From a virus: a DNA stretch of 32,791 nucleotides. The stretch lies in the IMG/VR virus record IMGVR_UViG_3300028920_002943, positions 1 to 32,791 of that record. The stretch is one strand, 5' to 3'. Shown here piece after piece: positions 1-32,791 of this stretch (its first letter is position 1; each line of letters begins with the position of its first letter). The translations under genes were made by a program, and so were the position numbers. The notes beneath the pieces are model-generated. The model did not search any database and was not told where the DNA came from. It saw only the letters and a list, made by a program, of their open reading frames with translations.

Positions 1-807
1 CTAAAATAACGATTGCTGACACTGCTTTGGCGTTGGTATTCCGTCCGACCATGTGCCGTAAATCAGCTCGACGCAATCTGACGTTTTACCTGCCCCACCT
101 ATGGTGTATTGATAGCTTACCTCAACGCACGGCAGATCCCGAAATAACTCGCGAATGTCCGGATGGTCATTGATCGATATGATCATCGTGCCCTGGATGT
201 GTCTGGCAGCGGCGGCCAGCGCCTCATATTCATCCCATCCGAAATCCACTCCGTATCCTTCGGTCTGCCAGTACGGCGGATCGCAGTAAAACACCGTGTG
301 GGGCCGGTCATAACGCTGAATCGAATCTGACCAGTGCAGATGCTCGATGGTGGCATTGGCAAGCCGAAAATGGGCGTCGGCGAGATCCTGCTCTATTGTA
401 AATATATTGAACCGGGGGCGGCTGGTGGTCGATGTGCCGAAGGACTGGCCGTCGACTTTGCCGCCGAAGGCGAGCTTTTGAATATACAGGAACCTGGCGG
501 CCCGCTGAACATCTGTCAGCGTTTCCGTCGGAGTGGCCTGCAGCCACTCCCAGTTCTGACGGCTGGTTAATGTCCATTTAAACTGCTTATAAAGTTCCTC
601 TAAATGGTATTTAACCACTCTGAAAACGTTAATCACATCGCCGTTGATATCGTTTAATACCTCGACATCGGAGGACCTCTTGAGGAAAAATAGAGCAGCG
701 GCGCCGCAGAACGGCTCTACATAGCACTGGTGAACCGGGATCAGCGGCAGAATACGGTCGGCAAGTTTGCGCTTGCCTCCAATCCACGGAAAAATCGGTT
801 TAGGCAT
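1..807 (-). CDS. Dam-like DNA adenine N6-methyltransferase (D12 class)
   Basis: 268 residues, full length for the D12-class methyltransferases. The N-terminal FPWIGGKRKL (6-15) and VEPFCGAAAL (about 30-39) form the S-adenosylmethionine-binding site. YCDPPYW (174-180) is the catalytic DPPY motif that flips and methylates adenine. A GGAG site lies 5 bases before the ATG, and the TAG stop is at the window edge. It is the last gene after the tail fibre cluster, the place Mu uses for the DNA-modifying gene mom, so it probably protects phage DNA from host restriction or alters regulation by methylation. Family assignment is firm. The target (GATC would be the usual one) cannot be read from the sequence. 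Confidence 0.93.
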   Translation of the reverse strand: MPKPIFPWIGGKRKLADRILPLIPVHQCYVEPFCGAAALFFLKRSSDVEVLNDINGDVINVFRVVKYHLEELYKQFKWTLTSRQNWEWLQATPTETLTDVQRAARFLYIQKLAFGGKVDGQSFGTSTTSRPRFNIFTIEQDLADAHFRLANATIEHLHWSDSIQRYDRPHTVFYCDPPYWQTEGYGVDFGWDEYEALAAAARHIQGTMIISINDHPDIRELFRDLPCVEVSYQYTIGGAGKTSDCVELIYGTWSDGIPTPKQCQQSLF

Positions 808-955
808 TACAACTCCTGTTTTTGATCCGGGTGCCGACGGGCTGAAACCCCGGCGCCGTCATTTGCCGTATGTCGGGCGATCGGAGATAGAGACACGGGG
901 TTGCAGGGGGGATGCCGGTCCCTGATGTTCTTTAAGATTATTTGACGGCTTTCTC

Positions 956-1282
956 CTATGCGGTATTCAGCTGTGCCAGTTCCGTTTGCACCTGCGTCAG
1001 CCGGTTTTCCAGTTCGGCCTGTTTGTCGGTCAGGCCGAGGCGGATTGCGCTTTGAATTTCCAGATCGATCCGGATGGCCTCATTTTCCAGGTATTTTCGT
1101 TTTCCGGCATCAAGCCAGGTCTGAGGGGCGGTATTTGTCAATTGGCCGTTGTCTGCAAATACCGGCCGGTTCGGGTTGATATCGGCCGGCAGCGGGGCAA
1201 AGCCGGCCGGGATATCGCCGGTTTCGGGACGATGGGCCTGAACACATACGGTTTGATCTTCGTTCTGCTTGTAAACGTACAT
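956..1282 (-). CDS. Small fibre-associated protein, possible tail fibre assembly chaperone
   Basis: 108 residues starting at the ATG at 1282. The GGAAAGG ribosome site lies inside the last codons of the preceding fibre gene, so the two are translationally coupled. A longer open frame exists upstream (to 1336) but lies wholly within the fibre gene. The C-terminal half, from about residue 60, is a predicted coiled coil (heptads in the stretch ending LTQVQTELAQLNTA). The N-terminal half is proline-rich and begins MYVYKQ. Position directly after a fibre gene suggests a fibre chaperone or fibre-attached subunit; no catalytic motif is visible. Function is inferred from position only. Confidence 0.75.
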   Translation of the reverse strand: MYVYKQNEDQTVCVQAHRPETGDIPAGFAPLPADINPNRPVFADNGQLTNTAPQTWLDAGKRKYLENEAIRIDLEIQSAIRLGLTDKQAELENRLTQVQTELAQLNTA

Positions 1283-1289
1283 AGATAAA

Positions 1290-2384
1290 TTACCTTTCCA
1301 AGGTATAACCCCAAACGTGCAGATTCTGATAGGCATAACTGGCGTTATAGTCTATAGCCGCATATATATAATTCGCACCATTTATTCTTAAATCAAACGA
1401 GCTTTTGTTAAAGCCGGCCGTATCATCATTACCTCCGTGAGAATTCGAGGAATGATTATCAACTCCTTTTTTATGATTTGATCCATCCGGGGAAAAAATT
1501 TGATAGTTGCCGTAATCATATTGTGAGGTAGAGCTTACCAGATGCAACAGACTGCACCCAGCAGGCACTGATGACGGCAAATTTTTTTGTGTCATGGCGT
1601 TAGACAACGTAGTACTTGTGTAGACCGTCTGCGGGTCCTCGAACCAGACCTCATCGTTGACCCTGGCAAATCCCACAAAATTCCCCGACGCATCGTTGTA
1701 GACTTCGCCCACCAGGCGCTTGTATATGTAGCCCGATGGCAGGGTCGGCGCGGAGCTGGACGTGGAAATCAGTCCGGTCACGGTGGTGCCGTTATAGATC
1801 ACCCACAGGTAATACAGGGTCGAGACGGCTTCCGAACCCGTGTCCAGGCCGCCTGCGCCGGAGGCTGTGATATCGACGGTCAGGTCGACATCGGCGGCCA
1901 GATACCGGTGTCCGGAATTGGCGGACAGCACCAGTTCGTCGGCGTCGATGTCTGCCTGATAAGTTGGATTCGTTGCGTTGGTCTTGACCTTGAGGTTGTG
2001 CTTGTAAAAATCCCGTCTGTATACCATGGCCCATGCGTCCGATACGCCCGGTTCGGCGGCCGTCACATCGGCCAAATCCTCCAGCAGCTGCCAGTAGCGG
2101 CCGTTATGATGCACGCTGGTCGGTACGGTCACCGCGCCGGTCAGGTCCGCCCACCGGCCCGCAAAATTGGCGGATGCCGCGGCGGTATCGGCCGCGTTCT
2201 GCGCGTCGGCCGCGTCCTGGGCCACGTCGTCGGCGGTGGAATTGAGCTGGCCGTTGGCGGTGTTGAGCTCGGTGACCATGCCGGGCAGGGCGCCGAGCAG
2301 GGCGTCGGCCCGGGTGTTGAAGTTGGCCGGATCCGACCGGCTGGGTGCCGCCGGCAGCGCCGTGATGGTCTGGGTGATCGTCAT
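1290..2384 (-). CDS. Tail fibre protein
   Basis: 364 residues, with an AAGGAGG site 8 bases before the ATG. The first 40 residues (ALPAAPSRSDPANFNTRADAL) resemble the N-terminal attachment module of many phage fibre proteins. Residues 40-75 are rich in Ala, Asp and Asn and look like a coiled-coil neck. The middle is beta-rich. The C-terminal roughly 100 residues are rich in Ser, Asn, Gly and Tyr and end with NLHVWGYTLER, a typical receptor-binding tip composition. The DNA for this last third is clearly more AT-rich than the rest of the gene, suggesting exchange of the receptor-binding part. It sits between the tail-tip gene and a small coupled gene. Fibre assignment is by composition, module style and position. 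Confidence 0.8.
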   Translation of the reverse strand: MTITQTITALPAAPSRSDPANFNTRADALLGALPGMVTELNTANGQLNSTADDVAQDAADAQNAADTAAASANFAGRWADLTGAVTVPTSVHHNGRYWQLLEDLADVTAAEPGVSDAWAMVYRRDFYKHNLKVKTNATNPTYQADIDADELVLSANSGHRYLAADVDLTVDITASGAGGLDTGSEAVSTLYYLWVIYNGTTVTGLISTSSSAPTLPSGYIYKRLVGEVYNDASGNFVGFARVNDEVWFEDPQTVYTSTTLSNAMTQKNLPSSVPAGCSLLHLVSSTSQYDYGNYQIFSPDGSNHKKGVDNHSSNSHGGNDDTAGFNKSSFDLRINGANYIYAAIDYNASYAYQNLHVWGYTLER

Positions 2385-2400
2385 GTTAAAAACCTCCTTT

Positions 2401-3369
2401 TTATGTCAGCCCCTTGATCTCCAGCTCGCAGGCGGAATGCACCGGGCCTTTGAGCACCAGCCCGAAATCGGCCACAAATCCGAGGATTTTCAGGGCATCG
2501 TAATCGATGCCGGCATTGTTGGCCAAAAATACCGTGGCCCGTCCGCGCAGCCCGGTCAGAATGCTCTGCACCCGGTCATAATCCGCGTTGTCGATCGACA
2601 GATCGATGTCCATGTATTTTGCAGAGGCACCGACGGCCAGATAGACCCGGCCGTCCTCGTCCGTGCTTTTTTTGGAATAGTCGGCGGCCCCGGTTTTTGC
2701 GCCGAACTCCGTGGTGCCGATGTCAACGCTCTGGCCGAGCACAATGTAGCCGCAGGCCGGATACAGACCGGATACGGCATGCTCGATGGTAACTTCCAGA
2801 CTTCCGACGTGATAAATCGGAAACGAATGGATCACGTCATGATCGTAGGTGATTTCCGCGAAAAAATAGTCCCACCAGGTGCCCTCGACCTCGGCCGTCG
2901 GCAGGTCCACCTCGGTGGTATCGATCACGCCCTCGGTCGGATTCGAAAGCTCGAATGTGATCTTCGTGCCGGTACAGCCGAACACGGCCACGGTGTCGCA
3001 CCGGCCGGCGTCCAGGGTCATCACGATCTTTCCCGCATCGGTCGCTTCGGTGCCGTCGGCGGCCGTCTGGGTGTTAAGATAACTGTCGGCCCATTTCCAG
3101 CGGTTTGTGCCGCCGAGACATTTCCAGGCGCTGTCACTGCTGGTCGGGTCCGAGTTGTCCGGCGGATAGTTGCCGACATTTCCCGCCTGCAGGGACTCGT
3201 AGCGCATGACCGGGATCTGGGTGATCCCGTCGGACGCAGTGGACACCTTTACGATATCGCCGGCGGCATAAGTGGTGCCGCCCGCGTATTCGGCTGTGGG
3301 GGTATCGGCCGCGATATTGCTTTCTTCCAGTGTGCCGAACTCGATATCCTTAGGGATGATTACGTTCAT
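2401..3369 (-). CDS. Tail tip / distal tail protein with a carbohydrate-binding-like segment
   Basis: 322 residues from the ATG at 3369, which overlaps the tape measure stop as ATGA and has GGAGG 4 bases upstream. A longer frame reaching 3411 lacks its own ribosome site and lies inside the tape measure gene. After a short N-terminus (MNVIIPKDIEFGTLEESN), residues about 30-90 contain TTYAAGDIV, YESLQAGNVGNYP and GTNRWKWAD, spaced like the aromatic-rich CBM5/12-type segment found in phage tail proteins; it may bind cell-surface sugars. The rest is beta-rich with no enzyme motif. As the first gene after the tape measure it probably forms the tail tip. Exact family not recognised. Confidence 0.75.
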   Translation of the reverse strand: MNVIIPKDIEFGTLEESNIAADTPTAEYAGGTTYAAGDIVKVSTASDGITQIPVMRYESLQAGNVGNYPPDNSDPTSSDSAWKCLGGTNRWKWADSYLNTQTAADGTEATDAGKIVMTLDAGRCDTVAVFGCTGTKITFELSNPTEGVIDTTEVDLPTAEVEGTWWDYFFAEITYDHDVIHSFPIYHVGSLEVTIEHAVSGLYPACGYIVLGQSVDIGTTEFGAKTGAADYSKKSTDEDGRVYLAVGASAKYMDIDLSIDNADYDRVQSILTGLRGRATVFLANNAGIDYDALKILGFVADFGLVLKGPVHSACELEIKGLT

Positions 3370-6300
3370 GCGGCCTCCGTCCGGGCCTGAGGCAGCCCCT
3401 CCCGGTCCCATTTTTTGATTTTGTTCAGCACCCGGTTTACGGAGGCGGTCAATTCATCGAGCCGCCGATCCGATGTCCGGGTCCCGGCGTTCAGGGTCCG
3501 CACGGCATTGACCTGGTCTTCATTGAGAGTCAGCTCACGTCCGTGCAGCAGCTCCCAGTGGCCGGTGCTCGGTCCGTCGGACCAGCCGCCGTGCCGAAGG
3601 CCCATGGACTCATGCCCGGCAAAGCCGCCGCCCGATCCGCCCGGCCCGGAACCGGCGTGCGATGGACCGCCACCGCCGCCGTCACCACCGCCGTAATTGC
3701 CCCAAGCACTCGGGTCCTCAGTAGTGTAGCTGCCGCCCCAGGGGTTGGCCTCGCCGTAAATGCCGGTTCCGCTCCATCCTCCGCCCTGCCGGCCACGGCC
3801 GGAGGCGTATCCGCCGTATCCGCCGTATCCGTGAGAGCCCGAGGAAACCCCTGCGTTTTCGGTATTGGCACCCAGCTCGCCGCCTTCCCAGCTCTTGTAA
3901 GCCAAATGACCCTTTCGCCAGCCCAGGGCCTCCTCAAAGGCGTCCCGTAACTCTTCGTGGCTGCGCATATTCAGCGCATCACCCAGCAAATCCCCGATAA
4001 GCGACCCGAAGGGCCCCAGCAGAGAGGCGGCCGGACCCAGGGCCGCCGATCCGGCCAGCTGGGCCAGCATCGAACCGAGTGAGCCCCATTTGCCGGTGAT
4101 GCCTGTAGCCGCGTTGACGGCGCTGGGAATGCCGCCGAAGACCGCGGCCCGGGCGATATTCTGCAGACTGAACGCGCCGCCGACAAAATCCCCGAAATCG
4201 ATTTTTCCCGATGCATACAGCCCCAGCCCGGCTCCGGCCCGCTTGCCGAAAGCGGCTGCGGTGCCGCCCCAAAACCCGGCCGCCACATCGCCGAATCCAT
4301 TCCAGCCGCCGCCGGGTGTCCCGATGGCCAGGCCTTCCGCCTCGCTGCCGGTGGCCCGCCGAATCACGCCGGCCTCATCGGCCGGGATGATCATCTCGCC
4401 CTTATGCACCATGGCCAGATGATCCTGTTTCACATCGTATGCCCCGGTATCCCACCAGCCGAGCAGATCCGAGCCCAGCCAGTCAATCCCGCTGACCGCC
4501 GCATCCACCAGCTGCTGCGTGGCCATATCGCTGACCGTGTCGGTCACCGTGCGCAGCATCGAGTCAAACATGGAATCCCAGTAATCGGAAAAATCGTCCA
4601 GGTCTCCCTTGAGCCCGTCAAACAGGATGTCGGACATGGCGCCGGACGAGTTGTCCGCAAAATTGCGGACGATGTCATATCCGGTCTGGCCCCAGGTGGT
4701 CAGATCATCCCGGGAGTCCCGCCACCCGATCGCCACCGCTCCGAAAAAATCATCCGAGGCCAGCAGCTTTCTCTTTTCCAACTCTTCGTATTTTTCAACG
4801 AACCATTCTGCCACCAATGCCTGGTCATTGGTCACTTCGCAGTATTCGTCAGCCTGTTTTTCCAGCAAATCCAGCTGCAGATCAAAACTATCCTTGGCAT
4901 ACTCATCCAGATCCGAATACATGGATTGATAGGCCCGCAGCCGGTCGGCCGCCGCTTCCCGCGCGGCCCTGGTCGCCTCCTCATAGGCTTTTTCCTCGGC
5001 CTCATGCGCCTTGATGGCCTTATCCACCCCGGCCATCCGGGCTTTTTCGATGCGCTGCCAGGATGCGGTGAAGGTCTCCTCGACGGCCGCAGTCATGTCC
5101 ACGGCCGTTTTTTGTTCCGCCGCCGCCGCATCCCCGGCCGCTTTGGCCTGCTGTTCAGCTGCTGTCACGGCCGCATCGGCCACCGCCGAGTGGCTCACGC
5201 TGACCGCCTCGATCTTGGACCGCAGGTCCTTGATTTTTGCGCCCACCTTGTCATAGGTGGCGTTGGTGCTGGCGATATCCTCGATCACTGACTGCGTCAC
5301 ATCCGCAGACGAGGCCCGGAATGTCCCCAGGCCCTGTTCGATGCTGTCAAACGGGTTGACATCCAGCAGGCCGAGCTTCACCATTCCGTCATATATCAGG
5401 TCCAGGGGCACCAGCAGGGAGCGCACCCCGCCCATCAGCTCATCCAGCGACACGGCGATCGCGTGGACCGCCGCGGTCCCGACCAGCTTGATGCCCAGCC
5501 ATCCGTTATGGAAAAACCGCAGGGTTTCAATGGTGCCCCCGATCGCATCGGTCACCCACAGCACGCCCTCTTTGGCCAATGTGCCCATGGCCTCGTTGGA
5601 GATATCCAGTCCACCGATAAAGCGGTTGATCTCCCGGACCACCACCGTGGCCACCGGCAGCAGCCCCTCACCCAGCGCCGCCCTGGCGTCCTCGATCCGG
5701 GCGGTCATCAGCTTGGTCTGGTTGGCATACCCTTCCGAGGTGCGGGCCATGTCCCCGACGGCCGCGGTCGATGATCGCACGATCAGCGCGTAGGCCGCCT
5801 GGGCCTTGTCGCCGGCCGTCAGGGCATCGGCCGTCTCAGCCAGCCCCATGTTCAGCGCCTGCTGCTGCACCGTGGCGGCGGTGAGCACCACGCCGTATTT
5901 TTTCATCGGCTCATATTCACCGACCAGCGCCGACTGGATATTTTCCATCACCTGGGCTGTGCCCAGATTGTTGAACGAGCCCAGGTCCGCGGCCAGCTTG
6001 GTCGCTTCGAAGCTCATCTGCCCGGCGGCTTTGGCGTTCATGCCCATCGGCACCAGCAGGTCCTGCACCGAGGACAGAAATAATTTCGACTCCCGGGTCG
6101 ACATGGCATAGCCGTCGACCAGGGCTTTTGACCACTGGCCGGCCGCCGCGGTCTGGCCCGCAAAGACGGTGTCAAATTTGGATGCCGTCTCCTGCAGGTC
6201 AGAGGCTGCATTGATCGAGCCCATGGTGGCCGAGGTCAGCGAGGAGACCGCTCCTTTGACCGCCAGCACTCCGGCCACCGCCCCGCCCATTGCGATCAGG

Positions 6301-6461
6301 GCTGAGGTGGTGCCCTTCAGGCCGCTGGTCAGCTGCTTCGAGCTTTTTTCCACCTCGCCCAGGGATTTTTTCCCCTGGGCGCCGAACTGGTCCAGCACCC
6401 GCACGGCCCCGTCCGAGTCGATCTGCAGCTTGATGTCAATGGTGGATGCGTTGGCGGACAT
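3366..6461 (-). CDS. Tail tape measure protein
   Basis: 1031 residues, by far the longest gene, just after the tail chaperone genes. It sets tail length, is packed inside the tail tube and helps deliver DNA. The N-terminal region (about 1-280) matches the conserved tape-measure domain, including the stretch around NAASDLQETASKFDTVF. Hydrophobic segments occur near residues 50-70 and around 770-810. A coiled-coil region spans about 400-560. The motif HKGEMIIPADE near residue 687, usually close to the C-terminus in this family, is followed by another 340 residues including a Gly/Tyr/Ser-rich stretch (about 875-955) and a second related motif LLHGRELTLNEDQ. The start overlaps the preceding T frame as TAATG. 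Confidence 0.95.
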   Translation of the reverse strand: MSANASTIDIKLQIDSDGAVRVLDQFGAQGKKSLGEVEKSSKQLTSGLKGTTSALIAMGGAVAGVLAVKGAVSSLTSATMGSINAASDLQETASKFDTVFAGQTAAAGQWSKALVDGYAMSTRESKLFLSSVQDLLVPMGMNAKAAGQMSFEATKLAADLGSFNNLGTAQVMENIQSALVGEYEPMKKYGVVLTAATVQQQALNMGLAETADALTAGDKAQAAYALIVRSSTAAVGDMARTSEGYANQTKLMTARIEDARAALGEGLLPVATVVVREINRFIGGLDISNEAMGTLAKEGVLWVTDAIGGTIETLRFFHNGWLGIKLVGTAAVHAIAVSLDELMGGVRSLLVPLDLIYDGMVKLGLLDVNPFDSIEQGLGTFRASSADVTQSVIEDIASTNATYDKVGAKIKDLRSKIEAVSVSHSAVADAAVTAAEQQAKAAGDAAAAEQKTAVDMTAAVEETFTASWQRIEKARMAGVDKAIKAHEAEEKAYEEATRAAREAAADRLRAYQSMYSDLDEYAKDSFDLQLDLLEKQADEYCEVTNDQALVAEWFVEKYEELEKRKLLASDDFFGAVAIGWRDSRDDLTTWGQTGYDIVRNFADNSSGAMSDILFDGLKGDLDDFSDYWDSMFDSMLRTVTDTVSDMATQQLVDAAVSGIDWLGSDLLGWWDTGAYDVKQDHLAMVHKGEMIIPADEAGVIRRATGSEAEGLAIGTPGGGWNGFGDVAAGFWGGTAAAFGKRAGAGLGLYASGKIDFGDFVGGAFSLQNIARAAVFGGIPSAVNAATGITGKWGSLGSMLAQLAGSAALGPAASLLGPFGSLIGDLLGDALNMRSHEELRDAFEEALGWRKGHLAYKSWEGGELGANTENAGVSSGSHGYGGYGGYASGRGRQGGGWSGTGIYGEANPWGGSYTTEDPSAWGNYGGGDGGGGGPSHAGSGPGGSGGGFAGHESMGLRHGGWSDGPSTGHWELLHGRELTLNEDQVNAVRTLNAGTRTSDRRLDELTASVNRVLNKIKKWDREGLPQARTEAA

Positions 6462-6781
6462 TAGGTATCCTTATATTTGTAGATGGCCACCGGCCGGGGG
6501 GCCGGCAGGGCCGCATCGATGCGGCCCAGGTCGAGCCATTCGTCGATCGTAAGATCATCGGCCGCCAGCGGGTATCCGGCCCGTTTGAGGTCCAGCAGGC
6601 GCAGCAGCTTTATCGTGTATGGGGCCAGATCCGACCGGCGCTTTTTCGGGCAGTTCGCACACGCCCACTCCAGCCCCTCGGCCCCGACCTCTGCGATACA
6701 CCCGGCCTCTTCGGCCTCGGTGCACAGCCCCCGTTTCAGCGCGGCCAGATCCTCGGTCAGTCCTGGTCCGGGTCCGTATCC
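6461..6781 (-). CDS. Tail chaperone T-like frame, probably expressed as a -1 frameshift extension of gpG-like protein
   Basis: This frame stays open for 106 codons between a TGA at 6784-6782 and its TAA at 6463-6461, and contains no ATG, GTG or TTG until its last few codons. It reads as a good protein (LTEDLAALKRGL, a CANC pair, KLLRLLDLKRAGYPL, TIDEWLDLGRIDAAL). It lies in the -1 frame of the preceding 141-residue gene, overlaps that gene's end and abuts the tape measure start (TAATG). This is the arrangement of lambda G and T, where ribosomes shift frame to make a GT fusion that loads the tape measure. The shift must occur within 6781-6757. No classic slippery heptamer is seen, so a CTG start overlapping the G stop remains possible. 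Coordinates give the open frame, not a proven start. Confidence 0.72.
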   Translation of the reverse strand, partial: GYGPGPGLTEDLAALKRGLCTEAEEAGCIAEVGAEGLEWACANCPKKRRSDLAPYTIKLLRLLDLKRAGYPLAADDLTIDEWLDLGRIDAALPAPRPVAIYKYKDT

Positions 6782-7182
6782 TCAGGGGCCTCGTCAGCAG
6801 ATGTCGGCATCGCCATGACCGGCGCATCAAACACCCGCGCGGCCAGCAGCTCCAGCATATCCGCCGCATGGGTTTTGACGTGCTCTTTCCATGCGGGGTC
6901 TAAAAATTCGGATGCCGGGTCACTGGACAGCGGCACATATTTGCCGTCTTTCAGCACCTCAAAATCTCCCTCCCGAATCCCGGTCAGAATCTTATGTCCG
7001 TATTTGATGCGGGTTTCGACAGTGCGGGTTTGCACCCGCCCGTTCTCGCGCCGGACAGAGTCATTCTGGTAGCCGATCCGCTCTTTGGTGGTCGGCATCC
7101 GGTAAAAAAGTTTAATATCCGTCCCGGACAGGTTGTCCCGGATTGTCAGTTCATTTTGTTCATCACTCAATCGTCTGGCCAT
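6757..7182 (-). CDS. Tail assembly chaperone, lambda gpG-like
   Basis: 141 residues, the same size as lambda gpG, with AGGAGG before the ATG. The protein is charged and soluble (MARRLSDEQNELTIRDN at the start) and ends in an acidic tail DEAPEDTDPDQD, where the frameshift into the T frame would occur. It lies between the tail tube gene and the tape measure, as chaperones do in siphoviruses. It would bind the tape measure and guide tube polymerisation, but not remain in the virion. No enzymatic motif. Assignment rests on position, size and the overlapping -1 frame. Confidence 0.8.
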   Translation of the reverse strand: MARRLSDEQNELTIRDNLSGTDIKLFYRMPTTKERIGYQNDSVRRENGRVQTRTVETRIKYGHKILTGIREGDFEVLKDGKYVPLSSDPASEFLDPAWKEHVKTHAADMLELLAARVFDAPVMAMPTSADEAPEDTDPDQD

Positions 7183-7208
7183 CTGTCATCCTCCTGTTAT
7201 CTGTTTTG

Positions 7209-7239
7209 CCATCAGCCAATAGCCATCAGCCATCAGCTT
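7209..7239 (-). repeat. Heptanucleotide tandem repeat, GGCTGAT type
   Basis: On the minus strand this junction reads as degenerate 7-base units AGCTGAT, GGCTGAT, GGCTATT, GGCTGAT. It fills the gap between the stop of the tail tube gene (7243) and the ribosome site of the gpG-like gene. The same unit type recurs at 12684 and 22166. Confidence 0.8.
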
Positions 7240-7242
7240 TGT

Positions 7243-8520
7243 TTACGCCGCGTAGGCGCTCTGCAGGTTCTTCACTTTCGCGATCACCGATCCGTAGGTC
7301 GCATCCTCGAGCACCTGAAGGTCCCCGGCCTCGGCCACCACCTTGCCGTCCACCGATACCGGCGCTTTCAATACCCCCAGTTTCGGAAACACGATATCCA
7401 CCTGGTACTTGTGCGGATCATCGTACACCGCACCTTCCACCAGGATTCGCAGCCCGAACGTGTCGTTGGCCTCGATGTGCTGCTGCAGGATGCAGTCGCG
7501 CATCTCCCGGTTCAGGGATGCGGTCTGGGTCCGGCCGGATCTGAAATACCGGCCCGCATAGTCATCGCCCGCCCCCGGCACAAAGGATATCGTGCCGTTG
7601 TTGTTGAAGCTCCAGCCGATGGATTTCAGCTCGGCGGCCAGCGCCCGCCCGCCGGTAAACTCGGAACCGTTCCACGCCCCGCCCAGGGTCAGCGTCATCT
7701 GCGCCACCCGCAGCGGGGTCTCGGCGATCCGGGCCGGGAAGGTGCACCAGGCCGCCTCGGCCGGCACATACAGCACCTTGTAGTTTACGGCGACAGCGCC
7801 CTCGCCGGGCGCGGTGATCGTGATCACGGCCGGGCTGGCATCCGACACGGCCGAGCAGTCCACATCGGTCCACACGCCCTCGGAAAGCTCCGCCCGGATG
7901 CGCTGCACGTTATCCAGCCGCGTGGCCGCCGTGGCCCCCTGCACGCCGTTGGCCGCCAGGGTCAGCTCCGTGGCCGTCGGCAGGGCCGATACGGTCTCCT
8001 CGATCACCGAATCGGTATATTTGCCGGTGCCCTTGATCGTCGCGGCCAGCTTCACCCAGTCATCCGCCGCAAACGTCGCCTCGAACGCATCCACGAACAT
8101 CGAGGCAAACCGCCGCTTTAAAATCACATCCCCGAAGCGCTCAGCCGCCGTAAATGACGGGATCGACCGCGATCCGTCGCAGTCGCCGGCTATCGGGGTG
8201 AGGGTGTGCTCGTACCCCGTCCCGGCCGCCGCCGTTGAAATCGCGCCCAGCCCATAGGCCAGGACAAAGGCGAAATGCTGGGGCTGGGCCTTGTTGAAGT
8301 TGAACGTGGTCCCGGCCGTTGCTCCCAGATGGTAGATCGTATCCGGCTCTTCCAGCCCGTGGGCTTCGTCGGCGTTGGTCTCCCGGCGCGGATCCAGATT
8401 GATCACATCGGACAGGGCGCACAGCATCGTGGTATCCAGCGTCTGTTCGGTGTTGATGGCCGTTTCTGCGGCACCTGCCGATACGGCAATCAGGTTATGG
8501 GTGGCTCTAAAGGATCTCAT
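7243..8520 (-). CDS. Major tail tube protein (siphovirus type)
   Basis: 425 residues, GAGGAG site before the ATG, start overlapping the end of the preceding small gene. The N-terminal part (about 1-180, including GTTFNFNKAQPQHFAF and YEHTLTPI) and C-terminal part (about 290-425) look like one tail-tube fold. Residues about 185-290 have an alternating hydrophobic pattern that suggests an inserted beta-rich, Ig-like surface domain, making the protein longer than most tube subunits. Position before the G/T chaperones and tape measure supports the call. No sheath gene is next to it, consistent with a non-contractile tail. Confidence 0.8.
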   Translation of the reverse strand: MRSFRATHNLIAVSAGAAETAINTEQTLDTTMLCALSDVINLDPRRETNADEAHGLEEPDTIYHLGATAGTTFNFNKAQPQHFAFVLAYGLGAISTAAAGTGYEHTLTPIAGDCDGSRSIPSFTAAERFGDVILKRRFASMFVDAFEATFAADDWVKLAATIKGTGKYTDSVIEETVSALPTATELTLAANGVQGATAATRLDNVQRIRAELSEGVWTDVDCSAVSDASPAVITITAPGEGAVAVNYKVLYVPAEAAWCTFPARIAETPLRVAQMTLTLGGAWNGSEFTGGRALAAELKSIGWSFNNNGTISFVPGAGDDYAGRYFRSGRTQTASLNREMRDCILQQHIEANDTFGLRILVEGAVYDDPHKYQVDIVFPKLGVLKAPVSVDGKVVAEAGDLQVLEDATYGSVIAKVKNLQSAYAA

Positions 8521-8719
8521 CTGCAGTCTCCTCAGTATCGATTTCAGGTTCGATTATGGTGGTTCCAATTATGACGCCGGGTCCGGATACCTGCTCAAAC
8601 CGGTCCTCATACCCTGCAGGGATAGCAGGATAGGTTTTTCCCCGCTCGAATCGGGCTCCGGCATCCGCCCCGTCCACGACGGCAAACGCCTCCTGCCCGG
8701 GTTTTAATCTGTAGCTCAC
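8507..8719 (-). CDS. Small conserved phage protein between tail terminator and tube
   Basis: 70 residues starting with GTG at 8719; its first bases overlap the stop of the previous gene (GTGA) and an AGGAGG site lies 7 bases upstream. It begins MSYRLKPGQEAFAVVDG and ends in an acidic tail that overlaps the tail tube start. The pattern of an N-terminal K/R-PGQ segment, then F-x-R/K-G-K-x-Y-x-x-I-P, resembles small proteins in the same slot of other Mu-like phages (Mu has a small DUF2635 protein in this area). Probably an accessory virion protein. Real by coupling at both ends; function unknown. Confidence 0.8.
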   Translation of the reverse strand: MSYRLKPGQEAFAVVDGADAGARFERGKTYPAIPAGYEDRFEQVSGPGVIIGTTIIEPEIDTEETADEIL

Positions 8720-9159
8720 GGTCTGTCCTCCTCTTTTACGTAGTGGTAGGTGATCAGCTTGCTCTGCAGCAGGCGCTTGTCATCAGATGCCATCTGGCTG
8801 TCGTCCTCATTGGGCGAAAATGCCTTCTGCATGTCGGTGATATTCAGCAGGTTCTCATCGAGCACCCCGTGGATATCGGCCGCCGCATCCAGCACCCCGG
8901 GTTTGTTCCCATCGCCCATGATACTGGCCTCCGGCTTCAGCAGTTGCACGTATACGGCCAGGGTCACGGTCAGGGTCACTTCCAGCATGTTGCCGGGCAG
9001 CTCCCGCCGCCGGATGGTCCCGTCCTTGATGCCGATGCACGGGTACCGGGTGCCCGGCGGGATGAAATCCACATCCGGGGTGATGTACACATCCCCGGCC
9101 CGCACCCAGGCCAGGTTATTCGGTAACTCGGATTTAATGGCGGTTAAAAGCGCTTTCAA
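8716..9159 (-). CDS. Tail terminator-like protein (Mu gp37 position)
   Basis: 147 residues from a TTG start that overlaps the preceding stop as TTGA, with GGAGGG 9 bases upstream; no ATG is available near the N-terminus. It is a mixed alpha/beta protein with a central strand pair (MLEVTLTVTLAVYVQLL, about 60-76) and a C-terminal KLITYHYVKEED. Size and position, after gpG and before the tail tube, fit a tail terminator or head-tail joining protein that caps the tube. Sequence alone does not prove the family. Confidence 0.7.
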   Translation of the reverse strand: MKALLTAIKSELPNNLAWVRAGDVYITPDVDFIPPGTRYPCIGIKDGTIRRRELPGNMLEVTLTVTLAVYVQLLKPEASIMGDGNKPGVLDAAADIHGVLDENLLNITDMQKAFSPNEDDSQMASDDKRLLQSKLITYHYVKEEDRP

Positions 9160-9719
9160 GATGTTTCGCCCTCCAGTACATAGTCTCTCAGTATGGCGAT
9201 CAGCTCGGCCGTATCGGCCGTGCTCACGCCCAGAAACGGACGTGCCGGCATGTTCATTTTCCGGTGGTGGCTTTTGACGAAACCGACACCGGAAGAAACC
9301 TTCCGTCGGCCCGATGTCACGTTCCGGCTCTTGACCTTGCGCCGGTGCGCCCGGACCACCACCGTGCCGGCAAAACCCAGCTGGTGCACGGCCCCATAGA
9401 CCACGTTGGTGCCGATGCGCACAAACGTGGCGCCGACCTTGTACGCCATGCTCTTTCGCAGGCGGGAGCGTTCGGTCAGGATCTTCGGTCCCTTTTTTTC
9501 CGCCAGTCGCCGGGCGGACAGCGGCGCCCAGGCGCGTCCATCCGGATCGTGCTCACGGGCAAACCGCTCCTCGGTCGCCAGCAGCATGTATTCACCGAAA
9601 TTCTTCAGGACCGGCTTCAGCCCGCGGCACCTTGCCGCCGCCGCCTTGACCAGCGCCTGCACCTCGGCATCATCAATGGTGACCTGCATTGATATGCCAG
9701 TTGACACGCCGCCGCCCAT
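9156..9719 (-). CDS. G: Virion morphogenesis protein, Mu gpG-like (tail completion)
   Basis: 187 residues. The ATG directly follows the stop of gp36 (TAGATG) and is preceded by GGAGGGG at 6 bases. The pattern E-R-F-x-x-E-x-D-P-D-G-R-x-W-A-P-L-S near residues 52-70 followed by a Lys/Arg-rich middle and the near-C-terminal MPARPFLGVS are hallmarks of the phage virion morphogenesis family that includes Mu gpG and P2 gpS. It helps complete the head-tail connection. The basic loop at about 125-155 (many Lys/Arg) is longer than in Mu. Strong family match by motif and position. Confidence 0.9.
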   Translation of the reverse strand: MGGGVSTGISMQVTIDDAEVQALVKAAAARCRGLKPVLKNFGEYMLLATEERFAREHDPDGRAWAPLSARRLAEKKGPKILTERSRLRKSMAYKVGATFVRIGTNVVYGAVHQLGFAGTVVVRAHRRKVKSRNVTSGRRKVSSGVGFVKSHHRKMNMPARPFLGVSTADTAELIAILRDYVLEGETS

Positions 9720-10145
9720 CTAAAACCCCTCCAGGCTGGTGCGGGAAAAGATCCGCGGGTTCGAGACAATATTCGGCGTGTTGGCAGAGGCCGGTGTTTC
9801 ATCCGGATCGTTTTCCCCCAGGGTGTTCTCCCCCCGGGCCACGCCCTTCAGATACGACACGGCATCGTCGCGATGCTGCCGGAACTCCTCTCCGGCCCCC
9901 GCGCGCCGTGAAAACAGGGTATACAGCGCGATGTCCACGGAGAACTTGCGGATCAGGGCCGGTACCGTGGTAAAGGGCACCGCGTAGCGGCGGCCGCAAT
10001 AGCCGTTGACGATCGCGTCCGCATCGGCAATGGCCCGCGTCACCTTGCTCTCATCCACCGCATCGATATTCTCATCATCGGTCGCCTGGATCAGCTCATC
10101 CTCGCTCACGCGCTCCAGCAGGTCATCCTGCGTGCAGTAAGCCAT
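9720..10145 (-). CDS. Head-tail connector, Mu gp36-like (DUF1320)
   Basis: 141 residues, GGAGG before the ATG. The start YCTQDDLLERVSEDELIQ, the middle RAIADADAIVNGYCGRRY and the segment IRKFSVDIALYTLFSRR are the conserved core of DUF1320 proteins such as Mu gp36. These are small helical adaptor proteins attached to the portal side of the head. It sits between gp35 and gpG as in Mu. Confidence 0.92.
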   Translation of the reverse strand: MAYCTQDDLLERVSEDELIQATDDENIDAVDESKVTRAIADADAIVNGYCGRRYAVPFTTVPALIRKFSVDIALYTLFSRRAGAGEEFRQHRDDAVSYLKGVARGENTLGENDPDETPASANTPNIVSNPRIFSRTSLEGF

Positions 10146-10148
10146 GGG

Positions 10149-10529
10149 TTACGCCTCCGTCTCCATAAAGTCGCCGTCAGGTTCCTCGGTGTGGTCATGC
10201 ACCAGCTGGATCAGGTCCGCCTTTAACGCTGATTTCGGGTAGTCGACCTCCAGTTTGCCCAGCAGGTCCTTGAGTTCCGGGACCGTCAGCTCTTCAACCG
10301 GCTTGTCGATCCGGGCAATCACGGCCTCCTCATCCACACCCGGCGGCAAAGGTTTGACCGGATCGGGCTTCTCCGGCTCCGCAATCTCCGTTACCGTCAG
10401 CATGGGCTCTTTTTTCAGCGCGGCCAGTTCCCCGGCCGCAAACCGCCCGTCCGGATACCGGACCGCTTGTTTGCTGTGGGCGATGCCGCACCGGCGAAAG
10501 CCTTCTCGCTTGCTTTTAATCTCGATCAT
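10149..10529 (-). CDS. Mu gp35-like protein with a C-terminal HeH/SAP-like segment
   Basis: 126 residues, AAGGAG 6 bases before the ATG. The N-terminal 45 residues (EGFRRCGIAHS, YPDGRFAAGELAALKKEPML) match the FluMu gp35 family. A Pro/Glu-rich linker follows. Residues about 80-112 (TVPELKDLLGKLEVDYP, then ALKADLIQLV) look like a helix-extended-helix or SAP-type fold of the kind used to contact DNA or other head proteins. It lies between the major capsid and gp36 genes. Role in the virion unknown. Confidence 0.88.
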   Translation of the reverse strand: MIEIKSKREGFRRCGIAHSKQAVRYPDGRFAAGELAALKKEPMLTVTEIAEPEKPDPVKPLPPGVDEEAVIARIDKPVEELTVPELKDLLGKLEVDYPKSALKADLIQLVHDHTEEPDGDFMETEA

Positions 10530-10558
10530 CGGTTACTCCTTATCCTGTTATCGGGTCA

Positions 10559-10585
10559 CCGGGCGGGCAGGGGACGCCCGCCCGG
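10559..10585 (-). terminator. Perfect GC-rich hairpin after the major capsid gene
   Basis: A 10-bp perfect stem (CCGGGCGGGC paired with GCCCGCCCGG) with a 7-base loop lies 20 bases after the capsid stop. No T-run follows on the minus strand, so it is more likely to protect the capsid mRNA end or cause partial termination than to act as a full terminator. Confidence 0.6.
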
Positions 10586-10605
10586 ATCATCTATTCATCG
10601 GTTCA

Positions 10606-11511
10606 TCATCCTTCGCCGGTCGATCCGTAGCTCATCTGCCACAGACCGTAGCCGCCGGCCGCGCGGGCCTCGGTACCGAACTTGAATTCCTTGCGATTGA
10701 ACACGTCATCGCTGTCCGGGCTGGTCTGCTGGACAAACGTCGGCGCCTCGCGCTCCTGGTAGATAAAGGGCTTGAGCGGCCGGTTCGTCACGTGCAGCAT
10801 CCACTGGGTGGTGCTTTCGATCCGCGGGTTGACCAGCAGCGTGGCCGTGCCCTTGTAGGGATTGGGCGTATCGTCGGCCAGTTTGTCGTTTTCGCACAGC
10901 AGCCGTCCGGTGGCCTCCAGCGCCGGGCCTACCTCGAGCAGATCCGGCACCAGGCCCAGGGGCCGGCCCTCGTCATCCTTAAAGCTCATGATGGCCAGTC
11001 GCGCCGCCCCGTAACTGGCCGCCGCCAGCGTTTGAGTGGCCGCCGACAGCGCCGCCGTGCCCTTGTTGGATACGCTCGAGTCGGCTACCGGATGATCGGT
11101 ATCGTAGAAGTACTGCCCGTCATAGCAGACGTTTTCAAAGGCGTTGTTCTTCAGGTCCGCATCGATCTCGTCGGGCAGCTGCTTGGATGAAAATCCGGCC
11201 TCCTGGGCCTGGGGGGCATATATGCCGATGTTGTCATCCTCGATGTCGTTGCGGTCCACCGCCACGGTCGCCTCGTAATCGTCATTGACGACCGTGTACT
11301 TGTAGGCGGACAGGGATTTGATCACCTTGTCCCCGAGCCACTTGCGCATCTTCGGAAACCGGGAGAGCCATGTGTAATCGTTCTGGCCCGATCCCGACGG
11401 CACCTTCATCGTGGTTTTTTCCCACAGGGAGGGGGCCGCATCAAATGCCTTGTTGAAGGTGGTTTTCAGGTTGATGAAAACCGCTGTCAGATTCGATTTA
11501 TTGACGATCAT
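10606..11511 (-). CDS. T: Major capsid protein, Mu gpT-like
   Basis: 301 residues, GAGGAG site 10 bases before the ATG. The opening MIVNKSNLTAVFINLKTTFNKAF, the segment YEATVAVDRNDIEDDNIG (about 82-99) and the later FYDTDHPV and LLVNPRIE are typical of the Mu gpT major head subunit family (HK97 fold). It forms the icosahedral shell. It is preceded by the protease/scaffold and decoration-like genes and followed by gp35, as in Mu. A strong hairpin follows the stop. Confidence 0.95.
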   Translation of the reverse strand: MIVNKSNLTAVFINLKTTFNKAFDAAPSLWEKTTMKVPSGSGQNDYTWLSRFPKMRKWLGDKVIKSLSAYKYTVVNDDYEATVAVDRNDIEDDNIGIYAPQAQEAGFSSKQLPDEIDADLKNNAFENVCYDGQYFYDTDHPVADSSVSNKGTAALSAATQTLAAASYGAARLAIMSFKDDEGRPLGLVPDLLEVGPALEATGRLLCENDKLADDTPNPYKGTATLLVNPRIESTTQWMLHVTNRPLKPFIYQEREAPTFVQQTSPDSDDVFNRKEFKFGTEARAAGGYGLWQMSYGSTGEG

Positions 11512-11564
11512 AAGATGTTATCTCCTCTTGTTGAATGTTAACGGCAACGCACTGCCGGACTTGC

Positions 11565-12644
11565 CTATGCCGTCAGCAGTTTCTTCTGGTACTCGATCCA
11601 CGCGCCCAGCAGGATCACGTCATCGGTACCCAGGGTGCCGTCTTTCGGCTGTATGGTCAGCTCCATGGCCGCCGGATAGGCCGCCAGGTTGGCAAGCGCC
11701 AGAGTCAGCGTTTCGTGCTGCACCGTTTTGGCCGTGGCATCGCCGGTCATGGCGCTGGAATCCCCGCCGAAATTTGCATCCGCGTCATAGAGCGCATCAA
11801 CCACGTTGTTATAGGCCGCCACCGTGAACTTGGTGGCATCTTCGGCCGTGGCCCCGGTTTTGGCCGCCAGGATGTGCAGGGTCATGTTGGCCGTCACATC
11901 CGCATCCGGCGGCACGATCACCTTGGTACCCACCGGCGTCGGGGTGGCATGATTGTTCCACCGGATCCCGAGACCCTTGGCGGTGACGCAGTATCCGGGC
12001 GTGGCACTGTCCCCGTCGGAAAACGCGGCCAGGGCCACTCCGGCATCGGTCATGACCGGCATCGGGATGTCAATGATCCCCTTGGCGGTCAGCAGGCTCT
12101 GGTAGATTTCCGCCAGGGCCGCTTCGACGGTAGTCTCGTCGGTATGCCCGTCGCTGTCGGCCACGCTGATGGCCGAGGCCGCATGGGCCGCGCTGGCATC
12201 GGCGATATGCGTAGCCACATCCGCCTGCTGGATGGCAGGCTCGATGTCGATCCAGGCATGGGTGGTATCGATGTATTTGGCAATGACGCCGCAATAGATG
12301 TTGTTGTCCACGTTGGCCGCAAGATCCACGGTCTGGTCATCGACCAGAAACACGTTATCGCCCACGTTGGCCTGCGTGATGGCGGTGTCCAGTATCGCCT
12401 TGAAAAGCCCCCGCCGCCGGAGGGTCACGTCAAGATCCCCGCTGGATCCGGACGCATTGTCCTTCTGTTCGGTCGCCACGCCTTCGAAGATCAGCCCGGA
12501 GGTATCGCTCCCGGGCAGGGCGTATCCGGCCGCATTCACGGCCGCAAACGCGCCGCCGTAGATCGTCACCGACTCGTACACCGGAAAATCCAGCTCCACG
12601 CCGTCCGCGCGTTCGATGGCTCTATCCTCACTTAATGCCGTCAT
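11565..12644 (-). CDS. Capsid decoration-like protein with a long C-terminal extension
   Basis: 359 residues from the ATG at 12644, which has AAGGAG 7 bases upstream; the longer frame to 12662 has no ribosome site. The first roughly 115 residues (ERADGVELDFPVYESVTIYGG, FEGVATEQKDNA) resemble small DUF2190-type capsid decoration proteins. The remaining 240 residues start with an Ala/His/Asp-rich repeat-like linker (ADVATHIADASAAHAASAI) and continue as a beta-rich domain that could form a head fibre or cement knob. It lies between the protease/scaffold and the major capsid, where decoration genes sit. The fusion is unusual; the role is inferred. Confidence 0.75.
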   Translation of the reverse strand: MTALSEDRAIERADGVELDFPVYESVTIYGGAFAAVNAAGYALPGSDTSGLIFEGVATEQKDNASGSSGDLDVTLRRRGLFKAILDTAITQANVGDNVFLVDDQTVDLAANVDNNIYCGVIAKYIDTTHAWIDIEPAIQQADVATHIADASAAHAASAISVADSDGHTDETTVEAALAEIYQSLLTAKGIIDIPMPVMTDAGVALAAFSDGDSATPGYCVTAKGLGIRWNNHATPTPVGTKVIVPPDADVTANMTLHILAAKTGATAEDATKFTVAAYNNVVDALYDADANFGGDSSAMTGDATAKTVQHETLTLALANLAAYPAAMELTIQPKDGTLGTDDVILLGAWIEYQKKLLTA

Positions 12645-12683
12645 AATGGTGCTCCTTATCAAAAAAGTTATTTGTTGGTTGAT

Positions 12684-12722
12684 GGCTACCAGCTACCAGC
12701 TATCAGCTATCAGCTGTCAGCT
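12684..12722 (-). repeat. Heptanucleotide tandem repeat, AGCTGAT type
   Basis: Five to six 7-base units on the minus strand: AGCTGAC, AGCTGAT, AGCTGAT, AGCTGGT, AGCTGGT, then AGCCATC. The first unit supplies the TGA stop codon of the protease/scaffold gene (12717). The repeat fills the spacer before the decoration-like gene. Confidence 0.85.
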
Positions 12723-13250
12723 GCCGTACTGCTTGATGTCCTCGGCCGATACGCCCATCAGCCCGGCCACCTGCATCACGGCCCCGTCCAGCTCGGCCGT
12801 ATCCGACTCCGTCCGTTTGCCCGGCAGCTTGGCCAGCGGCACCACCACCGGCGCTTTGGCGACGAATGTTTTGAACCCCTCAAGATCCGTTTTGGCATAA
12901 TTGATAGCCCAGTCTTGCTGATCCGGGGTGATCTTGCCGTCGGCCATGGCAGAGGCCACGATCTCGGCCGCATCGCGCGTGGCAAGCCTTGCCTGCAGGG
13001 CCGCAAACTCCTCAGCGGAGACCCCGGTTTTCGCGCCCTGCTTCAGCGCATGGATCGAGGCCACCACCGTGGACACATTGGCGGCATCCGCATCGGCCAG
13101 CCCGAGCGCTTCGGTCACCTCTTTGGCGATGATCTGTTCGGGGGCTTTGTCCGCCGATGCGATCAGTTCTTCGATTCTGGCCGTCACGGCGGCCTCTGTG
13201 GAGTCAGCCGCCATCTTCAGTTTTGCAATTAAAATGTCTAATAAACCCAT
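12717..13250 (-). CDS. Nested scaffold protein (Mu gpZ-like) from an internal start in the protease gene
   Basis: Inside the protease frame, an ATG at 13250 is preceded by AAGGAGG at 5 bases, a stronger site than that of the full gene. It would give a 177-residue protein beginning MGLLDILIAKLKM and consisting of the Ala/Glu/Lys-rich helical C-terminal part. Mu gene I is known to encode its scaffold Z the same way, in frame at the end of the protease. The helical, charged composition fits a scaffold that is cleaved by the protease half after shell assembly. Confidence 0.7.
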   Translation of the reverse strand: MGLLDILIAKLKMAADSTEAAVTARIEELIASADKAPEQIIAKEVTEALGLADADAANVSTVVASIHALKQGAKTGVSAEEFAALQARLATRDAAEIVASAMADGKITPDQQDWAINYAKTDLEGFKTFVAKAPVVVPLAKLPGKRTESDTAELDGAVMQVAGLMGVSAEDIKQYGS

Positions 13251-13715
13251 ATCGTCCTCCTTGTCTGTCATGCCCATCTTGGCAAGGATGGGCGTTAAAT
13301 GGTTGGTTTTCGGCGTATTGGTCAGCGCGACGGACAGCAGGCTCACCACCCGTCCGTCGGTTTTACGCACCCCGAACACCGGGGAAAAATACCGGTATTC
13401 ACCGCGCTCGATGTAGCCGGCCGCCTCCTCGGTCCAGTCCACCCGGGCCATGATGCCGTTTGCCTCCTCCCAGCGGAGCTCCCGAATCCACCCGGCCGCC
13501 GGCGCTTTGACGCCCGCAACAGACTGGTGCTCGTAATCGAACACGATATCCACCCCGCGTTTTGCCACAAACACCGCCAGCGTATCGTAGGCCGCCCGGT
13601 CGACCACAAATTTTTCACCGGTCAGCAGGGAGTTGGTCCCGGCGGCAAACAGCAGTATCCACTCCGGCGCCTTGCCGTCCGTCGCGTTGATTTTTGCAAT
13701 GTGTATCAGCTTCAT
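12717..13715 (-). CDS. I: Head maturation protease, Mu gpI-like, with C-terminal scaffold
   Basis: 332 residues, GGAG site before the ATG. Residues 1-150 carry the Mu gpI features: WILLFAAGTN, then VDIVFDYEHQSV (about 53-64), AAGWIRELRWE, and GEYRYFSPVFGV followed by SLLSVALTNTPKT (about 125-137) with the probable catalytic Ser and neighbouring His. It would cut scaffold and head proteins during capsid maturation. The C-terminal half is the scaffold, also made from its own internal start. It lies between the gpF-like gene and the decoration/capsid genes. The stop codon is part of a heptad repeat. Confidence 0.92.
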   Translation of the reverse strand: MKLIHIAKINATDGKAPEWILLFAAGTNSLLTGEKFVVDRAAYDTLAVFVAKRGVDIVFDYEHQSVAGVKAPAAGWIRELRWEEANGIMARVDWTEEAAGYIERGEYRYFSPVFGVRKTDGRVVSLLSVALTNTPKTNHLTPILAKMGMTDKEDDMGLLDILIAKLKMAADSTEAAVTARIEELIASADKAPEQIIAKEVTEALGLADADAANVSTVVASIHALKQGAKTGVSAEEFAALQARLATRDAAEIVASAMADGKITPDQQDWAINYAKTDLEGFKTFVAKAPVVVPLAKLPGKRTESDTAELDGAVMQVAGLMGVSAEDIKQYGS

Positions 13716-13845
13716 GGTTTACTTCTCCATTTAGATATTGCATAATAAATTCAGGCTTCGGCAACGCGGTGAATCTCCCGGCCGTGCTTCCGCCGCTTGC
13801 GGCGTCAGAAAGCTGAAGGAGGGATATGGGAGTCCTCCCCGGAGC

Positions 13846-14991
13846 CTACCACTCATTACGGACCACCGTGCCTTTTTTGCGCATCCGCGCCACATCGGCT
13901 TCCCCGCTCAACCGGTACGAGGTCAGGTAATTGGCCGTGCCGGTGCGGGTCGTCTTCACCGCCGCATGATAGATATTTCCGTTGGCCCGGATAAAGACCA
14001 GCGTCTGCCCGCCGTCCTGGACCACCAGCTGCGCGGTATCGATCCGCTCCGGCAGGCTGCGGTAGTCGGCCAGCGCCAGTTCGTCATGAGCCGCCTTGTT
14101 TTTGGCCAGGGTCTCGCTGCTCAGCCACACGGTTTGCCGTTCCGCCCCGATCTGCGCCTGCATCTGCGTATCCATCACCGCCACCGGAAACTCCCCGGTG
14201 ATCCGGCCGTCAACAAACCCTTCAAAGGCCGGCTCCCGCACATAGGATTTCATCCACTGCCGGGCGATATCCGTCGGCAGGGTGTCAAACTTGTCGGCCA
14301 GCAGCTTGTAGCTTTCGTCCGCAGCCTTGCCCGCGTTATAGGCCCAGCCCGGATCGATGCCATCCGGCACCTTGCGGATCTGTCCGGTGGCTTTATCCGT
14401 CCACTCATAGGTGCCGCCATCGGGCGCCGTGTCCGGCGCATCTTTTCCGAGCCTTGCCATGTCCCGCTCCGAAAGGGAGAACACCGAGCACTTGCACCCC
14501 CAGCCGTTCGGCGGATAATGCGTGTCCCACCACGGGTCATCAGCGGGCAATACCAGCCCGTCCCAGGCCAGATGCTCGGGCCTGGGCGCCGCACTGTCTC
14601 CGTGCCGGTACTGCAGATACGGCCGCCGGCTCATCACATCCGGATCGGTCATCTGCTGCCACCGGCCGGCCGCATAGGCCGTGTGCACGTTGGTCTCGTA
14701 GATCACGCGCGAGCGCCAGCCCCGGCCGCCATTGTAGCTCCAGCCGTGTTTTTCCACGATCGTATCAAAGTCTTTTTGAAACGCCTCCAGGCTCGTGCCC
14801 TCTGAAATGGCCCGATCGACCGCGCCCCTGAAATCGGACAACAGGTCCGCCTTCATGGCCCCGGCGATCATGAATCCTTTCGCGTGCATGTCCTGCCACA
14901 GATCCGTCCACCGGGCCGTGGGGATGTTCACCTTGTCCCGGAAAAATTTGATGGCCTCGTCAAACGGCAGATCCAGATACTCAACCGGCAT
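13846..14991 (-). CDS. F: Mu gpF-like head morphogenesis protein with nuclease-like C-terminal domain
   Basis: 381 residues, GGAGG 5 bases before the ATG. Residues about 40-180 are the Mu gpF/SPP1 gp7 minor head protein domain: YETNVHTAYAAGRWQQM (98-114), RPEHLAWDGLVLPADDPWW and YPPNGWGCKCSV (159-170) with the typical Cys pair. Such proteins sit at the portal and enter the head. Residues about 287-381 (starting TVWLSSETLAKNKAAHDEL, with TLVFIRANGNIYHAAVKTTR) resemble the phage Barnase/EndoU/ColicinE5/RelE-like (PBECR) nuclease domains often fused to capsid morphogenesis proteins. That second call is from pattern memory only. The domain may be delivered to the host with DNA. Confidence 0.88.
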   Translation of the reverse strand: MPVEYLDLPFDEAIKFFRDKVNIPTARWTDLWQDMHAKGFMIAGAMKADLLSDFRGAVDRAISEGTSLEAFQKDFDTIVEKHGWSYNGGRGWRSRVIYETNVHTAYAAGRWQQMTDPDVMSRRPYLQYRHGDSAAPRPEHLAWDGLVLPADDPWWDTHYPPNGWGCKCSVFSLSERDMARLGKDAPDTAPDGGTYEWTDKATGQIRKVPDGIDPGWAYNAGKAADESYKLLADKFDTLPTDIARQWMKSYVREPAFEGFVDGRITGEFPVAVMDTQMQAQIGAERQTVWLSSETLAKNKAAHDELALADYRSLPERIDTAQLVVQDGGQTLVFIRANGNIYHAAVKTTRTGTANYLTSYRLSGEADVARMRKKGTVVRNEW

Positions 14992-15078
14992 GGGTGCCTC
15001 CGATCAAAACCCCATTAAAACCTTCTTTAAAATCGTTCATATGGCCCGATCTTGAATTTTGCATGCCCTTACACCCGT

Positions 15079-16635
15079 TTACCCTTCAGCCCCGTTATCG
15101 GCCGTATAACTGCCCGCCAGATTTGCCGCGGCCATCGCCTGGGCAAACAGCCCGGACAATGCCTCCGGCGCCATGTCCGGAAACAGGCCGGCCAGTCCGT
15201 CGCGGATCTCCTCCAGGCTTTGGGCAGATTCAACCAGCCGCCGCACCGGTTCGAGCAGCGCCGTCATCATCGGATCCGCCTCGGCCTCCAGCCGGTCGGC
15301 GAGCGCATCGGAGGCATCGGCACCGCCTGTCGGCATCTGCTTGGCCACGATCATCTTTGCCATCCGGGTCGGGCTGGCCGGTTCAATATGGATCACCGCC
15401 TCCCCCTGTTTCGGCTCCGGAATCTTGAATTCTTTCCGCAGCCACGGCACGGGCATTTCCAGCCCCCGGTCCAGCATCTTGACGATCCACAGGGCTTTGT
15501 TGTTCAGGTCCTCGGTTTCTTCCCATGGGGCCTCATACTTCGGCACGGGCGTATCCCATCCAAAGTTGAACCCCACGATCGGACGGATCAGCTGACTTCG
15601 TACGGTTGAGGCAATCGCCCGGGAGTCGGCCTTCAAAAGATCCAGCCGCACCCCTTCATGGGTCTTTGCCGCCGCATAACTGCCCCCGCCACCGACCTCG
15701 GCAGAGAGCGTCTGGCCGAGGAGTGCCTTGGACACTTCCCGGTTGCCGAACTCGGCCAGGGCCTTGTAAAGATCCCCGGTGGCCGTACCCCGCACCGTTT
15801 CCACAAACTCGATCTCGGTCGCCTTTGAAATCACCCCGGCCGCATCCGATCCCAGGGAGGAGATGGCCGCATACAGCGCCGCCCGGTCCTCATCCGATGC
15901 CCCGGAATCATATTTGCCCAGCCGAAGCGGCATGCCGTAGACTTCGCAGAACGTCACCCAGTCCTTGATCGCGTAGTTCTTGAACAGAAACCACCACGCG
16001 CACACCCGGTAAATGCCGGAGCGGGTCGGGTGCCCGCTTTTCCCGCCATAGCGGTGAAAGAGCACCTTCCAGGCCGGGATTTCATCTCCCATCGGGTTTT
16101 CATCGGACATGAGCACCGGCGTTTTCCGGACGTATCCCTTCGGATCGGTGAACAGGAGCCGCTTCTGTTCGACAAACTCGAGAGACGATGGCAGGGCCTG
16201 GCCGCTGGATACATCCCAGTCGATCTCGAGGGCCGAATAACCCTTGCCGACGGCATCCTGAAGGCTGACCAGGCAATCTTCCCAGTCGGTCACCCCGTCG
16301 ATAAACTCGCGCACAAAGTCGGCCACCCGCGCATCCCGCGCATCATCGGTCGCAGGGGCCACGGTAAAATCCACGGCCAGAATCACGTTTTTCCGCTTGC
16401 TGGTCTCCCCGATCAGGTGCCCGTCGCGCTCCTCGATCTGCTCGAACAGCTCCGCCTGCTGTCGTACATCCCCGCCGTCGGCAGATACGAACATGGCCGC
16501 CAGCTTCCGGGGCGTCAGCCCCGCGGCCGCATACTCCCGCCACGAGTCCAGATAGGGCGCCACGGCCAGGGGCCGCCGCTCCGGCGCTTTGGCCTTTGGA
16601 TACGGCCGCCCGAATTGATCCACGATTCTATGCAT
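15079..16635 (-). CDS. Portal protein, DUF935 (Mu gp29-like)
   Basis: 518 residues, start overlapping the terminase stop (TGATG). The N-terminal RPLAVAPYLDSWREYAAAGLTP, the segment WEDCLVSLQDAVGKGYSALEI, WWFLFKNYAIKDWVTFCEVYGMP and KALLGQTLSAEVGGGGSYAAA are signature stretches of the Mu gp29 portal family. Twelve copies would form the ring through which the terminase packs DNA and to which the tail joins. It is followed, as in Mu, by gpF. Confidence 0.95.
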   Translation of the reverse strand: MHRIVDQFGRPYPKAKAPERRPLAVAPYLDSWREYAAAGLTPRKLAAMFVSADGGDVRQQAELFEQIEERDGHLIGETSKRKNVILAVDFTVAPATDDARDARVADFVREFIDGVTDWEDCLVSLQDAVGKGYSALEIDWDVSSGQALPSSLEFVEQKRLLFTDPKGYVRKTPVLMSDENPMGDEIPAWKVLFHRYGGKSGHPTRSGIYRVCAWWFLFKNYAIKDWVTFCEVYGMPLRLGKYDSGASDEDRAALYAAISSLGSDAAGVISKATEIEFVETVRGTATGDLYKALAEFGNREVSKALLGQTLSAEVGGGGSYAAAKTHEGVRLDLLKADSRAIASTVRSQLIRPIVGFNFGWDTPVPKYEAPWEETEDLNNKALWIVKMLDRGLEMPVPWLRKEFKIPEPKQGEAVIHIEPASPTRMAKMIVAKQMPTGGADASDALADRLEAEADPMMTALLEPVRRLVESAQSLEEIRDGLAGLFPDMAPEALSGLFAQAMAAANLAGSYTADNGAEG

Positions 16636-18248
16636 CAGAATATCCCCTTACCGGTAAATCGGCGCTTGCCGAGACTTTTGTATTCCACGGGTCCGCCCCC
16701 ACCGCTCCGCGTGGCAAAATGCCCGAGCGCCAGTGATATGGCCGAATCCCCGTGCCGCTTGAAATCGGCATCCTTGGTATCCTTTGTCCGCAGGTTCGGC
16801 AGCTTTACGATGCCGTCGATCCGCTCCAGGGACCGCAGATCGTTGAGCACGTCCGCATCCCTGCCGATATCCATCATCTGATCCTCGAACGCGTCCACAA
16901 ACGGCCCCATGTTGTCCCGGTACCAGGCATCGTTGAGCGTCACTTCATGGATGCGGTCCCGGCCGTATTTGTCCGCCGTAAACTCGGCGATGGTCTGGCC
17001 GTTGCCCGTGGCGTCCATGGCGCCTGACCGAAACCGGGGAAGCCGGTCGATCACATGCCACAGGATCTGCTGCTGATGCCGGGTCGGTACGTTATGCAGT
17101 TCGATAAACCACGGCACGCGCCGGGTCAGAGGCTGCTCGACGGTCATCGGGTTGAATAGGGCAAAATCACAGTACCGTGAGTAGTCGAAGCCGAAATGAT
17201 GATCCCGCTGTTTGTCCAGCAGGGCGATCAGCGGATCGATATGCTGCCGGGTCCAGTCGGCGATCCAGGAGTCCCGATAGGCCAGCGTCCGAAGCGCAAA
17301 CTCCGAATCCAGTGCCAGCCGCACGATCGGCCGCACCTCCCGCATGCACGCCTCGATCAATACGCCCGGAATCGCCACCCCCGAGCCTTCCCGCGGGATC
17401 GCGTCCAGCTCCTCGCGCATGGCCGCCTTGTTCGCGCCGTAGGCCCCACGCACCCGCTGGTACCATTCTTCCTTACCTTCTGCGCTCGGTGTCCATCCCT
17501 TGAGCAGACACACCCGCTCGTAAATGCCGTTGGCCACCGCATCATCAAAGGTGACATGCAGAATCTTGAAGGCGTAAAGCCCGGCCCGGGTATCCCGGAT
17601 CAGCTGGTTGAACGGATTTTTTGCGCCGTTATGTGTGCTGATGATCCGCAGCTTGCCGCCCCAGATGATCAGCGCCAGGGCTGCATCGATCACCGCCTGT
17701 ACGTTCGTATGAAATGCCGCCTCATCAATGATGACAATGCCCTGCAGCCCCCGGATGCTGGCCGGGTTGCTTGACAGCGCCACCACCTGAAACCCGGAGG
17801 CAAACCGGATCCGGTAGGCGGTGATGTTTTTGGTGCTGCCGTCCGGCTGCTGGTCTTCAAACAGGAACACCTCTATGCCGTGCCAGCCGTCTGCCATGCG
17901 CATGGCCATCACCCGGGCCATGTGGGCGCAGTAACCGATAAACTCCAACCCTTTTTCTTTTGTATCGCCGATATAATAGACGTTGTCCCCGCCGCCGGCC
18001 TTGCTGCTGGCCGCGGTGATGGTCTCATTCAAACCGGTGGCATACGTGATGCCGGTCCGCCGCCCCTTTTCGGCTATGCAGAGGGGTTCCTCCTGACACA
18101 ACCGGAGCCAGTCGCGCTGATGTTTCATCAGCACGCCGTCGGCCATCGGGTTATGGCCCGCCGGAATCTCCCGGACGCTGGCCGGAAGCTCTTCCCGGTC
18201 CAGGATCCGGACGACATCACCGGGTTGTGTGGCAGGTTTTTTGCTCAT
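16635..18248 (-). CDS. Terminase large subunit (Mu gp28-like)
   Basis: 537 residues. The packaging ATPase is shown by a variant Walker A near EKGRRTGITY (60-69), Walker B IVIIDEAAF (171-179) and the coupling motif STHNG (204-208). The C-terminal RNase H-like nuclease has acidic centres in HFGFDYSRYCDFALF (about 347-361), AMDATGNGQ (about 410-418) and KRHGDSAISLAL near residue 503. It cuts and pumps DNA into heads; in transposable phages packaging begins inside the phage end and takes flanking host DNA. The ATG overlaps the gp27 stop as TAATG. Confidence 0.95.
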   Translation of the reverse strand: MSKKPATQPGDVVRILDREELPASVREIPAGHNPMADGVLMKHQRDWLRLCQEEPLCIAEKGRRTGITYATGLNETITAASSKAGGGDNVYYIGDTKEKGLEFIGYCAHMARVMAMRMADGWHGIEVFLFEDQQPDGSTKNITAYRIRFASGFQVVALSSNPASIRGLQGIVIIDEAAFHTNVQAVIDAALALIIWGGKLRIISTHNGAKNPFNQLIRDTRAGLYAFKILHVTFDDAVANGIYERVCLLKGWTPSAEGKEEWYQRVRGAYGANKAAMREELDAIPREGSGVAIPGVLIEACMREVRPIVRLALDSEFALRTLAYRDSWIADWTRQHIDPLIALLDKQRDHHFGFDYSRYCDFALFNPMTVEQPLTRRVPWFIELHNVPTRHQQQILWHVIDRLPRFRSGAMDATGNGQTIAEFTADKYGRDRIHEVTLNDAWYRDNMGPFVDAFEDQMMDIGRDADVLNDLRSLERIDGIVKLPNLRTKDTKDADFKRHGDSAISLALGHFATRSGGGGPVEYKSLGKRRFTGKGIF

Positions 18249-18802
18249 TATTTGCTGATCCCCAGTACCTGTTCACGCCAGAATTGCGCCTGTTCTTTGT
18301 CCAGCCCCTGCTGCCGGGCCGTCTCCTCGACCACGTCGGCCGCCTCGGACAGTGCCCGCTTGCGGATCTCCTCCTCGCGCTTGACGTTTTCACTCGACGC
18401 CTTTTCCAGCCGTTCGATGGCGATCGCCATATCCTTGAGCATCTTCGGTTCGATCGGCGCCTCGCCCTCGGCCATGGCCATGGTGGCCTCAAAGGCCAGG
18501 GTCCGCACCATCTCGTTTAACAGCTTGCCCACTTCGCCCTGGGGCGCGGCCCCCAGGCGGCCGATCCACATCTTTGCCACGTCGCGGGACTGCCTCAGTT
18601 TGGCCCCAACGGCTTCCATCTTCACCGCATACCGGTTGACAGCGGATTTGCTGACCCGGTCCGGATGCCCCTCGGCCTCCAGGATCGCATTGATCTGCCG
18701 GGCGGCCTCGAGCTGGGTCACCCGCGGATCCCGCAACAGCTCCTGCAGCTGGGTGCGGATATCGTCCGGCAGTCGGTCGATGGTCGATACCTGATGCCCC
18801 AT
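18248..18802 (-). CDS. Mu gp27-like protein (DUF3486)
   Basis: 184 residues from the ATG at 18802, two bases after the preceding stop, using the GAGAGGG sequence in the last codons of that gene. A longer open frame to 19000 has a Gly/Arg-rich N-terminus translated from another gene and is rejected. MGHQVSTIDRLPDDIRTQL, then TQLEAARQINAIL and KSAVNRYAVKM form the DUF3486 N-terminus with a helix-turn-helix-like region; the rest is helical. By position, just before the large terminase, it is a likely small terminase subunit that recognises the packaging site. Confidence 0.9.
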   Translation of the reverse strand: MGHQVSTIDRLPDDIRTQLQELLRDPRVTQLEAARQINAILEAEGHPDRVSKSAVNRYAVKMEAVGAKLRQSRDVAKMWIGRLGAAPQGEVGKLLNEMVRTLAFEATMAMAEGEAPIEPKMLKDMAIAIERLEKASSENVKREEEIRKRALSEAADVVEETARQQGLDKEQAQFWREQVLGISK

Positions 18803-18804
18803 GA

Positions 18805-19104
18805 TCACCCTCTCGGTCTCGGGCGTTTGACGCCCGGTACGACGGCGCGTCCGCAGGCCGCATCCGACCCGCGCTGCGTGAGCGTCGCCACCAGCACACT
18901 GACCACGGTCTCCAGCTCCACCAGACCCTGCTCGGCCAGCCATTGCAGATCCGTCCGGACCCGGTCCCGGCTCACATCGTGGCCGAGAGCCTGCAAACAA
19001 CTCTGGATCACCGACTCATTCAGCCGGTATCCGGCGTCTTCTTCCAGCGTCCGCAGGATCACCAGGCGCCGGTCGGCATCCATCAATTCGGCGAAACCGT
19101 TCAT
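18805..19104 (-). CDS. Small wHTH-like protein in the Mu gp26 position
   Basis: 99 residues, GGGGGAGG before the ATG and an ATGA overlap with the preceding gene. FAELMDADRRLVILRTLEE, then VSRDRVRTDLQWLAEQGLV and the C-terminal VVPGVKRPRPRG match a small conserved protein of Mu-like phages (VpaChn25_0724 family) with an ArsR-like winged helix. Always located between DUF2730 and DUF3486 genes. Could bind DNA or assist packaging; no experimental role known to me. Confidence 0.88.
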   Translation of the reverse strand: MNGFAELMDADRRLVILRTLEEDAGYRLNESVIQSCLQALGHDVSRDRVRTDLQWLAEQGLVELETVVSVLVATLTQRGSDAACGRAVVPGVKRPRPRG

Positions 19105-19445
19105 CCGTTTTTACCTCCCCCCTGATTGATCAGAAATTCGTTCATCAAGTCCGCCACCCGGTTGAGTCCCCCCAGGCGGCCTTTCATTTCCCCGAGTTCG
19201 CAGGTGAGCAGCCGGATATCGGCGCTCAACCGGTCAAACTGTTTCTGGTCCGGCAGGTGTTTCAGGTCGGACCGGATCTCGATGATGTCCTTTTCACCGG
19301 CCGTGACCCGTTTGTCGATCTCCGTCACCCGGACGTTGGTCGCCTGGTGTCTGCGGTTGATCCACAGGTATATGGCCACCAAGATGTTAAACCCCCATTG
19401 CCCGATCCCGATCCAGAACCGCCAGGCGGCATAGTCGATATCCAT
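19101..19445 (-). CDS. Membrane-anchored DUF2730 protein (Mu gp25-like)
   Basis: 114 residues, GGGAG site. Residues about 9-29 (FWIGIGQWGFNILVAIYLWI) form one transmembrane helix followed by a basic RRHQ stop-transfer. Residues 35-105 are a long coiled coil. This is the DUF2730 layout, found just after the lysis genes of Mu-like phages, so a spanin-like or other lysis-related role is possible. Overlaps the next gene as ATGA. Confidence 0.88.
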   Translation of the reverse strand: MDIDYAAWRFWIGIGQWGFNILVAIYLWINRRHQATNVRVTEIDKRVTAGEKDIIEIRSDLKHLPDQKQFDRLSADIRLLTCELGEMKGRLGGLNRVADLMNEFLINQGGGKNG

Positions 19446-19448
19446 CCG

Positions 19449-19658
19449 TTATCTCCCTTGTTCGAGGCGCATCTGGCACTCGACGCATCGGCGGCATCCG
19501 GGAACGGCACGCTGCCGGGCTTTCGGGATGGGTTCCCCGCAGTCGATGCAGATCCCGGCCCCGTCGCCGTCCTCCGGCCTGGCCGCGTAATGATTATCAA
19601 GGGCAACCTTCAGGCGCAGCGCGCTGTAGTCGGCGGCCCGGTCCAGATCATCTGCCAT
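19449..19658 (-). CDS. DksA/TraR-type zinc finger protein
   Basis: 69 residues, GGAG site inside the end of the holin-like gene. CIDCGEPIPKARQRAVPGCRRCVEC is the C4 zinc finger of the TraR/DksA family (C-x2-C, 17 residues, C-x2-C), with a short helical N-terminus. Short family members bind the RNA polymerase secondary channel and change promoter use. Commonly found at this position in Mu-like phages. Direct action on host transcription is inference from the family. Confidence 0.9.
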   Translation of the reverse strand: MADDLDRAADYSALRLKVALDNHYAARPEDGDGAGICIDCGEPIPKARQRAVPGCRRCVECQMRLEQGR

Positions 19659-19663
19659 GCCGG

Positions 19664-20122
19664 TTACTCCGCTGCCTGACCGGTTTTTTCCGGCATGCCT
19701 TCGACAAAGGCTGATTTACGGAACGGCACCAACAGGGGTTTGCTCTGTCCCACCGCCTGCTCGATCTTGCTCTTGATATACGAGTCGATCGGCCCGACCG
19801 CCGCCTCGGCCGCCCTGGCCACCGCGCCGGGCAGCTGATTTTTGATTCGTTTCACGGCATTGACCTTGATCTGCAGCGCTGTGGATTTATCCAGTTTACT
19901 GCCGGATGCTTTCAGATCCCCGACCACTGTCTGGTTCAACTCGTCCACCACGGACTGGACCAGCTCTCCGACCTGGCCCACCGCCGCGGCCGCCGCTTCG
20001 TTCTTCGTCTTTGTCTTGACCAGTTTCACGGCCTCGACCGTGCCCCATCCCAGTAAGCCGCTCAAAAGGGTGCCGACGATCGGCGCCACCGTGTTGATCA
20101 GAATGCCTGTTAAAATGCTCAT
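19664..20122 (-). CDS. Holin-like protein (one N-terminal membrane helix)
   Basis: 152 residues from the ATG at 20122, with GGGAGG 4 bases upstream, 17 bases after the endolysin stop. A longer overlapping frame is an artefact reading through the endolysin gene. Residues about 4-30 (ILTGILINTVAPIVGTLLSG) are hydrophobic and could span the membrane; the rest is Ala/Lys/Val-rich helical, as in LLH-type holins. Position directly after the endolysin supports a holin that opens the inner membrane. A structural role cannot be excluded. Confidence 0.72.
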   Translation of the reverse strand: MSILTGILINTVAPIVGTLLSGLLGWGTVEAVKLVKTKTKNEAAAAAVGQVGELVQSVVDELNQTVVGDLKASGSKLDKSTALQIKVNAVKRIKNQLPGAVARAAEAAVGPIDSYIKSKIEQAVGQSKPLLVPFRKSAFVEGMPEKTGQAAE

Positions 20123-20139
20123 GATGTCCTCCCTGATGG

Positions 20140-20589
20140 TTATTTGAGTAAATACACATAGCGGCCGTCCACGCGGGTCCATAGCTGTGGGCGCCGTCTC
20201 ATGTCCGTATGAAAACCGACCGGCAGCGAAAGACTGTTCCATTGCCAGTCGTAATAGCATCCAATACCGGTAAAACCGCTCTGCAGAACGGCCAGCGCCT
20301 GGGCGCGCGGGTCGGCGTCCGTGACGAAATGCCAGTCCACGGCACTGCACCCGGCCGGATTTTTCGCGTAATGCAGCGAGGTCGCGCTGTGCCCGGCTTT
20401 GCGCACACACACACAGCCGCGCAACCCGTAACGGTTGTGGGTAACGATTTTCCACCCGGTGCGTACCCGCAGATCATTAAGCGTGTGGATGGTCATCGGG
20501 TTCATATAGATCCAGCTGCCCGGGGCTTCCGGATCGTCAAACTCCTCGGGGTCGAAAAAGTCAATCTCGGTCCAGTCGATGGTTCGCAT
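20140..20589 (-). CDS. Endolysin, peptidase M15-type (D,D-peptidase fold)
   Basis: 149 residues, AGGA site before the ATG. Residues about 28-45 (MNPMTIHTLNDLRVRTG) and the zinc site H73 in SLHYAKNPAG, D85 and H87 in AVDWHF, and H127 in GFHTDMR match peptidase M15 family enzymes that cut peptide cross-links of the cell wall. No signal peptide is seen, so it would need the neighbouring holin. First gene of the late block, after hairpins at 20608-20658. Confidence 0.88.
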   Translation of the reverse strand: MRTIDWTEIDFFDPEEFDDPEAPGSWIYMNPMTIHTLNDLRVRTGWKIVTHNRYGLRGCVCVRKAGHSATSLHYAKNPAGCSAVDWHFVTDADPRAQALAVLQSGFTGIGCYYDWQWNSLSLPVGFHTDMRRRPQLWTRVDGRYVYLLK

Positions 20590-20607
20590 ACATATCCTGC
20601 AGGTTGA

Positions 20608-20658
20608 GGCCGGAAACCGGCCGGGTTGGTGGAAGCGGGGGCGGCACGCGCCGCCCCC
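20608..20658 (-). promoter_or_regulatory. Two hairpins in the leader before the endolysin gene
   Basis: Two perfect inverted repeats precede the first late gene: GGCCGG-AAA-CCGGCC at 20608-20622, and a 9-bp stem GGGGGCGGC/GCCGCCCCC with a 4-base loop at 20637-20658. They would fold in the 5' leader of the lysis/head transcript. I see no clear -10/-35 promoter beside them; Mu late promoters need an activator and are poor matches, so a promoter here is possible but not shown. Confidence 0.5.
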
Positions 20659-20707
20659 TGTGGGCCGTTCGGGTCAGATGCAGCAAGAGGTCAGATAAAT
20701 ACGGATG

Positions 20708-20774
20708 AGAAAAAGAAAACGCGCTCCGGATGCCTTACACGTCCTATATAACGTGCCGGCTTCCGAAGCGCGTT
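20708..20774 (-). terminator. Long hairpin followed by a T-rich tract (terminator)
   Basis: Arms 20718-20730 and 20762-20774 pair at 12 of 13 positions (AACGCGC with GCGCGTT at the base), with a smaller inner stem CACGT/ACGTG around a TATATA loop. On the minus strand the hairpin is followed by TTTTCTTTTTCTC, as in intrinsic terminators. It separates the middle genes from the lysis/late genes. Confidence 0.7.
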
Positions 20775-20829
20775 CCGGTTCTGCAGGGTTTTGCAGTGCT
20801 TGATGAAAAAAGTTGATTTAAGTGGGATT

Positions 20830-20873
20830 AAAAAAGGGTTGAAGGGGGAGGGACGCCCGGCCCGAAGGCCGGG
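20830..20873 (-). terminator. UUCG-type hairpin after the 97-residue gene
   Basis: Ten bases past the stop of the 97-residue gene, the minus strand reads CCCGGCC-TTCG-GGCCGGG, a 7-bp perfect stem with the very stable C(UUCG)G tetraloop (20873-20856). A TTTTTT run lies about 20 bases further on (20835-20830). It probably ends middle transcription together with the next hairpin. Confidence 0.65.
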
Positions 20874-20882
20874 TCTGTAGGA

Positions 20883-21176
20883 TTAATATGGATCGGTTCC
20901 GTGCAGCGGGCAGTCAGGGTCTTCAACGCCGTCATAACAGGTGCAAATGTCGCGGATATCGCTGCAGTCAGGGTCTTCAGGATAGTTGCGGAGCTTGATA
21001 ATTCCGTAAACGACCGCATCTGTTAAACGGTTGATAATTGGGTCGTTTAGATATGCAGCTTTCGTTTCATCTGGCGTTGGCGGTGCTGAAATGCGCTCCA
21101 CCATTATTCTTTTGTAATGCAAAAATGCTGCCGCAATAAGCCCTGTAAGGACCTCCGTCGATTGTTCTTTTTCCAT
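20883..21176 (-). CDS. Small protein of unknown function, acidic Cys-containing tail
   Basis: 97 residues, CGGAGG 4 bases before the ATG. Residues 1-60 are helical (VLTGLIAAAFLHYKRIMVERI). The tail carries several cysteines (DCSDIRDICTCYDGVEDPDCPLHG), perhaps a small metal site. Last gene before the terminators that close the middle region. Lower GC than its neighbours. Family not recognised. The good ribosome site supports it being real. Confidence 0.75.
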   Translation of the reverse strand: MEKEQSTEVLTGLIAAAFLHYKRIMVERISAPPTPDETKAAYLNDPIINRLTDAVVYGIIKLRNYPEDPDCSDIRDICTCYDGVEDPDCPLHGTDPY

Positions 21177-21205
21177 TTTTCCTCCGTATAACCAAGATTA
21201 TCACA

Positions 21206-21517
21206 TCACCCGAACAGCGGCATTTGGCGCGAATCCACCCCGTGCCGCCGTTCATACGTGTTGTTGCGTTCGATGAAGGCGACGAGCTCGTCGTATCGCA
21301 CCCGCCGCTGACGGCGCATCAGAAACGAGTCCAGTGCATCGGGCCGGCAGGGCAGGCCGGTATCCGGATCCACTTCGAACCGCTCGGTCAGATACCAGAA
21401 CTGGCGCTCGCTGATCCCGAGGATCCGCTGCACCTCGCCGGGCCGATAGCTCGCCCGTCGGGGCAGCCCCTCGGCCGCCAGCATCCCGTCCAGTTTTTTC
21501 GCCGCCTCTGCCGTCAT
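21206..21517 (-). CDS. Helix-turn-helix DNA-binding protein
   Basis: 103 residues, GGGGA site. RPGEVQRILGISERQFWYLTER (about 25-46) is a MerR/excisionase-type helix-turn-helix, followed by a basic stretch LMRRQRRVRYDELVAFIE typical of the wing or second helix. It lies at the end of the middle region where Mu has the late activators Mor and C, so it is a candidate regulator of late genes. Sequence does not resemble Mor/C directly. Confidence 0.82.
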   Translation of the reverse strand: MTAEAAKKLDGMLAAEGLPRRASYRPGEVQRILGISERQFWYLTERFEVDPDTGLPCRPDALDSFLMRRQRRVRYDELVAFIERNNTYERRHGVDSRQMPLFG

Positions 21518-21526
21518 GCCTGTCCC

Positions 21527-21748
21527 CTATGCCGCCGCCCGCGCTGTCCGATGCGCAGGGCGTTTTTGCCGGTTATACTCGGCCATCACCTTCAGCCCCT
21601 GGGCACAGTTCCGGCATCCCGGATCATATCGTCCCGCGCCCCGGAACCCCCAATGCACACCCCGGCCGACTCTGTTCGCCCGTTTCTGCCGGGCGATGCA
21701 GGTGGCGACCGGTATGGTGGCGCTGTATTTTTCGCAGTACATCCTCAT
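21527..21748 (-). CDS. Small Cys-rich, zinc-finger-like protein
   Basis: 73 residues, GGAGGAGG before the ATG; start overlaps the previous stop as ATGA. Cysteines in MYCEKYSATIPVATCIARQ and YDPGCRNCAQG are spaced like a small zinc-binding module present in phage proteins of this size. Very basic C-terminus (YNRQKRPAHRTARAAA). Function unknown, DNA or RNA binding plausible. Confidence 0.78.
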   Translation of the reverse strand: MRMYCEKYSATIPVATCIARQKRANRVGRGVHWGFRGAGRYDPGCRNCAQGLKVMAEYNRQKRPAHRTARAAA

Positions 21749-21921
21749 AAACCCTCCTCCTCACTCAGTCCCCAGTCCTCGTCACTGATTCCTTCCCCCA
21801 CGCCCACACCACCTCCGGCACCGGCATCTCCGTGCCGCAATGGGCGCATTCCATGCCCACGTTGCTGCCGGGCCATGTAGGTGTTGACCGTCCGCATTTT
21901 CTTGACCGTATCACTGGCCAT
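21745..21921 (-). CDS. Short ORF (58 residues) coupled to both neighbours
   Basis: ATG at 21921 with GGAGG 9 bases upstream inside the end of the previous gene; TGA overlaps the next start as ATGA. It begins MASDTVKKMRTVNTYMARQQ. The second half is low-complexity Gly-rich, and the last residues (ISDEDWGLSEEEGL) are encoded by a heptanucleotide repeat. In another frame the same DNA gives GMECAHCGTEMPVPEVV, a better-looking zinc-binding sequence, so a frameshift within this gene is possible. Real as a translated unit is likely; the exact product is uncertain. Confidence 0.5.
   Translation of the reverse strand: MASDTVKKMRTVNTYMARQQRGHGMRPLRHGDAGAGGGVGVGEGISDEDWGLSEEEGL
21758..21789 (-). repeat. 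Heptanucleotide tandem repeat, GGACTGA type
   Basis: Minus-strand units GTGACGA, GGACTGG, GGACTGA, GTGAGGA. Here the repeat is in the coding end of the 58-residue ORF and runs into the ribosome site of the next gene. Same unit family as the repeat at 24405. Confidence 0.75.
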
Positions 21922-22165
21922 CTGGATAATCCTCCATCATGGTTTTGGACGCCACCGTCACCCGGCTCAAAATGTAGCACCCGCGAATCCCGTTTAGCCA
22001 CACCACCGGCGTGTGCCCGGAAAGCACTTCTGCCGGATACCGCACGGTGGTCCTGAAGTCTTCGCCATTATCCAGCTTGACGATAACCTTATCCCCCGGT
22101 CGGCAAATTTCGTTAAATGCGTCAACCCCCTGCTGCATGTCTTCAAGTGTCTTTCTTTTTGCCAT
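21911..22165 (-). CDS. Small conserved phage protein, beta-rich
   Basis: 84 residues. Two adjacent ATGs (22168, 22165) follow GGAGG; the second has the better spacing, giving MAKRKTLEDMQQGVDAFNEI. The core GDKVIVKLDNGEDFRTTV, then PVVWLNGIRGCYILSRVTV looks like a small beta-barrel. An upstream extension is encoded by repeat DNA and is rejected. Follows gemA. Unknown function. Confidence 0.78.
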   Translation of the reverse strand: MAKRKTLEDMQQGVDAFNEICRPGDKVIVKLDNGEDFRTTVRYPAEVLSGHTPVVWLNGIRGCYILSRVTVASKTMMEDYPDGQ

Positions 22166-22205
22166 CATCAGCCTCCATCTGCCTCCAGCCATCAGCCATC
22201 AGCTA
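22166..22205 (-). repeat. Heptanucleotide tandem repeat, GGCTGAT type
   Basis: Minus-strand units AGCTGAT, GGCTGAT, GGCTGGA, GGCAGAT, GGAGGCT, GATG. It starts at the TAG stop of gemA (22203) and includes the GGAGG ribosome site of the next gene. Confidence 0.8.
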
Positions 22206-22634
22206 AAGCCTGTCATCCGTCTCCCGCCCATTCCGCCGGGCATCGATCATCAGCGCCGCCACGATCTTTCGCAGCTCGTCGGCATCGCACCACTGCACCC
22301 GGTCCACCCCGAACATGTGCTTGGCCATCCCGTGCACATAGGCCCAGGGGCGTCCGGCCTCGGCCAGACACGCCTCGATCCGGCGCATCAGCCCCGCCGC
22401 ATCCCCCAGGCCCCGCATCTTCGGCCGTCCCGGATAATCCTTCTTTTTCCCGGCAAAGCCGGCCGCCGCCAGGTGATCGAGCACCTTGCGGCGGCCGGCC
22501 GCCGTCAGCTTGCCCGCGCTGTCCACACCGGCCACGCTGCGCAGCATCTCCCGGTACGTGTCCTCATCCATGCCCAGCTGCTTTTTCGCGATATGTATTT
22601 TGGCCAGATCCGTCCGGCGCGTATCCTTTGCCAT
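22203..22634 (-). CDS. gemA: GemA-like regulatory protein (DUF1018, Mu gp16)
   Basis: 143 residues from the ATG at 22634; the longer frame to 22742 is read-through of the preceding gene. RTDLAKIHIAKKQLGMDEDTYREML, then SAGKLTAAGRRKVLDHLAAAGF and the C-terminal WAYVHGMAKHMFGVDRVQWC are the GemA/DUF1018 pattern. In Mu, GemA alters host gene expression and DNA topology during lytic growth. Position after DUF3164 is as in related phages. Its stop lies in a heptad repeat. Confidence 0.92.
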   Translation of the reverse strand: MAKDTRRTDLAKIHIAKKQLGMDEDTYREMLRSVAGVDSAGKLTAAGRRKVLDHLAAAGFAGKKKDYPGRPKMRGLGDAAGLMRRIEACLAEAGRPWAYVHGMAKHMFGVDRVQWCDADELRKIVAALMIDARRNGRETDDRL

Positions 22635-22638
22635 CTGC

Positions 22639-23253
22639 CTACACCCCCGCAATGTCCAGGCAGATCGTCCGCCAGGTGCCGGTCGCCGCATCCCGCTCGG
22701 AAAACTGGATATAAGCCCGTCTCCCCGCCACATAGATCGCATCCTTGATGATGCCCATGGCTTTTACCCACACGGCATCATTGATCTTGAGCTTCAGCAG
22801 CCCCAGGATACGGTCCCGGTCCAGCTGGCCTTTCTTGTCCACCTTGAAGGCATCGTTGATCAGCATGATCAGCCGGTCATCGGCGTCCTTGGACCAGCGC
22901 TTCACGCAGTCATCGATCAGCTGCTTGGCCAGCTCGATGCGGCTGTCAAAATCAATTACCTTCTGGACCTTGACCGCCACCCGCTTCCGTCCGGCAAAAT
23001 CGGTCAGCTGCTTGTTGCCGCCCCGGGTCCGCGCCTGTACCTCATAGACGTTTTCGAGCTTTGCGAGGTAGATTTCAACGTCCTCAAACGCCTGTCGTTT
23101 CAGCCGCACCAGATCCTCATGCGCCTTGGTAGCCCGCCGGATCATCTTCTCCACGATCCGGTCACAGAGCTTGTCCTCCGGCCGCACGTGACGGGGCGGG
23201 ACTGCGTCCCCTTTGGCGTCGATCCACCAGCCGTTTTCATCCTTTACTGCCAT
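22639..23253 (-). CDS. DUF3164 family protein
   Basis: 204 residues, AAGGAG site. The pattern ENGWWIDAKGDAVPPRHVRP, then KAHEDLVRLKRQAFEDVEIYL, and later ALIDD-like SRIELAKQLIDDCVKRWS, ILGLLKLKINDAVWVKAM and the ending WRTICLDIAG is that of DUF3164, common in the early region of Mu-like phages. Mostly helical; function unknown. Start overlaps the upstream gene by 17 bases. Confidence 0.92.
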   Translation of the reverse strand: MAVKDENGWWIDAKGDAVPPRHVRPEDKLCDRIVEKMIRRATKAHEDLVRLKRQAFEDVEIYLAKLENVYEVQARTRGGNKQLTDFAGRKRVAVKVQKVIDFDSRIELAKQLIDDCVKRWSKDADDRLIMLINDAFKVDKKGQLDRDRILGLLKLKINDAVWVKAMGIIKDAIYVAGRRAYIQFSERDAATGTWRTICLDIAGV

Positions 23254-23905
23254 CTGTCACTCCTTCCGTTTCGATGATGCTGTCTGCCTGTTTCCTGAGC
23301 TCCTGCAGCCGCTCCTGCCGATTCGCCGGCGGTGTGTACCCGGCCGGTTGCCGATTCGCTGCAGGCTCGGCAGACGCCGCCTTTTTCCCCATCGCCGCCT
23401 CCCGGATCTCCCGGATCTGTTCCCGGCTCATCGGCTCGATCGGCGCCGGCTCGGCCATATGCGCCCGGCCGGTGCGCAGCCCGCCGGAGCGTTCCTGCCG
23501 GTTGCGCGCATACTCGGCCGACCGGTCCGCCTCGTCGGCCAGGTCGTAGGCGATCGAGGTCAGATACCCGTGGCTCTTGAGCGGCAACTGCTTGGGCGGC
23601 CGGTCGGCAATCCGTTTCAATGCCTCGACCCATACCGAGGCAGGGGCAGGGCGCGCTACCTTCCCGCGCCACTGCACCGTACCGCACCGGGTCAGCGTGC
23701 ACAGCTCTTCCACCAGCTTCTCCACCCGCTTCCAGGTCAGCCCCCGATCCGCTCCCGGCCGGAACAGCGCCAGGTACCCGAGCACCTGCAGCGGGATATC
23801 CCCCGGCAGGCGGGTGACCGCCACCAACGCCCGCTTGGCGTGCTCATCCACGGTAAACGCCTCGATGCTGCCGATCGTACCGCATCCCGGACACGTCAGC
23901 CTCAT
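23237..23905 (-). CDS. Early-region protein with N-terminal Cys pair
   Basis: 222 residues, ATGA overlap with the preceding gene. MRLTCPGCGTIGSIEAF has a Cys-x2-Cys zinc knuckle. Residues about 30-120 (DIPLQVLGYLALFRPG, LTWKRVEKLVEELCTL) are helical and conserved in proteins of Mu-like phages of this type. The second half is disordered and charged (RNRQERSGGLRTGR onward). Possibly a DNA-binding replication accessory; not demonstrated. Confidence 0.82.
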   Translation of the reverse strand: MRLTCPGCGTIGSIEAFTVDEHAKRALVAVTRLPGDIPLQVLGYLALFRPGADRGLTWKRVEKLVEELCTLTRCGTVQWRGKVARPAPASVWVEALKRIADRPPKQLPLKSHGYLTSIAYDLADEADRSAEYARNRQERSGGLRTGRAHMAEPAPIEPMSREQIREIREAAMGKKAASAEPAANRQPAGYTPPANRQERLQELRKQADSIIETEGVTDGSKG

Positions 23906-24117
23906 TGCTCACCCCCGTCCACCCGATGTTTCACGCCCAGGGCGTCGAGCCCCCGGCGCAGTGCCACCAGCGATGTTACCGCCGCCTGTCGGGCCTGCTG
24001 ACTGTCCCGATCCGTGATCCCGATCTCCTGCACATGCAGAAACGCATCATACAGATGCATGTGCACGTCATCGATACCCTGCTGCCGGCGTTCCTGCCGG
24101 GATGGTTTAAAATTCAT
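23902..24117 (-). CDS. Small helical protein, unknown
   Basis: 71 residues. The ATG lies inside the end of the previous gene (11-base overlap, GAGGGCGG upstream). Starts MNFKPSRQERRQQGIDD and is helical throughout. Coupled to the next gene by ATGA. Unknown function. Confidence 0.78.
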   Translation of the reverse strand: MNFKPSRQERRQQGIDDVHMHLYDAFLHVQEIGITDRDSQQARQAAVTSLVALRRGLDALGVKHRVDGGEQ

Positions 24118-24385
24118 ACCGCCCTCGCTTTTTGTGTTTCAGCACGTCCGGCGTCAGCACCGACACGCACGTGCCGTCGCTCGGGTCCATGCTGATGATG
24201 ATCGCCAGTCCCGGATGCCAGTACAGACTCAACGTGTTGTATCGGGATCCGTCCGACAGTTTGAACCGCTTGCCGGTCTGCACCCGCACGCAGTCGGCCA
24301 GCAGCCCCTGTACGGTCTCCACCGTCGGGATACTGCCCACCCGACGCTTCCAGTTGTCGACGAAATGGTTCGAAAAATTGATCAT
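24107..24385 (-). CDS. Small protein of unknown function
   Basis: 92 residues, CGGAGG 10 bases before the ATG. MINFSNHFVDNWKRRVGSIP, a helix (TVETVQGLLADCVRV), then strands (YNTLSLYWHPGLAIIISMD, GTCVSVLTPDV). Appears folded and conserved in style. The upstream spacer is a heptad repeat. Family not recognised. Confidence 0.78.
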   Translation of the reverse strand: MINFSNHFVDNWKRRVGSIPTVETVQGLLADCVRVQTGKRFKLSDGSRYNTLSLYWHPGLAIIISMDPSDGTCVSVLTPDVLKHKKRGRYEF

Positions 24386-24404
24386 GTTACCTATGCCTCC
24401 GTTT

Positions 24405-24440
24405 CCGTTACTCAGTCCTCAGTCCTCATCACTCAGTCCT
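24405..24440 (-). repeat. Heptanucleotide tandem repeat, GGACTGA type
   Basis: Minus-strand units GGACTGA, GTGATGA, GGACTGA, GGACTGA, GTAACGG. The first two encode the last residues (RTE) and TGA stop of the 103-residue HTH gene; the rest fills the spacer before the next ribosome site. Confidence 0.85.
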
Positions 24441-24740
24441 GCGTTTACACTCCCGGCACGCCTTCCACAGCCATGCCCGCTGGGGGCTCGACACGGAAAA
24501 CGGCTTCTTTCGTTCGGCCGCGCACCGGCTGATCGGGATCTCGCCCAGCACCGGGCACATCACCGTGGCCGGATCGTACGCGTCGGTCACGGCCCGCATG
24601 ATCTGGTCCAGGCGTCCCCCGTAGGTGCCCTTGAGCACCTGGTTGACGGCAGACGGCGAATAGCCCAGCTCCCTGGCCACCGCCGCCTGCCCTTTGCCTG
24701 CCACTGCCTGTTTGAGCAGCGCCATCGGATCACTACTCAT
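24429..24740 (-). CDS. HTH DNA-binding protein with Cys-rich tail
   Basis: 103 residues, GGGAGG before the ATG and ATGA overlap with the previous gene. GQAAVARELGYSPSAVNQVL (about 17-36) is a Cro/lambda-type helix-turn-helix. A second part has CPVLGEIPISRC and ACREC, a possible zinc site. The same two-part layout is common in early regions of Mu-like phages. Likely a transcription regulator. Confidence 0.85.
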   Translation of the reverse strand: MSSDPMALLKQAVAGKGQAAVARELGYSPSAVNQVLKGTYGGRLDQIMRAVTDAYDPATVMCPVLGEIPISRCAAERKKPFSVSSPQRAWLWKACRECKRRTE

Positions 24741-25078
24741 CCGTCACCTCCCGTCTCGTCTGCCAGGGGCTCACACGGCTGCGCGATCGGCCGCCCGCAG
24801 CGTTCACAGCGCACCGGATAATCCGGCCCGATGTCGCGCACCAGCCGGAACGTCTGATACACGCCCCGGATGCCTTTGACGTAACTCCCGCACCGGGCCA
24901 CATACCCGTGGGTCTCCAGCGCCTGGACAAACTTGCGCGCGTTGCAGTACTTCGCCTCGGCCGTCCGGCACAGGTCCGGCAGCTGAAACCGGCGCAGAAT
25001 GCGCATGCTCTGCCACATCCGCCGCCGGCAGGTGTTCTGCTGTGGCCGTGCGGCCGTCATTCCCTTCTTTCCCGCCAT
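24737..25078 (-). CDS. Winged-helix-like protein with Cys pairs
   Basis: 113 residues, AAGGGA upstream of the ATG. Residues 25-85 (SMRILRRFQLPDLCRTA, ARKFVQALETHGYVARCG, GVYQTFRLVRDIGPDYP) fit a winged helix. CERCGRPIAQPC adds a C-x2-C type metal site. It follows the MuB-like gene directly. Probably a regulator or replication accessory; exact family unknown. Confidence 0.82.
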   Translation of the reverse strand: MAGKKGMTAARPQQNTCRRRMWQSMRILRRFQLPDLCRTAEAKYCNARKFVQALETHGYVARCGSYVKGIRGVYQTFRLVRDIGPDYPVRCERCGRPIAQPCEPLADETGGDG

Positions 25079-25080
25079 TG

Positions 25081-25809
25081 TTACTGATCCCTTCTGTTAC
25101 GTTTAAACCGCGGCTGATCGAAAAACAGCGGCCGGTTGCCCCAGTCTTTGAGCGTGACCGTATCCAGCGTATTGAGTACGCCGAACTGCTCCACCCGGGC
25201 CAGGGCCGTCACCATTCGCCCGATGTTGCTCCGGGCCGCCTCCAGCACATGGCCCAGCAGATCATCGGCCACCTCGACTTCGCACACGGTATCGGCCAGC
25301 ACACGGGCGTCACTGGCGTCGATGCCGTCAAACTCGACCCACTGCGTGATCCGGCGGGCGAACTTGCCCCGCTGCTGGATCTTTCGGGCGAACTTCTCCA
25401 TGCCGATCAGCACCACCGACGAGCCGGTGATATCGTAAATATCGCGCAGGGCATCGAGCATCTGCGCGCTCTCGAACAGATAATCGGCCTCGTCGATAAA
25501 GATCACGCGCGGACGCTCCATCAGCCGCCGACCGGCCGCCTCGATCATCGGCGCCCGCCGCCGCATCGGCTCCATCCCCAGTTCCACCATCATCGCCCCC
25601 AGCATGCTGGTGACCGTCCAGCAGGCGTTGGCCCGCAAAAAAATGCCGTCCAGCACGTTGGACGCATAGGCCACGCAGGTGCTCTTGCCCTCGCCGGGAA
25701 GCCCCCACAGAAGCCCCATGCCCTCGACGCCCCGGGGCCGGTCCATCAGGTCCCGAACCGCCGCCAGCATCCGTCTTACGTTCTTGGTCATTGCCATCTC
25801 ATACCTCAT
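25081..25809 (-). CDS. B: MuB-like transposition ATPase (AAA+)
   Basis: 242 residues, AAGGAGG 5 bases before the ATG. Walker A GLPGEGKS (36-43), Walker B VIFIDEAD (102-109) and a sensor-like GSSVVLIGMEKF place it in the MuB/TniB AAA+ group. It binds target DNA, activates the transposase and gives target immunity. It lacks the N-terminal helix-turn-helix domain of Mu B (about 312 residues) and starts directly at the ATPase. It follows the transposase, separated by a heptad repeat. Confidence 0.93.
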   Translation of the reverse strand: MRYEMAMTKNVRRMLAAVRDLMDRPRGVEGMGLLWGLPGEGKSTCVAYASNVLDGIFLRANACWTVTSMLGAMMVELGMEPMRRRAPMIEAAGRRLMERPRVIFIDEADYLFESAQMLDALRDIYDITGSSVVLIGMEKFARKIQQRGKFARRITQWVEFDGIDASDARVLADTVCEVEVADDLLGHVLEAARSNIGRMVTALARVEQFGVLNTLDTVTLKDWGNRPLFFDQPRFKRNRRDQ

Positions 25810-25830
25810 CCAAACCTCCTTCCGTCTGAT

Positions 25831-25885
25831 TTACCGTCTACTGCTTACTTCCTACTGCTTACTGCTTACTTCCTACTTCCTACGG
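25831..25885 (-). repeat. Heptanucleotide tandem repeat, AAGTAAG/CAGTAGG type
   Basis: The longest array: minus-strand units CCGTAGG, AAGTAGG, AAGTAAG, CAGTAAG, CAGTAGG, AAGTAAG, CAGTAGA, CGGTAAA. The first units encode the last residues and TAA stop of the transposase (25866); the array ends just before the MuB ribosome site. Every unit has TAG or TAA, so all three frames are closed. Confidence 0.9.
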
Positions 25886-28037
25886 CTTCCCCCGTCTCCA
25901 GATACCGCTCATACGCGGCCATCCACGTCCGGTCGGCCGTCGCCACGGGGCGTCCGGCCTCCACATCCTCGAGCAGGTACTCATATTTTTCATGCTCGGT
26001 GGCCGGCAGCGGCCGCGCTTTTTCATCGGCCAGGCGGATCACCTCGGCCGCCCGCGCGTCCTGATCGTCCGTGATCCCGATCGGATCGGTACCGGCACCG
26101 GCCGCGTCCATGGCTGCCACGGCTTTGGCCGCTTCGTCCATGGCATCGGTGGTGTAATCGACGCTCGGTTTCGGCATTTCGGTCACGTTGGAAAGCTTCC
26201 GCTTGTGATGGGCCAGAATTTCGGCGCCGATGGTGCGCGTCTGCATCTCGGCCGCCTGTTTTTTCAGCCGCTTTCGGCCTTCGGTATACACCTGTGTCTG
26301 CTTGCGTTTGGCCTTGGCCGCCAGCTCGGCCCGGTCGATGCCCTTCCTCTCCGGATCCACGGCCCGGCACAGAAACTCGCCGCTCGACAGGTAGCAGTAC
26401 ACCACCCCGAAATCGGTCGGGTCGCAGAACACCTGCACGGTGTCCGCTTCGTGGCCGATCATGTCCATGGAATAGTAACAGCCGCGGTCCACCTGGACGC
26501 CTTCCTTGCCGATGATGCGCCGGCCGCCGTCCCCGGGCGCGGCATACAGCAGCACGTCCAGCGCCCGTTCGTCCGTGATCCGCCGGACCGGCGCCGTCCA
26601 TTCGCGCACCATCTGCATCGGGGTCTTGCCGCCCAGTCCCCTGTGCCCCTGGTGATGGTACATGGCCTCGCACCAGTCGTCGCAGATCTGCTGGAACTCG
26701 GCCGCCGTCATCCGGATCTCGATCGGGTCCTGCCCCTGCTTGAGCAGCCGTTGGGCAAAGGTCCGGCGGGCCTCGATGGCCTTGCGATCGTTGATGTTGT
26801 GGCCCACGTAGCCGGGCAGCAGCTCGCAGAGGTCATGGGCGAACGTGCGGAAAAACCGTTCGATATGCGGCTTTTGTTCCGGTGAAAACGGTGTGCACAG
26901 CCGCTGTTCGATCTCCAGTGACGTAAACACCCGCACCAGGTGCCGGGAGACGTAATCCGAACCGTTGTCGGTCTTGACGGTCTCGGGCACGCCCCAGTCC
27001 AGCAGCGCCCGGCGCGTCAGGCCCGCCACCGCCTCGGCCCTGGCCGTGGGCGATATCAGCATTTTGGCGCGCCGCGTATAGAGGTCGATCACCCCGGTGA
27101 TGCAGTGCCGGCCGTCGACCAGCATCACGTCCGTGGGCGTGCCGTCAAACTCCCACATCTGGTTGAGGCGCTCGATCTGCGCGGAGGCGCTGCCCACCGC
27201 GAGCATCGCCCGGTTTTTCCATTCATCCGGATTTTTGATAAACAGCAGCAGCCCCTGGTGCTCGGCTTTCCATTTGGCCACATACCGCCGGATAGATGAC
27301 GGATGCGGGATCGTCTGCCCGTCGTAGCGGGCTTCAAGCCCCTTTCGGATGTGCGGGATGGACGCATGCGGAAAATCGGTCAGCATCGCCTGGATAAAGG
27401 CCTGCATGTGCTCGGGGATGCTGCAGGCGGTGTTGACCGTATATCTGGATGCCAGGCCCGCCATGCCGAACGCGTCAAAGGCCTCCTGCCACCGGCGCAT
27501 TGTAGACCAGGAAAGGCTGGGCCGCCCCCCGCGGGATGCCACAAGCCCGATCACCTCGGCAGTCAGCGGTATCGCCCCCCCGACCAGCTCCCGGCAGAAG
27601 ACCTCCGTGCCCCGCTTGAGCGGCAGGCCGGTCGCCTTCAAAAAACCGTCCCTGGCCTGCAGGATCTCAAACCGTGCCTCCGCCTCTCGTTTTCGGGCCT
27701 CAGGCAGGGCCGCATAATCCTTCAGGCCCTGCTCCTTGGCCCGCTGCCGGGCCTCGATGGCGGTCAGTTTTTCATCCGCCAGGGCCTCGCCCCGCAGCTG
27801 TCCGGCCTCGGCAGAGGCCCCCGGTGCGGCCGCCATCTTTCCGGCCTCAGACAATTTCAACGCCAGCTCGCCCCGGACCGCTCTCGGCAGCAGGGACGTA
27901 ACGAATACGGCTTTACGCCCGCCGCGGCACGCCGTCGATATCCGGCCCCATCCTTCATCTGTCGCCCGCTGCTGCACGGCCCGGCGTGAGATGCCGAGCG
28001 TTTGGCTGATCTGATCCGCTGTCCATTCCGCTTGCAT
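25866..28037 (-). CDS. A: DDE transposase, MuA-like
   Basis: 723 residues, AGGAGG 7 bases before the ATG. Residues 1-50 form the Mu-type winged helix (AEWTADQISQTLGISRRAVQ). The catalytic core has D298 in WEFDGTPTD, D357 in VKTDNGSDY and E393 in KPHIERFF, giving exact DD35E spacing. A beta-barrel domain and charged C-terminus (KRKQTQVYTEGRKRLKKQ region) follow, the latter fitting MuB contact. It integrates and replicates the phage by transposition. Confidence 0.96.
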   Translation of the reverse strand: MQAEWTADQISQTLGISRRAVQQRATDEGWGRISTACRGGRKAVFVTSLLPRAVRGELALKLSEAGKMAAAPGASAEAGQLRGEALADEKLTAIEARQRAKEQGLKDYAALPEARKREAEARFEILQARDGFLKATGLPLKRGTEVFCRELVGGAIPLTAEVIGLVASRGGRPSLSWSTMRRWQEAFDAFGMAGLASRYTVNTACSIPEHMQAFIQAMLTDFPHASIPHIRKGLEARYDGQTIPHPSSIRRYVAKWKAEHQGLLLFIKNPDEWKNRAMLAVGSASAQIERLNQMWEFDGTPTDVMLVDGRHCITGVIDLYTRRAKMLISPTARAEAVAGLTRRALLDWGVPETVKTDNGSDYVSRHLVRVFTSLEIEQRLCTPFSPEQKPHIERFFRTFAHDLCELLPGYVGHNINDRKAIEARRTFAQRLLKQGQDPIEIRMTAAEFQQICDDWCEAMYHHQGHRGLGGKTPMQMVREWTAPVRRITDERALDVLLYAAPGDGGRRIIGKEGVQVDRGCYYSMDMIGHEADTVQVFCDPTDFGVVYCYLSSGEFLCRAVDPERKGIDRAELAAKAKRKQTQVYTEGRKRLKKQAAEMQTRTIGAEILAHHKRKLSNVTEMPKPSVDYTTDAMDEAAKAVAAMDAAGAGTDPIGITDDQDARAAEVIRLADEKARPLPATEHEKYEYLLEDVEAGRPVATADRTWMAAYERYLETGEAVGSRK

Positions 28038-28040
28038 GGG

Positions 28041-29009
28041 TTATCCTCCTATGGCCATGGGATCGGCCAGCAGCCGCCGCCACTCATCGTTCAGGGCCTT
28101 TTTCGTGGGGTAGGGGCCGCCGTGCTTTCGCCAGCCGCCCGAGTGCGACAGGTGCACGATTTCGCGTGAATACTCATGTTTCCGGTACACCGAAAACCCC
28201 GCGTTCAGCAGCTTCACTGAATCAGAACCCGAATACATCAGATGCTCGCCCAGGATATTTTCTATCATCCGGAAACTGGCGTCCTCCCGCCCGTCACCGG
28301 CCACCGCCTGCAGCATCCCCACCAGGTAGCGCGTCACCGTCTCCTTGCTCGTGTGCTTCCAGTCATCGTCCCTGGCAAATGATACCTGCTCGAGCGCCGC
28401 GTCAAAGGCCGCCTTGAACTCGGCATCGATCCGCTCCTTGTCGGTGGGCGTTCGGGTTTTTTTGATCGCCTGTTTGATCTGCTCGACCGAATAATCCTTG
28501 GCCGTTTTTTTAAGGAGGGAGGCCGTGATCCGGCCGCCCGGCGCTGTATCGAGCGCCTTCTGCCAGACCACAGCCTGTTTTTCGGGGTCCAGGGGGGCCA
28601 GGACACGCGCCTGGCGTTCGTTGGCGGGAAGACAGAAGGCGGGGATATCGTCGGGTTGTGCGCCATCGCTTTCATCTGAATCGATTTCATTTTGTCTACC
28701 ATGGTAGACATTTTGAAACCGGCCTTTGATGTTATCCACAACGTCAGTAGCATCGATAAGCTGATATGCCCTTGGCCTGGCGATTTCGAACACCTCTTTG
28801 ACATAATGATCAAACGTATCATGACTGGTCCGGTAAAGCTTTGCATCCCGGATCTCGCGCAAAGCGCAGCCCACCTCGTAAAATGCCCGGAAGTTTTTCC
28901 GGATCACGGCCTCCAGCTCGTCGAGCCGGTGGGCCTCCCGCACCGACAGCGCGTTCGGATGACCGGCCGGTGCCGGAAACGTCTCGTTGAATGGGATAAT
29001 ATCCGTCAT
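28041..29009 (-). CDS. Early DNA-binding-like protein upstream of the transposase
   Basis: 322 residues, ATGA overlap with the previous gene. Residues about 25-95 (RLDELEAVIRKNFRAFYEVG, ALREIRDAKLY, FDHYVKEVFEIARPRAYQLI) form a helical module seen in plasmid and phage DNA-binding proteins, with a helix-turn-helix around ARPRAYQLIDA. The remainder is helical and charged. Immediate neighbour of transposase A; may act in replication or regulation. Precise family unknown. Confidence 0.82.
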   Translation of the reverse strand: MTDIIPFNETFPAPAGHPNALSVREAHRLDELEAVIRKNFRAFYEVGCALREIRDAKLYRTSHDTFDHYVKEVFEIARPRAYQLIDATDVVDNIKGRFQNVYHGRQNEIDSDESDGAQPDDIPAFCLPANERQARVLAPLDPEKQAVVWQKALDTAPGGRITASLLKKTAKDYSVEQIKQAIKKTRTPTDKERIDAEFKAAFDAALEQVSFARDDDWKHTSKETVTRYLVGMLQAVAGDGREDASFRMIENILGEHLMYSGSDSVKLLNAGFSVYRKHEYSREIVHLSHSGGWRKHGGPYPTKKALNDEWRRLLADPMAIGG

Positions 29010-29275
29010 ATCGAACTTCCTTTCATCACCTGTTGGATGCGCGGGGCGTCGATTCCCAGCCGGCCGGCCATCTCCTCGACCACCTCCGCGCCGAAGTCGG
29101 AAAACGCCGTAAAATCCACCCGGAGTCGGGGGGGCTCGCCGGGTGTGCGCCTGCCCACCAGCACGATCCGCCCGGCCGCCACGTCCTGCTCTATGTCCGG
29201 TTCCACTATGCCGGCCGCTGCCGTCTGCCGTTTCTTCATTCTCAGTGTCTGTTTCCGTCCCTGTCTGCGTCCCAT
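29006..29275 (-). CDS. Small basic protein, unknown
   Basis: 89 residues, AAGGAGG before the ATG. Very basic N-terminus (MGRRQGRKQTLRMKKRQ), then VEPDIEQDVAAGRIVLVGRR and a helical C-terminus. Coupled to the next gene by ATGA. Function unknown. Confidence 0.78.
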   Translation of the reverse strand: MGRRQGRKQTLRMKKRQTAAAGIVEPDIEQDVAAGRIVLVGRRTPGEPPRLRVDFTAFSDFGAEVVEEMAGRLGIDAPRIQQVMKGSSI

Positions 29276-29301
29276 AAAACGCCTCCTTCTTGTTGCTGTT
29301 G

Positions 29302-29829
29302 CTACTTCTTGAGTTCTTTTTTCAGCCGCCGCATTTCGGCGATGTTTTCCTCGAGTTTTCCAAGATTCAGTTGGCGCAGTTCCTCACCCGTTGCGACACG
29401 CGCCCCTTCCGGCGCCACGAGAGTGGACGCCGGCTCCAGGGATCGGGTGACCCGGTGAATCGCGTACAGGTAATAGGCCGGGATGGGATAGTCTGCGGGT
29501 TTGCTTAAATAGTTGTTGAACATGTGGATCGTCAGGGGCCGGCGGCAGGTGGGCGGGTCCGCCTGGGCCCCGGCCTCGGTGCGGCCGAAATAGGCGTTGA
29601 CCGCGTCCACCACCTGGTCGCGCGACTTGCCGCTGGCCCGGATCGCGCGCTTGATTGCGGCCGCAATCTCGATGCACGCTTCAAATTCGCACTCGATCCG
29701 GTGCGGACGTTTCGGACCGGCCGCAATCGCCCCCTGTATCTGGCTGGTGGCCTCGATGTACCGGTCCAGTTTCTTTTCGAACGTAAAATCAAACTGCATC
29801 TGACGGGAATCTTTTTTACTTTTTGCCAT
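29302..29829 (-). CDS. Early-region protein of unknown function
   Basis: 175 residues, AAGGAAAA site. MQFDFTFEKKLDRYIEATSQ, then FEACIEIAAAIKRAIRASGKSRDQVVDAVNAYFG (two pieces about 48-82) and LTIHMFNNYLSKPADYPIPAYYLYAI-type segment: helical, with an HTH-like portion around SRDQVVDAVNAYFG. The C-terminus is a coiled coil ending RLKKELKK. First gene after the ner operator-like spacer. Probably DNA binding. Confidence 0.8.
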   Translation of the reverse strand: MAKSKKDSRQMQFDFTFEKKLDRYIEATSQIQGAIAAGPKRPHRIECEFEACIEIAAAIKRAIRASGKSRDQVVDAVNAYFGRTEAGAQADPPTCRRPLTIHMFNNYLSKPADYPIPAYYLYAIHRVTRSLEPASTLVAPEGARVATGEELRQLNLGKLEENIAEMRRLKKELKK

Positions 29830-29856
29830 TGCGTTTTCCTTCGTAATGACCTAAAA

Positions 29857-29898
29857 GTCTAGGTTAAAGTTATGTCTAAACGTTTTGAGGTGTTAGAC
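29857..29898. promoter_or_regulatory. Repeated GTCTA boxes between ner and the next gene (operator candidate)
   Basis: Within the 114-base spacer: GTCTA at 29857-29861, GTCTAA at 29874-29879, and its complement TTAGAC at 29893-29898, the last two forming an inverted repeat. A related element, GTTAACGTCTGAA, lies on the other side of ner at 30168-30180 and is close to the complement of TTAGACGTTGAC at 29893. Pattern fits binding sites for Ner or the repressor; no sure promoter boxes. Confidence 0.5.
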
Positions 29899-29943
29899 GT
29901 TGACCCCTTGGCGCCGGTAGGCGATAATGAGGAAGATTGCAGC

Positions 29944-30150
29944 TCAGCCGGCCTTCCGGTAATACTTCGGCCAGATCTCGGCCACGGGCTTGCCGATCAC
30001 GGCCGCAATCTTGTTCCGGACCGGCGCGGACACATCCCCGCGCCAGATCACGCAGTTGACAGTCGGGACGCTGACATGCAGCTCCCGGGCGATCTTCGTC
30101 TGGGAAGAGCCCGCCCGCTCGATCGCGTGTTTGATGTCTATAGGGTCCAT
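29944..30150 (-). CDS. ner: Ner-like early regulator
   Basis: 68 residues, AAAGGAG before the ATG. SQTKIARELHVSVPTVNCVI (16-35) is the helix-turn-helix and IWPKYY (59-64) matches the conserved WP-x-RY-like end of the Ner/Nlp family. Mu Ner shuts down early and repressor promoters during lytic growth. It is the first gene of the leftward early operon and diverges from the gene at 30192 with only 41 bases between starts. Confidence 0.9.
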   Translation of the reverse strand: MDPIDIKHAIERAGSSQTKIARELHVSVPTVNCVIWRGDVSAPVRNKIAAVIGKPVAEIWPKYYRKAG

Positions 30151-30191
30151 GGGATGCTCCTTTTTTTGTTAACGTCTGAATGGAGGTTGAG

Positions 30192-30638
30192 ATGATGCCG
30201 TTTCCGCTGAATTTCAAGCGCCACATCCGGGACAGTCGGGACGTTGAAACCGAGCTTCGCCGCTGTCTGACCGAATCGGATATACGGGCACTTCGCAATG
30301 ATTGCCGCACTTTGAGCCGATCTGACTGGCTATACTGGATATCGCTGCACGACGGGCTGATAGCCGCATTTCTCGCCTTGCCGCCCACGCTGCGCGCCGA
30401 TCACTCCGCATGGAATAAACCGCTGCTTCGATTCCGGCTGATACTGGCGGCCATCCAGCGGACCCGGCAGGCGCGCTCGGTGCTGCTGCACATCGACCGG
30501 CACTGCCTGTTTCCCTGGGCCGGCGGCTCCGCCCGGGATTTTGCCGTTCGGGCGGCCCAGGCGTTTGATGACATAGAGTTATATGGAGAATCAGAGTTAT
30601 GGCCGTTTGACGGCCCTGATCCGTTCCTGGATTCATAG
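30192..30638 (+). CDS. Unknown protein, divergent from ner
   Basis: 148 residues from the ATG at 30192, where GGAGG is 5 bases upstream; the ATG at 30180 is too close to any ribosome site. Begins MMPFPLNFKRHIRDSRDVET. Helical, Trp-rich, no motif recognised. It is in the location of the Mu repressor c (divergent from ner) but shows no clear helix-turn-helix. Confidence 0.72.
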   Translation: MMPFPLNFKRHIRDSRDVETELRRCLTESDIRALRNDCRTLSRSDWLYWISLHDGLIAAFLALPPTLRADHSAWNKPLLRFRLILAAIQRTRQARSVLLHIDRHCLFPWAGGSARDFAVRAAQAFDDIELYGESELWPFDGPDPFLDS

Positions 30639-31191
30639 GGTGGCTCCTTTGGTTGAAAAGATTATCGAAATTGTATCAAAGCGTGTTCTCGGAAACGTCG
30701 GCATCCTCCCGCTGCTGTCCGCCGTGGCAGCCTTCAGCGTCCTGGCGTTGACCAGCGCACTCAAGCAGGCGGCACTCGGCGCACTGCTCGTTTTCGGGAT
30801 CATAGGCATCGCAGAACATTTGTATCGGCAGGCCAACGCCAAGCATGTGAAGCTCATGAAACGTCTCGATGCCCGCAGGACCTATGATACGGAAACATTT
30901 CTTAAACTGGCGGACAGAATTTACGGGGTCAGGGGCTGGAAGCCGGAATATGAAGACATTACCGTCGGAGGATTCATATACCGCATCGTAAGTGCCGACA
31001 AGCCCGTCCCGATGAAGGCAATATCCGGGCCCCTGTGCCCCGGATGCGGAAAGAACCTGACAGTTTCCGTCGCATGGTTCTTCCCCTGTTTGATGCGGGT
31101 GGACTGTCTGTGCGGCTACCGCAGATCCCGCTTTGCGGATCCGGAAAAACTTTACCAGAAAGTCAGGAACTATTTTAATCTGCCTCGGTGA
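30583..31191 (+). CDS. Membrane protein with C-terminal zinc ribbon
   Basis: 202 residues, start uncertain: the ATG at 30583 overlaps the previous gene and has a poor ribosome site; a GTG at 30640 is an alternative. Two hydrophobic segments in about 40-80 (ILPLLSAVAAFSVLALTSAL, LGALLVFGIIGIAEHL). The cytoplasmic part ends with CPGCG and CLCGYRRSR, a zinc-ribbon-like set. Possibly a superinfection or defence-type cargo gene by location; no evidence of action. Confidence 0.68.
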   Translation: MENQSYGRLTALIRSWIHRVAPLVEKIIEIVSKRVLGNVGILPLLSAVAAFSVLALTSALKQAALGALLVFGIIGIAEHLYRQANAKHVKLMKRLDARRTYDTETFLKLADRIYGVRGWKPEYEDITVGGFIYRIVSADKPVPMKAISGPLCPGCGKNLTVSVAWFFPCLMRVDCLCGYRRSRFADPEKLYQKVRNYFNLPR

Positions 31192-31245
31192 ATGCGGCGT
31201 TTTTAAAGGCATGGTTTTAATCCTTTCAAACTTATGGAGGTTTCC

Positions 31246-31449
31246 ATGAAATTTACCGCTGTTTGTTCAAATCCGGACTGTAAATTTTCAAGGACTTACG
31301 GTCGCGATGACACCCTTGGCAAATTCTGCCCGATGTGCGCCAAGGAGCTGCTGTACAATTGCCCTGAGTGCAATGGACCGATCCAGACAAGGGGGGCCGT
31401 TCACTGTGAAGCTTGCGGCGCCCCCTTGAAGCCGGCGCCTACTGTTTAG
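31246..31449 (+). CDS. Double zinc-ribbon protein
   Basis: 67 residues from the ATG at 31246, GGAGG 5 bases upstream. Four cysteine pairs (CSNPDC, CPMC, CPEC, CEAC) make two zinc ribbons. Ends overlapping by 11 bases with the convergent gene on the other strand. Function unknown; such small ribbons often bind proteins or nucleic acid. Confidence 0.82.
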   Translation: MKFTAVCSNPDCKFSRTYGRDDTLGKFCPMCAKELLYNCPECNGPIQTRGAVHCEACGAPLKPAPTV

Positions 31450-31627
31450 CACCGCAGTACACGCAATATTTGGTCTGGCGGTCAAACAGCCCGACCTTCC
31501 CGCAGCATTCCAGGCGGCTCTGATAAGGCCGCAGGTCAGTGGCGCACTGGGTGCAGAAGTTGGCGTCGGTATCCAGGTCTTTGTTGCCGCAGGTCGGACA
31601 TTCGGTGATAATCGTCATCTTTGTCAT
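31439..31627 (-). CDS. Double zinc-ribbon protein, convergent
   Basis: 62 residues, AAGGAG 9 bases before the ATG. Cysteine pairs CPTC, CTQC, then ECC and CVYC give two zinc ribbons. Opposite orientation to the surrounding genes and tail-to-tail with another zinc-ribbon gene. Shares a promoter region with the divergent CI-like repressor. Function unknown. Confidence 0.8.
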   Translation of the reverse strand: MTKMTIITECPTCGNKDLDTDANFCTQCATDLRPYQSRLECCGKVGLFDRQTKYCVYCGAKQ

Positions 31628-31682
31628 AATTGGGTTCTCCTTTTGGGTTGAGTTGTTCTTAAAAGTTAGGCTGAATTATTAG

Positions 31683-31733
31683 TTTAGTTATTTTAATATT
31701 ATCAATTTAGTTATTCGTCAATAAGAAAATAAC
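31683..31733. promoter_or_regulatory. AT-rich divergent promoter/operator candidate
   Basis: The 109-base spacer between the minus zinc-ribbon gene and the CI-like gene is very AT-rich. TTTAGTTATT occurs twice, at 31683 and 31706 (23 bases apart), with the complementary AATAAC at 31728-31733. Spacing of about two helical turns suits a repressor that controls its own promoter. TAATAT at about 31694 may be a -10 element. Confidence 0.5.
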
Positions 31734-31736
31734 AAA

Positions 31737-32204
31737 ATGATTATTTTTAATGAGATAATTGAAAGGCTGAAGCAGTATACCGGCCTCAAAGCGAATAAAG
31801 ATGTCGCCGAATTGTTTGGGATATCTGCGCCAGATTTCAGCAGAAGGAAAAAGCAAGGTACGCTTCTGCCTTTAATCGTGGAATGGGGAATTAACAATAA
31901 TGTTAATTTGGATTGGCTTTTAGCAGGAAAGGAGCTTGAACCGCCAGAAAAACTACCATCGACACCTAACATCATAGAGTTAGAGCACTCTGATTTAATA
32001 AAAGACTTTAAAGACAAGCGCTTCGCAAAAGAAATCAACGTTGATTTACTCGAGATTGAACGGATAGATCCAGCCAAATTCAGAGAGACTGGATTTTATG
32101 TCAAGGGCGTTGCAAGCACATTGAAATCAATCAAGCAAGACACCGAGGGGGAACCAAACGCTGTGAGGAACGGCACAGCGGATCGGAAAAACTCGGCGAA
32201 GTAA
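31737..32204 (+). CDS. CI-type phage repressor (HTH)
   Basis: 155 residues, weak ribosome site. ANKDVAELFGISAPDFSRRK (19-38) is the helix-turn-helix of the Bacteriophage CI repressor N-terminal family, with the following WGINNNVNLDWLLAGKE (50-66) being the usual family end. A linker and charged tail follow; no peptidase (LexA-like) C-terminal domain. The DNA is AT-rich, unlike the rest of the window. Probably the lysogeny repressor, directed away from ner. It may be frameshifted at its 3' end. Confidence 0.85.
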   Translation: MIIFNEIIERLKQYTGLKANKDVAELFGISAPDFSRRKKQGTLLPLIVEWGINNNVNLDWLLAGKELEPPEKLPSTPNIIELEHSDLIKDFKDKRFAKEINVDLLEIERIDPAKFRETGFYVKGVASTLKSIKQDTEGEPNAVRNGTADRKNSAK

Positions 32205-32554
32205 TCCTTCTGCCACCGGCACCAGCGCCCTACGGTGAGCGCTTCCCTGGCCTGGCCGACTACCTGGACCTGCTGCTCTCTCACGACGGTCTGATCATCA
32301 GCATCTGCATCCACGGCAACTACCAGCTCATACTCTCTCCTGATTCCCTGATCGGCAAAAACATAGCAAGTGTTCCCATACAATCGAAACAGGACATCCC
32401 CGGCATCCTGCAACGCACCATCCGCGACCGCAGACCGACGCGCTTTTGCTGCTGGATCCGGCACAACTACCGCCCCGGCCTGATGCTCCCGTTGGACGCC
32501 GGCGGATACGCCACCATGCGCCTGGCCCGCGGCCAGCCCGGAACCTTTATATAA
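32060..32554 (+). pseudogene. Open frame lacking a start codon, PAS-like; possible broken C-terminus of the repressor
   Basis: The frame is open from 32060 to a TAA at 32554 but has no ATG, GTG or TTG in usable position. From about 32190 it is GC-rich with protein-like sequence (YGERFPGLADYLDLLLSHDG, LIISICIHGNYQLILSP, DSLIGKNIASVP), suggesting a PAS-like or sensor domain. It is in the -1 frame of the repressor; one extra base in the A5 run at 32187-32191 would fuse the two. Could be a relic, a frameshift product or use a rare start. Confidence 0.45.
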
Positions 32555-32563
32555 GGAAATAAA

Positions 32564-32791
32564 ATGGCTAAGAAAATGTTTTGTAAAAATTGCGGCAATA
32601 TCGGAAAACCCAGAAAAGTCACACGAGGGTCAATCTTTATCGAAATTATTTTATGGATATGCTTTATCGTCCCGGGGATAATTTACTCGATCTGGCGCTT
32701 AACAACCAGGACCACAGTCTGCCCCCACTGCAGTACCCCCGGCATGATCCCCATCGACAGCCCGATGGCCCAAAAGATTCTAAGTCAATAG
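32564..32791 (+). CDS. Zinc-ribbon protein with one membrane helix
   Basis: 75 residues, AAGGAAA site before the ATG, stop at the window edge. CKNCGNIG and CPHCSTPG form a zinc ribbon split by a membrane segment IFIEIILWICFIVPGIIYSI (about 24-43). This split layout is seen in small membrane proteins of phages and plasmids. Function unknown. Confidence 0.8.
   Translation: MAKKMFCKNCGNIGKPRKVTRGSIFIEIILWICFIVPGIIYSIWRLTTRTTVCPHCSTPGMIPIDSPMAQKILSQ

Follow-up and report, generated by a model that had tools for sequence, protein, structure and literature searches.

A candidate −1 frameshift site lacking a slippery heptamer in the putative tail chaperone genes of a Mu-like phage and nine relatives

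A Z_ZZN tetranucleotide is needed for nearly all −1 frameshifts (PMC5009743). Annotation tools search for slippery heptamers. G_GA is known as the X_XX element of several natural viral −1 sites (PMC5009743). In the tail chaperones of actinophages, re-pairing of GAA to GGA through a G:U pair has been proposed for the site GGGGGAA, and CCCGGAA has been discussed as a G:U mimic (PMC10885494). The same study, which introduced PRFect, lists 22 annotated phage genomes whose tail-chaperone overlap contains none of the known motifs at any position (PMC10885494).

Here we compare these systems with a G/T gene pair from a Mu-like phage. Judged from comparative sequence analysis, G and T probably form a tail chaperone pair of the lambda type in which a −1 shift would take place at CAG_GAC_UGA, both in this phage and in nine of its relatives; we assign this reading a probability of roughly two in three.

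Gene neighborhood and the G/T overlap

The window (the whole stretch of DNA analyzed, a viral record of 32,791 bases) encodes a Mu-type transposase (25866–28037), a terminase, a portal, a major head protein, a neck protein and a tape measure protein, and also matches a minor head protein and a DNA pilot protein. The Mu-type transposase together with this head and tail gene set identifies the window as a Mu-like transposable phage. G and T lie between a tail gene and the tape measure gene, the position of G and T in lambda:

7243–8520, minus strand: 425-residue tail gene preceding G (match to phrog_290, minor tail protein, E 2e-7)
7182–6757, minus strand: G, tail-assembly-chaperone-like open reading frame, 141 codons, ATG to TGA
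6784–6782, minus strand: TGA in the −1 frame, the upstream limit of a shift (reading-frame analysis)
6781–6461, minus strand: T frame of 106 codons followed by TAA, −1 to G (open 6781–6464, stop 6463–6461)
6464–6760, minus strand: conserved T domain (LTEDLAALKRGLC...), 99 codons (alignment A4)
3366–6461, minus strand: 1031-residue tape measure protein (match to phrog_1535, tail length tape measure, E 9e-17)

The product of the first of these genes is a candidate tail tube protein, a role suggested by its position. A tandem GGCTGATGGC-like repeat occupies 7205–7245, between this gene and G, and a stretch resembling it also occurs at 22175–22204.

The first-pass annotation described T as a 106-codon frame, −1 to G, without a usable start, and this description is accurate: within the T frame, a GTG at 6490, close to the end of T, is the sole ATG, GTG or TTG, and the T stop is overlapped by the ATG of the tape measure gene (TAATG, 6461). 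Equally correct was its account of a 25-base overlap, running from the −1-frame TGA to the G stop and devoid of a standard heptamer, the genes being on the minus strand. The overlap, GGATACGGACCCGGACCAGGACTGA, reads GAT ACG GAC CCG GAC CAG GAC TGA in the codons of G, includes GGACCCGGACCAGGAC at 6775–6760, and contains no strict in-frame X_XXY_YYZ. The C-terminal tail of G is acidic and ends in DPDQD.

The AlphaFold2 models of G and T have pLDDT values of 85 and 91, respectively. In a Foldseek comparison of G with BFVD, the best matches include several annotated tail assembly chaperones, with probabilities of up to 1.00, E values of about 0.01 and TM scores of 0.48 or less. A structure search of the PDB with G gave no match, no known fold matching the confident T model was found, and Pfam, PHROGs and the PDB yielded no family, useful PHROG or solved fold for either protein. 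T has four well-conserved cysteines, two of them spaced and two in a following CxxC, which could bind zinc.

Frame relation and shift-site motifs across the family

Searched alone, G had no match among viral contigs and T had none among genome contigs or GenBank phages; profile searches were needed beyond the single-sequence searches. The first search with T returned 7 viral contigs, and overall more than 100 distinct loci were collected, with T domains from many viral contigs and a number of bacterial genomes showing roughly 30–60% identity (T and profile searches). G and T were located by profile in every locus with their relative frame left unassumed, and in every one of the 127 distinct loci T proved to be −1 to G. 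Homology among the T domains starts with the codon overlapping the stop of G (alignment A4). Because T is conserved across more than 100 loci, always −1 to G, the overlap is more than chance, and T is a real, conserved, folded domain.

A standard slippery heptamer stands in frame within the overlap in 87 of the 127 loci, usually abutting the G stop. The heptamers found are GGGAAAG (the heptamer of lambda), AAAAAAC (carried, for example, by L024 and L025), GGGAAAC, CCCAAAC, AAACCCT and CCCTTTG/A; the other 40 loci, the window included, have none. The programmed G-to-T frameshift suggested by the first-pass annotation gains support from the constant −1 relation, from the 87 heptamers at the same place and from the lack of a T start codon in the close relatives of the window. 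On these grounds, programmed −1 frameshifting from G to T has good support in the family as a whole, and it is likely to operate in this phage. As a separate observation, G in L185 and L222 ends in GGG GAA followed by the stop, which yields the GGGGGAA annotated in the tail chaperones of actinophages.

The first-pass annotation had named a homolog in which T has its own ATG and a good ribosome-binding site as evidence that would count against a shift. Such T genes do exist, although only elsewhere in the family. In L006, G and T meet in an ATGA overlap that gives T its own start. In a set of remote prophage relatives from Desulfobacterota genomes (L222–L226 and L229–L232), T has an ATG or GTG start of its own within the terminal part of G, preceded by a strong Shine–Dalgarno sequence (−8 to −10 kcal/mol), and seems to have turned into a protein whose translation is initiated separately. 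The fusion is therefore not obligatory in the wider family.

The last nine bases of the overlap in the window form the proposed shift site:

6757–6765, minus strand: CAG_GAC_TGA, an exact 9-mer that 10 distinct loci share in this position

This nonamer, CAGGACTGA, is shared by the window, L031, L036, L067, L104, L106, L123, L134, L166 and L193, and is the most common ending among the 40 loci without a heptamer. In the 25-base overlap, whose repeated GGAC units were pointed out by the first-pass annotation, it is these last nine bases that are found again in other loci; the GGAC repeat itself is not. Among near-family loci, CAG_GAC_TGA ends G in 10 of 93, versus none of the 540 ends of other long open reading frames in these loci (Fisher p 3e-9); the shorter G_GAC_TGA ends G in 14 of 93 versus 1 of 540, its variants being CGG GAC TGA (L099), CCG GAC TGA (L013 and L041) and AAG GAC TGA (L093). 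From codon use in the G tail, the chance frequency of this ending is about 7e-4, so that ten occurrences among the 29 non-canonical near-family sites have a probability of about 3e-25 if the loci are independent, and three or more a probability of 1e-6.

The ten loci are diverged, with T identities of 43–76%. Constraining them to a single clade costs 246 log-likelihood units (AU p 4.8e-6), and the tree calls for at least eight motif changes, three of them forced by starred branches, many branches being weakly supported. Several of the nonamer loci adjoin AAAAAAC relatives on the tree. Since the ten do not form one clade and have AAAAAAC neighbors, the motif trades places with standard heptamers, as would be expected of a functional equivalent.

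Near-family G genes that end in Asp use GAC in 14 of 14 cases and never GAT, and stop at TGA in 14 of 14 and never at TAA or TAG. The family background of GAC to GAT is 464:380, and the G stops of canonical members are a mixture of TAA, TGA and TAG. The exclusive use of GAC and TGA at Asp-ending G genes indicates that constraint acts on the nucleotides.

In L104 and L193 the overlap comprises only 10 bases, which confines any shift there to C_CAG_GAC_TGA. The nonamer itself offers only G_GAC and no Z_ZZN; the window has a C_CCG upstream, and Z_ZZN is absent from the whole overlap of L031, L036 and L104. The suggestion in the first-pass annotation that the site may be of a new slippery type is thereby strengthened, ten diverged loci carrying CAG_GAC_TGA, which has no Z_ZZN of its own. 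A search for the motif beyond the G/T family (GACCAGGACTGACC) covered 100 distinct sites, of which the window and L167, a locus on the same contig as L031, were alone in being G/T-like; there is thus no sign yet of other families using it. The string CAGGACUGA was seen in none of the frameshift papers among the results listed for the literature search. As far as our searches show, CAG_GAC_TGA is an undescribed −1 site in the literature covered, most subscription papers lying outside that scope.

L063, L097, L101, L103, L109, L121, L124, L148 and L040 make up another group without a canonical heptamer, in which G_GAC_CCT directly precedes the stop of G or lies close to it. This site resembles the known G_GAU_UUU type, with C replacing U, and is intermediate in character.

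Proposed slip and its alternatives

We propose that the majority of ribosomes would terminate at the TGA of G to yield G, and that a minority would slip back by one base and read on into T to yield a GT fusion. A slip at GAC_TGA predicts a fusion of 141 + 99 = 240 residues. In the proposed event, peptidyl-tRNA-Asp on GAC (6762–6760) would re-pair with GGA (6763–6761) while UGA awaits release factor 2. The new pairing would comprise G–C at position 1, G:U at position 2 and a mismatch at position 3; the same third-position mismatch occurs in the canonical AAAAAAC relatives when tRNA-Asn moves from AAC to AAA. The −1 A-site codon would then be CUG, read by tRNA-Leu in competition with the release factor. 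UGA is read by release factor 2 alone, and CUA is usually a rare leucine codon; a UAA or UAG stop would make the −1 codon CUA, which could explain the exclusive use of TGA. The slip leaves the conservation of CAG unexplained, as re-pairing of tRNA-Gln from CAG to CCA is poor.

Possible stimulatory elements were sought around the site. Folding energies just after the stop (+3 and +6), over the first 40 bases, fall below those of shuffled sequences, with mean z scores of −0.81 for canonical loci and −1.01 for the CAGGACTGA loci, and windows further from the stop give z near zero; across the family this hairpin signal is modest, and base composition accounts for part of it. A strong hairpin follows the site immediately in L134. 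No clear hairpin was found close to the site in the window itself, where stretches of 30–50 bases near the stop give z of +0.4 to +1.3, and Shine–Dalgarno pairing upstream, as a possible stimulator, is not stronger in the CAGGACTGA loci than in the canonical relatives.

Two further heptamers within the overlap of the window bear on where the shift would occur in this phage:

6766–6772, minus strand: C_CCG_GAC, an alternative or additional slip site that needs G:U re-pairing (to CCC and GGA)
6769–6775, minus strand: G_GAC_CCG, a G_GA-type heptamer that could be a third site

A tandem slip with G:U pairing at C_CCG_GAC, or a slip at G_GAC_CCG, could serve this phage and leave CAG_GAC_TGA incidental here, an alternative that we regard as unlikely. 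C_CCG_GAC is in frame inside the overlap (6772–6766) and holds the Z_ZZN tetranucleotide C_CCG, although it counts as slippery only if G:U pairing is admitted, as in the mimic CCCGGAA (PMC10885494). CCCGGAC also occurs in L041, which ends GAC CCG GAC TGA with an overlap of 10 bases, and G_GAC_CCT recurs in other relatives. However, CCCGGAC is present in none of the other nine CAGGACTGA loci and therefore cannot explain the motif; what is conserved, in 10 of 10, is the last nine bases of the overlap.

In kind, the main rival to the shift at CAG_GAC_UGA is coupled restart, given that the remote relatives start T at ATG or GTG. Ribosomes terminating at TGA could restart at the overlapping CTG (CTGA), producing T as a separate protein without a shift; we consider this improbable for the window and its nine counterparts. 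The geometry of CTGA is the same as that of ATGA overlaps, as seen in L006, a separate T start is found in most of the remote relatives (L222–L232), and the C before TGA, which creates the CTG, is present in 14 of 14 Asp-ending sites. At the T of the window, no ATG, GTG or TTG with a Shine–Dalgarno sequence 4–10 bases upstream was found, leaving only this CTG. Nevertheless, Shine–Dalgarno pairing before the CTG is weak (mean −3.1 kcal/mol over the ten loci and −3.7 in the window), weaker than in canonical AAAAAAC relatives (−4.8), at real G starts (−7.8) or at the remote T starts cited above, and no ribosome-binding site is present there. Moreover, GAA, GAG or GAT before TGA would provide ATG, GTG or TTG, and near-family G genes with Glu or Asp ahead of TGA leave these unused, although a selected restart should favor NNA-UGA, the pattern produced by overlapping starts (PMC7246954). 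Finally, L070, the sister of L067, has CAG GAG TAA, in which the corresponding codon is GTA, not a start.

A short bypass is far less probable still. Here, peptidyl-tRNA-Asp would leave GAC and land on an invariant Asp codon (GAY) of T at least 8 bases downstream, an arrangement that would combine an Asp take-off codon followed by a stop with an invariant in-frame Asp in T, in keeping with the rule for take-off and landing codons in T4 gene 60. Yet that Asp is equally conserved in canonical members, which do not need a landing site, and the bypass offers no reason for the G before GAC (14 of 14); in 10 of 10 loci the codons that the ribosome would skip still encode an acidic residue ahead of the Asp, as expected if they are translated. 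Decay or sequence error, in which a heptamer was lost or misassembled and T is not made, would fit the lack of a strict heptamer in the window but is already contradicted by nine other independent assemblies that share the nonamer and have intact, conserved T frames.

Returning to the slip at CAG_GAC_UGA, we suggest, tentatively and at somewhat less than even odds, that it represents a distinct bacterial −1 "shifty stop": a single tRNA-Asp slip on G_GAC with UGA in the A site, acting without a heptamer or Z_ZZN, which may have repeatedly arisen or been exchanged with heptamers in one phage family and whose efficiency would depend on release factor 2.

Comparison with known systems

As in lambda G/GT, the genes form an overlapping pair just before the tape measure gene, T lies in the −1 frame without a start of its own, and most relatives collected here carry GGGAAAG, AAAAAAC, GGGAAAC or CCCAAAC, kinds of site that are also used for g–t in haloarchaeal viruses (PMC5009743); unlike lambda, the window and nine relatives have CAG_GAC_TGA in place of the heptamer. 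The first-pass annotation also pointed to phage Mu. The present phage resembles Mu in being transposable and in having a probable tail-gene shift of unusual kind; the comparison is only a loose one because Mu shifts by −2 into the +1 frame (PMC5009743), whereas T here is −1 in 127 of 127 loci.

The actinophage sites GGGGGAA and CCCGGAA, treated in the PRFect study (PMC10885494), share with the present locus the re-pairing of GAN to GGA with G:U at position 2, and the C_CCG_GAC of the window is nearly CCCGGAA. Those sites, however, keep three identical P-site bases and slip on two sense codons, whereas CAG_GAC_TGA has only G_GA and places a stop codon in the A site. Similarly, the G_GAU_UUU sites of eukaryotic viruses such as pea enation mosaic virus involve tRNA-Asp moving from GAY to GGA (PMC5009743), but their A-site UUU re-pairs perfectly, whereas the A site here is UGA.

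The +1 shift of prfB at CUU_UGA runs in the opposite direction and has a Shine–Dalgarno sequence close upstream, whereas the shift proposed here is −1 and no such element is conserved; both would nonetheless involve slippage of a peptidyl-tRNA in competition with release factor 2 at UGA. A recurrent, nucleotide-exact non-slippery site that swaps with heptamers would widen the rules of −1 frameshifting, would imply that competition with release factors can matter in −1 shifts, and might account for some of the 22 tail-chaperone cases in which no motif has been recognized.
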